This document shows positions 1 through 64,000 of a stretch of DNA of 64,000 bases, one piece after another. Source of the DNA: Rhizobium skierniewicense. GTDB taxonomy: Bacteria > Pseudomonadota > Alphaproteobacteria > Rhizobiales > Rhizobiaceae. The notes below the pieces were generated by a model. That model ran no database searches, was not told where the DNA came from, and saw only the letters and a list, made by a program, of their open reading frames with translations. The position numbers and the translations under genes are program-made. The stretch lies in assembly GCF_014196515.1 (NCBI RefSeq), contig NZ_JACIDV010000001.1:248001-312000 (forward strand). The letters are read 5' to 3'. Numbering within the stretch: the first letter of the stretch is position 1; every line of letters starts with the position of its first letter.

Positions 1-1185
1 GATCTTGATCGCTTCAAGTCGATCAATGATGGCCTGGGTCACGCAAGCGGCGATGCGCTGTTGGTATCTTTTGCGGAACGCCTGCTGCTTTTGATGCGTC
101 CCGGCGATATTGCCGCTCGTCTCGGTGGCGACGAATTTGCCATCATGCAGGTCGTCAACAAAAATGCCGTTGTCGAAGCCAGCAAGTTGGCATCGGCCAT
201 TATTCGCTCGGTCGCCAGACCCTTCAACCTGTTGGGCAAAGAAATATCTGTCGGCACAAGCATTGGGATTTGTACCGATACCGCGTTTGACGTCGATATT
301 TCCGAACTGCTTAAAAAGGCGGATATCGCACTTTATGCATCAAAGTCCGAGGGTCGGGGCATTTTTCGCTTCTTCAAGCCCGGGATGGAGATGTCGGGCG
401 ACCGCGGTCATGTGATGCAGCATGATATTGTTGCGGCTTTGCGCGACAACCAGTTCATGCTGCATTATCAGCCGATATTCTCTGTCTTGAAAAACGAGCC
501 TGTCGGATTTGAAGCGCTGTTGCGGTGGCGGCATCCAAAGCTTGGCTGGGTTTCACCTGGCGATTTCATTCCCGTCGCCGAAAAGACAGGACAGATCGTG
601 GCGATCGGTGAATGGGTGCTGAAGCGCGCTTGCGCCGATGCCAGACGGCTTCCACCTGAATGTACGATTGCGGTCAATGTCTCTCCCGTTCAGTTGCAGC
701 ATGGAAACTTCATCAAGACGGTGAAGTCGGCGCTCTTCAACAACGGTCTTGCCGCTTCGCGGCTGGAGCTTGAATTGACGGAGAGCGTGCAGATTTCGGT
801 CTTGGAGTGCACGGAAACGCTGGAGGGCCTCCGAGCGCTGGGCATACGCATCGCCCTCGATGATTTTGGCACCGGTTATTGTGGTGTCAGCTATCTGCTC
901 ACACTGCCCGTCACCAAGATAAAAATCGACCGCAGCTTCATCATGGGCATCGAAGATCGCTCTGAGAGCCGCGCCGTCATCCTCAGCCTGGTACAGCTCG
1001 CCCATACTCTGGGGCTGGAAACGACGACAGAAGGTATCGAGACCGAAAGCCAACTCGAGTTCGTCCGCTCCGCCGGCTGTTTGCTGGGGCAGGGGTACCA
1101 TCTGGGGCGTCCCGCCAAGATCGAGGAAATCGAGCGTATTTATCAAGATTTTTATCCCCAGAAGGTGTCATCGCTAGGAGCGTAA
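1..1185 (+). CDS. GGDEF-EAL cyclic-di-GMP protein, 5' end outside window
   Basis: The reading frame is open from base 1 (it begins DLDRFKSINDGLGHASGD), so the gene starts upstream of the window; the internal TTG at 61 is not the start. The visible part is the second half of a GGDEF domain with an intact RLGGDEF site, then a complete EAL domain: FEALLRWRHP, IAVNVSPVQL, ELTES, DDFGTGYCG, KIDRSF and EGIET. GGDEF domains make and EAL domains hydrolyse c-di-GMP; both sites look intact, so the net activity cannot be read from sequence. The sensory N-terminus is missing. The next gene, for a periplasmic binding protein, starts 3 bases after the stop, suggesting co-transcription and possibly a shared signalling role. 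Confidence 0.93.
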   Translation, partial: DLDRFKSINDGLGHASGDALLVSFAERLLLLMRPGDIAARLGGDEFAIMQVVNKNAVVEASKLASAIIRSVARPFNLLGKEISVGTSIGICTDTAFDVDISELLKKADIALYASKSEGRGIFRFFKPGMEMSGDRGHVMQHDIVAALRDNQFMLHYQPIFSVLKNEPVGFEALLRWRHPKLGWVSPGDFIPVAEKTGQIVAIGEWVLKRACADARRLPPECTIAVNVSPVQLQHGNFIKTVKSALFNNGLAASRLELELTESVQISVLECTETLEGLRALGIRIALDDFGTGYCGVSYLLTLPVTKIKIDRSFIMGIEDRSESRAVILSLVQLAHTLGLETTTEGIETESQLEFVRSAGCLLGQGYHLGRPAKIEEIERIYQDFYPQKVSSLGA

Positions 1186-1188
1186 CGA

Positions 1189-2130
1189 ATGCGATATCCT
1201 GAGTTTTTATGTGTGAATAGGAAATTCTTGCAGATTGCATTTGGGAGCGTTCTCTCCGTAGCACTTGTGTGCCCGCCATTCGGTTCCCCGGCGGCCACCG
1301 CCGCTGAGGAGGGAACGCTGGATAAAATTGCCCGTACCAAAACGATCACCATCGGATATCGCTCCGACGAGGTGCCGTTTGCCTATCGAACCCCGGATGG
1401 GGCTGCGGTTGGCTATACGGTGGAGTTGTGCAATCGCATTGCCGATCACGTCCGCGCCACGCTCAATCTCGACACCATCAACATCGATTACGTCCTGGCG
1501 ACAGCCGCAACCCGGTTTCTTCTCATCAAGACCGGCAAAATCGATCTGGAATGCAGCGCAACGACCAATAATGCCGAGCGGCGCGAGCAAGTGGCATTTT
1601 CTTATCCCCACTTCATCACCGCCACGCGGTTTGTCGCGAAAAAATCCAGCAATCTGCGGGAAATCAAAGACCTTGCCGGGCGCACCGTGGCATCAACGAC
1701 CGGCACGGTCAACATCGAGCAATTGCAGGAGCGAAACCGCGCCGATAAGCTGAATATTTCGATCATGCTGGCAAAGCAGAACATCGAAGGGTTTTCCTTC
1801 GTGGAAAACAACAGGGCTTCGGCATTCGTCATGGACGGGGTGCTGCTTGCGGCCAATGTCGCGTTTTCCAAAGCGCCTCAGGAGTATATGATCTCGTCCG
1901 AGACTTTCGGGCCGCCTGAGCCCTACGGAATTCTGCTTCGCAAGAATGACGAGCCTTTCCGCGCCGTCGTCAACGATGCGTTGCGGACGATTTTTGTCAG
2001 CGGGGAAATCGACGAGATCTACAACAGATGGTTCATGTCACCGCTGCCGCCTGATGGTCGCAATTTCAATCTGCCAATGTCTTCGGAACTGAAGTCCGCG
2101 TTTCGTGACCCGAAGGAGTATCTGCAATGA
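1189..2130 (+). CDS. periplasmic amino-acid-type solute-binding protein (SBP_bac_3 family)
   Basis: A 313-residue protein with a basic N-terminus, a hydrophobic stretch at about residues 14-38 ending near AATAAEEG (signal peptide), then a family-3 binding-protein fold: the strand TITIGYRSDEVPF, GYTVELCNRIAD, and the hinge region DLECSATTNNAERR. The latter resembles glutamate/aspartate-binding proteins. The start fits an AGGAG about 8 bases upstream. It lies 3 bases behind the GGDEF-EAL gene and overlaps the next, paralogous gene by 4 bases (ATGA). No permease or ATPase gene is adjacent, so it either feeds a transporter encoded elsewhere or presents a ligand to a membrane sensor. The family is clear; the ligand is not. 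Confidence 0.88.
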   Translation: MRYPEFLCVNRKFLQIAFGSVLSVALVCPPFGSPAATAAEEGTLDKIARTKTITIGYRSDEVPFAYRTPDGAAVGYTVELCNRIADHVRATLNLDTINIDYVLATAATRFLLIKTGKIDLECSATTNNAERREQVAFSYPHFITATRFVAKKSSNLREIKDLAGRTVASTTGTVNIEQLQERNRADKLNISIMLAKQNIEGFSFVENNRASAFVMDGVLLAANVAFSKAPQEYMISSETFGPPEPYGILLRKNDEPFRAVVNDALRTIFVSGEIDEIYNRWFMSPLPPDGRNFNLPMSSELKSAFRDPKEYLQ

Positions 2131-3032
2131 CATGCAGTTCCTTGTTTCGAACAGGCCTTGTTCAAGGCACCATCCTCCTTCTGCTGTCTGCGGGTCTTGC
2201 ATCGGCCGAGTTCACCATGCCCACCCTCCAGCGGATCAAGGAAACCGGAAAAATCAGGATTGGTTACGGTGCGACATCGCCGTTCTCGCTCATAACGGCG
2301 CAGGGTCGTGTTGTCGGTTATTCTATCGATCTGTGCCGGCTTCTGACAGAAAAGCTCAGAGAGCGGTTGCAAATGCCGAAAATCGAGATCGACTTCGTGC
2401 CGCGCACGCCCAGCAATCGCATACAGCTGCTGAATGATGGCACCATGGACATTGAATGCAATGCCAGCACGAACACAGCCGAAAGGCGAAAAAGCGCAAG
2501 TTTTGCGGTCAGTCACTTCCTGGGTGTGACACGCTATGTTTCGCTTGCAAAAAATGAACTCAAGACCTTGGCAGACCTGAAAGGACGGTCCGTCAGCGTG
2601 GCCCTGGGGACAGTGAATGTGAGTGATATCACCGAGGTCAATCGTTCGCAGAAACTCAACATGTCGATCGTGCCGGTGGAATCGCTGCAGTCGGCATTCG
2701 ACATGGTGACCGACGGCAGGGTGTCTGCGTTTTCCATGGATGAGGTTTTGCTGAGCATGATGATTGCCAAATCAACAACGCCATCCGAGTACCGCATGTC
2801 ATCAGACATGGTGAGCGATGAGCAGCCCTATGGTTTCATGATGCGATTGAACGACAACGCGTTTACAGATGCGGTCAACCAGGCGCTGACCGAAATTTAC
2901 AAGAGCCCGGACATGCCGATGATCTATGCCCGCTGGTTCCAGCAGCTATCGCCGGAGACAGGCGTCAATCTGAACATGCCGATGAGCGCACGTTTGAAAG
3001 ACGCCTTCGAAAACCCCGTTCCGATAAAATAA
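2127..3032 (+). CDS. second periplasmic amino-acid-type solute-binding protein
   Basis: A 301-residue paralogue of the preceding protein, translationally coupled to it by an ATGA overlap. It has a signal peptide ending near SAGLASAEF, then KIRIGYGATSPFS, GYSIDLCRLLTEKL, DIECNASTNTAERR and a C-terminal MPMSARLKDAFENP that matches MPMSSELKSAFRDP of its neighbour. The pair therefore looks like a tandem duplication that has diverged. Residues in the presumed ligand pocket differ (FAYRTPDG against FSLITAQG), so two related ligands are possible. Again no transporter membrane genes follow; the next gene is convergent pcaF. The family assignment is firm and the role is inferred. Confidence 0.87.
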   Translation: MTCSSLFRTGLVQGTILLLLSAGLASAEFTMPTLQRIKETGKIRIGYGATSPFSLITAQGRVVGYSIDLCRLLTEKLRERLQMPKIEIDFVPRTPSNRIQLLNDGTMDIECNASTNTAERRKSASFAVSHFLGVTRYVSLAKNELKTLADLKGRSVSVALGTVNVSDITEVNRSQKLNMSIVPVESLQSAFDMVTDGRVSAFSMDEVLLSMMIAKSTTPSEYRMSSDMVSDEQPYGFMMRLNDNAFTDAVNQALTEIYKSPDMPMIYARWFQQLSPETGVNLNMPMSARLKDAFENPVPIK

Positions 3033-3079
3033 AGCATCCACCGCGCTTCCATGCGTGATGGTGGCAATGATTTTTGCTG

Positions 3080-4285
3080 TTACGCCTTTTCCAGGGCGAT
3101 CGCTATGCCTTGGCCAACGCCGATGCACATCGTGGCAAGCGCCTTATCTCGACCCGTCAGCGAAAGCTCGAGCGCTGCCGTCCCCGTTATTCGCGCGCCG
3201 CTCATGCCGAGGGGATGCCCCAGTGCGATGGCGCCGCCATTGATGTTAGCGCGAGGATCATCATCGGCGATGCCAAGCTGGCGTAGCGTTGCCAGCCCTT
3301 GTGACGCGAACGCCTCGTTCAGCTCGATGACATCCAGCATGTCTTGCGTCCAGCCAAGCCGTGACAGAAGTTTTTGGGACGCCGGTGCCGGACCGATGCC
3401 CATCACGCGAGGAGGGACGCCAGCCGTTGCTCCACCGCTGATGCGGGCGAGGGGCGTAAGGCCATATGTCTTGACCGCCGCCGCCGAGGCAATGATCAGG
3501 GCCGCCGCGCCATCATTGACGCCTGAAGCATTACCCGCCGTGACGGTGGCACCCTCCATGCGATTGATCGGCTTCAATTTCGCCAAAGCCTCAAGGCTTG
3601 TCTCGCGGGGGTGCTCATCCTTGCCAACGATAACAGGATCGCCCTTTCGTTGGGGAATGCTGACCGGAGTGATCTCTTTTGCCAAACGTCCGTTCGCCTG
3701 CGCCTGCGATGCTTTTTGCTGGCTGCGAACCGCGAATGCATCCTGGCTCTCTCGCGAAACATGATAGTCGATGCCGACATTGTCGCCGGTTTCCGGCATG
3801 GAATCGACACCGTACATCGACTTCATTGCCGGATTGACGAAACGCCATCCAATCGTCGTGTCGTAGATTTCAGCGTTTCGCGAAAAGGCAGATTCTGCTT
3901 TCGGTATCACAAAAGGCGCGCGGCTCATGCTTTCCACGCCACCGGCAATCATCAGCTCCGCCTCGCCCGATTTGATGGCGCGCGCAGCGGTCATCACCGC
4001 ATCCATGCCAGAGCCGCACAGACGGTTTATAGTCGTGCCGGTGACCGACACCGGCAATCCTGCGAGCAAGGATGCCATGCGGGCCACATTACGGTTGTCT
4101 TCACCGGCCTGGTTGGCGCAGCCGAATATCACGTCGTCCACCGCTTCCCAGTCAATCGTCGGATTGCGCTCGACAAGCGCCTTTAAGGGAATGGCGCCCA
4201 GATCATCGGCGCGTATGGAAGACAATGCACCCCCGAAGCGGCCGATCGGAGTGCGGATATAGTCACAGATAAAAACGTCGCTCAT
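3080..4285 (-). CDS. pcaF: beta-ketoadipyl-CoA thiolase
   Basis: A thiolase of 401 residues, the usual PcaF length. It cleaves 3-oxoadipyl-CoA with CoA to succinyl-CoA and acetyl-CoA, the last step of the beta-ketoadipate pathway. Visible signatures are INRLCGSGMDAV with the acyl-accepting Cys, GGAIALGHPLGMSGAR with the catalytic His, and TMCIGVGQGIAI with the second Cys near the C-terminus. An upstream in-frame GTG at 4297 exists, but ATG at 4285 has GAGG at proper spacing and gives the standard N-terminus MSDVFICDYIRTPIGRFGG. It is last of a pcaI-pcaJ-pcaF operon, 8 bases after the pcaJ stop. Paralogous acetyl-CoA acetyltransferases look similar; the pcaIJ context decides. Confidence 0.95.
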   Translation of the reverse strand: MSDVFICDYIRTPIGRFGGALSSIRADDLGAIPLKALVERNPTIDWEAVDDVIFGCANQAGEDNRNVARMASLLAGLPVSVTGTTINRLCGSGMDAVMTAARAIKSGEAELMIAGGVESMSRAPFVIPKAESAFSRNAEIYDTTIGWRFVNPAMKSMYGVDSMPETGDNVGIDYHVSRESQDAFAVRSQQKASQAQANGRLAKEITPVSIPQRKGDPVIVGKDEHPRETSLEALAKLKPINRMEGATVTAGNASGVNDGAAALIIASAAAVKTYGLTPLARISGGATAGVPPRVMGIGPAPASQKLLSRLGWTQDMLDVIELNEAFASQGLATLRQLGIADDDPRANINGGAIALGHPLGMSGARITGTAALELSLTGRDKALATMCIGVGQGIAIALEKA

Positions 4286-4293
4286 GGCGTACC

Positions 4294-4998
4294 TCACAGT
4301 TCGGGCGCGGCAAGATCGGCCACATCCCCATCAATATGGAGTTTGGCGCCGGTCATGGCCTGCAAATCGTCAATCGTCATACCTGCCAGTTTCTCTCGCA
4401 GAACGAACCGACCATCGACAACATCGACAACGGCGTGACTGGTGTAGATGCGGGTAATGCAGCCCACGCCTGTCAGCGGAAATGCGCATGTTTCAACGAG
4501 CTTTGGTTCGCCCTTCTTCGTGACATGCTCGGTAATGACAAAGACCTGCTTTGCGCCGTGCACCAGATCCATAGCGCCACCAACGGCCGGAACGCCTTTG
4601 GAGCCGACGCGCCAGTTGGCCAGATCACCATTTTGCGCCACTTGATAGGCCCCAAGAATAGCAACATCCAGATGTCCGCCGCGCACCATGGCGAAACTGT
4701 CGGCGTGGTGAAAGAAGGCAGCGCCCTGCTTGAGCGTTACGGCCTTCTTGCCGGCGTTGATCAGGTCCCAGTCCTCTTCGCCTTCTGGAGGCGCTTCACC
4801 GAAATTCAGAATACCGTTTTCGGTGTGGAAGATGGCTTCGCGTCCGGGGGGCTGATAGCGAGCGACCATTTCGGGAAAACCAATGCCGAGATTGACATAG
4901 GCGCCGTCTTGGATGTCCTGCGCCGCGCGCCAGGCGATCTGGGCATTGGAAAGCTTGATGTCTTCGAACGTGTTGAGAGCGTGCGTATCGTCGGTCAT
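4294..4998 (-). CDS. pcaJ: 3-oxoadipate CoA-transferase, subunit B
   Basis: A 234-residue small subunit of the family I CoA-transferase that moves CoA from succinyl-CoA to 3-oxoadipate. It has YVNLGIGFPEMVARY near the N-terminus and HTENGILNFGEAP, whose Glu in the ENG motif is the residue that forms the enzyme-CoA thioester in this family. Its ATG overlaps the stop of pcaI by 4 bases, so the two subunits are translationally coupled, as expected for a 1:1 complex. The subunit order A then B and the downstream thiolase gene match pcaIJF of other Rhizobiaceae. An acetoacetate (AtoDA or ScoAB) enzyme is the alternative, made unlikely by the neighbours. Confidence 0.95.
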   Translation of the reverse strand: MTDDTHALNTFEDIKLSNAQIAWRAAQDIQDGAYVNLGIGFPEMVARYQPPGREAIFHTENGILNFGEAPPEGEEDWDLINAGKKAVTLKQGAAFFHHADSFAMVRGGHLDVAILGAYQVAQNGDLANWRVGSKGVPAVGGAMDLVHGAKQVFVITEHVTKKGEPKLVETCAFPLTGVGCITRIYTSHAVVDVVDGRFVLREKLAGMTIDDLQAMTGAKLHIDGDVADLAAPEL

Positions 4999-5702
4999 GC
5001 GTAGGCCACTCCTGCGCGGATAAGTTCTTCTTCCTGTTGCGGATGTTCGATCTGGACGACCCCGTCCACGAAAATTCCGGGTGTCACCACCTGTTCAGGA
5101 TCAATGGTGCCTATTGGCACGATCCTGGAAACCTGCGCAATTGTCGTTGCTGCTGCCATGCACATCAGGGGGTTGAAGTTGCGGCCTGCCTTGTTGTAGG
5201 TCAGGTTGCCGTGAGTATCGCCCAGCTGAGCCTTGACGATGGCAAAGTCCGCCTTCAACCATCGCTCCTGCACATAATGGCGTCCATCGAATTCGGCTAT
5301 CGGCTTGCCCTGCGCAAGCTCTGTCCCATAAGCGGTCGGAGTATAAAAAGCGGGGATGCCTGCGCCGCCTGCACGAATGCGCTCGGCAAGTGTTCCCTGT
5401 GGAACCAGTTCCAGTTCTATCTCGCCTGCCAGATATCGGTCGGTAAAGGCACGTGGGTCCGATGAGCGGGGAAATGAGCAGATCATCTTGGCGATCATCC
5501 CGGCATCGATCATGGCGGCAATGCCGATGCGCCCGTTTCCTGCATTGTTGTTGATGACCGTCAGGTTTTTCGGGCCCTTGTCGATCAGGGCATGGATGAG
5601 TTCGATGGGCGCGCCCGAACCGCCAAAGCCGCCAATCATGACGACGGCGCCATCACCAATCGCGCTCACCGCATCGGCAGCACTACCAATCGTCTTGTCC
5701 AT
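4995..5702 (-). CDS. pcaI: 3-oxoadipate CoA-transferase, subunit A
   Basis: A 235-residue large subunit of the 3-oxoadipate:succinyl-CoA CoA-transferase. The glycine-rich CoA-binding motif MIGGFGGSGAPIELI (about residues 22-36) and NNNAGNGRIG are family hallmarks. The start ATG at 5702 has a good GGAGG upstream. It is the first gene of the pcaIJF operon and is divergent from the IclR-type gene pcaR, with about 120 bases between them that hold the palindromic PcaR-type site at 5791-5805. In characterised systems PcaR activates pcaIJF in response to beta-ketoadipate; here this is inferred from the site and the arrangement. Confidence 0.95.
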   Translation of the reverse strand: MDKTIGSAADAVSAIGDGAVVMIGGFGGSGAPIELIHALIDKGPKNLTVINNNAGNGRIGIAAMIDAGMIAKMICSFPRSSDPRAFTDRYLAGEIELELVPQGTLAERIRAGGAGIPAFYTPTAYGTELAQGKPIAEFDGRHYVQERWLKADFAIVKAQLGDTHGNLTYNKAGRNFNPLMCMAAATTIAQVSRIVPIGTIDPEQVVTPGIFVDGVVQIEHPQQEEELIRAGVAYA

Positions 5703-5772
5703 AGGTCGACCTCCCGGATTTTGTCCAACTGGCCACAGCTAAATCCGAACGCATCTCGACCGCAACCATTTT

Positions 5773-5805
5773 GTGCGATATATCATATTTGTTCGATTAT
5801 CGCAC
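5773..5805. promoter_or_regulatory. candidate PcaR operator pair between pcaI and pcaR
   Basis: GTTCGATTATCGCAC at 5791-5805 differs at one central base from GTTCGATAATCGCAC, the PcaR-type binding consensus I remember from pseudomonads. An inverted half GTGCGAT lies at 5773-5779, so two sites face each other in the divergent intergenic region. Binding itself is inferred. Confidence 0.65.
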
Positions 5806-6550
5806 GAAACGTTAGGTGGATGATGACCAGTGACAGAGACATGATGGGCGGGCTTGCCAAAGGCTTGAGCATCATCGAAGCTTTCAGTGCGGAACGACCC
5901 CGTCTCTCGATCTCTCAAGCGGCGGAGATTGCGGGCCTTGATCGGGCCACCGCACGACGCTGTCTTTTAACGCTCGCGCAGCTCGGTTACGCTGCTTATG
6001 ACGGCAAGTTTTTCACGGTCACGCCCAAGGTTCTGCGCCTGGGTACGGGATGCCTCGCCACCATGCCGCTGCCGCGCATCGTCCAGCCGTTGCTGGACCA
6101 ACTTTCCGAACAGATTGGCCAGAGCACATCCGTTTCCATTCTTGATGAAACAGATATCGTCTATGTCGCCCGCGCCGCTCAGCGACGGGTCATGTCCATC
6201 GCGCTGATGCCGGGCTCCCGTCTTCCAGCCTATTGCACGTCAATGGGGCGGGTCCTTCTTGCGGCCATGAGCATGGACGACAGACGAAAACATCTCGCAT
6301 CAATCTTGCTGGAGGCGAGAACGGAAAAAACCATCACGGATATCGAGATGTTGATGGTTGAACTCGACGTAACGAGGACACGCGGCTACGCGTTGATCGA
6401 TCAGGAGGTTGAGGTCGGTCTAAGATCTGTCGCGGTACCGCTGAAAAACATTCACGGCAAAACAGTCGCAGCGCTCAATGTCGGTCTACCCGCATCGGCG
6501 GCATCGATGGCGGAACTGGTGGAGAATTATCTGCCTTCGCTTCTGAGGGT

Positions 6551-9683
<3,133 letters not shown>

Positions 9684-9775
9684 TCATATAATCTAACGGT
9701 TATGTTAATTGGCAATAAACTCATTTTACTTAACCATTTTTAGCTTGCAAGGTGATTTCCAGGAGGATCGTTTCC
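9684..9775. promoter_or_regulatory. divergent pcaQ-pcaD promoter region with candidate PcaQ site
   Basis: An AT-rich 92-base spacer. TAACGGTTA at 9694-9702 is an interrupted palindrome (TAAC-G-GTTA) with flanking TTAAT, compatible with the AT-rich dyads bound by LysR proteins and with the ATAAC/GTTA elements described for PcaQ. AGGAGG at 9761-9766 is the pcaD ribosome binding site. The operator call is tentative. Confidence 0.5.
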
Positions 9776-10573
9776 ATGCAATTTCTGCTGTCCGGCACGC
9801 TGGCTCTTCATTATTCGGCGGTTGCTCTCGACGCCGCAAAACCCGTCATTGTGTTTATCAATTCGTTGGGAACGGACTTTCGGATCTGGGATGACGTCAT
9901 GGCGGAACTCGGCGATGGGTATGCCTTCGTCCTGCACGACAAACGCGGTCACGGATTGTCAGATGTTGGTGCCACGCCCTATTCCATAGACGATCACGTC
10001 AATGATCTCGAAGCACTGCTCGATCATCTCGATGTCAAGCACGCCATCATTTGGGGCCTATCCGTTGGCGGTTTGATCGCGCAGCGTCTTTATGCGCGCC
10101 GACCTGATCTCGTGCGTGCACTGGTTCTCAGCAACACGGCGCACAAGATCGGAACCGCAGAGATGTGGAACGACCGCATCGGACATATCGAACGCGAGGG
10201 CATAGCCCCATTGGTAGACGGTGTCATGGAGCGCTGGTTCACGCCTGCGTTTCGCTCGCCCGAAAACGTCATGTATCTGGGCGCGCGCACCATGCTGGCG
10301 CAGCAGAACAAGGCCGGATATGCCGCGACTTGCGCTGCTATTCGCGATGCTGACTACACTGAACAGGCGGCAAAAATCTTCGTTCCGACACTGTGCGTTG
10401 CTGGCGACGGTGATAAGTCGACGCCGCCTGATCTGGTGCATACCCTGTCTTCGCTCATTCAAGGGTGTCGCACTGCCATCATCGACGATTGCGGGCACAT
10501 TCCGTGTCTGGAGCAACCGGGCGCCTATGCCGCCGTTGTCGATCATTTTCTGAAATCCCTGCCGGAGTTTTGA
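9776..10573 (+). CDS. pcaD: 3-oxoadipate enol-lactonase
   Basis: A 265-residue alpha/beta hydrolase that opens beta-ketoadipate enol-lactone to beta-ketoadipate. The oxyanion region is INSLGTDFRIWDDV, followed by HDKRGHGLS, the nucleophile elbow GLSVGG with the catalytic Ser, and DCGHIPCLEQP carrying the catalytic His. ATG at 9776 follows a strong AGGAGG and yields the usual N-terminus MQFLLSGTLALHYS. It is first of the pcaDCHGB operon, with pcaC 3 bases downstream. Many alpha/beta hydrolases look alike; the operon settles the identity. In several rhizobia pcaD heads the operon exactly as here. Confidence 0.95.
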   Translation: MQFLLSGTLALHYSAVALDAAKPVIVFINSLGTDFRIWDDVMAELGDGYAFVLHDKRGHGLSDVGATPYSIDDHVNDLEALLDHLDVKHAIIWGLSVGGLIAQRLYARRPDLVRALVLSNTAHKIGTAEMWNDRIGHIEREGIAPLVDGVMERWFTPAFRSPENVMYLGARTMLAQQNKAGYAATCAAIRDADYTEQAAKIFVPTLCVAGDGDKSTPPDLVHTLSSLIQGCRTAIIDDCGHIPCLEQPGAYAAVVDHFLKSLPEF

Positions 10574-10576
10574 CAC

Positions 10577-10993
10577 ATGGCCGAAGCCACGACATCCAAC
10601 AGGTTCGAACAGGGCATGGTAACACGCCGCAAGGTCTTGGGAGACGCTCATGTCGACCGTGCTCAGGCGGCATCGACAGCTTTTGACGAACCTTTTCAGC
10701 GCTTGATTACCGAATCCGCCTGGGGCAACGTCTGGTCGGGCGAGCAGTGGACGAAGCGCGAGCGCTCCATGGTGACGATCGCGCTACTGGCCGCGCTCGG
10801 CCAAGATGAAGAAGTCGCGATGCATGTGCGCGCGACCGCCAATACCGGTGCGAGCGAGGAGGATATTCGCGAAGCGCTGATGCATGTGGCGATTTACGCT
10901 GGTGTTCCGGCCGCCAACCATGCTTTCAAGATTGCAAAGTCGACGCTTGCGGAAATGCGAGCCACAGCTTTGCCGCAGGAGGAAAAGAAATGA
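10577..10993 (+). CDS. pcaC: 4-carboxymuconolactone decarboxylase
   Basis: A 138-residue member of the carboxymuconolactone decarboxylase family, the expected size for stand-alone PcaC (it is not fused to PcaD). It decarboxylates gamma-carboxymuconolactone to the enol-lactone that PcaD hydrolyses. Typical features are [38 protein letters not shown] and the [19 protein letters not shown] helix pair. It starts 3 bases after the pcaD stop and overlaps pcaH by 4 bases, so it is embedded in one transcript. Relatives such as AhpD have a CXXC, absent here. Confidence 0.95.
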
Positions 10994-11730
10994 CCAACAA
11001 GCCGCCAGAGACCGGGCCGTTTTTCGCCCGAGATCACAGTCTTCATCCTCCCGCTTACGCGCCGGGATACAAGACATCCATTTTGCGGTCTCCTCAGCGT
11101 GCCCTCATTTCTTTGGAAGGTACCAAGAGCGAGATCACCGGCCCCGTCTTTGGGCATGGCATGCTCAATCCGCTCGATAACGACCTCATCTTGAATTATG
11201 CGCGGCCCGGCGAATTGCCGATCGGTCCGCGCATTCTCGTGCATGGCCGCGTTCTTGATGAACGTGGAAAGGGTATCGAAGGCGCGCTTGTGGAGTTCTG
11301 GCAGGCCAATGCCGGTGGTCGTTATCTCCACAAGAAGGAGAGTTACCTGGCCCCGGTCGATCCGAATTTCGGTGGTGTCGGCCGCACCATCACGGATGCG
11401 GATGGCTACTACTGGTTCAAGACGATCCAGCCCGGGGCCTATCCATGGCCCAATGGGGTCAACGACTGGCGCCCGGCCCACATCCATTTCTCCGTGTTCG
11501 GCCACGGATTTTCACAACGTTTGATCACCCAGATGTATTTCGAAGGCGACCCGATGATCTGGCAATGTCCGATCGTCAAAACCATTCCTGACAAGGCTGC
11601 CATCGAGCAGCTTGTCGCAGCATTGGACATGACATCGGCCATTCCCATGGATATGCGCGCCTACAAATTCGACATCGTCCTACGGGGGCGCCGTTCGACC
11701 CTGTTTGAAAACCGCACGGAGGGTAACTGA
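10990..11730 (+). CDS. pcaH: protocatechuate 3,4-dioxygenase, beta subunit
   Basis: A 246-residue beta subunit of the non-haem Fe(III) intradiol dioxygenase that cleaves protocatechuate to 3-carboxy-cis,cis-muconate. The Fe-ligand region is intact: Tyr in PGAYPWPNG, Tyr/Trp in the [14 protein letters not shown] stretch with the two His of HIH. An N-terminal segment of about 65 residues precedes the dioxygenase fold, as in other PcaH. The gene overlaps pcaC by ATGA and ends 1 base before pcaG. The catalytic iron sits in this subunit, while PcaG lacks the ligands, which fixes the order H then G. Confidence 0.97.
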
Positions 11731-11731
11731 C

Positions 11732-12352
11732 ATGGTTCAGCCACTTCACTACTTCAAGGAAAGTGCGTCTCAGACAGCGGGTCCCTATGTTCACATTGGC
11801 TGTACGCCAAATTTCGTCGGTATCAACGGTGTGTTTGCGCAGGATTTAGGGTCTGGTGCTCTTTATAACGAACGTGCCAACGGCGAACGGATCACCATTC
11901 GCGGTACCGTTTACGATGGTGCTGGAAATGCGTTGAAGGACGCGCTCATCGAAATCTGGCAGGCCGATGCCGAAGGGCTCTACAACAGCCCGAGTGAGAC
12001 ACGTGGCACGGCTGACCAGAATTTCTCCGGTTGGGGCCGCTCTCCCGGCAATATGGATACAGGCGAGTTCGTGTTCGAAACCATCAAGCCGGGCAAGGTT
12101 CCGTTCAGGGACGGTCGCTGGATGGCGCCACACATCACGTTTTGGATTGTCGCACGTGGCATCAATATCGGCCTTCATACACGTATGTATTTCCCGGAGG
12201 AGGAAGCGGCCAACGCTGTCGACCCGGTGCTGGCGCGGGTCGAGCACAAACCGCGCCTGCCGACGCTGATTGCGAAGAAAGAAGACGGCAACACATACCG
12301 TTTTGACATCCGGCTGCAGGGTGAAGGCGAAACCGTCTTTTTTGATATTTGA
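11732..12352 (+). CDS. pcaG: protocatechuate 3,4-dioxygenase, alpha subunit
   Basis: A 206-residue alpha subunit partner of PcaH. It shares the intradiol dioxygenase fold (TAGPYVHIGCTPNF, IRGTVYDGAGNALKDALIEI, WQADAEG) but at the iron site has MAPHITFWIVARG in place of the PAHIHF motif, so it does not bind the metal, as is normal for PcaG. ATG at 11732 is taken; an open frame extends 9 codons upstream into pcaH. The stop lies 7 bases before pcaB. Together with PcaH it forms the alpha-beta protomer. Confidence 0.96.
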   Translation: MVQPLHYFKESASQTAGPYVHIGCTPNFVGINGVFAQDLGSGALYNERANGERITIRGTVYDGAGNALKDALIEIWQADAEGLYNSPSETRGTADQNFSGWGRSPGNMDTGEFVFETIKPGKVPFRDGRWMAPHITFWIVARGINIGLHTRMYFPEEEAANAVDPVLARVEHKPRLPTLIAKKEDGNTYRFDIRLQGEGETVFFDI

Positions 12353-12359
12353 GAATAGA

Positions 12360-13412
12360 ATGAGCCTGTCCCCGTTCGAACATTCTTTTCTGGGCGGTCT
12401 TTTCGCCGACGAAGAAACAAGCGCTTTGTTCAGCGCCGAGGCCGATGTCGCCGCGATGCTTCAATTCGAGGTGGCGTTGGCCAAGGCGCAAGCAGCCTGC
12501 GATGTCATATCGAATGATGACGCGGTGCGGATCGCCGACGCGCTGAATACGATCGTGATCGATTACCCGTCATTACGTGAAGGGGTTGCAAAGGACGGAG
12601 TTGTGGTTCCGGACTTCGTGCGGCAACTGCGTTCGGTTGTCGGTGGACAGGCGGCGACCAGGGTGCATTTTGGGGCGACCAGCCAGGACGTGATCGACAC
12701 CAGCCTCATGCTGCGTTTGAAAGCGGCTGCTGAAATTATCATGGCACGTCTGTCATCCTGTGTTTCTGGCCTGCAAAATATCGCTTCGCGTGACGGGTCG
12801 AAACCGCTGATGGGCTACACGCGCATGCAGGCGGCGATTTCCATGACGGTTGCTGACCGGGTTACCAGTTGGCAGCAACCTTTGGTCGGTCACCACGAAA
12901 AGCTTGCCGTTATGATGAAGCGTGGCTTTGCGCTTCAATTCGGTGGTGCTGTCGGGACCCTCGATAAGTTTGGTGATAAAGGCGCTGACATCCGCGCTGA
13001 GCTTGCCAGACGACTGGGCCTTGTCGATACGGCACAGTGGCACAGCCAGCGGGATTCGATCGTTGACTTTGGGCATTGTATCGCTCTGATCACTGGTTCG
13101 CTGGGTAAATTCGGACAGGACATCGCTCTATTAGCCGAAATGGGGAACGAAATCCGCCTTGCAGGCGGTGGCGGATCCTCCGCGATGCCGCATAAGCAAA
13201 ATCCGGTGGTAGCTGAAACACTCGTGACGATTGCTCGTTTTAACGCGGTGCAAATGTCTGCCCTGCATCAGTCCATGGTACATGAGCAGGAACGTTCAGG
13301 CGCTGCATGGATGCTGGAGTGGTTGGTGTTGCCACAAATGGTCGTCGCGACCGGCAGTGCTCTTCTGCTGGCCGAACGTCTGATAGAGCAGATTGAACAT
13401 CTGGGCAGCTGA
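12360..13412 (+). CDS. pcaB: 3-carboxy-cis,cis-muconate cycloisomerase
   Basis: A 350-residue member of the fumarase/aspartase superfamily that lactonises 3-carboxymuconate to gamma-carboxymuconolactone. It shows the three conserved blocks: VHFGATSQDVIDTSLMLR, YTRMQAAISMTVADR, and the superfamily signature GGSSAMPHKQNPV with its catalytic Ser loop. ATG at 12360 follows the pcaG stop by 7 bases; a longer frame into pcaG is ignored. At 350 residues it is the short form seen in rhizobia, where pseudomonad PcaB is about 450. It is the last gene of the pca operon. Confidence 0.95.
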   Translation: MSLSPFEHSFLGGLFADEETSALFSAEADVAAMLQFEVALAKAQAACDVISNDDAVRIADALNTIVIDYPSLREGVAKDGVVVPDFVRQLRSVVGGQAATRVHFGATSQDVIDTSLMLRLKAAAEIIMARLSSCVSGLQNIASRDGSKPLMGYTRMQAAISMTVADRVTSWQQPLVGHHEKLAVMMKRGFALQFGGAVGTLDKFGDKGADIRAELARRLGLVDTAQWHSQRDSIVDFGHCIALITGSLGKFGQDIALLAEMGNEIRLAGGGGSSAMPHKQNPVVAETLVTIARFNAVQMSALHQSMVHEQERSGAAWMLEWLVLPQMVVATGSALLLAERLIEQIEHLGS

Positions 13413-13434
13413 TACATTAGCAAAGATTTTTTTA

Positions 13435-13459
13435 GGAACCATTGCCTCCGGACCACGTT
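13435..13459 (+). promoter_or_regulatory. candidate EcfG (general stress sigma factor) promoter
   Basis: GGAAC at 13435-13439 and CGTT at 13456-13459 are separated by exactly 16 bases, a full match to the alphaproteobacterial EcfG/RpoE2 promoter pattern GGAAC-N16/17-CGTT. It lies about 150 bases before the small gene at 13612 and its DJ-1/PfpI partner, both plausible stress genes. The 13413-13611 gap holds no credible coding region. Confidence 0.7.
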
Positions 13460-13611
13460 TACCGGGCAGGAGAGCGGTCGTTTAAATTGCACATGATTGT
13501 GCCACAGGTCATCGGAATCTATCGTTTCCCGATAACCTCAAGACGGCAGCCGAGCTTCCCAACCACTTGGTGCTCTCCTCATCTTCGAACTGCCGACCGA
13601 AGGAGCAACAG

Positions 13612-13833
13612 ATGGAAAAGACCGAAACGCGTAAGCTTGCGGAAGAATACATGCTCCTCGGTGGCACACGACAGGTCATGATTGACGACAACAAAACCTT
13701 TGTTCGTCAATATGAGAACGAGCCTGAGGAGGCTGAGCGTTTCTGGCAAGATCGCATTGCGGTTCTTGAGAAGGAACGCAGGGATGATGTGGAATTCTTT
13801 CTACCGTCCGTCAATTCCGACGAAGCCGATTGA
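13612..13833 (+). CDS. small conserved-looking acidic protein of unknown function
   Basis: A 73-residue, charged, soluble protein (MEKTETRKLAEEYMLLGG at the start, VEFFLPSVNSDEAD at the end), with no signal peptide, Cys motif or membrane segment. It is probably mostly helical in its middle (QYENEPEEAERFWQDRIAVL). ATG at 13612 has GAAGGAG upstream; a longer frame from 13567 has no site. It is followed after 38 bases by the DJ-1/PfpI gene and preceded by an EcfG-type promoter, so it is probably a general-stress-response gene. I do not recognise the family. Confidence 0.7.
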   Translation: MEKTETRKLAEEYMLLGGTRQVMIDDNKTFVRQYENEPEEAERFWQDRIAVLEKERRDDVEFFLPSVNSDEAD

Positions 13834-13871
13834 GCTTCATAAAAATCTAATCATATCCAAAGGAGAAAGCC

Positions 13872-14432
13872 ATGACGGCTATCAACGCTGCAAAGATTTT
13901 GATTCTGGCAACAGATGGTTACGAACGCTCCGAATTGCGCGTCCCCTACGAGCAGCTCAAGCTGAAGGGCGCAGACGTGAAGATCGCTTCTATTGAAGAA
14001 GGTCAGATCAAGAGCTGGGACGACAAGAACTGGGGCGATAGCATCGCGGTCGATCTTCTCGCCAAGTCGGTCCGTATCGAAGACTTCGATGCTCTCGTCC
14101 TGCCAGGCGGCCAGATCAACCCCGACGTCTTGAGAACCAACGAAGATGCGATGCGGGTCGTGCGCGACTTCGTCAAATCCGGCAAGGTCGTTGCCGCCAT
14201 TTGCCACGCGCCCTGGCTGCTGGTTGAAGCTGACGCCGTTAGAGGTCGTCAGGTGACGTCTTACGGCTCCATCAAGACAGACATCAAGAATGCTGGTGGT
14301 ATCTGGAAGGACGAGGAGGTCGTAACGGATAAGGGGATTGTTACATCCCGTTCGCCAGACGACCTCGATGCCTTCGTTGCCAAGATTGTCGAAGAAATCG
14401 AAGAGGGCCGTCACGAACGACGCGCTGCTTAA
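13872..14432 (+). CDS. DJ-1/PfpI family stress protein (class I glutamine amidotransferase-like)
   Basis: A 186-residue protein of the PfpI/YhbO/GSP18 group. Visible blocks are KILILATDGYERSELRVPYEQL at the N-terminus (shown in part), ALVLPGGQINPDVLR, and the nucleophile elbow AAICHAPWLLVEA with the reactive Cys followed by His. The C-terminal DKGIVTSRSPDDLDAF is also typical. Members act as deglycases, hydrolases or chaperone-like stress proteins; the exact substrate cannot be told. AAGGAGAAAG precedes the ATG. It shares the EcfG-type promoter at 13435 with the upstream small gene and is followed by a strong terminator. Confidence 0.9.
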   Translation: MTAINAAKILILATDGYERSELRVPYEQLKLKGADVKIASIEEGQIKSWDDKNWGDSIAVDLLAKSVRIEDFDALVLPGGQINPDVLRTNEDAMRVVRDFVKSGKVVAAICHAPWLLVEADAVRGRQVTSYGSIKTDIKNAGGIWKDEEVVTDKGIVTSRSPDDLDAFVAKIVEEIEEGRHERRAA

Positions 14433-14454
14433 TATTGACGTCACACTAGAATGG

Positions 14455-14485
14455 GGGCCGCCATGAAAATGGCGGCCCTTTTTTT
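14455..14485 (+). terminator. rho-independent terminator after the DJ-1/PfpI gene
   Basis: A perfect 10-bp stem GGGCCGCCAT / ATGGCGGCCC (14455-14464 with 14469-14478), a GAAA tetraloop and seven T. It ends the stress operon and separates it from the exo leader. Confidence 0.92.
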
Positions 14486-14923
14486 GTATGCTGAACAAAA
14501 ACGCTTGATGTGCTGGATATGGCCAGCATTTGCTCTTATTGAGGGTCAGCGATTGCTATCTGCAGGTCTGTCGAGCACGTCTCTTGGTCAGAATGGGCCG
14601 ATACGGACACACCGATCAAAAATGTCGCCGGATTAATGTGCAGTTTGCAGAACCGAGCCTTCATTTTTGCAAGACCTCAGTTTTCAGCAGCATCACATCA
14701 TACGGTCAGAATCACTGCAATTTCAGAGTTGAAACGATTGAATGGCGGCTATCAGAACTCGCTGACCATATTTGATAGCTATGCAAATCCGTATTGACAC
14801 ATTTACGCCTTATTTACGTCATGATTGCGTCCATTTTCGCAGTGTAAAGGCGTTATTTCCTAGCCAAGATTAATTTTTCTTCATAAAAATCGAGACATTT
14901 GTTGTCTTTTTGAGTGTGCGTCG

Positions 14924-14940
14924 CCGCAATTTTATTGCGG
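14924..14940. repeat. short perfect hairpin in the exoY leader
   Basis: CCGCAAT-TTT-ATTGCGG is a 7-bp perfect inverted repeat with a 3-base loop. There is no T-run after it, so it is not an obvious terminator. It could be an RNA element or protein site. Confidence 0.5.
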
Positions 14941-15032
14941 TGCACAACGGCTTCTTCTTCACGTTTTTTCTTGGTTTTCTCTGTGCGTGACTTCAAAGGC
15001 CGCTTTTCCCAGAGAAAGCTATAAGAAGATCT

Positions 15033-15071
15033 CCAGTGACGTTAAGTGATTAATACATGACGTAACACTGG
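15033..15071. repeat. inverted repeat CCAGTG/CACTGG in the exoY leader
   Basis: CCAGTG (15033-15038) and CACTGG (15066-15071) flank TGACGT-like elements on both sides (ACGTTA and ACGTAA). The arms sit about 33 bases apart, three helical turns, about 235 bases upstream of the exoY ATG. It looks like a regulator-binding arrangement; the regulator is unknown. Confidence 0.45.
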
Positions 15072-15306
15072 AAAAATCTATCCCTCGCGCAGAGAGGTCC
15101 TTTTCTTCTTTGAACCATATAATGCGCTCTTTAAAATCTTCATGTGTGAGGATTTCTGCAGATACATTCCAAGAAGACTAAGGCGGCATGCCTCATAAAA
15201 AATTCAAATCCACCAAATTCTCGTCACAGCATTGCTGAATGATCAGTTACGAATTGACGCGCCCAACGGGTACCGACCATCGCAAAACATAAATGGAGTC
15301 CTCTCT

Positions 15307-15987
15307 ATGAAGTCCGCGACAAGATCGGCTGTTTCGCCGCTTAGTAGCTCAACAGAATCTGATGTGAGCTTTCCGATCGGAGGAATCGCTAAACGCAGCT
15401 TTGACGTTTCGTCAGCACTGCTAGCAATCCTCATCCTCAGCCCGATCTTTCTCATGATCATGGCTTTGGTGAAGTTTTCAGACCGGGGTCCCGCATTTTA
15501 CGGGCACCGTCGTGTTGGCCATAACGGACGCAGCTTTCATTGCCTGAAGTTCCGTACCATGGTCATGAACGGTGACGAGGTCCTGCGGCAGTATCTTGCC
15601 GCAAACCCTGACGCTGAAGAAGAATGGAAGACCACACGCAAGCTCAAGAACGATCCTCGCGTCACTGCGATCGGAAGCGTGCTGCGGAAGCTGAGCCTTG
15701 ACGAGTTGCCACAGTTGATCAACATCATCCGTGGTGAAATGAGCGTGGTCGGCCCGCGCCCTGTTGTCGATGAAGAGCTGAACTACTACGAGAACGCAGC
15801 CTCCTATTACCTCAGCACCCGCCCAGGCCTGACCGGGCTTTGGCAGATCAGCGGTCGCAACGATGTTTCCTACAAGGAACGCGTCGATTATGACACGCAG
15901 TATGTGCGCAACTGGTCGATGATGCAGGATGTTTTCATCATCGCGAAGACAATTCCCGCAGTGTGCATGTCACGCGGCAGCTATTGA
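15307..15987 (+). CDS. exoY: ExoY-type sugar-1-phosphate transferase initiating succinoglycan synthesis
   Basis: A 226-residue bacterial sugar transferase, the same length as Sinorhizobium ExoY and starting with the same MKSATRSA. It transfers galactose-1-phosphate to undecaprenyl phosphate, the first step of succinoglycan repeat-unit assembly. There is one membrane segment at about residues 35-57, then GHRRVGHNGRSFHCLKFRTM, LRKLSLDELPQLINIIRGEM, VVGPRPV, RPGLTGLWQISGRN and the C-terminus PAVCMSRGSY, all family signatures. ATG at 15307 is chosen over an upstream frame start at 15232. exoF and exoQ follow in the same order as in Sinorhizobium. The long leader suggests complex regulation. Confidence 0.95.
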   Translation: MKSATRSAVSPLSSSTESDVSFPIGGIAKRSFDVSSALLAILILSPIFLMIMALVKFSDRGPAFYGHRRVGHNGRSFHCLKFRTMVMNGDEVLRQYLAANPDAEEEWKTTRKLKNDPRVTAIGSVLRKLSLDELPQLINIIRGEMSVVGPRPVVDEELNYYENAASYYLSTRPGLTGLWQISGRNDVSYKERVDYDTQYVRNWSMMQDVFIIAKTIPAVCMSRGSY

Positions 15988-16049
15988 ACCAAATTCGACT
16001 TCCGACGTTTTGCACCAAAACTTATTGCGGCCACTGATGTGTGGCATAT

Positions 16050-16073
16050 ACGACCAGCCTTCAGGCTGGTCGT
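16050..16073 (+). repeat. strong hairpin between exoY and exoF
   Basis: A perfect 10-bp stem ACGACCAGCC / GGCTGGTCGT with a TTCA loop, 40 bases before the exoF start, not followed by a T-run. It may be an attenuator or an mRNA-stabilising element giving exoY a different dosage from exoFQ. Confidence 0.7.
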
Positions 16074-16113
16074 ATTCCGACTGCGGTGTGCAGTTGTAAA
16101 CATGGAGTGTAAT

Positions 16114-17385
16114 ATGGTTGGCAGTGCCACCGGATTTTCCTGGAATATTGCATGGCGCAAGGTTCCTGCGTTTCTCGTAGCCGCAACGATGCTGGCATTA
16201 ACTCCTCCCCACGCTTTTGCTCAGGACAACCAGTACCGTCTCGGGACGGCCGACAAGCTACGAATCCGCGTCGCAGAGTGGCAACCCGCCGATGGAACGA
16301 TCCGCAATTGGGACGTCATCAACGGTGATTATGCCGTTGGCGCATCTGGCTCGCTGTCTCTGCCATTCATTGGTCAGTTGGATGTATCCGGTAAAACCAC
16401 AGGTCAAGTGGGCGAGGAAATCGGTGCTCAGTTGCAAAGCAAGTTTGCCTTGCGCAACCTGCCATCCGCTTCCGTCGAAGTATCCCAGTTCCGTCCCGTC
16501 TTTTTGGCCGGTGATGTGCAGACACCCGGCGAATATCCCTATGCCCCCAATCTGACAGTCCTGAAGGCCGTCAGTCTTTCCGGCGGTTTGCGTCGCTCCG
16601 ATGCTGGTCAGCGTTTTGCACGTGACTTCATCAACGCTCGTGGCGATGCTGCGGTTTATGACGACCAGCGCGGCCGCCTTCTGGCAAGACAGGCCCGGCT
16701 TCAGGCAGAAGTGAGGGGCGACAAGGAAATAACCAAGACGCCTGTGCTTGAAAAAATCCTGAACATCGATGCTCTCCTAGAGAGCGAAAATGCCCTGATG
16801 AAATCGCGCAGTGAACGATATACGCTTCAATTGAAGGCTCTGACCGATCTCAGGCAGCTTCTGGAAACGGAAGTCGAGTCCCTTCAAAAGAAATCCGAGA
16901 CTCAGAATCGTCAGTTGCAATTGGCCAATGAGGACAAGGAGAAGGTAAACCGCCTGAACGAGCAGGGGCTGGCACTTGCCCAGCGGCGTATTTCCGCCGA
17001 AGAACGCGCCGCCGAGGTGGAATCGACTCTTCTCGATATCGATACCTCATCGCTCCGCGCCAAGCAGGATATCAACAAGGCCGTGCAGGATGAAATCAAC
17101 CTGCGCAACGATTGGGTCGCCCAGCGTTCCAAGGAGCTTCAGGATACCGAGGCAGAATTGCAAAAGCTCAACCTGCAGCTCGGCACGAGCCGCGAGTTGA
17201 TGTCCGAAGCGCTCGCACAGTCGGCAGAAGCCATTCGGTTCGATCCCACGGGCAAGTCTGCGACGATCACTTATGTCATCGTTCGCGAAGAAAACGGTAA
17301 GCCCAAGGAAATCAAGGCTGACGAAACCACGACCATTCAGCCTGGCGATGTGATAAAGGTGTCATCAGACGTTCTGATGCAGTGA
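16114..17385 (+). CDS. exoF: ExoF-type polysaccharide export/periplasmic protein
   Basis: A 423-residue secreted protein (Sinorhizobium ExoF is about 421). After a signal peptide ending at PPHAFAQ comes a polysaccharide-export domain (YRLGTADKLRIRVAEWQP, LSLPFIGQLDVSGKT), an SLBB-like segment (FLAGDVQTPGEYPYAPNLTV), then a long coiled coil at about residues 190-370 and a C-terminal small domain (TITYVIVREENGKPKEIK, QPGDVIKVSS). ATG at 16114 has GGAG 7 bases upstream; an ATG at 16102 is also in frame. ExoF is needed for succinoglycan production, probably in export or initiation with ExoY. exoQ starts 7 bases downstream. Confidence 0.92.
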   Translation: MVGSATGFSWNIAWRKVPAFLVAATMLALTPPHAFAQDNQYRLGTADKLRIRVAEWQPADGTIRNWDVINGDYAVGASGSLSLPFIGQLDVSGKTTGQVGEEIGAQLQSKFALRNLPSASVEVSQFRPVFLAGDVQTPGEYPYAPNLTVLKAVSLSGGLRRSDAGQRFARDFINARGDAAVYDDQRGRLLARQARLQAEVRGDKEITKTPVLEKILNIDALLESENALMKSRSERYTLQLKALTDLRQLLETEVESLQKKSETQNRQLQLANEDKEKVNRLNEQGLALAQRRISAEERAAEVESTLLDIDTSSLRAKQDINKAVQDEINLRNDWVAQRSKELQDTEAELQKLNLQLGTSRELMSEALAQSAEAIRFDPTGKSATITYVIVREENGKPKEIKADETTTIQPGDVIKVSSDVLMQ

Positions 17386-17392
17386 GGTCATC

Positions 17393-18667
17393 ATGCGGAT
17401 TGCCAAATCGGCCCTGATCGACCCGGACAAGAATAGTGTTTATGGAATGGCAGCGGTTGCGCTGTCATTCTTCATCTTTGCCTATTCCTCCAAGTTCGGC
17501 ATGGTGTCAGTCCTTGCCTATTACGCCCTGTGGCTTCCACTCGTTCTGGTGGATTACCGCCGCGTTCTGGGCAACTATACGCGCTACCTGTGGATTTTCG
17601 GTTTCGGTATTCTGACGGTTCTGTCCAGTTTCTGGTCGGAGGCCATGTCCACGACCATGCGCGCCTCCATTCAATATATGACGCATATCGTTTGCGCGCT
17701 GATTGCCATGCGTGTCATATCGATCACGACGCTGACGCGTGGTGCGATGATCGGTATTATCGTCGTTCTCTTGTATTCCATGCTGTTCGGCATTTATCTT
17801 TTCGATGCTCTGGATGGCACGTTCAGCTTTGTCGGGGCCTTCTCTTCAAAAAACCAACTTGGTTTCTATGCATCTCTTGGCGTTATCTTTGCTGCTGGTT
17901 CTGTGCTGGTTCTGCGCCAACGGGATATCCTATGGCTTGGCATCGCCGGCATAACCGGGCTTGTGTCCGCCTACTGCCTCTTGGCCTCGCAGTCAGCCAC
18001 GTCCGTCATCACCACGGCCGCCGTTGTGGCACTCATCATTGGCTTTCTGCCCATGGGAATGCTCAATCCGGGTAATCGCAAGATGATCTTTCTGGCGCTC
18101 GTCGGTGCCGGTGGCCTGCTGGTTGTCGCGTCACTACAATTTGGTCTGCTCGATGCTATCCTCGGCATTTTCGGTAAGGATTCGACGCTCACAGGGCGCA
18201 CTTATTTATGGCAACAGGGCATCGAAGCCGCAAAGGCGACCCCCATTTTCGGCGTCGGCTATCAGGGTTTCTGGGTCGTTGGTTTCTATGACGCGGAACG
18301 TCTTTGGGATGACTTCTTCATCACCTCGCGCAGCGGCTTTCACTTCCATAACACCTATATCGAGACGGTTGTCGAAAACGGCTTTGTTGGGTTGGCACTG
18401 CTCGTTATCGTGCTTTATGGCACGCTGTTTGCGCACTTGCGCTCCATACTGGTAAAAAGGAACGACCCGCAGGGCCTCATCCTGTTTGCCCTGTGTGCGC
18501 TTTTCGTCGTTCGATCCTTCGTGGAGATCGACATCATCTTTGCCTACCAGATCGGCTCGTTCCTGCTGTATTATGCGGCTGGAAAGCTGACATTGCCGCA
18601 ACGGGTGGTGGCACCGAGTGACGGCGTTCTTTCCCGCGTTGCCATGCGCCCCATCGCCGGGCGCTAG
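17393..18667 (+). CDS. exoQ: ExoQ-type succinoglycan polymerase (O-antigen ligase/Wzy family)
   Basis: A 424-residue integral membrane protein with about ten to twelve hydrophobic segments. A large periplasmic loop carries the Wzy_C-type signatures LTGRTYLWQQGIEAAKATP, FGVGYQGFW and FHFHNTYIETVVENGFVG. ExoQ polymerises succinoglycan octasaccharide repeats into high-molecular-weight polymer in Sinorhizobium. It is the third gene of the exoYFQ set, 7 bases after exoF. A hairpin terminator-like sequence follows. Identity rests on length, topology and gene order. Confidence 0.92.
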   Translation: MRIAKSALIDPDKNSVYGMAAVALSFFIFAYSSKFGMVSVLAYYALWLPLVLVDYRRVLGNYTRYLWIFGFGILTVLSSFWSEAMSTTMRASIQYMTHIVCALIAMRVISITTLTRGAMIGIIVVLLYSMLFGIYLFDALDGTFSFVGAFSSKNQLGFYASLGVIFAAGSVLVLRQRDILWLGIAGITGLVSAYCLLASQSATSVITTAAVVALIIGFLPMGMLNPGNRKMIFLALVGAGGLLVVASLQFGLLDAILGIFGKDSTLTGRTYLWQQGIEAAKATPIFGVGYQGFWVVGFYDAERLWDDFFITSRSGFHFHNTYIETVVENGFVGLALLVIVLYGTLFAHLRSILVKRNDPQGLILFALCALFVVRSFVEIDIIFAYQIGSFLLYYAAGKLTLPQRVVAPSDGVLSRVAMRPIAGR

Positions 18668-18713
18668 GGGTTTCTAAAAGAGTGGTGATCTCCACTTCCT
18701 GCCTGTCCACACA

Positions 18714-18744
18714 TCAGAAAAGAGTCTTCTTGACTCTTTTCTGA
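18714..18744. terminator. terminator-like perfect inverted repeat between exoQ and imuA
   Basis: Arms TCAGAAAAGAGTC and GACTCTTTTCTGA (13 bp, perfect) with a TTCTT loop. The T-rich right arm supplies a partial U tract. It ends exoYFQ and lies immediately before the SOS box. Confidence 0.75.
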
Positions 18745-18749
18745 AATAG

Positions 18750-18764
18750 GAACAAAAAGTGAAC
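18750..18764 (+). promoter_or_regulatory. LexA (SOS) box of the imuA-imuB-dnaE2 operon
   Basis: GAACAAAAAGTGAAC is an exact GAAC-N7-GAAC direct repeat, the LexA-binding pattern of alphaproteobacteria (also written GTTC-N7-GTTC). It lies 43 bases before the imuA ATG. This is strong support for SOS induction of the cassette. Confidence 0.88.
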
Positions 18765-18807
18765 AAGTAGTCCTTAAGCGTAAAATGCTCTTGAAAAGTC
18801 TCGTGTC

Positions 18808-19569
18808 ATGCATAAACGCGCCGAACAGCTTGTTGTAGAAGAATTGCGGGAGAGGCTTGAGCGGATCACTCAGGGTCAAGCCCGCCACCACGAAACTCTG
18901 CCTTTCGGCATTCCTTCCATTGATGATCATCTGCCCGGTGGCGGACTGAAGCTGGGTTGCTTGCATGAGGTCAGCGGCGGCGGCAACGGTGCGATGGATG
19001 GTGCCGCGTCGGCCTTGTTTTCGGCAGGCGTTGCGGCGCGTGTGAAAGGAAAGATCCTATGGTGCGTAACCCGGTCCGATCTGTTCATGCCGGCCTTGAC
19101 GCAGGCGGGCCTGTCGCAAAACCGTCTGATCATCGTGGAATGTCGCGATGAAAAGGGCGTGCTGGACTGTTTCGAAGAAGGTCTGCGCTGCAACGGTTTT
19201 GGCGCTGTGGTGGGGGAGGTGTCAAAACTGCCGATGACCATCTCACGTCGGCTGCAATTGGCGGCGGAAGGGTCTGGTGTCGTCGGTCTTGCCATCCGTC
19301 GCTGGCGTCATCCTTCCGGCGCTATCGAATTTGGACAGCCGACGGCTGCGGTCACGCGGTGGCGCGTTTCCGTGCGTCCTTCAACGTCTTTGCCCGTGCA
19401 GGGAGTGGGAAGGGCGCGCTGGTTTCTGGAGCTTTTGCGGTGTCGTGGTGGCGAATCTAGCAATTTTGAAGTGGAAGCCTGTGATGCAAAGGGTCGTCTC
19501 GCTCTACCTGCCGACATGGTCGACAGACCGATACCGCAGAGCACTTGGCAAACAGGCGCCACCGGTTGA
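18808..19569 (+). CDS. imuA: ImuA, RecA-like accessory protein of the translesion mutasome
   Basis: A 253-residue RecA/SulA-related protein. The central fold begins LPFGIPSIDDHLPGGGLKLG, with the following GGGNGAMDG where RecA has its P-loop; the canonical GxxxxGKT lysine is absent, so ATP binding is doubtful. ImuA, ImuB and DnaE2 together carry out damage-induced mutagenesis in many alphaproteobacteria lacking PolV. The gene directly follows the LexA box, and its last 86 bases overlap imuB in another frame. Its C-terminal region is the part known to contact ImuB in related systems. Confidence 0.92.
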   Translation: MHKRAEQLVVEELRERLERITQGQARHHETLPFGIPSIDDHLPGGGLKLGCLHEVSGGGNGAMDGAASALFSAGVAARVKGKILWCVTRSDLFMPALTQAGLSQNRLIIVECRDEKGVLDCFEEGLRCNGFGAVVGEVSKLPMTISRRLQLAAEGSGVVGLAIRRWRHPSGAIEFGQPTAAVTRWRVSVRPSTSLPVQGVGRARWFLELLRCRGGESSNFEVEACDAKGRLALPADMVDRPIPQSTWQTGATG

Positions 19570-21001
19570 TCGCCCTGTGGTGATGATTGCCAGACAGGGA
19601 AGTCGCCGTGTCATCGCAGCGCAGGATGTGGCAGCATCCGCACTGGGCCTGCGGCTTGGCATGCCCGTCAGCAAGGCTCAAGCCATCATTCCCGGCCTCA
19701 TTGTCGAGGAGTTGCAGACGGCGGACGATGCAAAAGCGCTGCGCGATCTCGCTTTTTGGTTCCTGCGCATCTATGCACCCATCGTTGCACCTGATCCACC
19801 CGCCGGTTTGGTGCTGGATACGACAGGCGCAGATCACTTGCATGGCAATGAGCTGTTAATGCTGAGCGGCATGATCAACCGGATGCACGGGCTCGGGTTT
19901 ACTGCCCGCGCCGCGATTGCCGATAGCTGGGGGGCAGCACACGCGCTTGCCCGCTTTGGAAAAGAGCCTCTCACCATCGTACCGCGAAATGGTTTGGCTA
20001 CAGCCCTTGGCCCTCTCCCCTTGGCCGCCCTTCGGCTTGAGCCACGCATCCTATCTGACCTGAAAGTGCTTGGGTTTCACAATATCGCAGACCTCATGGC
20101 TGCGGCCCGGGCGCCGCTGACGCTTCGTTTCGGCCCTGAAATCGGGCGCAGGCTGGACCAGGCCCATGGTCTGTTGTCGGAACCGATAGAGCCGATCCGT
20201 ATCCCCGAACTGGTCGAGACCTTTCGCTTTTTCGCTGAACCTATTTCCGCGGCCGAGACCATTGCGCGTTACACCGAAAAGCTCGTACGCCAGCTTTGCG
20301 CCGGGCTGGAAAAGCGTGGCCTTGGCGCACGCCGTGTCGATCTGGTGCTGCACCGGGTCGATAGCGGCATTCAGGCGATCCGAGCTGGAACCTCCAGACC
20401 GGTGCGCGATGTCAAACAACTGAGCCGTCTTCTGACGGATAGGATTGATACGATCAACCCCGGCTTTGGCATTGAAAAAATGATCCTGACCGCTAGCCAC
20501 GCGGAAGCACTTGTGCCGGGGCAGGCTCGTTCCACCCTGCTTGACGAGTCAAAAGCCGATATCGGTGAAACGGTTGATGTCCTCATCAACCGTGGTCACA
20601 AGGTCTATCGTTACAGTGCTGTCGCCAGCGATGTGCCCGAACGTTCCGTCCAGATGGTCGCTGCACACTCTGCCGACGATACGCTTGGCTGGCCGGACCA
20701 CTGGCCACGTCCGGTCCGCCTGCTTTCGCGGCCAGAGCCGATCCAGACCATGGCACTGTTGCCGGACCACCCCCCCAAAAGCTTCACCTGGCGCGGCATA
20801 CGGCGTCTGGTAAAGCGTGCCGATGGGCCGGAACGCGTCTTCGGCGAATGGTGGAAACGCGACCGCGAACAGGCCGCTGTCCGGGATTATTTCACCGTTG
20901 AAGACGAGAGCGGCGAGCGCTTCTGGATTTTCCGCTCCGGTGATGGCGAACACGCCAACACGGGTTCTCAAGGCTGGTTTCTCCATGGAATATTCGGATG
21001 A
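19484..21001 (+). CDS. imuB: ImuB, catalytically inactive Y-family polymerase-like protein
   Basis: A 505-residue Y-family DNA-polymerase homologue. It starts [19 protein letters not shown] where active Y-family enzymes have an Asp-containing DxDxF stretch, and [11 protein letters not shown] replaces the SxDE motif, so the catalytic carboxylates are missing, as is usual for ImuB. ImuB acts as a hub binding the sliding clamp, ImuA and DnaE2. The frame is open from 19277, but ATG at 19484 gives the family N-terminus. Its end overlaps dnaE2 by 4 bases (ATGA). The C-terminus ends GWFLHGIFG, a motif I associate with ImuB proteins. Confidence 0.93.
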
Positions 21002-24000
21002 GTGACCGCTATGCAGAGCTTCAGGTCACATCGCATTTTTCGTTTCTTCGGGGTGTGAGTTCCTGTGAAGAGCTGTTCGAGCACGCAGCATTATTGGGGA
21101 TCGAAGCTCTGGGCATTGTGGATCGCAATAGCCTGGCAGGTATCGTGCGGGCGCATCAGGCAGCCAAGCACCACGGCGTTCGGCTTGTCGTTGGTTGCCG
21201 TCTCGATCTCGCCGATGATATTTCGGTACTCGTCTATCCCACCAACCGTCCCGCTTACGCGCGCCTTTGTAGGTTGCTGTCACTCGGCAAAGGGCGGGCG
21301 GGTAAAGGCAAGTGCCACCTGATGTGGGATGATCTCGTTGCCTATGGCGAAGGCTTTCTTGTCGTTCTATTGCCTGATCTGGCAGATGAGACGTGCGCCA
21401 CTCGCCTTCGCCGCTTGAAGACAGATTTTGGCGAGAGGGCATATATGGCTATGAGCCTGCGCCGCAGGCCAAACGATCAGATGCGTCTTCATGAATTGTC
21501 CCATATGGCGTCTCGGGCAGGCGTGCCGACCGTTATCACCAACGACGTTCTTTTCCATGTCCCAGAGCGGAGAATGTTGCAGGATGTAGTGACCTGCATC
21601 AGGCATAATGTCAGCATCGATGAAGCTGGTTTTCGTCGTGAGCGTCACGCCGACCGTTACTTAAAGACGCCTGTGGAAATGCATCGACTGTTTTTCCGTT
21701 ACCCGGAAGCGTTGGGTCGCACGCTGGAGATTGCCAACCGCTGTACATTCTCTCTGGATGAACTTGCTTATCAATATCCTGAGGAGAAAACGCAGCCGGG
21801 TCTGACGGCGCAAGAAGCTTTGGAGAAGTTCGTATGGAAGGCGGTGCCAAAACGTTACCCAGAAGGATTACCCGAAAAGGTCGAGAATAGTCTGAAGCAT
21901 GAACTGGCGCTGATCGCAAAGCTAAAATATGCGCCTTATTTTCTGACTGTTAACGCCATTGTTCGTTTCGCTCGCGGGGAAGATATTCTGTGTCAAGGGC
22001 GCGGATCGGCTGCCAATTCGGCTGTCTGCTATGTGCTGGGTATTACTGCCATCAACCCCATGGAAAATGACCTCCTGTTTGAACGCTTCATTTCGGAAAA
22101 AAGAGGCGAGCCACCGGATATTGATGTCGATTTTGAACATCAGCGACGCGAAGAAGTCATTCAGTGGGTTTACGACAATTACGGGAGAGACAAGGCCGCA
22201 CTCTGTGCTGTCGTCACGCGATATCGCGCCAAGGGTGCGCTTCGTGATGTTGGAAAGGTATTGGGCCTGCCCGAAGACCTGACCAAAATCATGTCTTCGC
22301 AAGTCTGGTGGTGGAGTGATGGTGTTGGTGAAAAGGAAGCCAAGGACCTCAACATTAATCTGGATGACCGCCGCATCAAACTGGCCTTCGACCTTGCGAA
22401 ACAACTAATTGGCACTCCGCGCCATCATAGTCAGCATCCCGGCGGCTTTGTGCTGACACATGACAGGCTGGACGAATTGGTGCCGATAGAGCCGGCGACG
22501 ATGAAGGATCGACAGATCATCGAATGGGATAAAGACGATATCGATATCCTCAAATTCATGAAAATGGACTGTTTGGCGCTCGGCATGCTGTCCTGTATGA
22601 AGCGCGGCTTTGATATGCTGGAAGATCGGTTAGGAAAAAAATTCGATCTTGCTGCAATACCGCATCACGAACCTACCTACGACATGATCTGCAAAGCCGA
22701 CACGATTGGTACGTTTCAGATTGAAAGCAGGGCGCAAATGTCGATGCTGCCACGGCTGAAGCCTCGGAAACTTTATGATCTGGTTATTCAGGTGGCCATT
22801 GTTCGCCCCGGTCCTATCCAGGGAGATATGGTGCACCCCTATTTGCGGAGGCGCGAGGGCAAGGAAGCAGTGGTCTACGAGCGACCAGAACTTGAAAAAG
22901 TTCTACATAAAACGCTGGGCGTCCCTCTTTTTCAGGAGCAGGCTATGCGTATTGCTATCGATTGCGCAAAATTTTCTCCTGATCAGGCCGACCAATTAAG
23001 AAGAGCCATGGCAACGTTTAAGAATGTCGGCACCATCGCAACATTCAAAAAAAAGTTGATAGACGGTCTGGTTGCCAACAAATTCAGCGAGGAATTCGCA
23101 ACGCGTATTTTTAAGCAACTTGAAGGTTTCGGAAGTTACGGCTTCCCCGAAAGCCATGCTGCCTCATTCGCTTTGGTGGCCTACGCATCCGCATGGCTGA
23201 AATGTAATCACCCCGATATTTTCTGTGCAGCTCTTCTGAACTCCCAACCCATGGGTTTCTATGCCCCGGCGCAGCTGGTTCGCGACGCTCAAAATCACGG
23301 GGTCGTGGTGCGCCCCGTCTGCATCAACACAAGTCGTTGGGATTGTACGCTGGAAGAGGAAGTCGGGCCGCAGCGAAATGCCGTTCGCCTTGGTATGTGT
23401 CTGGTCAAGGGGCTGTCCAACACGCATGCGGGCCGCATCATAGCGTGCCGCGAAGATCGACCGTTCGTATCCATCGATGACCTATGGCGAAGGGCAGGCA
23501 TACCCTCGGCGGCGCTGGTCGCGCTTGCGGAAGCGGATGCCTTCCTGCCATCACTTGGGCTTTCCCGCCGCCAGGCTCTTTGGGCCATCAAGGCGCTGCG
23601 CGATGAGCCGTTGCCTTTGTTTGCGTCGGCTGCCATGCGCCTAAACAGTGTCATCGCCGAGTTGGACGAGCCAGAGGTTGCCCTGCGTCCCATGACGGCA
23701 GGTGGCGAGGTCGTGCAGGATTACGGCCATGTCGGTCTGACCTTGCGCCAGCACCCCATGGCGTTTCTGCGTGATGATCTTTCCCGGCGACGAATGTTCA
23801 CCTGTGCTCAGGCCGTTGCTGCAAAAGATGGCCGCTGGCTGGAAGTCGCTGGGCTTGTTCTGGTGCGCCAGCGGCCGGGTTCGGCCAACGGCGTCGTCTT
23901 CATGACGCTGGAGGATGAAACGGGCATTGCCAATGCCGTCGTCTGGGTCAAAACCTTCGAAAAATATCGGCGTGTCGTTCTATCGGCGGGAATGGTCGGG

Positions 24001-24243
24001 ATTTATGGGAAAATCCAGCGTGAAGGAGAGGTCGTGCATCTCGTCGCTCACCGCATCACTGATCTTTCAGATGTGCTGAAAAGCGTCGGCGAAAGGGAAG
24101 GACCGTTTCCATTGCCGCATGGCCGAGGTGATGAATTTCATCACGGCATTCCGTCCGAAGACCGGCGTGGCCTGCCGAGGCGATCGGATATGCACGACGA
24201 TGGAGGGGATCAAATCATCGTCAAGGGCCGCAATTTTCATTGA
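20998..24243 (+). CDS. dnaE2: error-prone DNA polymerase III alpha subunit DnaE2
   Basis: A C-family polymerase of 1081 residues, the normal DnaE2 length. It begins with a PHP domain ([19 protein letters not shown]). The palm carries the metal-binding pair in PDIDVDF (Asp376 and Asp378), and the C-terminus has an OB-fold ([29 protein letters not shown]). It extends primers across lesions with ImuA and ImuB after SOS induction. The start overlaps imuB by ATGA, so translation is coupled. The middle of the gene, about 21880-23120, is visibly less GC-rich than the ends (40-45 percent in several 60-base lines against 62 percent near 23900). Confidence 0.96.
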
Positions 24244-24297
24244 AGCTTAGAACGTTCCATTTAACAAGGAAGCGCTCTAAAGCGATATCCTATCAAG

Positions 24298-25029
24298 TCA
24301 CTCGGCGATTGCTTTCTTGATCCGGTCCTTGCCCACCAGTATGACCTGCCCCATGGCCTTGATAGCAGCACCTTCATCCCGGGCCGCTATGGCATGCACG
24401 ATGCGCAGGTGGTTGGATGCAATTTCAGAAATCGTCTCAGGCGACGATGCGGGCGAGGAGAGCTGGAAGGAAATGGCCAGTGCCGCCTCGATCAGACCGC
24501 TGGCAGAGCGCATGAACGGGTTGCCGGAAATGCGTGCCACGGCCAGGTGAAATTCGAGATCGACCTTGGCGATGGTCTCGGGTGTGTGGTTCGCATTGTC
24601 GAACCGGGCGGCAATGGCATAGAGAGAAACAATGTCCTCGCTTGATGCATGGCGTGCGGCTGCGGCTGCAGCTGCAGGCTCCAGCGCCAGCCGGATGTCG
24701 GCCAGATGGTTGATGAATTCGGGGTCCAGACCCGCATCACAACGCCAGCCCAGAACGTCGGGATCGAAGAAATTCCAGCTGGATTTTTCCAGAACACGCG
24801 TGCCGACCTTGGCTTTGGGCTCTACCAGGCGCTTGGCAGCCAACGTCTTCATCGTCTCGCGCAGCACCGTGCGGGAGACACCGAAACGGAGGGAAAGTTC
24901 GGCATCATTCGGCAGAAGAGAATTTTCGGGGATGCGTCCCGATACGATGGCGCTGCCGAGTTCAGCCACGACATGCGCGTGGCTGCTGCGCCGCTTTCGT
25001 CCGGTAATCGTCGTTTCCAGCAGCCCCAA
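24298..25029 (-). CDS. FadR/GntR-family regulator of the adjacent sugar importer
   Basis: A 243-residue GntR-type regulator of the FadR subfamily: winged helix (HVVAELGSAIVSGRIPEN, NDAELSLRFGVSRTVLRE) and an all-helical FCD effector domain (INHLADIRLALEPAAAAAAAR; FHLAVARISGNPF; IASNHLRIVHAIAARDE). The start is taken as TTG at 25029, because GGAGG lies 7 bases upstream and the N-terminal extension of the longer frame is the antisense-like reading of the yjfF end. It sits 22 bases after yjfF and thus is probably the last gene of the ytfQRT-yjfF operon. The ligand is probably a sugar or sugar acid. Confidence 0.87.
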   Translation of the reverse strand: MGLLETTITGRKRRSSHAHVVAELGSAIVSGRIPENSLLPNDAELSLRFGVSRTVLRETMKTLAAKRLVEPKAKVGTRVLEKSSWNFFDPDVLGWRCDAGLDPEFINHLADIRLALEPAAAAAAARHASSEDIVSLYAIAARFDNANHTPETIAKVDLEFHLAVARISGNPFMRSASGLIEAALAISFQLSSPASSPETISEIASNHLRIVHAIAARDEGAAIKAMGQVILVGKDRIKKAIAE

Positions 25030-25051
25030 TAAAATGCCTCCGTGGCTATCC

Positions 25052-26032
25052 TTATGCCGGATGCGCTCCAGCCAGCCTTCTGTTTGAATACCAGATGATG
25101 GTGCGTTGCAACACGATGAAGACGAACAGCAGTATGCCGATGACGATTTTCGTCCACCAGGATGACAAGGTGCCATCAAAAACGATGTATGTCTGGATCA
25201 GCCCCTGTATCAATAGACCAACGAAGGTCCCCGCCACGAGGCCGGTGCCGCCGGTCAGAAGCGTGCCTCCGATGACGACGGCTGCGATGGCATCGAGCTC
25301 CATCCCGACTGTCGCCAGCGAATAACCCGACGAGGTATAGAGTGTGTAGACGATACCGGCGAGGCCCGACAGAAAGCCCGAGAGAGCATAGATGCCGATG
25401 ATGGTCTTGCCGATGGGAACACCCATCAGCTCTGCCGATTGCTGATTGCCACCCAGCGCGTAGATGTTGGCCCCGAACCGCGTCCGGCTGGCAAGGATGC
25501 CGCCCACAACAAACACGATCAGCATGACCATGGCCAGTGCCGTCAACCGCCCGCCGCCGGGTACTCTCATGTAAAAGCCCTGAATGGCATCGATGACGGG
25601 ATGCGAGATCGGCACGGATTGCGTCGATATCAGATAGGCGGCGCCCCGCGCCAGAAACATGCCTGCCAGGGTTACTACGAATGGCGGGATCGACAGGAAG
25701 CGGATCATCGCGCCCATCAGGCAGCCGAAAATCGTGGAGATGACGAGCACGGCTGCAAAAGCCGCCAGAGGATGAACGTTGTAGGTTCCAACCAGTACCG
25801 CCACGAATACGCTGGCAAAGGCAATGACCGAACCGATGGAGAGGTCGATGCCGCCGGACAGGATGACAAAGGTCATGCCGACGGCTGCGATGCCGAGAAA
25901 CGCGTTATCGGTCAGCAAATTGCCGACGACCCGGGTCGAGAACATCGCGGGATACTGAATGACGCAGAGGACATAGGCGACGACGAAAACCGCCAGCGTC
26001 GTTAGGAACGGAAGATTGCGGATGTGGATCAT
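25052..26032 (-). CDS. yjfF: sugar ABC transporter permease, YjfF type
   Basis: A 326-residue membrane protein of the RbsC/AraH permease family with about nine hydrophobic segments and the family box GMTFVILSGGIDLSIGSV near residue 53. The order binding protein, ATPase, permease, permease with these lengths matches the Escherichia coli ytfQ-ytfR-ytfT-yjfF galactofuranose importer. It overlaps ytfT by 4 bases. The second permease forms a heterodimer with YtfT. The substrate is inferred from similarity of the binding protein. Confidence 0.9.
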   Translation of the reverse strand: MIHIRNLPFLTTLAVFVVAYVLCVIQYPAMFSTRVVGNLLTDNAFLGIAAVGMTFVILSGGIDLSIGSVIAFASVFVAVLVGTYNVHPLAAFAAVLVISTIFGCLMGAMIRFLSIPPFVVTLAGMFLARGAAYLISTQSVPISHPVIDAIQGFYMRVPGGGRLTALAMVMLIVFVVGGILASRTRFGANIYALGGNQQSAELMGVPIGKTIIGIYALSGFLSGLAGIVYTLYTSSGYSLATVGMELDAIAAVVIGGTLLTGGTGLVAGTFVGLLIQGLIQTYIVFDGTLSSWWTKIVIGILLFVFIVLQRTIIWYSNRRLAGAHPA

Positions 26033-27075
26033 CGCGTTGCTCCCTCATGGTTGACGGCCTGAGACGGCGTGGCTGAATCGGGTACCTTGCGGGACTTCGT
26101 AAAGCCGATCAGGGTTCCGATTGCCGGTGACTGCAGTGTCAGCACGATGATGATGATGCCCGCCTTGATGATGAGATTGAATTCCGGCGGGAAGCCGGAG
26201 ACCAGAATGCCGGTGTTGATGGTCTGGATGATCAATGCGCCGATCAATGACGCGGTGATCGAGAAACGTCCGCCATTCAGGGAGGTGCCGCCGATGACGA
26301 CGGCCAGAATGGCGTCAAGCTCAAGCCATAGGCCAGCATTGTTGGCATCGGCACCGCGGATGTCGGCGGTGACAATCATGCCCGCAACGGCTGCGCAAAG
26401 GCCTGATATGGCATAGACGAAGAAAAGCAGAAAACGGGCGCGCACACCGGCCAGGGCTGCGGCGCGGCGGTTGATGCCGGTGGCTTCGATGAGAAAACCC
26501 AAGGCCGTCTTGCGCACGAGAGTGCCCACCAGCAAAGCCGTGAGCACCCAGATGATGACAGGCATGGGAATGCCGGCAAACGCGCCAACGCCGATGGCGG
26601 AAAAACTGTCATTGTTGAAGGTCAGGATGACGCCTTCCGTGATGAGCTGCGCGATACCACGCCCGGCGACCATCAGGATCAGCGTTGCGATGATCGGCTG
26701 AATGTCCAGAACGGCGACAAGAATACCGTTCCAGATACCGCAGGCGATGCCCACAGTGAGCGAAACGGCGATAACCACGGGGATAGACTGGTCGCTGCTG
26801 ATCAGCGTTGCTGCAACCGCGCCACAGATGGCGATGACAGCGCCGATGGACAGGTCGATGCCCTTTGTGGCGATGACCAGTGTCATGCCGATGGTCAGCA
26901 GTGCCACGGGTGCCGCGCGCACCAGAATGTCGATAACGCTGCCGTACAGTCGACCGTTCTGAAAAGAAATATTCAGGAAACCAGGCGAGATAAGCGCGAT
27001 AGCACCAAGAATGATGATGAGTGCGACGAGCTGAGGTGTGAGCCGTTTCATGCGGGCGGTAACGCTCTTCATCAT
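26029..27075 (-). CDS. ytfT: sugar ABC transporter permease, YtfT type
   Basis: A 348-residue RbsC-type permease: about ten hydrophobic segments, the signature IGMTLVIATKGIDLSIGAV and the EAA-like loop LAGVRARFLLF. It overlaps ytfR upstream and yjfF downstream by 4 bases each, so the three genes are translationally coupled. Two adjacent ATG codons (27075, 27072) could start it. It pairs with the YjfF-type protein to form the membrane channel of the importer. Confidence 0.9.
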   Translation of the reverse strand: MMKSVTARMKRLTPQLVALIIILGAIALISPGFLNISFQNGRLYGSVIDILVRAAPVALLTIGMTLVIATKGIDLSIGAVIAICGAVAATLISSDQSIPVVIAVSLTVGIACGIWNGILVAVLDIQPIIATLILMVAGRGIAQLITEGVILTFNNDSFSAIGVGAFAGIPMPVIIWVLTALLVGTLVRKTALGFLIEATGINRRAAALAGVRARFLLFFVYAISGLCAAVAGMIVTADIRGADANNAGLWLELDAILAVVIGGTSLNGGRFSITASLIGALIIQTINTGILVSGFPPEFNLIIKAGIIIIVLTLQSPAIGTLIGFTKSRKVPDSATPSQAVNHEGATR

Positions 27076-28595
27076 GCCGCCTCCGTTCTGGCGGCACTGG
27101 CAATAGCTTGCATGATGTTGTCGGCGGTCACGTCGCCCCCTTTGAGTTCGGCAACATGTCGGCGGTCCGACAGCACGATAACGCGGTGTGCGACAGCGGT
27201 CAGTTCTTCCAGTTCCGAGGATATGACGATGAGCGACATGCCCTGCGAACAGAGCCGCTCGATCATCTTCAGGATTTCTGCGTGGGCACCGATGTCGATG
27301 CCGCGTGTCGGTTCATCGAGAATGAGCAGGCGCGGCTCGGTGGCCAACCACCGGGCAAGAATTGCCTTTTGCTGGTTGCCGCCGGAGAGGAACTTGATCG
27401 GGCGTTCGCGATCCGCTGGGCGGATGTCGAGTGACTTGATGAAGCCATCCGCCAACACGGACTTTTGTTTATGAGACAGGGGACGCATCCATCCCTGCCG
27501 GGCTTGCAGGGCAAGCGCGATATTATCCGCCACCGAGAAGTCGCCGATAATGCCGTCCGTCTTGCGCTCTTCCGGACAAAATCCGAAACCATTGTCGATT
27601 GCCACCTCCGGCGACGTGATTGCAACTGCTTTGCCATCGATGCTGGCCTGGCCAGCGTCCGGCTTGTCGATGCCGAACAGGAGAAAGGCCGTCTCTGTGC
27701 GTCCGGATCCGAGAAGTCCTGCAATGCCGACGACTTCACCGGGGCGAACATCGAGATCGAACGGCTCGACACTGCCGCGCTTGCCATAGCCCTCAAAACG
27801 GATGGGAGCGTCGCCGTTCACCACGGTATCATCAGGCGCCTGACGGTCATGAGTTACGCTTAACAGCTCGCGTCCCAGCATCATCGAGATGAGGTCGCCG
27901 CGGGGCAATTCGGAGATCTGGCGGGTGCCGACAAGCTTGCCGTTGCGCAGCACCGTCACGCGGTCGGCGATGTCATAGACCTGGTTGAGGAAATGGGTGA
28001 TGATGACGATACCAAGGCCCTCGGCGCGCAGCTGGCGCAGAACGGTAAACAGCATTTCGACTTCGTGGCTGTCGAGACTGGCGGTGGGTTCATCCAGAAC
28101 CAGCACTTTGCCCGAGAGATCGACGGCGCGCGCGATAGCGATAATCTGGCGGATCGCGACCGAATAGCTGGAGAGCAGGGCATCCACATTGATAGAAAGC
28201 CCGTAGCGGGCCAGCAGTTTTTCCGCCCTTACGCGCATTTCGCGCCGGTCTATCAGGCCGAAGCGGCGCGGTTGTCTGCCCAGAAACAGGTTTTCGGCAA
28301 CGGTCAGGTTCTCAAGAAGATTGACTTCCTGATACACGGTGCCAATGCCGAGATCTTGCGCCTCCGTGACTGTGGTCGGCGAAATCTCCGTGCCATCCAG
28401 ACGGATGGTGCCCCGGTCGCGATGATAGACGCCGGTCAGAATTTTGATGAGTGTCGATTTCCCCGCACCGTTCTCACCCAGCAAAGCATGCACTTCGCCG
28501 CGGTTGAGCGATAGATCGACATTATCGAGAGCAGCGATGCCGAGGAACGATTTTCCTATGGCGCGCGCTTCCAGAAGGGGGCTGGTTTCGGGCAT
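27072..28595 (-). CDS. ytfR: sugar ABC transporter ATPase with two nucleotide-binding domains, YtfR type
   Basis: A 507-residue tandem ATPase of the RbsA/MglA/YtfR group. Domain 1 has Walker A GENGAGKST, a degenerate signature region (YSVAIRQIIAIARAV) and Walker B LVLDEPTASLD; domain 2 has GIAGLLGSGRTE in place of a full Walker A, FLSGGNQQKAILARWL and LLILDEPTRGID. This half-degenerate layout is normal for carbohydrate class 2 ATPases. ATG at 28595 with AGGA 7 bases upstream is preferred to a GTG at 28610. It energises the YtfT/YjfF permease. Confidence 0.93.
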   Translation of the reverse strand: MPETSPLLEARAIGKSFLGIAALDNVDLSLNRGEVHALLGENGAGKSTLIKILTGVYHRDRGTIRLDGTEISPTTVTEAQDLGIGTVYQEVNLLENLTVAENLFLGRQPRRFGLIDRREMRVRAEKLLARYGLSINVDALLSSYSVAIRQIIAIARAVDLSGKVLVLDEPTASLDSHEVEMLFTVLRQLRAEGLGIVIITHFLNQVYDIADRVTVLRNGKLVGTRQISELPRGDLISMMLGRELLSVTHDRQAPDDTVVNGDAPIRFEGYGKRGSVEPFDLDVRPGEVVGIAGLLGSGRTETAFLLFGIDKPDAGQASIDGKAVAITSPEVAIDNGFGFCPEERKTDGIIGDFSVADNIALALQARQGWMRPLSHKQKSVLADGFIKSLDIRPADRERPIKFLSGGNQQKAILARWLATEPRLLILDEPTRGIDIGAHAEILKMIERLCSQGMSLIVISSELEELTAVAHRVIVLSDRRHVAELKGGDVTADNIMQAIASAARTEAA

Positions 28596-28621
28596 GGTCA
28601 AGTCCTGCACGGTCCGTTGGT

Positions 28622-28648
28622 GGGAACGGCGCTCGGCGCGCCGCTCCC
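28622..28648 (-). repeat. intercistronic hairpin between ytfQ and ytfR
   Basis: On the transcribed (minus) strand, GGGAGCGGCGC pairs with GCGCCGTTCCC around a 5-base loop, 11 pairs including one G-U. It lies between the binding-protein gene and the ATPase gene and probably shields the ytfQ message, giving excess binding protein. Confidence 0.7.
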
Positions 28649-28663
28649 GAAGCTGAAGCTGGC

Positions 28664-29623
28664 TTAGTAGCCCAGTCCCTTCTTCTCCTCGTACACTTTC
28701 ATCGGATCATCAGACGCCGTGTAGAGTTTGGATTCCGTCTGGATCCACTTTGCCGGCTCTTTTTTGTCCTTCAGATAGGCTTCGAGCGCATCAAAAGCGG
28801 GACCAGCCATGTTCGGCGTCAGCTCCACCGTCGCATTGGCTTCACCGGCAGCCATCGCCTTGAAGATATCGGGAACGGCATCGATGGAGACGACCTTGAT
28901 ATCGGTGCCAGGCTTCAGGCCAGCTTCCTTGATAGCCTGGATTGCGCCGACGGCCATGTCGTCATTGTGGGCGTAGACTGCGCAAATGGTCTTGCCGCCG
29001 CCTTCAGCCTTGATGAAGCTTTCCATGACTTCCTTGCCCTTGGTGCGGGTAAAGTCGCCGGTCTGCGAGCGAACGATCTTGATGTTGGCATGCGATGCGA
29101 TGCCTTCCTCAAAACCCTTCTTGCGATTAATCGCAGGTGAAGAACCGGTGGTGCCCTGAAGCTCAACGACCTTGCAGTCCTTGGAGCCAACATCCTTGGC
29201 CAGCCATTCACCAGCGACCTTGCCTTCATGAACCTGATCGGATGTCACGGCAGTCAGATACAGGCTGTCTGGAGCCTCGATCTGGCGGTCCAGAAGAATC
29301 ACGGGGATCTTCTCTTCCTTGGCTTCCTTCAACACGGCGTCCCAGCCGGTTGCGACGACAGGTGCGATGAAGATCGCATCGACGCCCTGTGCGATAAAGC
29401 CTCTAACAGCCTTGATCTGGTTTTCCTGCTTTTGTTGTGCGTCGGCAAATTTCAGCGTCACACCACGTTTTTCAGCCTGCTGCTTCGTCACGGTCGTTTC
29501 AGCGGCACGCCAACCCGATTCAGATCCGATCTGCGAGAAGCCAACAGTCAGAGATTGTGCTGATACGCCTGATGCCAGACATACGGAAAGGGCGACGGTA
29601 ACCGCCGCAAGTGCTTTTTTCAT
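28664..29623 (-). CDS. ytfQ: periplasmic sugar-binding protein, YtfQ type (galactofuranose)
   Basis: A 319-residue periplasmic-binding-protein-like I family member with a signal peptide ending GVSAQS. From the first strand on it closely follows E. coli YtfQ as I remember it: LTVGFSQIGSESGWRAAET, QQKQENQIKAVRGFIAQG, DAIFIAPVVATGWD, KGKEVMESFIKAEGGGK, VYAHNDDMAVGAIQAIKEAG, ANATVELTPNMAGPAFDALE. YtfQ binds galactofuranose (and arabinose, galactose) with high affinity, so the importer probably takes a furanose sugar. It is first of the operon and divergent from the sugar-acid dehydratase gene. Confidence 0.93.
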   Translation of the reverse strand: MKKALAAVTVALSVCLASGVSAQSLTVGFSQIGSESGWRAAETTVTKQQAEKRGVTLKFADAQQKQENQIKAVRGFIAQGVDAIFIAPVVATGWDAVLKEAKEEKIPVILLDRQIEAPDSLYLTAVTSDQVHEGKVAGEWLAKDVGSKDCKVVELQGTTGSSPAINRKKGFEEGIASHANIKIVRSQTGDFTRTKGKEVMESFIKAEGGGKTICAVYAHNDDMAVGAIQAIKEAGLKPGTDIKVVSIDAVPDIFKAMAAGEANATVELTPNMAGPAFDALEAYLKDKKEPAKWIQTESKLYTASDDPMKVYEEKKGLGY

Positions 29624-30119
29624 CTGTAATCCTCCCAGAGATGAATTCGGCTAAGACGGGCCGATATGAGCATATAGTATTATCTTTGAAAAGTGGCTTT
29701 TGAGCGTTTTCTTATGTTGAGGTGGTCTTTGAAACTGAGAAATCTGGAATTTATCCTTATTTTGCAATAGAAAGTTGGTCGAAAATAATTCTTGTGAGGC
29801 TGGCAAGTGGCCAGGGAACTCGCCTTGACAATAAATGCTTTGGCAAATTAGTAATACGAATACCGAAGCGCTGATTGTTGCGATTGACGGAGCAAGTCAA
29901 TTGTCGCAGATGAGAGCAGGCAAAAGAAGAATTCAGGGCGGAAATTTCGTGACGATCGTCATCGACTGTCTTCAAAAGGTCGAAACATTCCGGTGCTGTC
30001 CTCAGCTGGACCTGCCTCGCGCTAGCGATCGCCGAGGTCTTTTTCTCTTTTCCTCATCATAAGGTCGTCGCAATCCTGTTGTCGTACCCATTTGCCATTT
30101 CCGGCTGGAGATCAAAGTT
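29624..30119. promoter_or_regulatory. divergent control region of ytfQ operon and dehydratase gene
   Basis: A 496-base intergenic stretch with no credible gene (a 75-codon frame at 29835-30062 lacks a ribosome site). TTGACA at 29825-29830 followed 17-18 bases later by a TTAGTA/TAGTAA element is a possible sigma-70 promoter toward the dehydratase gene. An inverted repeat ATTGAC/GTCAAT at 29883-29901, extended by TGCGA elements outside, is a possible operator. GGAG about 9 bases before 30120 is the ribosome site. Confidence 0.55.
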
Positions 30120-31940
30120 ATGAAAGACCTGACCAACCTACCCACAACGCAGGCAAAGGGCGGAAAGCTGCGTTCTCGCGCATGGTTCGACAATCCTGAT
30201 AACGCCGACATGACGGCGCTTTATCTGGAGCGCTACATGAATTTCGGCCTCAGCCAGGCGGAACTGCAGTCGGATCGTCCGATCATCGGCATCGCCCAGA
30301 CGGGGTCGGACCTGTCACCGTGTAACCGCCACCACCTGGAACTGGCGCACCGTCTGCGCGAAGGCATCCGCGAAGCGGGCGGCATTGCCATCGAATTTCC
30401 GGTTCACCCCATTCAGGAAACCGGCAAGCGCCCGACAGCGGGTCTCGACCGTAACCTTGCCTATCTCGGCCTCGTGGAAGTGCTGTACGGCTATCCGCTC
30501 GATGGCGTCGTGCTGACCATCGGCTGCGACAAGACGACGCCTGCCTGTCTTATGGCGGCGGCCACCGTCAACATTCCCGCCATCGCGCTCTCCGTCGGCC
30601 CGATGCTGAACGGCTGGTTCCGTGGTGAACGCACCGGTTCCGGCACCATCGTCTGGAAAGCCCGCGAACTTCTGGCCAAGGGCGAAATCGACTATGCCGG
30701 TTTCGTCAAGCTGGTTGCTTCCTCGGCTCCGTCCACCGGCTATTGCAACACCATGGGCACGGCCACGACCATGAATTCGCTCGCCGAAGCACTCGGCATG
30801 CAGTTGCCGGGTTCCGCCGCCATTCCAGCGCCTTACCGCGACCGCCAGGAAATTTCCTACCTCACCGGTCTGCGCATCGTTGAAATGGTCAAGGAAGACC
30901 TGAAGCCTTCCGACATCATGACGAAGGACGCGTTCATCAACGCCATCCGCGTCAACTCGGCCATTGGCGGTTCCACCAACGCGCCGATCCATCTGAACGG
31001 TCTAGCCCGTCACCTCGATGTCGAGCTGACGGTCGATGACTGGCAGACATACGGTGAAGAGGTACCATTGCTGGTCAACCTTCAGCCTGCCGGTGAGTAT
31101 CTCGGCGAAGACTATTACCACGCAGGCGGCGTTCCCGCTGTCGTCAACCAGTTGATGACACAAGGCCTCATCAAGGAAGACGCGATGACGGTCAACGGCA
31201 AGACCATCGGCGAAAACTGCCGTGGCGCCATCATCGAAGACGAAAAGGTCATTCGTCCGTTCGATCAGCCGCTCAAGCAACGTGCCGGCTTCCGTGTTCT
31301 GCGTGGCAACCTGTTCTCGTCGGCCATCATGAAGACCAGCGTGATTTCGCCTGAGTTCCGTGAGCGTTACCTGTCCAACCCGAACGACCCGGAAGCCTTC
31401 GAAGGCAAGGCGGTCGTGTTCGATGGTCCGGAAGATTACCACCACCGCATCGACGATCCATCGCTCGGTATCGATGCCAACACGGTTCTGTTCATGCGCG
31501 GTGCCGGTCCCATCGGTTATCCGGGTGCTGCCGAAGTCGTCAACATGCGCGCGCCGGACTATCTGCTCAAGCAGGGCGTCACGTCGCTTCCCTGCATCGG
31601 TGATGGCCGCCAGTCCGGGACCTCGGGCAGCCCGTCCATCCTGAACGCATCGCCGGAAGCTGCCGCAGGCGGCGGTCTCGCGATCCTTCAGACCGGCGAC
31701 CGGGTGCGGATCGATGTGGGCAAGGGCAAGGCCGATATCCTGATTTCTGCCGAAGAACTTGCCAAGCGTTACGACGCGCTGGCCGCATCTGGCGGTTACA
31801 AGTTCCCTGACCATCAGACCCCATGGCAGGAAATCCAGCGTGGCCTCGTCGGCCAGATGGAAACCGGCGCGGTTCTGGAAAATGCCGTCAAGTACCAGCG
31901 CATCGCCCAGACCAAGGGCGTCCCTCGCGACAACCACTGA
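30120..31940 (+). CDS. xylD: IlvD/Edd-family sugar-acid dehydratase, D-xylonate-dehydratase type
   Basis: A 606-residue Fe-S/Mg dehydratase that removes water from a sugar acid to give a 2-keto-3-deoxy acid. It matches Caulobacter XylD, as I recall it, along the whole length: [78 protein letters not shown] and [20 protein letters not shown]. The Cys of SPCNRHH, GCDKTTP and YCNTMG fit the 2Fe-2S ligands of this group. L-arabinonate or D-galactonate dehydratases are close relatives, so substrate is uncertain. Its location opposite a sugar importer suggests catabolism of the imported sugar after oxidation. A strong terminator follows. Confidence 0.85.
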
Positions 31941-31956
31941 CGTCGCTTGACACTCA

Positions 31957-31986
31957 AAAACACCGGCTGGTTTCAGCCGGTGTTTT
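31957..31986. terminator. strong bidirectional terminator between xylD and the phosphoesterase gene
   Basis: A perfect 13-bp stem AAAACACCGGCTG / CAGCCGGTGTTTT with a GTTT loop. T and A runs on both flanks let it serve the convergent gene as well. Confidence 0.92.
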
Positions 31987-32007
31987 CGTCTTTGTCGCGC
32001 AGTCCTT

Positions 32008-32742
32008 CTACTCGGCGTGCATCACCGTAATGGCGCCATCGCGGGTGATTTTCACCGCAGATAGCCGCCCCGTCATAAACGCACCGGTATCTACATTCAG
32101 ACGATTGTCGGAAAGCGATACAGTGCGCACAGGCGTATGGCCGTGCACGGTCATGAACAGGTTGTCGGCACCCGGAACGGTCTGATCCTTTGGCCTTATC
32201 CACAACAGATGCTTGTCGTGCTGCCTTTGCAGCGGCACACCGTTCACGACCCCCGCATGGACGAAACAGAAGCCGGGCACCGCCAGCAGCGATGGCAGCG
32301 ATGTCATGAAGTCGATATGGCTCTGCGGAATGTGTTCGTGAAGCCGTGCTTTCAGGCTTTTCTTATCTGCCGGTATCTCCCCGATCCCGTAGGATTTCAG
32401 CGTTTCCATTCCGCCGAACTCAAGCCAGAGATGGTCTTCTCGCGGATCGCTTAGAAAATCCAGCATCGTCGCCTCGTGGTTTCCCGCAAGGCAAAAGCGA
32501 TCGATATCACCGGATATCGGCTGCATCAGCTCATGAATGACGTAGGAGGATTTCGGACCGCGGTCGATGTAGTCTCCCAGCATCACGATCCATTTGGAGC
32601 CGTGTATGTGCGCGGCATCGCTCAGGATCTTCTTCTGCAACGCCTGCAACAGATCAAAGCACCCGTGAACATCGCCGATGGCATAGATAATGTCGGGCCT
32701 GTCATGCGAGAACAATTTTCGGCGCATCTGGGGTGTTTGCAT
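32008..32742 (-). CDS. metallophosphoesterase of the PPP/PrpA-ApaH type
   Basis: A 244-residue calcineurin-like phosphoesterase. All metal-binding motifs are present in order: YAIGDVHGCFDLL, MLGDYIDRGPKSS, FCLAGNHEATML, FVHAGVVNGVPL and VHGHTPVRTV. Such bacterial proteins act as Ser/Thr protein phosphatases or dinucleoside tetraphosphatases; the short length argues against ApaH (about 280) but does not settle the substrate. The gene stands alone, convergent with xylD and divergent from the Cys4 protein gene. A GGAAGG lies about 10 bases before the ATG. Confidence 0.9.
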   Translation of the reverse strand: MQTPQMRRKLFSHDRPDIIYAIGDVHGCFDLLQALQKKILSDAAHIHGSKWIVMLGDYIDRGPKSSYVIHELMQPISGDIDRFCLAGNHEATMLDFLSDPREDHLWLEFGGMETLKSYGIGEIPADKKSLKARLHEHIPQSHIDFMTSLPSLLAVPGFCFVHAGVVNGVPLQRQHDKHLLWIRPKDQTVPGADNLFMTVHGHTPVRTVSLSDNRLNVDTGAFMTGRLSAVKITRDGAITVMHAE

Positions 32743-32911
32743 CGTCTTTGGACCTTCCTCGCGGTTGGGCGACGCCGCGAATTCATGGAAAAGCTATGAA
32801 CGATTAGGCTTAACGCAGCATTGACAGTGGGCCTGATCCGCACATTGTCCCTAAAATCGTCTCTTTTGCATGGGTTTTTGGTATGACCGATACAAATAAC
32901 GGGAGGTGCTT

Positions 32912-33547
32912 ATGACGCTACAGAACCGGGTCGATCCCTTTGGAGACATCGTCGCTCTTCCGTTGCGCGGGCTTTTTACCGGCAATCGTGGCATGATTCA
33001 TGACCCTCGAACCAAAACCCTCACGACGAAACGGTGGACCTCGAAGGCGTGGCTGGTGTGCAATTGCGATTATAAGAAAGTGCGCCGCGATGTCATGGCG
33101 ACACGCGGCTGGACCGAACTTTTCTTCTTTGACGAAGCGACAGCTTTGGCGGCCGGTCACCGCCCATGCTTCCAGTGCCGCCGTGATGACGCCGATCGGT
33201 TCCGGAGCGCTTGGGCAGCCGGGAATGGCGTCTCCCCTCCCAGCTCCAAAGACATGGACAGCGTGCTTCATCGGGAGAGGCTCCAGTCTCGCCGCAAACG
33301 GTTGAACATGCTGCTATCGCCTCTGGAACATTTGCCAGATGGCGCCATGATTGCCGCTGCGGGGAATGCTTTTCTGATTGTCGAGGGCAAGCCGTATCAC
33401 TGGGATGCAGATGGATATCAACCGGTGCAGACCTTGCCATTCGTCGACGGGTTGCTCACGCCGCCCTCTACGCTCAACACCCTGCACGCCGGATACACAC
33501 CGCGTCTGCACCCGTCGCTTTCAACGAAACAGGAAACGGTCGCATGA
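32912..33547 (+). CDS. unnamed Cys4 protein with Ada-like zinc motif, coupled to alkB
   Basis: A 211-residue protein I do not recognise as a named family. Residues 46-95 resemble the N-terminal zinc domain of Ada: WLVCNCDYKK then TELFFFDEATALAAGHRPCFQC, where the ALAAGxRPCxxC block is almost the Ada motif. The four Cys are 50, 52, 86 and 89 (C-x-C-x33-C-x2-C against C-x3-C-x26-C-x2-C in Ada). The remaining about 115 residues are basic then hydrophobic. ATG at 32912 follows GGGAGG. The stop overlaps the alkB start by 4 bases, so both proteins are co-translated; a DNA alkylation role is therefore likely but inferred. Confidence 0.8.
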   Translation: MTLQNRVDPFGDIVALPLRGLFTGNRGMIHDPRTKTLTTKRWTSKAWLVCNCDYKKVRRDVMATRGWTELFFFDEATALAAGHRPCFQCRRDDADRFRSAWAAGNGVSPPSSKDMDSVLHRERLQSRRKRLNMLLSPLEHLPDGAMIAAAGNAFLIVEGKPYHWDADGYQPVQTLPFVDGLLTPPSTLNTLHAGYTPRLHPSLSTKQETVA

Positions 33548-34200
33548 TGGATGATCTGTTTTCTGGCCTCGAAGCGGCGGCCCCGAAGCGTGTCGAGATG
33601 GCAGATGGCGCATGGCTGTTGCGTCATCATGCATTGGATGTTTCCTCGACGCTCTTGCACGCCGTCGACCAGATCTCGTCCGCCGCCCCTTTTCGCCACA
33701 TGGTCACTCCGGGCGGTTTTTCCATGTCAGTCGCCATGACGAATTGTGGACCCTTTGGCTGGGTGACGGACCGCAGAGGATACCGGTATCAAACCACTGA
33801 TCCCGAGAGTGGAAAACCATGGCCAGCCATGCCGCAAAGCTTTCAGTCGCTGGCCGAAAGTGCTGCACGGGACGCTGGCTATCCAGATTTTATCCCCAAT
33901 GCCTGTCTGATCAACCGCTACGAGCCGGGCGCGAAAATGTCTCTCCATCAGGACAAGGACGAGAAAGATTTCACCAATCCCATTGTTTCGGTGTCGTTGG
34001 GCCTGCCTGCCACCTTTCAGTTCGGTGGCATGAACCGAACCGATCCGGTGCGCAAACATGTGCTCAGTCATGGTGATGTCGTCGTCTGGGGCGGTCCTTC
34101 CCGCCTGTTCTTCCATGGCATTATGCCGTTGAAGGACGGCATCCACGACGCCGCCGGACGGGCACGCATCAATCTGACGTTCCGCCATGCGGCTGTGTGA
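33544..34200 (+). CDS. alkB: AlkB, Fe(II)/2-oxoglutarate-dependent DNA repair demethylase
   Basis: A 218-residue dioxygenase, the size of E. coli AlkB (216). It oxidatively removes methyl groups from 1-methyladenine and 3-methylcytosine. The Fe ligands His135 and Asp137 lie in LHQDKDE and His191 in RLFFHGIMPLKDG; the 2-oxoglutarate arginines Arg208 and Arg214 are in RARINLTFR. Other AlkB-typical blocks are NACLINRYEPGAKMSLHQ and SHGDVVVWGGPSRLF. The start is the ATGATG at 33544 overlapping the upstream Cys4 gene, so the two are one operon. A much longer frame from 33211 is read-through of the other gene and is ignored. Confidence 0.96.
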   Translation: MMDDLFSGLEAAAPKRVEMADGAWLLRHHALDVSSTLLHAVDQISSAAPFRHMVTPGGFSMSVAMTNCGPFGWVTDRRGYRYQTTDPESGKPWPAMPQSFQSLAESAARDAGYPDFIPNACLINRYEPGAKMSLHQDKDEKDFTNPIVSVSLGLPATFQFGGMNRTDPVRKHVLSHGDVVVWGGPSRLFFHGIMPLKDGIHDAAGRARINLTFRHAAV

Positions 34201-34334
34201 CATCCCGTTAATCAGCGAATCCTACACAACTGTTAACTGTAAATCGCATTAAGTCGCCCGCGAGGGCACTGATTTACCTGTCGTTTCCGAAATGAAGCTA
34301 GCGTTGTTCCACAACACGAGATCGGGAAACGACG

Positions 34335-36089
34335 ATGAACACAGCGCAGCAGCTCAAGACGACTTTCGAGATCGACAGACAGGTGGAGTTCACCTCCAAA
34401 CTGACGGCTGCGCATGCGCGAATTGAAAAGGCGTTTCTTGAAGGCGGAGCGGTTCTGGTGTCCGTCATGGACATTCTGGCCAATCTGACGGGCATTTTGG
34501 ACGGAATGACCGGCACGATCGACGGTCAGACAGCCCAAACAACGCTCGATGGTTTGGGCAAAACCATCGATGATCTCGCGCAATTGCCGAAGACGGAAAA
34601 AACACGCCAGGCGGCATTCAATTCCTTGGCAGAAATGTGCTCCTCCACAGGCGGGCATATTGACGATATCCATGAGACAATCCGCTATCTCAAGACCTTC
34701 GTGATCACGGTCAAGATCACCGGTGCTGGGCTCGCCGAATTTGCGGGCTTCGCCGATGAAATTCGCGAACGCATCCAGTCGGGTGCAGACGAAGTCAGCC
34801 GTTTTGCCAAGAACCTCGAAGCGATGCGGTCCCAGCTCATCAAGGCCCGTTCTTATTCATCGGGCACGCTTGCGGATTTCGAATCGACCATTCCGCAAAT
34901 TATCGCAGGACTGAACGAAAACTCAGCGCGTATTTCCACGCAGCAGCAGGAGATGTCTGACATCGCCGCGCAGGTGAAAAAGATCGCCAGTACCATTCAG
35001 GGCAAGATCGGCTCGGTGCTTTCTTCCCTACAGATCGGCGATATTACCCGCCAGCGCATCGAACATATCCAGCGCATGTTGGAGATGCTGGATGATTTCG
35101 CGTCTTCCGACGAAGGAAAGCAGCTTGATGCCGGTGAATATGCCGTTTTGAAAGAAGCGGTTCTGCAGATGGCTGGCGCGCAGATGAACGAGACAGCGGC
35201 CGCTTTCCATCGCGATTGCACCAAGATATTCAAAAGCATTTCGAGCTTTGCCGATGATGCGGCGCGCATCCTGTCTCTGCGCGATGAACTGGTCGACAAG
35301 ACCCGCAATGGCGACAAGGACACGCTGGCCCTGATGGAGCAGGGTATCGTTGAAGCCTGTAATCTGGTTACCCGTGTGCAGGAGAGCAGCGCCGGTGCCG
35401 ACAATGTCGTTCTGTCCGTGACCAACAGCGCGCAGGAATTGTCACGCGGCATTGAAATTTTGCGATCCATCAAGATCGATATTCACTACATGGCGCTTAA
35501 CTCCAATCTGCGCTGCTCTAAGCTTGGCGATGCCGGCCGCTCTGTCAATGTTGTCAGCGGTGAAATGCGAGTGTTCGCGGGCAAGCTGGAGACGCCAGCC
35601 GACGCCATCGTCGAAGAACTCCAGCGTGTCGAAGGCGCCACGAGCCAGCTGGCACAACAGGGCCGAGGCCTTTCGGCTGATCTGGCTCTGCCGCTGAACG
35701 AAAGTCTCCACGCAATCCGCCGCGCCAAGACACAGATGGATGCGGGTTTGCAGGCCCTTGCCGACGAAGGTCAGGCCGTTTTCAGCCGCATCAGTTCAGC
35801 CGTTGTGACGCTCGACTTCGAAAGCGAGCTGGGTGCCACCTTTAACGAATGCTGCCAGATCTCCGCACAATTGTCGCAAGGCTTTGACGCAAACGTCTCT
35901 GCTTTCAGCCATAAGATAGAAACCTTCAGCTCAGCGGTCTACAAGCTCTACACAATGTCTCAGGAGCGCGACATTCACGTTCGCTTTCTGCCTGTAAGTG
36001 TTCCGTCTGCCAGAGCAAATGTCACTTCCATTGCCAGCAACGCAGCTGCAGCGGATGATGATGATCTGTTTGCGGACGCGCTTTTCTAG
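34335..36089 (+). CDS. soluble coiled-coil protein with a degenerate chemoreceptor-like hairpin
   Basis: A 584-residue, strongly helical protein without signal peptide or membrane segment. Residues about 379-425 (IKIDIHYMALNSNLRCSKLG, then DAGRSVNVVSGEMRVFA) align with the hairpin tip of methyl-accepting proteins (ALNAAIEAARAGE..GRGFAVVADEVR) but with altered residues, so coupling to CheA is doubtful. Further helices (residues 150-260, 440-550) look like the receptor bundle, and QIGDITRQRIEHIQRML resembles signalling-dimer helices. The C-terminus is the acidic ADDDDLFADALF. It may be a cytoplasmic scaffold or sensor. It stands alone between alkB and the DUF2171 gene; function unknown. Confidence 0.75.
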   Translation: MNTAQQLKTTFEIDRQVEFTSKLTAAHARIEKAFLEGGAVLVSVMDILANLTGILDGMTGTIDGQTAQTTLDGLGKTIDDLAQLPKTEKTRQAAFNSLAEMCSSTGGHIDDIHETIRYLKTFVITVKITGAGLAEFAGFADEIRERIQSGADEVSRFAKNLEAMRSQLIKARSYSSGTLADFESTIPQIIAGLNENSARISTQQQEMSDIAAQVKKIASTIQGKIGSVLSSLQIGDITRQRIEHIQRMLEMLDDFASSDEGKQLDAGEYAVLKEAVLQMAGAQMNETAAAFHRDCTKIFKSISSFADDAARILSLRDELVDKTRNGDKDTLALMEQGIVEACNLVTRVQESSAGADNVVLSVTNSAQELSRGIEILRSIKIDIHYMALNSNLRCSKLGDAGRSVNVVSGEMRVFAGKLETPADAIVEELQRVEGATSQLAQQGRGLSADLALPLNESLHAIRRAKTQMDAGLQALADEGQAVFSRISSAVVTLDFESELGATFNECCQISAQLSQGFDANVSAFSHKIETFSSAVYKLYTMSQERDIHVRFLPVSVPSARANVTSIASNAAAADDDDLFADALF

Positions 36090-36134
36090 GAACGGCCGAC
36101 CTTCAGGCCGCGACTGTTGAACGTGAGAAAGACG

Positions 36135-36159
36135 GGAACGAAACGGCCCGCCATCCATT
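36135..36159 (+). promoter_or_regulatory. possible EcfG-type promoter of the DUF2171 gene (one mismatch)
   Basis: GGAAC at 36135-36139, 16 bases, then CATT at 36156-36159 (consensus CGTT). It lies 39 bases before the ATG. DUF2171/PRC-like proteins are frequent general-stress genes, which supports the weak match. Confidence 0.4.
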
Positions 36160-36198
36160 TTCTGCGTGTGAATAAAAGAAAACACGGAGGAAATGACC

Positions 36199-36432
36199 AT
36201 GATTTCTCAGGATAAAATTCGCGAGCATATGGAAGTTCGTTCCGCCGATGGAAGCCATGTCGGCACCGTCGACCATATGGAAGGAACCAGCCGCATCAAG
36301 CTGACGAAAACAGATGCCGAAGATGGCAAGCACCACCTGATCCCGCTGGAGTGGGTCGATCACGTGGATGCCCATGTCCATTTAAGCCGATCGGCCTCCG
36401 ACGTGCGCAGCAACTGGGAAACACTCAACTAG
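36199..36432 (+). CDS. DUF2171 family protein
   Basis: A 77-residue DUF2171 protein, a PRC-barrel-like fold: MEVRSADGSHVGTVDHMEG, a short loop, then HHLIPLEWVDHVDAHVHL. These residues form two beta-hairpins that in PRC-type proteins mediate protein contacts. Of two in-frame ATGs, 36199 has GGAGG at 8 bases, while 36193 is only 2 bases from it. It is a small cytoplasmic protein that is often stress-induced in alphaproteobacteria; its function is unknown. It is followed by a terminator shared with the convergent ABC-F gene. Confidence 0.85.
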   Translation: MISQDKIREHMEVRSADGSHVGTVDHMEGTSRIKLTKTDAEDGKHHLIPLEWVDHVDAHVHLSRSASDVRSNWETLN

Positions 36433-36457
36433 AGTGCCAGCAATCGATCAAAGTCAT

Positions 36458-36482
36458 AATGCGGCCCTTAAGGCCGCATTTT

Positions 36483-36484
<2 letters not shown>
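36458..36484 (+). terminator. terminator after the DUF2171 gene
   Basis: AATGCGGCC / GGCCGCATT (9-bp stem) with a CTTAA loop, followed by a T-run reaching 36484. It abuts the stop of the convergent ABC-F gene. Confidence 0.88.
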
Positions 36485-38108
<1,624 letters not shown>

Positions 38109-38207
38109 GAGAGGATAACCGATAAGCTGGAGGTGTGGCGTCCCTATGCCATGCCGGGCCGTAGCTGTCACCCGATGAATCGACATGGAAACCTTGTGAA
38201 ATATTTT

Positions 38208-38221
38208 GGAATGGATATTCC
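38208..38221. promoter_or_regulatory. candidate IolR operator upstream of iolR
   Basis: GGAATGGATATTCC is a perfect match to GGAA-N6-TTCC, the palindrome I recall for the RpiR-type IolR of Sinorhizobium, and is extended to TGGAAT-GGAT-ATTCCA. It lies about 52 bases before the iolR ATG, suggesting autoregulation. Confidence 0.75.
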
Positions 38222-38272
38222 ATATTGCCAGTGGGATAGAACAACGAGGGATTGAACAATGAGGGAGAGATC

Positions 38273-39088
38273 ATGAGTGTGAACGCGGCCCCCGCAACGG
38301 TCGAAGCTTTTCGCGAGCGATTGCTGGAGATCACTGACAAACTGCCGAAGCGCCTGCGTCAATGCGCCGATCACGTCGCCGCACATGCCGATCGCATCGC
38401 GGTGTCCACCGTCGCCGAACTGGCGGATGGCGCAGGTGTTCCGCCATCCGCCATGATGCGTTTCAGCCAGATCATGGGGTTCTCCGGCTTTTCCGAAATG
38501 CAGCGCCTGTTTCGCGAGCATTACACGGGCAGCTGGCCAGATTATACGACGCGTCTCAGCAATCTGCGTGACAGTGGTGAAGATGGCAGTGCGCTGCTTT
38601 TGGGAGAGTTCGTGGACGCCGGGCGGGCATCGCTCGAAAACGTGCTGAAAACGGTCGATCCGCAGGAGTTCGAAACTGCGATACAGGTGCTGTCGGGAGC
38701 AAGCACCATCCATATTATCGGCCTGCGCCGGTCCTTCGCGGTCGCCAGCTATCTGGCCTATGCGTTCGAAAAAATGGGCGTTCCGGCCATGTTGCACGCA
38801 TCTGTCGGGCAACTGCACAATGAAAGTGCGATAAGATATGGCGACGTCGTGCTGGCCATCACCTTCGCGCCCTATTCAGCGGAGACGATGGACCTTGCGT
38901 CCTCAAGCCTCGCGCGCCGCGTTCCGGTGGTGGCGATAACCGATACGGCCGTGAGCCCGATGCGGAAGCTGGGCGCGACGATCCTCGCGGTCTCCGAGGT
39001 GGATTTCGGTGCCTTCCGATCGCTTTCAGCCACACTTTGCGTCGCCATAGCGCTCGCTGTCGGCGTTGGTGCACAGAGGCAAAATTGA
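38273..39088 (+). CDS. iolR: RpiR-family repressor of inositol catabolism
   Basis: A 271-residue RpiR-type regulator: N-terminal helix-turn-helix (CADHVAAHADRIAVSTVAEL, GAGVPPSAMMRFSQIMGFSG) and a C-terminal SIS sugar-phosphate isomerase-like domain (IHIIGLRRSFAVASYLAYAF, GDVVLAITFAPYSAETMDLA). The SIS domain senses an inositol-derived phosphate in the characterised IolR. ATG at 38273 has GAGGGAGAG upstream; an earlier in-frame ATG at 38252 lacks a site. It precedes iolCDEB, and the operator-like palindromes lie before both. Identity rests on context and operators. Confidence 0.92.
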   Translation: MSVNAAPATVEAFRERLLEITDKLPKRLRQCADHVAAHADRIAVSTVAELADGAGVPPSAMMRFSQIMGFSGFSEMQRLFREHYTGSWPDYTTRLSNLRDSGEDGSALLLGEFVDAGRASLENVLKTVDPQEFETAIQVLSGASTIHIIGLRRSFAVASYLAYAFEKMGVPAMLHASVGQLHNESAIRYGDVVLAITFAPYSAETMDLASSSLARRVPVVAITDTAVSPMRKLGATILAVSEVDFGAFRSLSATLCVAIALAVGVGAQRQN

Positions 39089-39114
39089 ATATTTATGTTG
39101 AAATCCAGAAAAAT

Positions 39115-39184
39115 GGAATTTATAGTCCAAAAATAACCTGAAATGAAATGCGTGAAATGGAATGATTTTGGAGTGTCATTCCAT
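39115..39184. promoter_or_regulatory. candidate IolR operators upstream of iolC
   Basis: Two elements precede iolC: GGAATTTATAGTCC at 39115-39128 (GGAA-N6-TTCC with one mismatch) and a perfect 9-bp inverted repeat ATGGAATGA / TCATTCCAT at 39157-39165 and 39176-39184. In the latter the GGAA and TTCC halves are 16 bases apart, exactly 10 more than the N6 site, about one extra helical turn. Confidence 0.65.
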
Positions 39185-39219
39185 ATCCGGGTTTCGCGCT
39201 ACAGCGAGGGAGGACGATC

Positions 39220-41142
39220 GTGAAAAAGCTCGATCTTATTACGATTGGCCGTTCGTCGGTTGATCTCTACGGCGCCCAGATCGGTGGCCGTCTGGAGGAT
39301 ATGTCCTCCTTCAACAAATATATCGGCGGTTCCCCAACAAACATCGCAGCTGGTGGCGCACGTCTGGGTCTCAAGACCGCCGTGATCACCCGCGTCGGCG
39401 ACGAACATATGGGACGCTTCATCCGCGAAGAGCTTGTTCGTGAAGGTGTGGATGTCGGTGGTGTGAAGACCGACCCGGAGCGGCTGACTGCCCTTGTGTT
39501 GCTGGGTATTCGCGACCAATCGCAATTTCCGTTGATTTTCTATCGCGAAAACTGCGCAGATATGGCGCTGTGCGAAGAGGATATCGATCCTGCCTTCATT
39601 GCCGATGCCGCCTGCGTCTGCGTCACCGGCACACATTTATCCAACGTGAAGACGGAAGCCGCCGTATTGAAGGCGCTGCGTCTGGCGCGGGAAGGCGGCG
39701 CAAAGACAGCGCTCGACATCGACTATCGCCCCAATCTCTGGGGCGTCGCGGGCCATGGTGATGGCGAAAGCCGCTTCGTGGAATCGAAGAAGGTCACCGC
39801 CAAGCTGCAATCGACGTTGCATCTGTTCGACCTGATCGTCGGAACGGAAGAGGAGTTCCATATCGCCGGTGGTTCGACCGATACGCTGGAAGCTCTGAAC
39901 GCGGTTCGGAAGGTCTCAAACGCGACACTGGTCTGCAAGCGCGGCCCGATGGGGGCAACGGTTTTTCCGGGCGATATTCCTGCCAGTCTGGATGATGGCT
40001 TGTCCGGTGAGGGTTTCCCCATCGAGGTCTTCAACGTGCTGGGTGCAGGCGACGGCTTCATGGCTGGCCTCTTCCGGGGCTGGCTGCGCGGCGAAGACTG
40101 GCCGACGACGCTCAAATATGCCAATGCCTGCGGTGCTTTCGCCGTGTCTCGGCATGGCTGCACGCCAGCTTATCCCAGCTGGGAAGAGCTGCAATATTTC
40201 TTCCGCACCGGTATCAGGAACAAGGCGCTGCGCAAGGACGAGGCGTTGGAGCAGGTGCATTGGGCGACCAACCGTAAGGGTGACTGGAGCACCATGCGCG
40301 TCTTCGCCTTCGATCATCGCATGCAACTGGAAGCCATGGCGGATGAGGCGGGTGTTGACCGCGCCAAGATCGGGGACTTCAAGGCGCTTTGCCTGAAAGC
40401 AGCCCTTCAGGTGTCCGGCGGCGAAGCTGGCTATGGCATCCTCTGTGACAGCCGACTTGGCCGTGACGCGCTTTACGAAGCAAGCGGTACCAATCTCTGG
40501 ATCGGCAGGCCGGTGGAATGGCCTGGCTCTCGCCCGTTGACGCTGGAGCCTGAAATCGGTCTTGATTTCGGCGGCCTCAATGAGTGGCCAGCCAACAATG
40601 TCGTCAAAGTTCTGTGCTTCTATCACCCTAATGATTCTGAAGAGTTGCGCAAAGAACAGGAAGCGACAGTCATACGCCTGTTTCAGGCGGCGCGGCGCAA
40701 CCGGCTGGAACTGCTGCTGGAGGTCATTCCCTCCAAGGTCGCCCCGGTGGATGATATGACGACTGCAAAAATCATCGACCGTTTCTATGAGATCGGCGTC
40801 TATCCCGATTGGTGGAAGCTGGAGCCGATGAAAAGCGAAGCGGCGTGGAAAAACGCGTGCGAAGCGGTCGAGCGCAATGACCCTTACGTGCGTGGCATCG
40901 TCGTGCTGGGTCTGGATGCACCGCAGGCTGAGCTCGAGACCAGTTTCAGGCTGGCGGCGGGTTTTGATCTGGTCAAGGGCTTTGCTGTCGGCCGCACGAT
41001 TTTTGCGGATGCGGGGCGTGCCTTTCTGGCAGGTACGATAAGCGGCGAGGAGGCCGTGAAGCAGATGGCGGAACGTTACAGCGCTTTGTGCCGCATCTGG
41101 GATGAGGCGCGCGCCGCAAAGAACAAGGGAGAGGGAGCGTGA
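39220..41142 (+). CDS. iolC: 5-dehydro-2-deoxygluconokinase fused to a DUF2090 aldolase-like domain
   Basis: A 640-residue protein. Residues 1-325 are a PfkB-type kinase (ITIGRSSVDLYGAQIGG, YIGGSPTNIAAGGARLG, NVLGAGDGFMAGLFRGW with the catalytic Asp); residues about 345-635 are the DUF2090 domain common in rhizobial IolC (MRVFAFDHRMQLEAMADEAG, YGILCDSRLGRDAL, EVIPSKVAPVDD). The kinase makes 5-dehydro-2-deoxygluconate-6-phosphate; the second domain is aldolase-like and may do the next step. The start is GTG at 39220 behind GAGGGAGGA. It overlaps iolD by 4 bases. Confidence 0.95.
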   Translation: MKKLDLITIGRSSVDLYGAQIGGRLEDMSSFNKYIGGSPTNIAAGGARLGLKTAVITRVGDEHMGRFIREELVREGVDVGGVKTDPERLTALVLLGIRDQSQFPLIFYRENCADMALCEEDIDPAFIADAACVCVTGTHLSNVKTEAAVLKALRLAREGGAKTALDIDYRPNLWGVAGHGDGESRFVESKKVTAKLQSTLHLFDLIVGTEEEFHIAGGSTDTLEALNAVRKVSNATLVCKRGPMGATVFPGDIPASLDDGLSGEGFPIEVFNVLGAGDGFMAGLFRGWLRGEDWPTTLKYANACGAFAVSRHGCTPAYPSWEELQYFFRTGIRNKALRKDEALEQVHWATNRKGDWSTMRVFAFDHRMQLEAMADEAGVDRAKIGDFKALCLKAALQVSGGEAGYGILCDSRLGRDALYEASGTNLWIGRPVEWPGSRPLTLEPEIGLDFGGLNEWPANNVVKVLCFYHPNDSEELRKEQEATVIRLFQAARRNRLELLLEVIPSKVAPVDDMTTAKIIDRFYEIGVYPDWWKLEPMKSEAAWKNACEAVERNDPYVRGIVVLGLDAPQAELETSFRLAAGFDLVKGFAVGRTIFADAGRAFLAGTISGEEAVKQMAERYSALCRIWDEARAAKNKGEGA

Positions 41143-42968
41143 CGACAATACGTTTGACGGCAGCGCAGGCAATGGTTCGCTATCTGGCCGCGCAGATGAA
41201 CGAAGATGGCGAGACCTATATTTCCGGTGTCTGGGCGATTTTCGGCCATGGCAATGTGGCTGGCATAGGAGAGGCGCTTTATGGCATCCGCGATGAGCTA
41301 CCGACCTATCGCGGCCAGAACGAACAATCCATGGCGCATGCCGCCATCGCTTACGCCAAGCAGCTCGGTCGTCGCCGCGCCATGGCGGTCACGTCCTCCA
41401 TCGGCCCCGGCGCCTTGAACATGGTGACGGCGGCAGCACTTGCCCATGTCAACCGTCTGCCGGTTCTGTTGATCCCCGGAGATGTCTTCGCCAATCGTGG
41501 CCCGGACCCGGTGTTGCAGCAGATCGAGGACTTCGGTGATGGCACCGTTTCCGCCAATGATTGCTTCAAGCCCGTCAGCCGCTATTTCGACCGCATCATG
41601 CGCCCCGAACAGCTTCTCACCGCCTTGCCTCGAGCTATGCGCACCCTGACAGATCCTGCCGATTGCGGGCCGGTGACGCTGGCATTTTGTCAGGACGTGC
41701 AGGCGGAAGCCTATGACTATCCGGCAAGCTTCTTCGAGAAAAAAACCTGGCGTCATCGTCGCCCTGAGCCGGATGTCGCCGAGTTCGAAGAGGCCGTTGC
41801 GGCGTTGAAGAGGGCTAAAAATCCGGTCATCGTCGCGGGCGGCGGCGTGCATTTTTCAGGCGCGGCGGAAACGCTCAAAAATTTTGCTGAAGCGCATTCC
41901 ATTCCAGTCATCGAAACGCAGGCTGGTAAATCCGCGCTGGCCTGGGATCATGATCTGAACTTCGGCCCCGTTGGCGTGACAGGTGCAGACAGCGCCAATG
42001 CCATCGCGGAAAAGGCCGATCTCGTCTTCGGTATCGGGACCCGCTTTCAGGATTTCACCACCGGCTCCTGGGCGCTGTTCAAGAACCCTGATCGCAAGTT
42101 GCTGGCGCTGAATGTCCAGCCCTATGACAGCTCCAAGCACAATGCTATCAGCCTGACGGCGGATGCGAAAGTGGGACTGGAAAAACTGTCAAACGCGTTG
42201 GGGAGCCACCGCTTTGCGGCACCTGACACTGCGTTGAAACAGCAATGGTTTGCAAAGGCCGACGCCGCCACCGCAGCACCAACCGAAGCCAATAGCCTGC
42301 CCACCGACATGCAGGTTATCGGTGCCGTGCAGCGCGCGTCGCGTGACGATACCGTCGTCATGTGTGCGGCAGGTACTATGCCGGGAGAGCTGCACCAGCT
42401 GTGGAAAGCCAAGCTACCACTCTCCTACCACATGGAATACGGCTTCTCCTGCATGGGCTACGAAATCGCCGGTGGCCTCGGCATCAAGATGGCTGAGCCG
42501 CATCGGGACGTGATCGTCATGGTGGGCGACGGTTCCTATATGATGATGAATTCGGAACTGGCAACCGCCGTTGCGATGGGTGTGAAGATCACGCTCGTCA
42601 TCACGGACAACCGGGGCTACGGCTGCATCAACCGGCTGCAAATGGGCACCGGCGGTGCGGAGTTCAACAATCTTTACGCCCACAGCAACCACACCAACCC
42701 CATCGCCATCGATTTCACCGCCCACGCCGCCAGCATGGGCGCGGATGCGCACAAGGTGTCCTCGATTGCGGAACTGGAGACCGCTTTGAATGCGGCGCGG
42801 GAGTCAACGGTGACGACTGTCATCGTCATCGATACTGACCCCTATCCGACCCCCGAGGCCGGTGGCTACTGGTGGGATGTCGCGGTGCCGGAAGTTTCGC
42901 AGCGTAAAGAAGTCAACAATGCACGCGCAGCTTACGAAGCGGCGTTGAAAGAAAGACAATCATCATGA
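41139..42968 (+). CDS. iolD: 3D-(3,5/4)-trihydroxycyclohexane-1,2-dione hydrolase
   Basis: A 609-residue thiamine-diphosphate enzyme of the acetolactate-synthase fold that opens the inositol-derived ring. It has the N-terminal pyrimidine domain ([20 protein letters not shown] with its catalytic Glu), a central domain ([20 protein letters not shown]) and the C-terminal TPP motif [19 protein letters not shown] with downstream [12 protein letters not shown]. The start is GTG at 41139, overlapping the iolC stop. iolE follows with a 4-base overlap, so the three are tightly coupled. Length is normal for IolD (about 610-640). Confidence 0.96.
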
Positions 42969-43864
42969 TCCTTTACGGCACGAACCCCATTGCGTGGAGC
43001 AATGACGACGACCGCACGCTGGGCGCCCATATCAGCCTCGACCAATGCCTGGACGAGACATCGAAAATCGGTTTCGACGGCATCGAGAAGGGTCATAAAT
43101 TCCCTCAGGAGCCAGATGCTCTGAAAGCCGTGCTGGAACCGCGCAATCTGCGTTTCGTGTCCGGCTGGCATTCGCTCAATCTGCTGACCAACGCCATCGA
43201 AGACGAGAAAGCGGCCATGCAGCCAGCGCTCGATCTGCTCAAGGCCATGGGTTCCAAGGTCATCATCGTCTGTGAAACCTCGAACGCCATTCATGGCGAC
43301 GACGGCAAGCCGGTCAATGATCGTCCCAAACTTGCCGATGGCGATTGGAAGGCATTCGGCGAAGGCGTCGAGGCACTGGCGGCGTTTGCTGCCGAGCAGG
43401 GTATCGCACTCGTCTACCACCACCATATGGGCACCATCATCGAAAGCGAAGACGAGATCGACCGCTTGATGGAGCGTACCGGACCGCATACCAAGCTGCT
43501 GCTTGACACGGGCCACACGCTGTTTGGCGGTGGCAACCCGGAGCGGCTTGCGAAAAAGCACATGGGTCGGGTCGGCCATATTCACGCAAAGAACGTTCGC
43601 CCCGTGATCGCAAAACAGGTTCGCGACGACAATCTCTCCTTCCTTGAAGGCGTACGCCGAGGTGTCTTCACCGTTCCCGGCGATGCGGAGGGCGGCGTTG
43701 ATTTTCTACCTGTGCTGAAGATTGCCGCCGAGCATGACTATAGCGGCTGGCTGGTGATCGAGGCCGAGCAGGACCCTGACGTGCGCAACCCGTTTGAGTA
43801 TCAAAGTCTTGGCCTGACATCCCTGCGCGCTTTCGCCAAGGAAGCGGGACTGGACAAAGCCTGA
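42965..43864 (+). CDS. iolE: myo-inosose-2 dehydratase
   Basis: A 299-residue TIM-barrel protein of the xylose-isomerase-like/AP endonuclease 2 family that dehydrates 2-keto-myo-inositol. Characteristic parts are [42 protein letters not shown] with metal-binding residues, [15 protein letters not shown] and [10 protein letters not shown]. It overlaps iolD by 4 bases and lies 16 bases before iolB. The order C-D-E-B is common in rhizobia. Confidence 0.96.
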
Positions 43865-43880
43865 AACAAGGAGATGACAG

Positions 43881-44690
43881 ATGGCCAATCTGCTGCGCAA
43901 ACCAACCGGAAAGACCGGCAAGGTTCACGATATCACGCCTGAAAGTGCCAATTGGGGTTATGTTGGTTTCGGTCTCTACCGGCTGAAACCAGGCGAGACG
44001 GCGACTGAGGAAACCGGGGATACCGAAGTCATCCTGGTTCTGGTCGAAGGGAAGGCTGACGTTTCGTCCGAAGACAAAAAATTCGGCGAACTCGGCGATC
44101 GCATGAATGTGTTCGAGCGCAAGCCGCCACACTGTGTCTACATTCCTGCCGGGTCCTCATGGTCGGTAACCGCCACAACAGATTGTACCATCGGCGTGTG
44201 CACCGCACCGGCCAAGCCGGGCAGGGAAGCGCAGATCATCGGCCCCGATGGTATTTCGCTCAGCGAACGCGGCAAGGGTGCCAACACGCGCTACATCTTC
44301 CCCATTGCCATGGAAGATCGCGATGTGGCCGACAGCCTGCTGGTCACGGAAGTCTTCACCCCCTCCGGTCACTGGTCGTCCTACCCGCCGCACAGGCATG
44401 ACGAGGATAATTTCCCCGACATGACCTATCTGGAAGAAACCTACTACCATCGCCTCAACCCGGCCCAGGGCTTCGGTTTTCAGCGGGTCTTTACCGAAGA
44501 TGGCTCGCTGGATGAAACCATGGCCGTTTCGGATGGCGATGTGGTGCTTGTGCCAAAAGGCCATCACCCTTGCGGCGCGCCCTATGGCTACGAGATGTAT
44601 TATCTCAACGTCATGGCGGGACCGATGCGCAAGTGGCGGTTCGAAAACCATCCGGATCACGACTGGATATTCAAGCGAGATAACGGTTAA
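43881..44690 (+). CDS. iolB: 5-deoxy-glucuronate isomerase
   Basis: A 269-residue bicupin isomerase converting 5-deoxy-glucuronate to 5-dehydro-2-deoxygluconate, the IolC substrate. Visible are the metal-binding segment HWSSYPPHRHDEDNFPDMTY, LEETYYHRLNPAQGFGFQRV and DVVLVPKGHHPCGAPYGYEM. It is last of iolCDEB. iolG (inositol dehydrogenase), iolA and a transporter are not in the window. No strong terminator follows on the plus strand; the nearest hairpin (44902-44921) serves the opposite strand. Confidence 0.96.
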   Translation: MANLLRKPTGKTGKVHDITPESANWGYVGFGLYRLKPGETATEETGDTEVILVLVEGKADVSSEDKKFGELGDRMNVFERKPPHCVYIPAGSSWSVTATTDCTIGVCTAPAKPGREAQIIGPDGISLSERGKGANTRYIFPIAMEDRDVADSLLVTEVFTPSGHWSSYPPHRHDEDNFPDMTYLEETYYHRLNPAQGFGFQRVFTEDGSLDETMAVSDGDVVLVPKGHHPCGAPYGYEMYYLNVMAGPMRKWRFENHPDHDWIFKRDNG

Positions 44691-44894
44691 CACCCAGGCG
44701 CCGATGATCAAGCGCATGACAGGAAGGTTCGGACGTATCAGGGTTCTTGAAAGACCCTCAGGCGCCTCGTATTGACCATGTGTCTTCAGGTAGGAGCAGA
44801 ACAAGGCATACATCGCACCCCGCTCTTACCTGTGTAAATTTTCGGGTCAAACCCGATGATGATGGTATTGGTGTGGGCATCTGTCATGCGCCCG

Positions 44895-44921
44895 AAAAAA
44901 AGGGGGCAGCGAGCTGCCCCC
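44895..44921 (-). terminator. terminator of the glpRDSTPQUV operon
   Basis: The stem GGGGGCAGC / GCTGCCCCC (9 bp) with a 2-base GA core sits at 44902-44921; on the minus strand it is followed by seven T (A-run 44895-44901 on the plus strand). It lies 22 bases beyond the glpV stop. Confidence 0.9.
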
Positions 44922-44942
44922 CGGATCGTTTGTCGCAGCAGA

Positions 44943-46664
44943 CTACTTCTGCCAGCTCTTGACCAGCTCATCATAATTGACGGTCATCGGCTTTTCTTTT
45001 TCCTCGGCGATCTTCAGCTGTGGTGCAAGGTTGCCCTTCGAGGCGGCGTCCTTGTTCCAGTATTCAAGATCGTGCTCTTCAGCCAGCTTTGGTCCGATTT
45101 CGCCCTGAACGCCTGCACGTTCCAGACGCTGCATGACCTTTTCCTGTTCGGCGCAAAGCGAATCCATGGCTTCCTGCGCGGTCTTTGCGCCCGACGAGGC
45201 GTCACCAACTGCCTGCCACCACAGCTGTGCCAACTTTGGATAGTCAGGAACATTGGTGCCGGTTGGCGACCACTGAACGCGGGCTGGCGAGCGGTAGAAC
45301 TCGATCAAGCCACCGAGTTCCTTGGCGCGCTTGGTGAAGCTCTCGTGGTTGATCGACGAGTCGCGGATGAGCGTCAGGCCGACATGGCTCTTCTTCACGT
45401 CAACGGTCTTGGACGTCACGAACTGCGCGTAGAGCCATGCGGCTTTGGCGCGGTCATCAGGAGTGGACTTCATCAGTGTCCAGGAACCCACGTCCTGATA
45501 GCCAAGCTTCATGCCGTCTTTCCAGTAAACGCCGTGCGGGGAGGGGGCCATACGCCATTTCGGCGTGCCATCCTCGTTGACGACGGGCAGTCCCTTCTTG
45601 ACCGCATCAGCCGTAAAGGCCGTGTACCAGAAGATTTGCTGCGCGACTTCGCCCTGCGCCGGGACCGGGCCGGATTCGGAGAAGTTCATACCCTGTGCTG
45701 CTGGAGGTGCATAGGCTTTCAACCAGTCGAGATATTTCTGGATGGCGTAGACCGAGGCTGGTCCGTTGGTGTCACCGCCACGGGCAACGCAGGAGCCGAC
45801 CGGCTGCGATTTCTCGTTGACCTTGATGCCCCATTCATCGACCGGCAGGCCGTTCGGAAGGCCCTTGTCGCCGTTGCCAGCCATGGACAGCCAGGCATCG
45901 GTGAAGCGCCAGCCGAGCGACGGGTCTTTCTTGCCATAATCCATATGGCCATAGACTTTTTTGCCGTTGATTTCGCGACCTGTGAAGAATTCGGCAATGT
46001 CCTCGTAGGCAGACCAGTTGACGGGAACGCCGAGGTCATAGCCATACTTGGCCTTGAAGTCGGCCTTGTTCTTTTCGTCGTTGAACCAGTCATAGCGGAA
46101 CCAGTAGAGGTTCGCGAACTGCTGGTCAGGAAGCTGGTAGAGCTTGCCGTCAGGTGCTGTCGTGAACTTGGTGCCGATGAAATCCTTCAGGTCGAGACCG
46201 GGATTTGTGACGTCCTTGCCCTCGTTGGCCATCCAGTCCGTCAGGTTGCGGGCCTGCTGGTAACGCCAGTGGGTGCCGATGAGATCGCTATCGTTGACGA
46301 AGGCGTCGTAGATGTTCTCGCCAGACTGCATCTGCGTTTGCAGCTTTTCCACCACGTCGCCTTCGCCGATGAGATCGTGCGTCAGCTTGATACCCGTGAT
46401 TTCGGTAAAGGCTTTTGCCAGTACCTTGGACTCGTATTCATGCGTCGTCAGTGTTTCCGAGACGACCTTGATATCCATGCCGGCAAAAGGTTTTGCAGCA
46501 TCGATGAACCATTGCATTTCCTTTTCCTGATCAGCGCGGGAAAGGCTGGAGAGATCACCGATTTCCTTGTCCAGAAAGGTCTTGGCCTCGTTCATTCCGG
46601 CATTTGCCACGCCTGATATGGCCAGAAGTGCCGCCGCCGTCGTCGTCAAAAGATGCATTCGCAT
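44943..46664 (-). CDS. glpV: glycerol ABC transporter periplasmic binding protein
   Basis: A 573-residue family-1 extracellular solute-binding protein with a signal peptide ending ISGVANA. It is unusually long for a sugar-binding protein, as in the GlpV proteins of rhizobial glycerol transporters. Visible segments are SSLSRADQEKEMQWFIDAAK, YDAFVNDSDLIGTHWRYQQ, LYQLPDQQFANLYWFRYDWF and GTNVPDYPKLAQLWWQAVGD. GGAGG lies 6 bases before ATG 46664. It is the last gene of the glpRDSTPQUV group, which identifies the substrate as glycerol by analogy with Rhizobium leguminosarum. Confidence 0.92.
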   Translation of the reverse strand: MRMHLLTTTAAALLAISGVANAGMNEAKTFLDKEIGDLSSLSRADQEKEMQWFIDAAKPFAGMDIKVVSETLTTHEYESKVLAKAFTEITGIKLTHDLIGEGDVVEKLQTQMQSGENIYDAFVNDSDLIGTHWRYQQARNLTDWMANEGKDVTNPGLDLKDFIGTKFTTAPDGKLYQLPDQQFANLYWFRYDWFNDEKNKADFKAKYGYDLGVPVNWSAYEDIAEFFTGREINGKKVYGHMDYGKKDPSLGWRFTDAWLSMAGNGDKGLPNGLPVDEWGIKVNEKSQPVGSCVARGGDTNGPASVYAIQKYLDWLKAYAPPAAQGMNFSESGPVPAQGEVAQQIFWYTAFTADAVKKGLPVVNEDGTPKWRMAPSPHGVYWKDGMKLGYQDVGSWTLMKSTPDDRAKAAWLYAQFVTSKTVDVKKSHVGLTLIRDSSINHESFTKRAKELGGLIEFYRSPARVQWSPTGTNVPDYPKLAQLWWQAVGDASSGAKTAQEAMDSLCAEQEKVMQRLERAGVQGEIGPKLAEEHDLEYWNKDAASKGNLAPQLKIAEEKEKPMTVNYDELVKSWQK

Positions 46665-46742
46665 AATAATCCTCCCAAGGTTTTGCGATTGCGTAGATGC
46701 ATATCCGGGCGGTCCTCCCTCCCGGTATTCCCGTCAGCCAGC

Positions 46743-47024
46743 CTATACGAAGCGGAACACGCCAATCGCATAGACGACCGAAAGAGCCAGTGCCCACCAC
46801 AGGCCGGGGCCAACGAGGCCAAGCCAACCGAGGTGGATGAATGCAGAGCCGAGCAAAGACACGAACAGCCGGTCGCCGCGCGTGGTCTCGAACCGCAATA
46901 TGCCGACGCGCGGATTGCCGCCGGGCGATACATATTCCCAAATTCCCATGCCGATCAAAAGCGCCAGAATGGTCAGAAAAAACAGAGCCGTGGGGAGTGT
47001 CCACGCCATCCAGGAAAAACTCAT
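46743..47024 (-). CDS. glpU: small membrane protein of the glycerol transporter (DUF2160 type)
   Basis: A 93-residue protein with about three hydrophobic segments (WTLPTALFFLTILALLIGM; SLLGSAFIHLGWLGLVGPG; ALALSVVYAIGVF) and the conserved WEYVSPGGNPRVGIL loop. Such DUF2160 genes sit between permease and binding protein in glycerol ABC operons and are called glpU. Its role, assembly or stabilisation, is unknown. The start follows GGAAAGAG and lies 16 bases after glpQ. Confidence 0.88.
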   Translation of the reverse strand: MSFSWMAWTLPTALFFLTILALLIGMGIWEYVSPGGNPRVGILRFETTRGDRLFVSLLGSAFIHLGWLGLVGPGLWWALALSVVYAIGVFRFV

Positions 47025-47039
47025 CGATCTCTTCCTTTC

Positions 47040-47858
47040 TCAGACGCGGCCGAGGGCAAAGCCCTTGGCGATGTAGTTTCGGACGAAATAGATGACCAGG
47101 GCGCCGGGAATGATGGTCAGCACCCCAGCCGCTGCCAGCACGCCCCAATCCATGCCGGAGGCTGAGACCGTGCGGGTCATGGTCGCGGCAATAGGCTTGG
47201 CAGCTGTGGTCGTCAGCGTTCTGGCCAGCAGCAGTTCCACCCACGAGAACATGAAGCAGAAGAAGGCCGCGACACCGATGCCGCTGGCAATCAGGGGCAT
47301 GAAGATTTTCACGAAAAAGCGCGGGAAGGAATAGCCGTCGATATAGGCGGTTTCATCGATTTCCTTGGGAACGCCCGACATGAAGCCTTCGAGGATCCAC
47401 ACCGCCAAGGGAACGTTGAACAGGCAGTGAGCAATCGCAACGGCGATATGCGTGTCGATCAAACCGAAGGCGGAATACAGCTGGAAGAACGGTAGGGCGA
47501 AAACGGCAGGTGGCGCCATGCGGTTGGTCAAGAGCCAGAAGAACAGGTGCTTGTCGCCAAGGAAGCGATAGCGAGAGAACGCATAGGCGGCAGGCAAGGC
47601 GGCGGCGACCGAAATGACGGTGTTCATCACCACGTAAATGATGGAGTTGATGTAGCCATTATACCATGCCGGATCTGTGAAGATGATGGTGTAGTTTCGC
47701 AATGTTGGGTTCTGCGGCCACAGCGAGAACGCACCGAGAATTTCACCGTTTTCCTTGAAGCTCATATTCACGAGCCAATAGATCGGCAGCAGCAGGAACA
47801 GGATGTAGATCGTCGGGATGAGGAAGGAGAAGCGGGCGATGGATTTTGAATTGCTCAT
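47040..47858 (-). CDS. glpQ: glycerol ABC transporter permease
   Basis: A 272-residue MalG-type permease with six membrane segments. The N-terminal segment FSFLIPTIYILFLLLPIYWL is followed by SFKENGEILGAFSLWPQNP, and the EAA loop is VPKEIDETAYIDGYSFPRFF. ATG at 47858 is chosen for its AAGGAG; the frame runs upstream to 47918, inside glpP. It pairs with GlpP. Here glpQ is a rhizobial transporter name and is not the E. coli phosphodiesterase. Confidence 0.92.
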   Translation of the reverse strand: MSNSKSIARFSFLIPTIYILFLLLPIYWLVNMSFKENGEILGAFSLWPQNPTLRNYTIIFTDPAWYNGYINSIIYVVMNTVISVAAALPAAYAFSRYRFLGDKHLFFWLLTNRMAPPAVFALPFFQLYSAFGLIDTHIAVAIAHCLFNVPLAVWILEGFMSGVPKEIDETAYIDGYSFPRFFVKIFMPLIASGIGVAAFFCFMFSWVELLLARTLTTTAAKPIAATMTRTVSASGMDWGVLAAAGVLTIIPGALVIYFVRNYIAKGFALGRV

Positions 47859-47872
47859 GATGGTCTCCTTTC

Positions 47873-48739
47873 TCAAGCCTGTTCGTCGCTGTTGGTCATG
47901 ACGGTGTAGAAGATCCACGAAAGGGCGAGGATGATCAGGAAGTAGATGATCGACATCGCCGCTGCCGGACCCAGATCGAACTGGCCAACGGCCATCTTCA
48001 CGAGGTCGATGGAGAGGAATGTGGTAGAGTTACCAGGACCGCCGCCGGTCACGACGAAGGGTTCGGTGTAGATCATGAAACTGTCCATGAAGCGCAGCAA
48101 AACGGCAATCAGCAGCACGCGCTTCATCTTCGGCAACTGGATGTAGCGGAAGACCGACCAGCGCGACGCCCCATCGATACGGGCCGCCTGGTAATAGGCA
48201 TCGGGTATGGAGACCAGGCCGGCATAGCACAGCAGAACCACAAGGCTCGTCCAGTGCCAGACATCCATGATGATGACGGTGGCCCATGCATCGACCGGAT
48301 CCTGCGTATAATTATAGTCGATACCAAGCATGGACAGGTAATGGCCGAGAAAGCCGATGTCGACGCGCCCGAAGACCTGCCAGATGGTGCCCACGACGTT
48401 CCACGGGATGAGAAGCGGCAGCGCCATCAGCACAAGGCAGACCGGCACGCCTAGACCGGTTTTCGGCATGTTGAGCGCAATGAGAATGCCGAGCGGAATC
48501 TGGATTGCCAGAATAACGAAGGAGAAGATCAGGTTGCGCATCAGCGCATCCCAGAAGCGTGGCGAATGCAGCATCTGCACGAACCAGTCCGTTCCGGCCC
48601 AGAAGAACTGGTTGTTTCCGAACGTATCCTGAACCGAGTAGTTGACGACCGTCATCAAAGGAATGACGGCGGAAAATGCCACCAGGATCAGAACCGGGAT
48701 GACCAGAAACCATGCCTTGTTGTTGAACGTCTTTTCCAT
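47873..48739 (-). CDS. glpP: glycerol ABC transporter permease
   Basis: A 288-residue MalF/UgpA-type permease with six membrane segments (FLVIPVLILVAFSAVIPLM at the start), a periplasmic loop with NNQFFWAGTDWF, and the coupling loop SIPDAYYQAARIDGASRWSV. It lies between the ATPase genes and glpQ, 3 bases after glpT. With GlpQ it forms the channel served by the GlpS/GlpT ATPase pair. Confidence 0.93.
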   Translation of the reverse strand: MEKTFNNKAWFLVIPVLILVAFSAVIPLMTVVNYSVQDTFGNNQFFWAGTDWFVQMLHSPRFWDALMRNLIFSFVILAIQIPLGILIALNMPKTGLGVPVCLVLMALPLLIPWNVVGTIWQVFGRVDIGFLGHYLSMLGIDYNYTQDPVDAWATVIIMDVWHWTSLVVLLCYAGLVSIPDAYYQAARIDGASRWSVFRYIQLPKMKRVLLIAVLLRFMDSFMIYTEPFVVTGGGPGNSTTFLSIDLVKMAVGQFDLGPAAAMSIIYFLIILALSWIFYTVMTNSDEQA

Positions 48740-48742
48740 GGT

Positions 48743-49813
48743 TCAGGCTCCCGTGCCAACGCGCCAGCTATCGGCGTAAATGCCGATGGCTTTTGGATCG
48801 AAAGTGACGCGCGGTTCTGATGGGATATCCGCGTCCTCCGGCACCACCACCGTCAGCGGATGTCCGGCGAAGTTGGCACGGACGATCTTCTGTCGGCCGA
48901 TATCCTCGACCTTGCTGACTGTGATGGGCATGCCCTCGCGACCCAGCGAAATGAATTCCGGGCGAATGCCGAGTTCCGTCTTCGCGCCCGACGTTACACC
49001 CGGGGCTGCGTCGAGCAAGACGTATTGATCGCCTATTTTTGCCTGTGCGCCATCGAGCGATACAGGCATGAAATTCATGCCGGGCGAACCGATGAAGTAA
49101 CCGACGAAGGTATGGCTTGGTCGCTCGAACAATTCAGCGGGCGTGCCGATCTGCACGATCTGGCCGTCATACATGACGACGACCTTGTCGGCGAAGGTCA
49201 TGGCTTCCGTCTGGTCATGCGTGACATAGACCATGGTGAAACCGAACTGCTTGTGCAGCCGTTTCAACTGCGAGCGCAGCACCCATTTCATGTGCGGATC
49301 GATGACGGTCAGAGGCTCATCGAACAGGATGGCGTTGACATCGTCGCGGACAAGGCCTCGGCCCAGCGAAATCTTCTGTTTCTGATCCGCGGTCAGGCGA
49401 TTGGCGCGACGCTTTGCCATCGCGCCAAGATCGATCATCTCCAGGATTTCGTTGACGCGACGATCCACATCTGTCTCCGCTACGCCGCGATTGCGCAGTG
49501 GAAAGGCCAGATTATCGTAAACCGTCATCGTGTCGTAGATGACCGGAAACTGGAACACCTGCGCAATGTTGCGCTGTTCCGTCGGCAGGTTCGTGACGTC
49601 TCGGCCGTCGAACAGGATGCGGCCGTCCGAAGGATTGATCAGGCCGGAAATGATGTTGAGGAGGGTGGTTTTACCGCAGCCGGATGGGCCGAGCAGCGCA
49701 TAGGCACCGCCATCGCTCCATTCGTAATTCACTTCCTTCAGGGCGTAATCGTTGGCTGCCTTGGCCTTGGCGTTATAGGCGTGGCGGATATGATCGAGAC
49801 TGATGCGTGCCAT
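48743..49813 (-). CDS. glpT: glycerol ABC transporter ATPase with degenerate signature motif
   Basis: A 356-residue MalK-like ATPase. Walker A GPSGCGKT (residues 42-49), Walker B ILFDEP (162-167) and the H-loop His199 (VYVTHDQTEA) are intact, but the LSGGQ signature is replaced by LTADQ (140-144) and the D-loop by TVID. The C-terminal regulatory domain is MalK-like. It is the partner of GlpS, whose signature is intact but whose H-loop His is lost. A heterodimer would thus hold one good and one degenerate ATP site. It lies 12 bases after glpS and 3 before glpP. Confidence 0.93.
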   Translation of the reverse strand: MARISLDHIRHAYNAKAKAANDYALKEVNYEWSDGGAYALLGPSGCGKTTLLNIISGLINPSDGRILFDGRDVTNLPTEQRNIAQVFQFPVIYDTMTVYDNLAFPLRNRGVAETDVDRRVNEILEMIDLGAMAKRRANRLTADQKQKISLGRGLVRDDVNAILFDEPLTVIDPHMKWVLRSQLKRLHKQFGFTMVYVTHDQTEAMTFADKVVVMYDGQIVQIGTPAELFERPSHTFVGYFIGSPGMNFMPVSLDGAQAKIGDQYVLLDAAPGVTSGAKTELGIRPEFISLGREGMPITVSKVEDIGRQKIVRANFAGHPLTVVVPEDADIPSEPRVTFDPKAIGIYADSWRVGTGA

Positions 49814-49825
49814 GGTCTCTTCTCC

Positions 49826-50908
49826 TCACGCGGCTGCTGGTTGGGGACGTGCAAGCGAGCTGCCATTCGCATCGAACGCCATCAGATGGCGGGTATCCAG
49901 ATAGACATCGACCTGACGGTCCGGTTCGATATCCAAAATACCGCGCGTCAGCATCACCCAGCGGTTGCCAGCAAAATCGACGTGAATGAAGCTTTCCGAA
50001 CCGGCGATTTCCGAGATCAACGTCTTTGCCCCAAGCTTCACCGCACCGTTGTGGGTTGGTGTCGGATAGAGGTGGTGCGGATGGAACGCGACGGTGACAG
50101 GGCCATCGGCAATGCCTGAGAGGTGCGCGGGTACGTCGAACACCGGCTGGCCGTTATACAGGAACGATGCACCGGAGCGGGTCAGTTCCATGATGTTGAG
50201 TGGCGGATCAGCGAAGGTCCTGGCAGAGACGAGATCGACCGGATTTCTATAGAGTTCAATGGTGCTGCCATACTGGGCAATGCGCCCCTGATGCATTGTG
50301 GCGGTGTTGCCGCCTAGAAGCAGTGCTTCGGATGGTTCGGTCGTTGCGTAGACAAAGATGGCGCCGGACAGTGCGAAGATCTTTGGCAATTCCTCACGCA
50401 ATTCTTCGCGCAGCTTGTAATCGAGATTGGCCAAAGGCTCGTCCAACAGAACAAGACTGGCATTCTTCACGATGGCGCGTGCGAGTGCTGTGCGCTGCTG
50501 CTGACCGCCGGAAAGGTTGAGCGGCGTGCGGTCGAGATAGGGCGTAAGGCGGAGCAGATCGGCAGCGCGACGCACTTCCCGATCGATCGTCGCCTTGTCC
50601 TTTTTGGCGATGCGCATCGGGGAGGCGATGTTTTCGTAAACGGTGAGCGCCGGATAGTTGATGAACTGCTGGTACACCATGGCGACGCTGCGATCCTGCA
50701 CGCGCTTGCCGGTCACATCAGTGCCATCGAACAGCAGTTGCCCTTCGGTGGGCTTATCCAGACCGGCCATCAGCCGCATCAGAGATGTTTTCCCGGATAG
50801 CGTCGGCCCCAGCAGCACGTTGAGCGTGCCCCGCTTGAGGGTCAAATTGGTTGGGTAGATGTGGTAATCACCACCCACCATCTTGGCGATATTGCGTAAT
50901 TCCAGCAT
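49826..50908 (-). CDS. glpS: glycerol ABC transporter ATPase with degenerate H-loop
   Basis: A 360-residue MalK-like ATPase. Walker A is GPTLSGKT (34-41), the signature LSGGQ (132-136) and Walker B LVLLDEP (catalytic Glu157) are intact, but the switch His is replaced by Thr190 (VYATTEPSEA where VYVTHDQTEA is usual). The C-terminal domain is MOP-like. ATG at 50908 starts the fold; a frame extension to 50935 precedes it. It pairs with GlpT and follows glpD by 72 bases. It is a glycerol importer component in Rhizobium leguminosarum glpSTPQUV. Confidence 0.93.
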   Translation of the reverse strand: MLELRNIAKMVGGDYHIYPTNLTLKRGTLNVLLGPTLSGKTSLMRLMAGLDKPTEGQLLFDGTDVTGKRVQDRSVAMVYQQFINYPALTVYENIASPMRIAKKDKATIDREVRRAADLLRLTPYLDRTPLNLSGGQQQRTALARAIVKNASLVLLDEPLANLDYKLREELREELPKIFALSGAIFVYATTEPSEALLLGGNTATMHQGRIAQYGSTIELYRNPVDLVSARTFADPPLNIMELTRSGASFLYNGQPVFDVPAHLSGIADGPVTVAFHPHHLYPTPTHNGAVKLGAKTLISEIAGSESFIHVDFAGNRWVMLTRGILDIEPDRQVDVYLDTRHLMAFDANGSSLARPQPAAA

Positions 50909-50980
50909 GCTGTCCCGAGGCCTCCCAACCTGCAAGATATCTGCTTCAAATTTTCAAACGCCTGCCGATCGCGGCAAACG

Positions 50981-52492
50981 TCAAGCGGCGATAGCTGTCG
51001 CCATGTAAGTATCCAGCGCGGCTGCTTCCTCCTTGGAGAAGTGCAGCCCCTGCTTCGTTCTGCGCCACAGCACGTCGTCGCTGGTTCTGGCCCATTCCTG
51101 GCGGATCAACCACTCGATTTCGCGTTCGTAGAGATCGCCACCGAAATGTTGGCCAAGTGCTGCCATGCTCGTCGCATCGGCAAGGATCGCATGTGATTTC
51201 GTGCCGTAGAGGCGCACCAGTCTGCGCGCTTGCCGCTCCGATAGAAAGCTATATTTCGCCTTGAGCCTGCTGACTTCAGCCTCATAACCAGTCGCTGCGA
51301 AGTCGCCGCCCGGAAGCGAACTCTTGGCCGTCCAGGGCTTGCCCTTGTCGCCGATGGCTTCCGCTACCTTCTCCAACGCGTGTTCCGCCAGACGGCGATA
51401 GGTTGTCAGCTTGCCGCCGAACACGTTGAGAAGAGGTGCCTGCCCATCGGCATTTTCAAGCTTCAACACGTAGTCGCGTGTTGCTTCCTGCGCACTGGAC
51501 GCACCGTCGTCAAACAGCGGGCGCACCGCCGAATAGGTCCAGACGATGTCGTCTTTCGTGACCGGCTCGGCGAAATATTCACTGGCAGCGTTGCACAGGT
51601 AATCGGTCTCCTCGCCGCTGATTTTCACATCTGCAGGATCACCATCATAGTCGCGGTCAGTCGTGCCAATCAGCGTGAAATCCGTCTCGTAGGGGATCGC
51701 AAAAATAATGCGGTTGTCGGGGTTCTGGAAGAAATAGGCCCTGACATCGTTGAACTTCTTTTTCACGATGATGTGGCTGCCCTGAACCAGACGGACATTG
51801 TGAACCTGATTTTTGCCGGCTGCGTTGGAAAGAACATTATCTACCCAAGGGCCGGAGGCGTTGACCAACATGCGCGCCTGAACGGACTTGACGGTGCCGG
51901 TCGCGCTTTCCTTGATATCAATATTCCACAGCTCGCCGTTACGGCGAACGGATACCACTTTCGCGCGGCTCATGATGTCTGCGCCACGGTCGGCGGCATC
52001 ACGGGCATTCAGAACAACGAGGCGAGCGTCATCCACCCAGCCGTCTGAATATTCAAAGGCTTTGGTGAAGAGCGGCTTCAACGGCTTGCCTGCGGGATCG
52101 CGGCGCATGTCGAGCGATTTCGTGGCCGGCAACAGTTTGCGACCGCCCAAGTGATCATAGAGGAATAGACCGAGGCGAATGAGCCAGGCGGGGCGGATGC
52201 CGCCCCTGTGAAACGGCAAAACGAAGCGCATCGGCCAGATGATGTGCGGTGCCATGGCCCAGAGGACTTCGCGCTCCATCAGCGCTTCCCGCACCAGACG
52301 AAACTCGTAATGTTCGAGATAGCGAAGGCCACCGTGAATGAGCTTGGTTGCCCCTGAAGAGGTTCCGGAAGCAAAATCGTTCATCTCGGCCAATGTCACG
52401 GAATAGCCGCGTCCGGCGGCATCACGGGCAATGCCGCATCCGTTGATGCCCCCACCGATCACGAAAATATCGCGAACCGCCTGTTCCGTCAC
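50981..52492 (-). CDS. glpD: aerobic glycerol-3-phosphate dehydrogenase
   Basis: A 503-residue FAD-dependent dehydrogenase that passes electrons from glycerol-3-phosphate to the quinone pool. It has the Rossmann motif FVIGGGINGCGIARDAAGRG at the N-terminus, SGTSSGATKLIHGGLRYLEH, LVNASGPWVDNVLS, FTLIGTTDRDYDGDP and FGGKLTTYRRLAEHALE. It belongs with the glycerol importer and GlpR. The upstream 102-base gap to glpR contains AAAACAAAGT at 52560-52569, close to the operator half AAAACGAAAGT seen upstream of glpR. A glycerol kinase gene is not in the window. Confidence 0.96.
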   Translation of the reverse strand: MTEQAVRDIFVIGGGINGCGIARDAAGRGYSVTLAEMNDFASGTSSGATKLIHGGLRYLEHYEFRLVREALMEREVLWAMAPHIIWPMRFVLPFHRGGIRPAWLIRLGLFLYDHLGGRKLLPATKSLDMRRDPAGKPLKPLFTKAFEYSDGWVDDARLVVLNARDAADRGADIMSRAKVVSVRRNGELWNIDIKESATGTVKSVQARMLVNASGPWVDNVLSNAAGKNQVHNVRLVQGSHIIVKKKFNDVRAYFFQNPDNRIIFAIPYETDFTLIGTTDRDYDGDPADVKISGEETDYLCNAASEYFAEPVTKDDIVWTYSAVRPLFDDGASSAQEATRDYVLKLENADGQAPLLNVFGGKLTTYRRLAEHALEKVAEAIGDKGKPWTAKSSLPGGDFAATGYEAEVSRLKAKYSFLSERQARRLVRLYGTKSHAILADATSMAALGQHFGGDLYEREIEWLIRQEWARTSDDVLWRRTKQGLHFSKEEAAALDTYMATAIAA

Positions 52493-52594
52493 GTCACTCT
52501 CCCTGATGCGACATTCCGCCGCTTATTCTTGGAATTCGAAATTAACAGGAGTTAAAATGAAAACAAAGTGAATGTCAAACGAATGCTCATCATT

Positions 52595-53374
52595 TCAGTT
52601 TTCAGGCTTCGAACGTTCGGTTTCGATTAAATGAACGTCGTTTTCGGTGCAAATGGCTTTTACGGATTCAAGCGGACAGTGGTCTGTTATGAACGTGTGG
52701 ACCTGCGAAAGATGACCTATTCTGACCGGTGCCGTGCGCTCGAATTTGCTGGAGTCGGACACGAGAATGACGTGCCTCGCATTTGCGATGATGGCTTGCG
52801 CGACCTTCACCTCACGAAAGTCGTAATCCAGCAGGGCGCCGTCCTTATCAATGGCCGATACGCCGATCACGGCGTAGTCCACCTTGAACTGGCGGATGAA
52901 ATCTACCGCGGCTTCACCGACAATACCGCCGTCTGTGCCGCGAACGACACCGCCGGCAATCACGACCTCGATGTCGGGAAATATTCTTAACCTGTTGGCA
53001 ACGTTGATATTGTTTGTAATAACCATCAACTCCCGATGCGCGATCAATGCCTCGCCGACTGCTTCGGTGGTTGTGCCAATGTTGATGAGCAGCGATGAGT
53101 TGTTCGGGATAATCTCCGCAGCGGCGCGTCCAATCGCCTGTTTTTCCGCCGCAGCAATCGAGCGTCGTGCCTCGTATTTCACATTTTCCCTGCTGCTGGG
53201 AAAGATCGCGCCGCCATGGATTCGTGTCAGTGCGCGGGCTTCGCAAAGATCGTTCAGATCCTTGCGGATCGTCTGCGCCGTGACTGAAAATCGCGAGGCC
53301 AGATCGTCGACGCTGACCTTGCCTTCGGATTTTGCGAGGTCAATGATATCAAGCTGGCGCGATGAGAAAAACAT
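52595..53374 (-). CDS. glpR: DeoR-family repressor of the glycerol operon
   Basis: A 259-residue DeoR-type repressor: N-terminal winged helix (RQLDIIDLAKSEGKVSVDDL, then RFSVTAQTIRKDLNDLCEA), the hinge TRIHGGAIFPSS, and a C-terminal sugar-phosphate-sensing domain (LLINIGTTTEAVGEALIAHR; AVIGVSAIDKDGALLDYDFR). In relatives glycerol-3-phosphate releases the repressor. It is the first gene of the group; a palindrome at 53403-53439 lies 29 bases upstream of its ATG. Confidence 0.94.
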   Translation of the reverse strand: MFFSSRQLDIIDLAKSEGKVSVDDLASRFSVTAQTIRKDLNDLCEARALTRIHGGAIFPSSRENVKYEARRSIAAAEKQAIGRAAAEIIPNNSSLLINIGTTTEAVGEALIAHRELMVITNNINVANRLRIFPDIEVVIAGGVVRGTDGGIVGEAAVDFIRQFKVDYAVIGVSAIDKDGALLDYDFREVKVAQAIIANARHVILVSDSSKFERTAPVRIGHLSQVHTFITDHCPLESVKAICTENDVHLIETERSKPEN

Positions 53375-53402
53375 GGATGCTTCTACCCGACCTTATCTGT
53401 GG

Positions 53403-53439
53403 ACTTTCGTTTTATTGCATTTTTTTTGAAAACGAAAGT
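53403..53439. promoter_or_regulatory. candidate GlpR operator, perfect inverted repeat upstream of glpR
   Basis: ACTTTCGTTTT (53403-53413) and AAAACGAAAGT (53429-53439) are perfect 11-bp arms 15 bases apart. TTTCG/CGAAA elements are typical DeoR-family sites. It lies between divergent glpR and the oligopeptide-binding gene and could control both. Confidence 0.7.
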
Positions 53440-53588
53440 GTGGCCTCGGGCCGGTTTGGAGAAAGGTTTTCCACAACTAGCCACCTGGTGAGAGTTCTAA
53501 TTTGTCCGCCTGATAAATATTGGGGTTGCGCCTCAGCGGATTTTGTCCTTGTTTGCGCGCTCTCACACTTTATGGGGAAATTAAAAAA

Positions 53589-55187
53589 ATGCAGACTATA
53601 AAAACAACAACGCGCGCCGCTATCCTGCTCGGCTCGCTTCTGATTGGCGCCAGTTCAGCTCTCGCAGAAACCGTTCTGCATCGTGGAAATTCCGGAGAGC
53701 CACAAACTCTCGATCAGGCGCAGACGTCGATCGATATCGAAGCTTTCATCGTGAAGGACCTTTATGAGGGTCTGACCACCTATAGTGCTGATGGTAAGAT
53801 CATTCCTGGTACCGCCGAAAGTTGGACCTTGTCGGATGACGGCACGGTTTACACATTCAAGCTGCGCGAAAATGCCAAATGGTCCGACGGTACGCCTGTG
53901 ACTGCCGAGGACTTCGTGTTTTCCTATCAGCGCGTCGAGGACCCGAAGACGGCGGCGAAATACGCAAACATTCTTTACCCCATCAAGAATGCAGAAAAGA
54001 TCAACAAGGGTGAAGCCAAGCTCGAAGAGCTCGGCGTGAAGGCCGTGGACGCGAAAACGCTCGAAATCACGCTTGAGCGCGCGACCCCTTTCTTCCTTGA
54101 ACTGCTGGCGCACCAGACAGCGCTTCCGGTTTCCAAGGCAAGCGTCGAAAAGAACGGCGCCGATTTCGTGAAGCCCGGTGTGATGGTATCCAACGGTGCC
54201 TACACGCTGCAGGCCCACGTTCCCAATGACAGCCTGACAGTCGTCAAGAACCCGAACCACTGGGATGCTGCCAACACCAAGATCGACAAAGTCATCTTCT
54301 ATCCGATCGATGACCAGGCCGCGTCCGTTCGTCGTTTCGAAGCCAAGGAAATGGACCTGGCCTACAACTTCTCGGCAGATCAGCTAGACCGGCTGCGCAA
54401 GTCCTATGGCGATCAGGTCCATGTGTCTCCGACACTTGCGACGTACTATTACACCTTCGACACACGCGAAGCGCCGTACAACGACGTTCGCGTTCGCCGC
54501 GCGCTTTCCATGGCCGTTGACCGCGATTTCCTTGCCAAGGAAATCTACAGCGGATCGCAGCTTCCATCCTATTCCATGGTACCGCCCGGCATGGGTAGCT
54601 ACGGCGAGCCTGCGAAGGCCGATTTCGCGTCCATGTCGCAGCTCGACCGTGAAGACGAAGCCGTGAAACTGATGAAGGAAGCCGGTTACGGTGACGGCGG
54701 CAAGCCGCTTTCCGTCGAAATCCGTTACAACACAAACCCCAACCACGAGCGTGTCGCGACAGCCGTTGCCGATATGTGGAAGACCACATTTGGTGCCAAT
54801 GTCTCGCTGGTCAACCTCGACGTCGCATCGCACTACGGTTACCTGCAGGAAGGTGGCAAGTTCAACGTTGCCCGTGCTGGCTGGGTTGCCGACTATGCGG
54901 ACGCTGAAAACTTCCTCGCGCTGTCTGTCTCGTCCAACAAGACCTTCAACTATTCGAAGTTCAACAATCCTGAATTCGATGCCTTGATGAAAAAGTCTTA
55001 CGATGAGAAAGATCCTGCTGCCCGCAACAAGATCCTGCACGAGGCGGAGACCATTCTGATGAAGGAACAGCCGGTTGCGCCGTTCCTGACACAGGCGGAC
55101 CTCTGGCTGGTTTCCAACCGTGTCAAGGGCTGGGTGGACAATGCCAACAACGAGCACCTCAGCCGCTTCCTGAGCGTTTCCGAATAA
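53589..55187 (+). CDS. oppA: oligopeptide-binding protein of an Opp-type ABC transporter
   Basis: A 532-residue family-5 solute-binding protein with a signal peptide ending GASSALAE. Family blocks are GEPQTLDQAQTSIDIEAFI, LRENAKWSDGTPVTAEDFVF, YNDVRVRRALSMAVDRDFLA and the C-terminal PVAPFLTQADLWLVSNRVKG. ATG at 53589 is preferred to the frame start at 53520. It is first of an opp operon, followed by a strong hairpin and by oppB, C and DF. OppA binds short peptides; DppA or murein peptide binding is possible. Confidence 0.94.
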   Translation: MQTIKTTTRAAILLGSLLIGASSALAETVLHRGNSGEPQTLDQAQTSIDIEAFIVKDLYEGLTTYSADGKIIPGTAESWTLSDDGTVYTFKLRENAKWSDGTPVTAEDFVFSYQRVEDPKTAAKYANILYPIKNAEKINKGEAKLEELGVKAVDAKTLEITLERATPFFLELLAHQTALPVSKASVEKNGADFVKPGVMVSNGAYTLQAHVPNDSLTVVKNPNHWDAANTKIDKVIFYPIDDQAASVRRFEAKEMDLAYNFSADQLDRLRKSYGDQVHVSPTLATYYYTFDTREAPYNDVRVRRALSMAVDRDFLAKEIYSGSQLPSYSMVPPGMGSYGEPAKADFASMSQLDREDEAVKLMKEAGYGDGGKPLSVEIRYNTNPNHERVATAVADMWKTTFGANVSLVNLDVASHYGYLQEGGKFNVARAGWVADYADAENFLALSVSSNKTFNYSKFNNPEFDALMKKSYDEKDPAARNKILHEAETILMKEQPVAPFLTQADLWLVSNRVKGWVDNANNEHLSRFLSVSE

Positions 55188-55210
55188 GCAGTGCTGCCAC
55201 GGTGGTTCTG

Positions 55211-55242
55211 AAACATGTCGCGCATCCCTGCGCGACATGTTT
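55211..55242 (+). repeat. intercistronic hairpin between oppA and oppB
   Basis: A perfect 13-bp stem AAACATGTCGCGC / GCGCGACATGTTT with an ATCCCT loop, without a true U-run. Located between oppA and oppB, it probably stabilises the oppA message and lowers read-through. Confidence 0.8.
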
Positions 55243-55318
55243 GCGAGAACGGGCTAAAGTCACGGCGGGTGAAATCCCGTTGACCTTTGCCGCCGTGCCA
55301 TGCCGGAGCCTGACATTT

Positions 55319-56242
55319 ATGATCTCTTTCGTTCTGCGCCGTTTGGCGAGCGCCGTGCCGACGTTGTTTATCGTCGTCACGATTTCTTTTTTTCTGATGC
55401 GGTTTGCGCCAGGCGGTCCGTTCAATCTTGAGCGTCCGCTGCCCCCGCAGACCATGGAAAACCTGATGAGAACCTATCATCTGGATGAACCATTGTGGCG
55501 TCAGTACCTCATCTACATGAAAAACGCCGTGACCGGCGATTTCGGTCCCAGCTACATTTATAAGGACAACACCGTTGCCCAACTGATTGGCAAGGGTCTG
55601 CCCTATTCGCTGGAACTCGGTTTCTACGCGCTTTTGCTGGCGTTGGTCGGTGGCGTGCTGGCGGGGACGTTCGCAGCCCTGCGGCAGAACAGTTTTTTCG
55701 ATTTCTCGCTCATGTCGTTTTCGACGGTTGGCGTGACCGTGCCCAACTTCGTCGTCGCGCCCGTGTTGACGCTGGTCTTTGCCGTTCTGCTCGGTCTTTT
55801 GCCCGCCGGAAGCTGGGGCGATGGTTCGCTGCGTTATCTGCTGTTGCCAATGATTGCGCTGGCGCTGCCGCAGCTTGCTGTCATCGCGCGGCTGACGCGC
55901 GGCTCGATGATCGAGGCGTTGCGGATGGATCACATTCGCACCGCCAAGGCCTATGGTCTGCCTGCTCGAACCGTCGTCATCGTCCATGCCATGCGCGCGG
56001 CGATGCTGCCGGTGGTTTCCTATCTTGCACCTTGCGCCGCGGCACTTCTTACAGGTTCTGCCGTCATCGAAACCATCTTCACCATTCCCGGTGTCGGGCG
56101 GTATTTCGTGCTGGGTGCTATCAATCGTGACTATACGCTTGTCATGGGAACGGTCGTTCTCATCGCGCTGTTCGTCATCGTTTTCAATCTGGTGGTCGAT
56201 ATTTTGTACGGCCTTCTTGATCCGAGGGTCAGACATGACTGA
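55319..56242 (+). CDS. oppB: oligopeptide ABC transporter permease OppB
   Basis: A 307-residue permease of the OppB/DppB family. It has the N-terminal membrane segment LASAVPTLFIVVTISFFLMR, the periplasmic motif GGPFNLERPLPPQTMENLMR, six membrane spans and the coupling loop EALRMDHIRTAKAYGL. ATG at 55319 starts the conserved N-terminus; the frame opens at 55202. It overlaps oppC by 8 bases. Confidence 0.95.
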   Translation: MISFVLRRLASAVPTLFIVVTISFFLMRFAPGGPFNLERPLPPQTMENLMRTYHLDEPLWRQYLIYMKNAVTGDFGPSYIYKDNTVAQLIGKGLPYSLELGFYALLLALVGGVLAGTFAALRQNSFFDFSLMSFSTVGVTVPNFVVAPVLTLVFAVLLGLLPAGSWGDGSLRYLLLPMIALALPQLAVIARLTRGSMIEALRMDHIRTAKAYGLPARTVVIVHAMRAAMLPVVSYLAPCAAALLTGSAVIETIFTIPGVGRYFVLGAINRDYTLVMGTVVLIALFVIVFNLVVDILYGLLDPRVRHD

Positions 56243-57365
56243 TATCCCCGGCACATCAGCCGTTTCTCCTTCGGTGAAAAGCCGAAGCCTGTTCCAACTC
56301 GCAACCATGCGTTTCCGACGAAACACAGCCGCCATGGCCGGTTCGGTCATGCTGTTGCTGATCACGCTGTTTTCGTTTCTAGGCCCGCATTTCCTCACCC
56401 ACACCTATGATCAGGTGTTTTCGTCCTACGTCTCGGTGCCGCCCAGCCTCGAAGCCCGGCCCGATGCCGGTAGTCTTCAGGGTGTGATGGACGGGGTTGC
56501 CGGTCGTGCACGGGTCGACCTCAAGGAATTCGCGGTCGAAGGCCAGAAATTTACGGCGACCGTGACGTCGTCCAGCCAGATCGATCCGCGCACGACGCGC
56601 TATTTCGACCGTGCCAATGAGTTCGAAAACACCACAGTCGTGGCCACCGAAGACGATGGCCGCACGCTGAAGATCGAAGGCGATGTGAACCGAGAATATT
56701 TCTTCTTCGGCACAGACAGCAACGGTCGCGACCTTCTCGTTCGGGTCATGCTGGGGGGGCAGATCTCGATTGCGGTCGGCGTTCTCGCCAGCCTCGTCTC
56801 ACTCGGTATCGGTGTCGTCTATGGCGCAACCGCAGGCTATATTGGCGGGCGTGTCGATAATGCGATGATGCGCTTCGTGGAAATTCTCTATTCGTTGCCT
56901 TTCGTGTTCCTGGTCGTTGTGCTCGTCGTGTTCTTCGGGCGAAGTTTCATCCTGATCTTCCTTGTCATCGGGGCGGTGGAATGGCTGGATATGGCGCGCA
57001 TCGTGCGTGGCCAGACGCTGGCTCTCAAACGGCGTGAATTCGTGGGTGCCGCGCAGGCGCTGGGCCTGACAGACTGGCAGATCATCCGCCGTCACATTAT
57101 TCCCAACACCATCGGACCGGTGGTCGTTTTTGTGACTGTGGTGGTGCCGAAGGTCATTCTTCTGGAAAGCTTCCTGTCATTCCTCGGTCTTGGCGTTCAG
57201 GCGCCGTTGACCAGCTGGGGGGCGCTGATTTCCGAAGGTGCCAGCAATATGCAGTCGGCTCCATGGCTGCTGATCTTCCCGGCGACCTTCTTCGTGCTGA
57301 CGCTGTTTTCTCTGAACTTTGTGGGCGACGGTCTGCGTGACGCGCTCGATCCCAAGGATCGCTGA
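56235..57365 (+). CDS. oppC: oligopeptide ABC transporter permease OppC
   Basis: A 376-residue OppC permease. After the first membrane segment (AAMAGSVMLLLITLFSFLGP) there is a periplasmic insertion of about 125 residues (TYDQVFSSYVSVPPSLEARP onward), longer than in E. coli OppC, then GTDSNGRDLLVRVMLGGQIS and five more segments with the coupling loop LALKRREFVGAAQALG. ATG at 56235 is inside the end of oppB. The stop lies 1 base before oppDF. Confidence 0.94.
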   Translation: MTDIPGTSAVSPSVKSRSLFQLATMRFRRNTAAMAGSVMLLLITLFSFLGPHFLTHTYDQVFSSYVSVPPSLEARPDAGSLQGVMDGVAGRARVDLKEFAVEGQKFTATVTSSSQIDPRTTRYFDRANEFENTTVVATEDDGRTLKIEGDVNREYFFFGTDSNGRDLLVRVMLGGQISIAVGVLASLVSLGIGVVYGATAGYIGGRVDNAMMRFVEILYSLPFVFLVVVLVVFFGRSFILIFLVIGAVEWLDMARIVRGQTLALKRREFVGAAQALGLTDWQIIRRHIIPNTIGPVVVFVTVVVPKVILLESFLSFLGLGVQAPLTSWGALISEGASNMQSAPWLLIFPATFFVLTLFSLNFVGDGLRDALDPKDR

Positions 57366-57366
57366 C

Positions 57367-58974
<1,608 letters not shown>

Positions 58975-58980
58975 ACCCTA

Positions 58981-59008
58981 TCCCGGCGTCGTTGCCGGGA
59001 CTTTTCTT
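58981..59008 (+). terminator. terminator after oppDF
   Basis: TCCCGGC / GCCGGGA (7-bp stem, 6-base loop) followed by CTTTTCTT. It is moderate in strength but well placed. Confidence 0.75.
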
Positions 59009-59019
59009 GGTGCCTGTAG

Positions 59020-59044
59020 GGAACAAGCGATCTCCATGCACGTT
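59020..59044 (+). promoter_or_regulatory. candidate EcfG promoter of the small periplasmic protein gene
   Basis: GGAAC at 59020-59024 and CGTT at 59041-59044 are separated by exactly 16 bases, a full consensus match. It lies 51 bases before the ATG at 59096, a fitting distance. Confidence 0.75.
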
Positions 59045-59095
59045 ATTACCCCTGAAAATTCATATGTGCCGCGATCAGGGCACACAGGAGGGAAT

Positions 59096-59428
59096 ATGTT
59101 CAAGCTAGTGCAGATTACGGGTCTTGCCGTTGTCATGGCAGCATCGGGTATTGCGATGACGGCGCCCGCCAAAGCGCAGGATATAGAGTTGCAGATCGGC
59201 CGCGACGGCGTGCGCCCCGTGATCCGCGACCGCGATATGGATCGCCGCGGCCCACCACGCGACCGCGGTTGCAGTGAGCGCGAAGCCCGCGCTGCTGCCC
59301 GCGCATCCGGACTTCGTGATCCGGAGATCGTCCGGGTCACGCCACGTCGGGTCGTCGTCGAGGGTTTCACGCGCCGCGGCCAGGACACGATCACATTTGC
59401 AAACGTTCGCGGCTGCCCTGAAATCTAA
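59096..59428 (+). CDS. small secreted protein of unknown function, likely stress-regulated
   Basis: A 110-residue protein with a signal peptide (LVQITGLAVVMAASGIAMTA, cleaved near PAKAQ). The mature part is Arg/Asp-rich (GVRPVIRDRDMDRRGPPRDR), followed by a region resembling a small alpha-beta unit (REARAAARASGLRDPEIVRV) and two Cys (about residues 59 and 107) that may form a disulphide. Its ATG follows CAGGAGGGA. An EcfG-type promoter lies upstream, and a terminator lies beyond. The family is not recognised. Confidence 0.8.
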   Translation: MFKLVQITGLAVVMAASGIAMTAPAKAQDIELQIGRDGVRPVIRDRDMDRRGPPRDRGCSEREARAAARASGLRDPEIVRVTPRRVVVEGFTRRGQDTITFANVRGCPEI

Positions 59429-59461
59429 GCCATCGGAACTGCGAAAACACGTTTTATTGAG

Positions 59462-59483
59462 ACCCGCCATGTGCGGGTTTCTT
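59462..59483 (+). terminator. terminator after the small secreted protein gene
   Basis: ACCCGC / GCGGGT (6-bp stem, 5-base loop) followed by TTCTTT, 33 bases after the stop codon. Confidence 0.75.
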
Positions 59484-59570
59484 TGCGTTCAAGCCATAGA
59501 CGACAATTTGGATTAGTAATTTCTAAAGTTAGCTGTACTAATAAACATAGCTGGTTGTTCACTATTGAGG

Positions 59571-61913
59571 ATGGGTGCGGTGTTCGCTGTACTTGAATGC
59601 GTTGCGTTACAACATGATCAACATACTGTTGCCCTTGCTGCCGTCATCGCTCTTCTAGGGATGTTGTCTTTCTTCCATCTGCTTCTTCGCGCAGATGAGA
59701 GTCCCTTGAAACGGCGCCCCTACTGGGCGTTGGTCGCAGCTTTCGCATCGGGCCTCAGCGTTTGGGCGACGCACTTTATCGCCATGCTCGCCTATCAGGG
59801 TAGTCTGCCAATCGGTTTCGATTTTCCGTTTACAGCTTTGTCTGCGGTGGTCGCTGTTGCAGGTTTCTGGCTCAGTCTGCAATTCCTGTGGCATAAGACT
59901 GGCGCGGCGGTTTTGTCCGGCGCAATCATCACGGTCACCGTCGCTGCCATGCATTTCATTGGCATGGCCGGGATGCAGGTAGCGGCGACACTTGAATATC
60001 GCATTGCCCCCATTGTGGTCGGCACAGCTGTCGCGGCTGTCTTTTTTACTGCGTCCTTTATCTTTTTTAAGCGCCTGCGGGGGTGGAAACAGATCGCTAC
60101 CGCAGCTCTTGCATCCATAATTGGTGTGCTTGCCCTGCATTTCACCGCCATGTCATCAACCATCCTTGTCCCAGATCCGAGCATTGTCGGGCCACTTGAT
60201 GACAGTCTTGATCGCCTGTTTTTGATGGCGGCCATCAGTGGTGTCACATTCGTCGGGTTGGCGCTCACCGGTGCTGCCGCATTGGTAGACAGGTATCTGG
60301 TCGACTTGAAAGGCCTGGTCGGAGCGACGCTGGATGGCTTGGCTGTTGTCCGAGATGGTCGCATCGTTGAGGTCAACACTCGCTTTGCTGCACTTTTCGA
60401 TACCAGTGAGGCTTCCCTTATCGGTGAAAATGCCGATGACCTGATGCATGCCGATGATGGTATTGCTGCGCATCTTCCTCGCGTTTCAGCTGTGGAGGCC
60501 GTCCCGAACAGGGGTGACAGGTCCCGTACGTTTGAGCTTGCCGTTCGAACGATCGAGTATCGAGGCCGTCCCTGCGAGGTCATGGCCGTTCGTGACCTGA
60601 CCGAAAAACGCCGTGCCTTGCGGGAAATTGAGTATCTGGCTCGACACGATGTTTTGACTTCGCTCGCCAACCGAAAACTGTTCCAGGAGCGGTTGAGCAA
60701 CCATATCGCCATCGCACAGACCGATGACGAATTCGCGCTCCTGTCTCTCGATCTCGACCGGTTTAAAGCCGTCAACGACCTTTTCGGACACGCCGAAGGC
60801 GACCGTGTTCTCAAGGACGTCGCGCGGATATTGCAGCAGACCGCGCGGCCTGGTGATCTTGTGTCCAGACTGGGGGGCGACGAGTTCGTGATACTGACAA
60901 CATTTGGCACGACAGCCGAAGATGCACGCGGACTCGGTGAGCGTATTCTGGCGACGTTTCGGCAGGAGATGGACTATGTCAGCGATCCAACAGCTGTCGG
61001 CGTAACGATCGGCATTGCTGCCTTTCCGGGAAATGGCAATGACATCGAAACGTTGATGCACGCAGCGGATCTGGCGCTCTACCGTGCCAAGATCAATGGT
61101 CGCGGCATCATTGCCTTTTACGATCCGGCGATGGATCAGGAAACCAAGGAGAAGCGGCGGCTGGAGTCCGATCTTCGTCAGGCCATCAGTCGCAATGAAC
61201 TCGAGCTTTTGTATCAACCGGTTCATTCCGTCGAAAACGGCGAGGTTGCCGGCTACGAAGCGCTGGTGCGGTGGCGGCACCCCACGCGCGGCATGGTACC
61301 CCCGGATGTCTTCATCCCCATTGCGGAGGAAAGCGGCATCATCATCGCGCTGGGAGAGTGGATATTGCGGGAAGCCTGCTCCACAGCCGTGCGCTGGAAG
61401 CCGCATATCAAACTGGCGGTGAATGTATCTCCCGTCCAGTTTTCGCTTGCCAACCTTTCCTACACCATCTGCTCGGTCTTGAAGGAAACCGGCTTGGCGC
61501 CCTCGCGCCTTGAACTTGAGATGACCGAGGCTGCACTTTTGAAAGACAGGGCAGTGACGCTGGCGACGATGCGACAATTGAAGGCACTGGGCGTTACGAT
61601 CGTGATGGACGACTTTGGAACAGGTTACTCCTCGCTCAGTAATTTGCGCAGTTTTCCGTTTGACAAGATCAAGATCGACCGGAGCTTCATTGCAGCCATG
61701 AAGCATGACGAAAATGCCCACTCCATTGTCCGCGCCATCATCGGTCTTGGCCGCAGCCTCGACTTGCCGGTTACGGCGGAGGGGATCGAGACAGATAGCC
61801 AATACAGAATGGTTGTCGATGAGGGGTGCACGCAGGCACAGGGCTATCTTTTCGGACGGCCAGGAAGAGTGCCGTCCCGCAATAGACAGGCGGAAAAAGC
61901 GGAGGTGAACTAG
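59571..61913 (+). CDS. MHYT-PAS-GGDEF-EAL cyclic-di-GMP protein
   Basis: A 780-residue membrane protein. Residues about 10-240 are an MHYT sensor with seven membrane segments and repeated motifs (WATHFIAMLAY, AAMHFIGMAG, ALHFTAMSS), thought to bind a metal or sense gas. A PAS-like segment follows (LDGLAVVRDGRIVEVNTRFA), then a GGDEF domain with intact RLGGDEF and DLDRFKAVNDLFGHAEGD, and an EAL domain with YEALVRWRHP, IAVNVSPVQF-type LAVNVSPVQFS, EMTEAAL, DDFGTGYSSLS and EGIET. Both catalytic sites look intact, so output is undecided. ATG 59571 or GTG 59580 may start it; GAGG spacing favours the latter. Confidence 0.93.
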   Translation: MGAVFAVLECVALQHDQHTVALAAVIALLGMLSFFHLLLRADESPLKRRPYWALVAAFASGLSVWATHFIAMLAYQGSLPIGFDFPFTALSAVVAVAGFWLSLQFLWHKTGAAVLSGAIITVTVAAMHFIGMAGMQVAATLEYRIAPIVVGTAVAAVFFTASFIFFKRLRGWKQIATAALASIIGVLALHFTAMSSTILVPDPSIVGPLDDSLDRLFLMAAISGVTFVGLALTGAAALVDRYLVDLKGLVGATLDGLAVVRDGRIVEVNTRFAALFDTSEASLIGENADDLMHADDGIAAHLPRVSAVEAVPNRGDRSRTFELAVRTIEYRGRPCEVMAVRDLTEKRRALREIEYLARHDVLTSLANRKLFQERLSNHIAIAQTDDEFALLSLDLDRFKAVNDLFGHAEGDRVLKDVARILQQTARPGDLVSRLGGDEFVILTTFGTTAEDARGLGERILATFRQEMDYVSDPTAVGVTIGIAAFPGNGNDIETLMHAADLALYRAKINGRGIIAFYDPAMDQETKEKRRLESDLRQAISRNELELLYQPVHSVENGEVAGYEALVRWRHPTRGMVPPDVFIPIAEESGIIIALGEWILREACSTAVRWKPHIKLAVNVSPVQFSLANLSYTICSVLKETGLAPSRLELEMTEAALLKDRAVTLATMRQLKALGVTIVMDDFGTGYSSLSNLRSFPFDKIKIDRSFIAAMKHDENAHSIVRAIIGLGRSLDLPVTAEGIETDSQYRMVVDEGCTQAQGYLFGRPGRVPSRNRQAEKAEVN

Positions 61914-62168
61914 ACGGCAGAGACCTCTTGCGTCACGCGTCCATTTGGCCAAAAAAATTAATGACCATCGGAAGAAATTTACGTTTTATAAACCATTCTT
62001 CATCTCGATTTCGGTAAACGAAACATACCGTTACGTAACTGGTTGCCAATTGGCCACACAGGGCGATCCACGTATCACGGCATTTTCAATTTTCGGCTTC
62101 AAAGTTGTTGCGACTTAACCTCTTGCTGCTATTCCTGCGTGTAAGCGATTCTTTCATGGGGATATGGG
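61914..62168. promoter_or_regulatory. AT-rich spacer upstream of the export lipoprotein gene
   Basis: 255 bases with AT-rich DNA (61950-62040) and no coding region. It presumably holds the promoter of the lipoprotein gene. No clear palindrome or EcfG match was seen. Confidence 0.5.
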
Positions 62169-63305
62169 ATGAAGAAGGTTGTTTCGGTTCTTCTGTTGGC
62201 TTTGCTGAGCAGTTGTGCAAAGCCGTCTGACGGGCCGACGGCAGGCAATATTCGGTCTGCAAAACTTCCCCAAACCAATGAGCGTATCCGCGTGGTAGAG
62301 CTTGCCAATGCTCCGGCGGCGTCCGTGTCGCCATCGCTCGTGGAGAGCGCATCCGGCCCCGGTCTGACGGCACTTCGCAACACCGGCTACAATGCGCAGC
62401 GTCTGCGCCGTGGCGATGTCATCGACATCACCGTGCTGGATACGGGTGAAGATGGCCTGTTCTCGTCCACCCAGAGCAAGACACTCAATCTCGGACGCTT
62501 CACGGTTGACCAGAGTGGCAGTGTCAACCTGCCTTTCGTGGGCAAGAAACGCGTTATCGATTCTACACCCGAAGGGCTTCAGTCTCAGGTCGTATCCGGT
62601 CTCAAGGGCTCGGCAGTCAATCCACAGGCTGTCGTCACCGTGGTCGATAAGCCGACGAGTGCTGTCATGTTGAGCGGTGCGATAAAGACGCCCGGCAAGA
62701 TCGCGTTGACGGCCCGCCAGGAGCGTGTGCTCGACGTCATCAATCAGGCCGGTGGTCCAACAGTTGCGCCAAGTGCGGCGACTGTGACCGTTGTGCGTGG
62801 CACGCAGCGTGCAAGTGCATCGCTGGATCGCATCACGCGGGAAGACCGCCAGAACATTCGCGTATCGCCTGACGACCAGATCATGATCGACGGCGAAGCA
62901 TCGAGCATCACGGCTCTGGGTGCGTTCAAAAGCGCTGGAGAATTCCAGTTCGAAACCGGAAAGCTGACCCTTGCGCAGGCCGTTGGCCGTGCCGGTGGTT
63001 TGCTGGATGATCGCGCAGATGCGCGCAACGTCTACGTCTTCCGCAATGAAATCGTGCAGGTTCCATCGACCGTTGCTGCGGGATCAAAGGGACCTGCGGC
63101 TGTCGCAACGAGCGTCAGGCCGGTCATTTATCACGTCAACATGCGAGACGCGTCCAGCATCGTTCTGATGCAGATGTTCCAGATGCAGAAAGGCGATGTC
63201 CTCTATGCCAGCAACGCACCTCTCGTCGATACGGCAAAGCTGCTGACTGTCTTCCAGAAGAGCGCAGCGACGGCCGCGGCTCCGCAGCCTGGCTCATCCA
63301 ACTGA
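62169..63305 (+). CDS. Wza/KpsD-like outer-membrane polysaccharide export lipoprotein
   Basis: A 378-residue lipoprotein: signal VVSVLLLALL with lipobox LSSC (Cys16). A polysaccharide-export domain (LRRGDVIDITVLDTGEDGLF; GRFTVDQSGSVNLPFVGKKR) is followed by two SLBB-like repeats (VMLSGAIKTPGKIALTARQE; ITALGAFKSAGEFQFETGKL). Such proteins form the outer-membrane channel for capsule or EPS. No polymer-synthesis genes are seen next to it within the window, though it is encoded beside a c-di-GMP protein. ATG at 62169 with GGGGATATGGG upstream. Distinct from ExoF, which lacks a lipobox. Confidence 0.93.
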   Translation: MKKVVSVLLLALLSSCAKPSDGPTAGNIRSAKLPQTNERIRVVELANAPAASVSPSLVESASGPGLTALRNTGYNAQRLRRGDVIDITVLDTGEDGLFSSTQSKTLNLGRFTVDQSGSVNLPFVGKKRVIDSTPEGLQSQVVSGLKGSAVNPQAVVTVVDKPTSAVMLSGAIKTPGKIALTARQERVLDVINQAGGPTVAPSAATVTVVRGTQRASASLDRITREDRQNIRVSPDDQIMIDGEASSITALGAFKSAGEFQFETGKLTLAQAVGRAGGLLDDRADARNVYVFRNEIVQVPSTVAAGSKGPAAVATSVRPVIYHVNMRDASSIVLMQMFQMQKGDVLYASNAPLVDTAKLLTVFQKSAATAAAPQPGSSN

Positions 63306-63340
63306 GACTTGCTTGAAGCAAGCCATATAGCGAGAAACGC

Positions 63341-64000
63341 TTAACGATCGTCGTTGAGAAGGTTCAATGCTTCATCGGCACTTTGAGGCCGCTGTGCAGC
63401 GTTTTCATGTGTGCAGGTGTCTCTGAACACGGTCAACACCGGACAATTGTCGCTGCGCTGATCTGCCATGAGGCGTGTGGCCAGTCGGCCCACGGCGTAG
63501 ATATCCTGAACCGGGTGGGCTGGGGCTCCGGCGAGTTGTTCTGGCGCTGAGAACTCCGGTGAACCGGCAATGGCAAGTCCAAGATCGCGATGCCGCTCTC
63601 CGGTTCGCAGTGTTATGCCGAAATCTCCAAGCCTGGCTTTCGCCAGATCCTCTTCGGGCATCATGATATTGCCTGCGGTGACGTCGCAGTGGACGTAACC
63701 TGCGCCGTGCAGGAATGAGAGGGCCTGCAAAATCGTATGGAGAAGGCCCAGTATTTCCTCCGGTCGAAGGTTCCGGGTCTTCAAAAGCGAGGCGAGAGAA
63801 ACGGGAGCCCAAGGTTGTAACAAGCCCGGGCGACCATCGCGCAGCCGCAGGAGCGCGGAGGTTTCCTGCACCGCAGGATGGCGCAGACCAAGGCCGATTT
63901 TAGCTTCGCGCCTTAGCCTCTGGGCGAGGAGCTGGTCATCTCGCTTTCCAGGCGGCATTGTTTTGATTGCGAAACAATCGCCCAGGTCGCGTTGTGTGAC
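63341..64000 (-). CDS. Ser/Thr protein kinase-like protein, 5' end outside window
   Basis: The minus-strand frame stays open to the window edge, so the ATG at 63958 is internal. The visible 219 residues contain the kinase core: CFAIKTMPPGK with the beta-3 Lys, LRREAKIGLGLRHPAV with the C-helix Glu, catalytic loop YVHCDVTAGNIM (HCD for HRD), GDFGITLR (DFG), and SPEFSAPEQL as the APE-type motif. The domain ends at the stop without further C-terminal part, so it is a compact kinase resembling Pkn2/Hanks-type proteins. It is convergent with the lipoprotein gene. Targets are unknown. Confidence 0.88.
   Translation of the reverse strand, partial: VTQRDLGDCFAIKTMPPGKRDDQLLAQRLRREAKIGLGLRHPAVQETSALLRLRDGRPGLLQPWAPVSLASLLKTRNLRPEEILGLLHTILQALSFLHGAGYVHCDVTAGNIMMPEEDLAKARLGDFGITLRTGERHRDLGLAIAGSPEFSAPEQLAGAPAHPVQDIYAVGRLATRLMADQRSDNCPVLTVFRDTCTHENAAQRPQSADEALNLLNDDR

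Follow-up and report, generated by a model that had tools for sequence, protein, structure and literature searches.

The ada-alkB operon and the Rhizobium locus

Ada, each molecule of which acts a single time, is the standard textbook example of a DNA methylation sensor. Its metal-binding domain takes methyl groups from phosphotriesters at Cys38, one of the zinc cysteines C38-x3-C42-...-C69-x2-C72. In the E. coli ada-alkB operon, as outlined in PMC6813329, the full activator gene lies immediately upstream of alkB. The locus described here is similar in having a gene for an Ada-type metal domain directly in front of alkB; however, the upstream gene in E. coli encodes the full activator, whereas here it encodes what appears to be a detached relative, and the genome carries a gene for full-length Ada at another place.

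The gene lies in a stretch of 64,000 nucleotides from Rhizobium skierniewicense, the whole of which is referred to as the window. It is an open reading frame with an ATG start (32912-33547, forward strand) and encodes a stand-alone Ada-like three-cysteine protein of 211 aa, hereafter P, belonging to the PADLOC family PDC-S40. As the earlier note had read it, P contains the stretch TELFFFDEATALAAGHRPCFQC together with C50-x-C52-x33-C86-x2-C89, and its stop codon overlaps the start of alkB, with TGA at 33545-33547 and ATG at 33544 joined in ATGATGG (overlap 33544-33547, forward strand). Judged by sequence, GGGAGG at 32901-32906 (forward strand) is the likely ribosome-binding site. Upstream of the P-alkB operon, the block TCCCTAAAATCGTCT (32848-32862, forward strand) includes a TAAAAT that is possibly part of a promoter. 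The upstream block, as TCCCTAAAATCGTC, was found within two mismatches at 13 of the 14 loci of the genus and was not found at the remaining one (L059). Since it occurs a single time in its own genome at up to one mismatch, it is not a regulon motif at that tolerance.

The alkB gene (33544-34200, forward strand) encodes a DNA oxidative demethylase of 218 aa, assigned by Pfam and NCBIfam models and by motifs. The protein is full length, carries the HxD and RxNxTFR catalytic motifs, matches PF13532 at 204.7 bits (cut-off 31.2) and passes the equivalog model NF011930 (356.6 vs 267 bits); its TIGR00568 score of 196 lies under the cut-off of 231. A divergent metallophosphoesterase gene (32008-32742, reverse strand) adjoins the operon, and similar genes were seen near P at two other loci (L012 and L013). 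Downstream of alkB, a protein of 584 aa (34335-36089, forward strand) has weak similarity to the MCP-signal domain at 25.6 bits, under the cut-off.

P was matched in 40 of 101 genomes, the window's own and those of the 100 nearest relatives; one of the 40 (G097), which holds a 32-residue fragment, was dropped from the counts. Judged by P, the closest named relative is Agrobacterium rubi (84%). Within the genus, a full AlkB (170 bits or more) was present in all 14 genomes with P vs 2 of 25 without it, and two more of the latter have weaker AlkB matches (121-129 bits). All 14 P-bearing members keep the overlap with alkB, by 4 bases in eleven and by 1 base in three. Of 13 pairs of P with the window's copy, six were saturated for dS; the other seven gave dN/dS values of 0.078-0.117, and the values for alkB were similar. 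Because dN/dS is low, at about 0.1, and the overlapping junction is kept throughout, the arrangement is more than chance; the proposed coupling of P to alkB is thus real and selected within the genus. Given that the genes form an overlapping pair, P and AlkB are probably made together there, presumably from a shared transcript. By eye, one genome (G030, locus L054) has alkB without P at apparently the same genomic place, behind the same metallophosphoesterase gene.

Relation of P to the Ada metal-binding domain

P has no Pfam or NCBIfam family above cut-off and no PHROGs family match at E up to 1. Its PF02805 match covers residues 71-91 at 13.5 bits, under the curated cut-off of 23, and sub-threshold matches (E up to 1) recur in 18 of 24 P homologues, the best at 0.0049. 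The likeness concerns the second half of the Ada N-terminal domain (PF02805; 1u8b/1adn), with the pattern FF...EA..AG.RPC..C. Direct profile comparison of P with the Ada domain gave a probability of 83.5 and an E-value of 8.3e-6 over 26 columns, and pairwise E-values were about 1e-5 over 26-55 columns.

The two are bridged by a small stand-alone family of about 90-100 aa, annotated as 'Ada metal-binding domain-containing protein' (L147, L154-L159 and L166). In hhalign, P residues 6-101 align to this family over 76 columns (probability 97.4, E 9.7e-12), and the family aligns to Ada over 61 columns (probability 97.7, E 1.5e-12); these E-values apply to a single pair, and the profiles were built from 105 (P), 6 (small family) and 17 (Ada) sequences. 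Searched against the window's own genome, the small-family profile finds P as its sole match (E 2.8e-5). It matches 42 genomes, in 28 of which the match is the P locus. The PDC-S40 model matches all seven small-family members, the best at 1.2e-10 across a 33-residue stretch that surrounds the second cysteine pair. Through this bridging family, and so indirectly, P appears to descend from the Ada metal-binding domain. The match to the Ada-domain profile that the earlier note named as a check stays below threshold, and the relation behind it stands by way of the small family.

P and the small family share three cysteines in the same order, the pattern FFxDExTAxAAGxRPCxxC and the 76 homologous columns. 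P differs in an insertion before C50 and in an additional C-terminal region of about 105 residues; the separate C-terminal part proposed in the earlier note is borne out. In contrast to P, the two small-family members scanned pass the PF02805 cut-off (29.3 and 32.4 bits). Ada has the C38-x3-C42 pair, a helix-turn-helix and an alkyltransferase domain, whereas P is without all three; in agreement with its proposed detachment from the activator and alkyltransferase parts, P has no AraC HTH or alkyltransferase match in Pfam.

Residue conservation was analyzed in 105 distinct P homologues of 150-290 aa, taken from 130 matching loci; the 105 include sequences from named Alpha-, Beta- and Gammaproteobacteria, Bacteroidota and Actinomycetota. 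The Ada-like metal-binding region, delimited by profile alignment and conservation, comprises residues about 20-101 (32969-33214, forward strand) and contains GNRG, C50 and FFFDEATALAAGHRPCxxC. Invariance holds for C50 (33059-33061, forward strand), H83, C86 and C89 of the His83-Arg-Pro-Cys86-x2-Cys89 element (33158-33178, forward strand), D74, E75, R26, G27 and W47. H30 is kept in 100 of the 105, and the C52 position holds Cys in 43 and Leu in 55; since the set includes sister species, such counts are not independent events. The predicted Zn(Cys)4 site does not hold, with three cysteines invariant and C52 kept in 43/105, and the set of four zinc cysteines of PF02805 is absent in P. Because P also lacks the C-x3-C pair, an Ada-type methyl-acceptor site is not supported.

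In a structure search with model 1, 1u8b ranked third at E 1.6, and the VIA rows contained no such match; pLDDT for residues 1-70 was only 53-80 per block. The C-terminal region spans residues about 107-205 (33230-33526, forward strand).

The small family was found in seven plasmid records, and six loci were examined. Its gene stands beside an AlkB-type 2OG-Fe(II) oxygenase gene in four of the six; three of these four oxygenases were scanned, and all matched PF09859. The oxygenase gene directly precedes the small gene in Rhodococcus and on two Streptomyces plasmids that are nearly identical; the Rhodococcus row also holds genes for a sigma factor and an O6-methylguanine (O6-alkylguanine) transferase. 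In Cupriavidus metallidurans the gene order is ada, oxygenase, small protein. At the Microvirga and Psychrobacillus plasmid loci no oxygenase gene was found beside the small family. In G267, another genome, 7 bases separate ada from the small gene behind it. The small family has Gly aligned to Ada Cys38 and is thus missing the methyl-acceptor cysteine, and the Ada proteins of C. metallidurans and G267 keep the C38 position, have Ser for C42 and have lost the C69-x2-C72 pair. At these two places (L156:1072-3285 on the CH34 megaplasmid and L166:408-1773 in G267) the Ada metal site is accordingly split in a complementary way, an Ada with C38 only standing beside a small protein with three cysteines and none at C38, as in a mirror image.

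Catalogue status and genomic neighbourhoods

P matches PADLOC PDC-S40 (PDLC05013) at E 8.1e-75, with residues 1-203 covering positions 7-208 of 211, and the same model matches all 27 P homologues scanned; P is therefore a member of an already catalogued family. PDC-S presumably denotes a single-gene candidate for phage defence that PADLOC inferred from gene neighbourhood. The PDC-S40 entry has no description and gives no function, relation to Ada or link to alkB. A search of the CC0, CC BY and CC BY-SA literature, run without the name PDC-S40, found no paper on the P family or its alkB link, and neither Ada nor AlkB turned up as a term in PMC10853773 and PMC12839542.

Outside the genus, tblastn with the window's AlkB found no alkB at any of 48 P loci (L010-L053 and L062-L065; flanks of about 3-6 kb, shorter at contig ends). 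AlkB presence in genomes outside the genus is independent of P (22/25 vs 26/36, p 0.21), and three genomes with P have no full AlkB match (G046, G053 and G085, the last 67% complete). The expected co-occurrence with alkB in other strains is thus found within the genus and is absent beyond it; AlkB coupling is confined to the window's genus and is not general.

Outside the genus P has diverse neighbours, among them an alkA-like gene and restriction genes. For instance, in an alphaproteobacterial MAG (L017), P belongs to a tight row of genes for an AlkA-type glycosylase, an esterase, P and an HNH protein, with P two genes behind the glycosylase, which matches PF00730 at 54.9 bits and falls short of the threshold of the equivalog model for AlkA. 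By clustering and by eye, two further loci (L015 and L016) resemble this row. In two genomes of one order outside the window's class, P has restriction genes for neighbours. In one, the gene immediately before it carries both GmrSD domains, and an EcoEI-type R subunit is encoded further up (L164:4986-10603); in the other, GmrSD_N and a type I S subunit are encoded nearby (L165:4995-9733). In a third genome of that order (L121), an HNH reading frame overlaps or abuts the P stop, depending on the start chosen; P is rare in the order, with 3 strong matches in 194 genomes. An Mrr_cat gene lies about 1.5 kb from P in Pseudomonas luteola (L065), and SAVED, ThiF and nucleotidyltransferase genes lie 2-6 kb from it in Tsukamurella (L063). 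No restriction or defence gene is listed near P in the incomplete gene tables of the Diaphorobacter, Rhodobacter, Shinella and one Streptomyces plasmid, and, by eye among the rows listed, most alphaproteobacterial P genes have no adjoining restriction genes.

Several further settings were noted. By eye, one P homologue lies among small genes near an integron-like integrase (L120 in G415, about 1183-7787), and two are carried on viral contigs (L097:3577-4191 and L096:5001-5618), one among phage-tail-like genes and one beside an HsdM-like gene. Of 52 genomes, eleven have tag, the gene for 3-methyladenine glycosylase I, no more than 20 kb from P, and two have it within 2 kb; the eleven, G046, G426 and nine others, all belong to the window's order.

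Possible functions of P

We tentatively favour, at somewhat less than even confidence, the reading that P is a three-cysteine Ada-derived metal protein that handles a backbone lesion or modification which AlkB cannot, or that brings AlkB to modified DNA. P would then derive from the Ada metal-binding domain, stand alone and have a predicted metal site of C50, C86 and C89, beside which H83 and D74/E75 lie in the sequence, as well as its own C-terminal region. Its substrate would be a lesion or modification of the DNA backbone, e.g. methyl phosphotriesters, beyond the reach of AlkB; alternatively, P would bind modified DNA and bring AlkB to it. Action on DNA that is modified or alkylated is most likely what the contexts described above have in common. 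Of the earlier note's overall interpretation, the Ada relation, the detachment and the coupling to alkB in the genus hold up; the four-cysteine site and a general link to alkB do not.

That P is instead a self-contained anti-phage protein recognising foreign or modified DNA, with its alkB link a lineage-specific accident or a form of self-protection, is a possible reading on the doubtful side. The full-length PDC-S40 matches of P and its homologues, the GmrSD/type I, Mrr_cat and SAVED/ThiF genes near P, its scattered distribution, the cassette-like context at L120 and the viral contigs all point that way. However, adjoining restriction genes are missing at most of the listed alphaproteobacterial loci and, within their incomplete tables, at the four plasmid loci, and an alkB coupling under purifying selection is hard to explain as an accident. 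P as a sacrificial acceptor, with C50 taking the phosphotriester methyl like Ada Cys38, is unlikely. C50 is invariant and falls on Cys38 in the direct hhalign alignment; through the small family, however, its counterpart is Cys42, and the C-x3-C pair is missing. Ada_Zn is rarer in genomes with P among the 100 relatives (9/39 vs 37/61, p 0.0004), which would fit such an acceptor, but the anticorrelation is gone in a wider phylum sample (17/44 vs 155/354, p 0.63, four Ada-motif-only matches being counted as without P), and no consistent association of P with Ada emerges.

A role for P without catalysis, as an adaptor or DNA-binding partner by which AlkB is loaded or dosed, seems quite unlikely. 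The overlapping genes suggest coupled translation, and residues 133-186 in a model of the L017 homologue weakly resemble the SH3-like barrel of EF-P/eIF5A domain I, in the C-terminal region; yet the 48 loci outside the genus are without alkB nearby, three genomes carry P without a full AlkB match, and invariant Cys, His, Asp and Glu residues point to an active site. It is very unlikely that P is unrelated to DNA alkylation or defence and shares nothing with alkB except transcription: its neighbourhoods are very varied, but stand-alone Ada-like proteins repeatedly accompany alkylation-repair genes. A more speculative extension, to which we give little credence, is that loss of Cys38 in P and the small family turned a one-shot acceptor into a turnover enzyme whose metal has an open coordination site. 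Such an enzyme would act on DNA phosphotriesters as a zinc hydrolase or demethylase, with AlkB serving the bases, and would be reused in restriction islands against backbone-modified phage DNA or collateral methylation.

On the favoured reading of P as an Ada-derived metal protein acting with AlkB on modified DNA, a widespread family has kept most of the Ada metal site, apparently without the sacrificial cysteine. One lineage has its members coupled to AlkB; in others they stand among restriction genes. A concrete link of phage defence with the repair of alkylated DNA thus becomes testable, and the catalogued candidate PDC-S40 gains a function to test.
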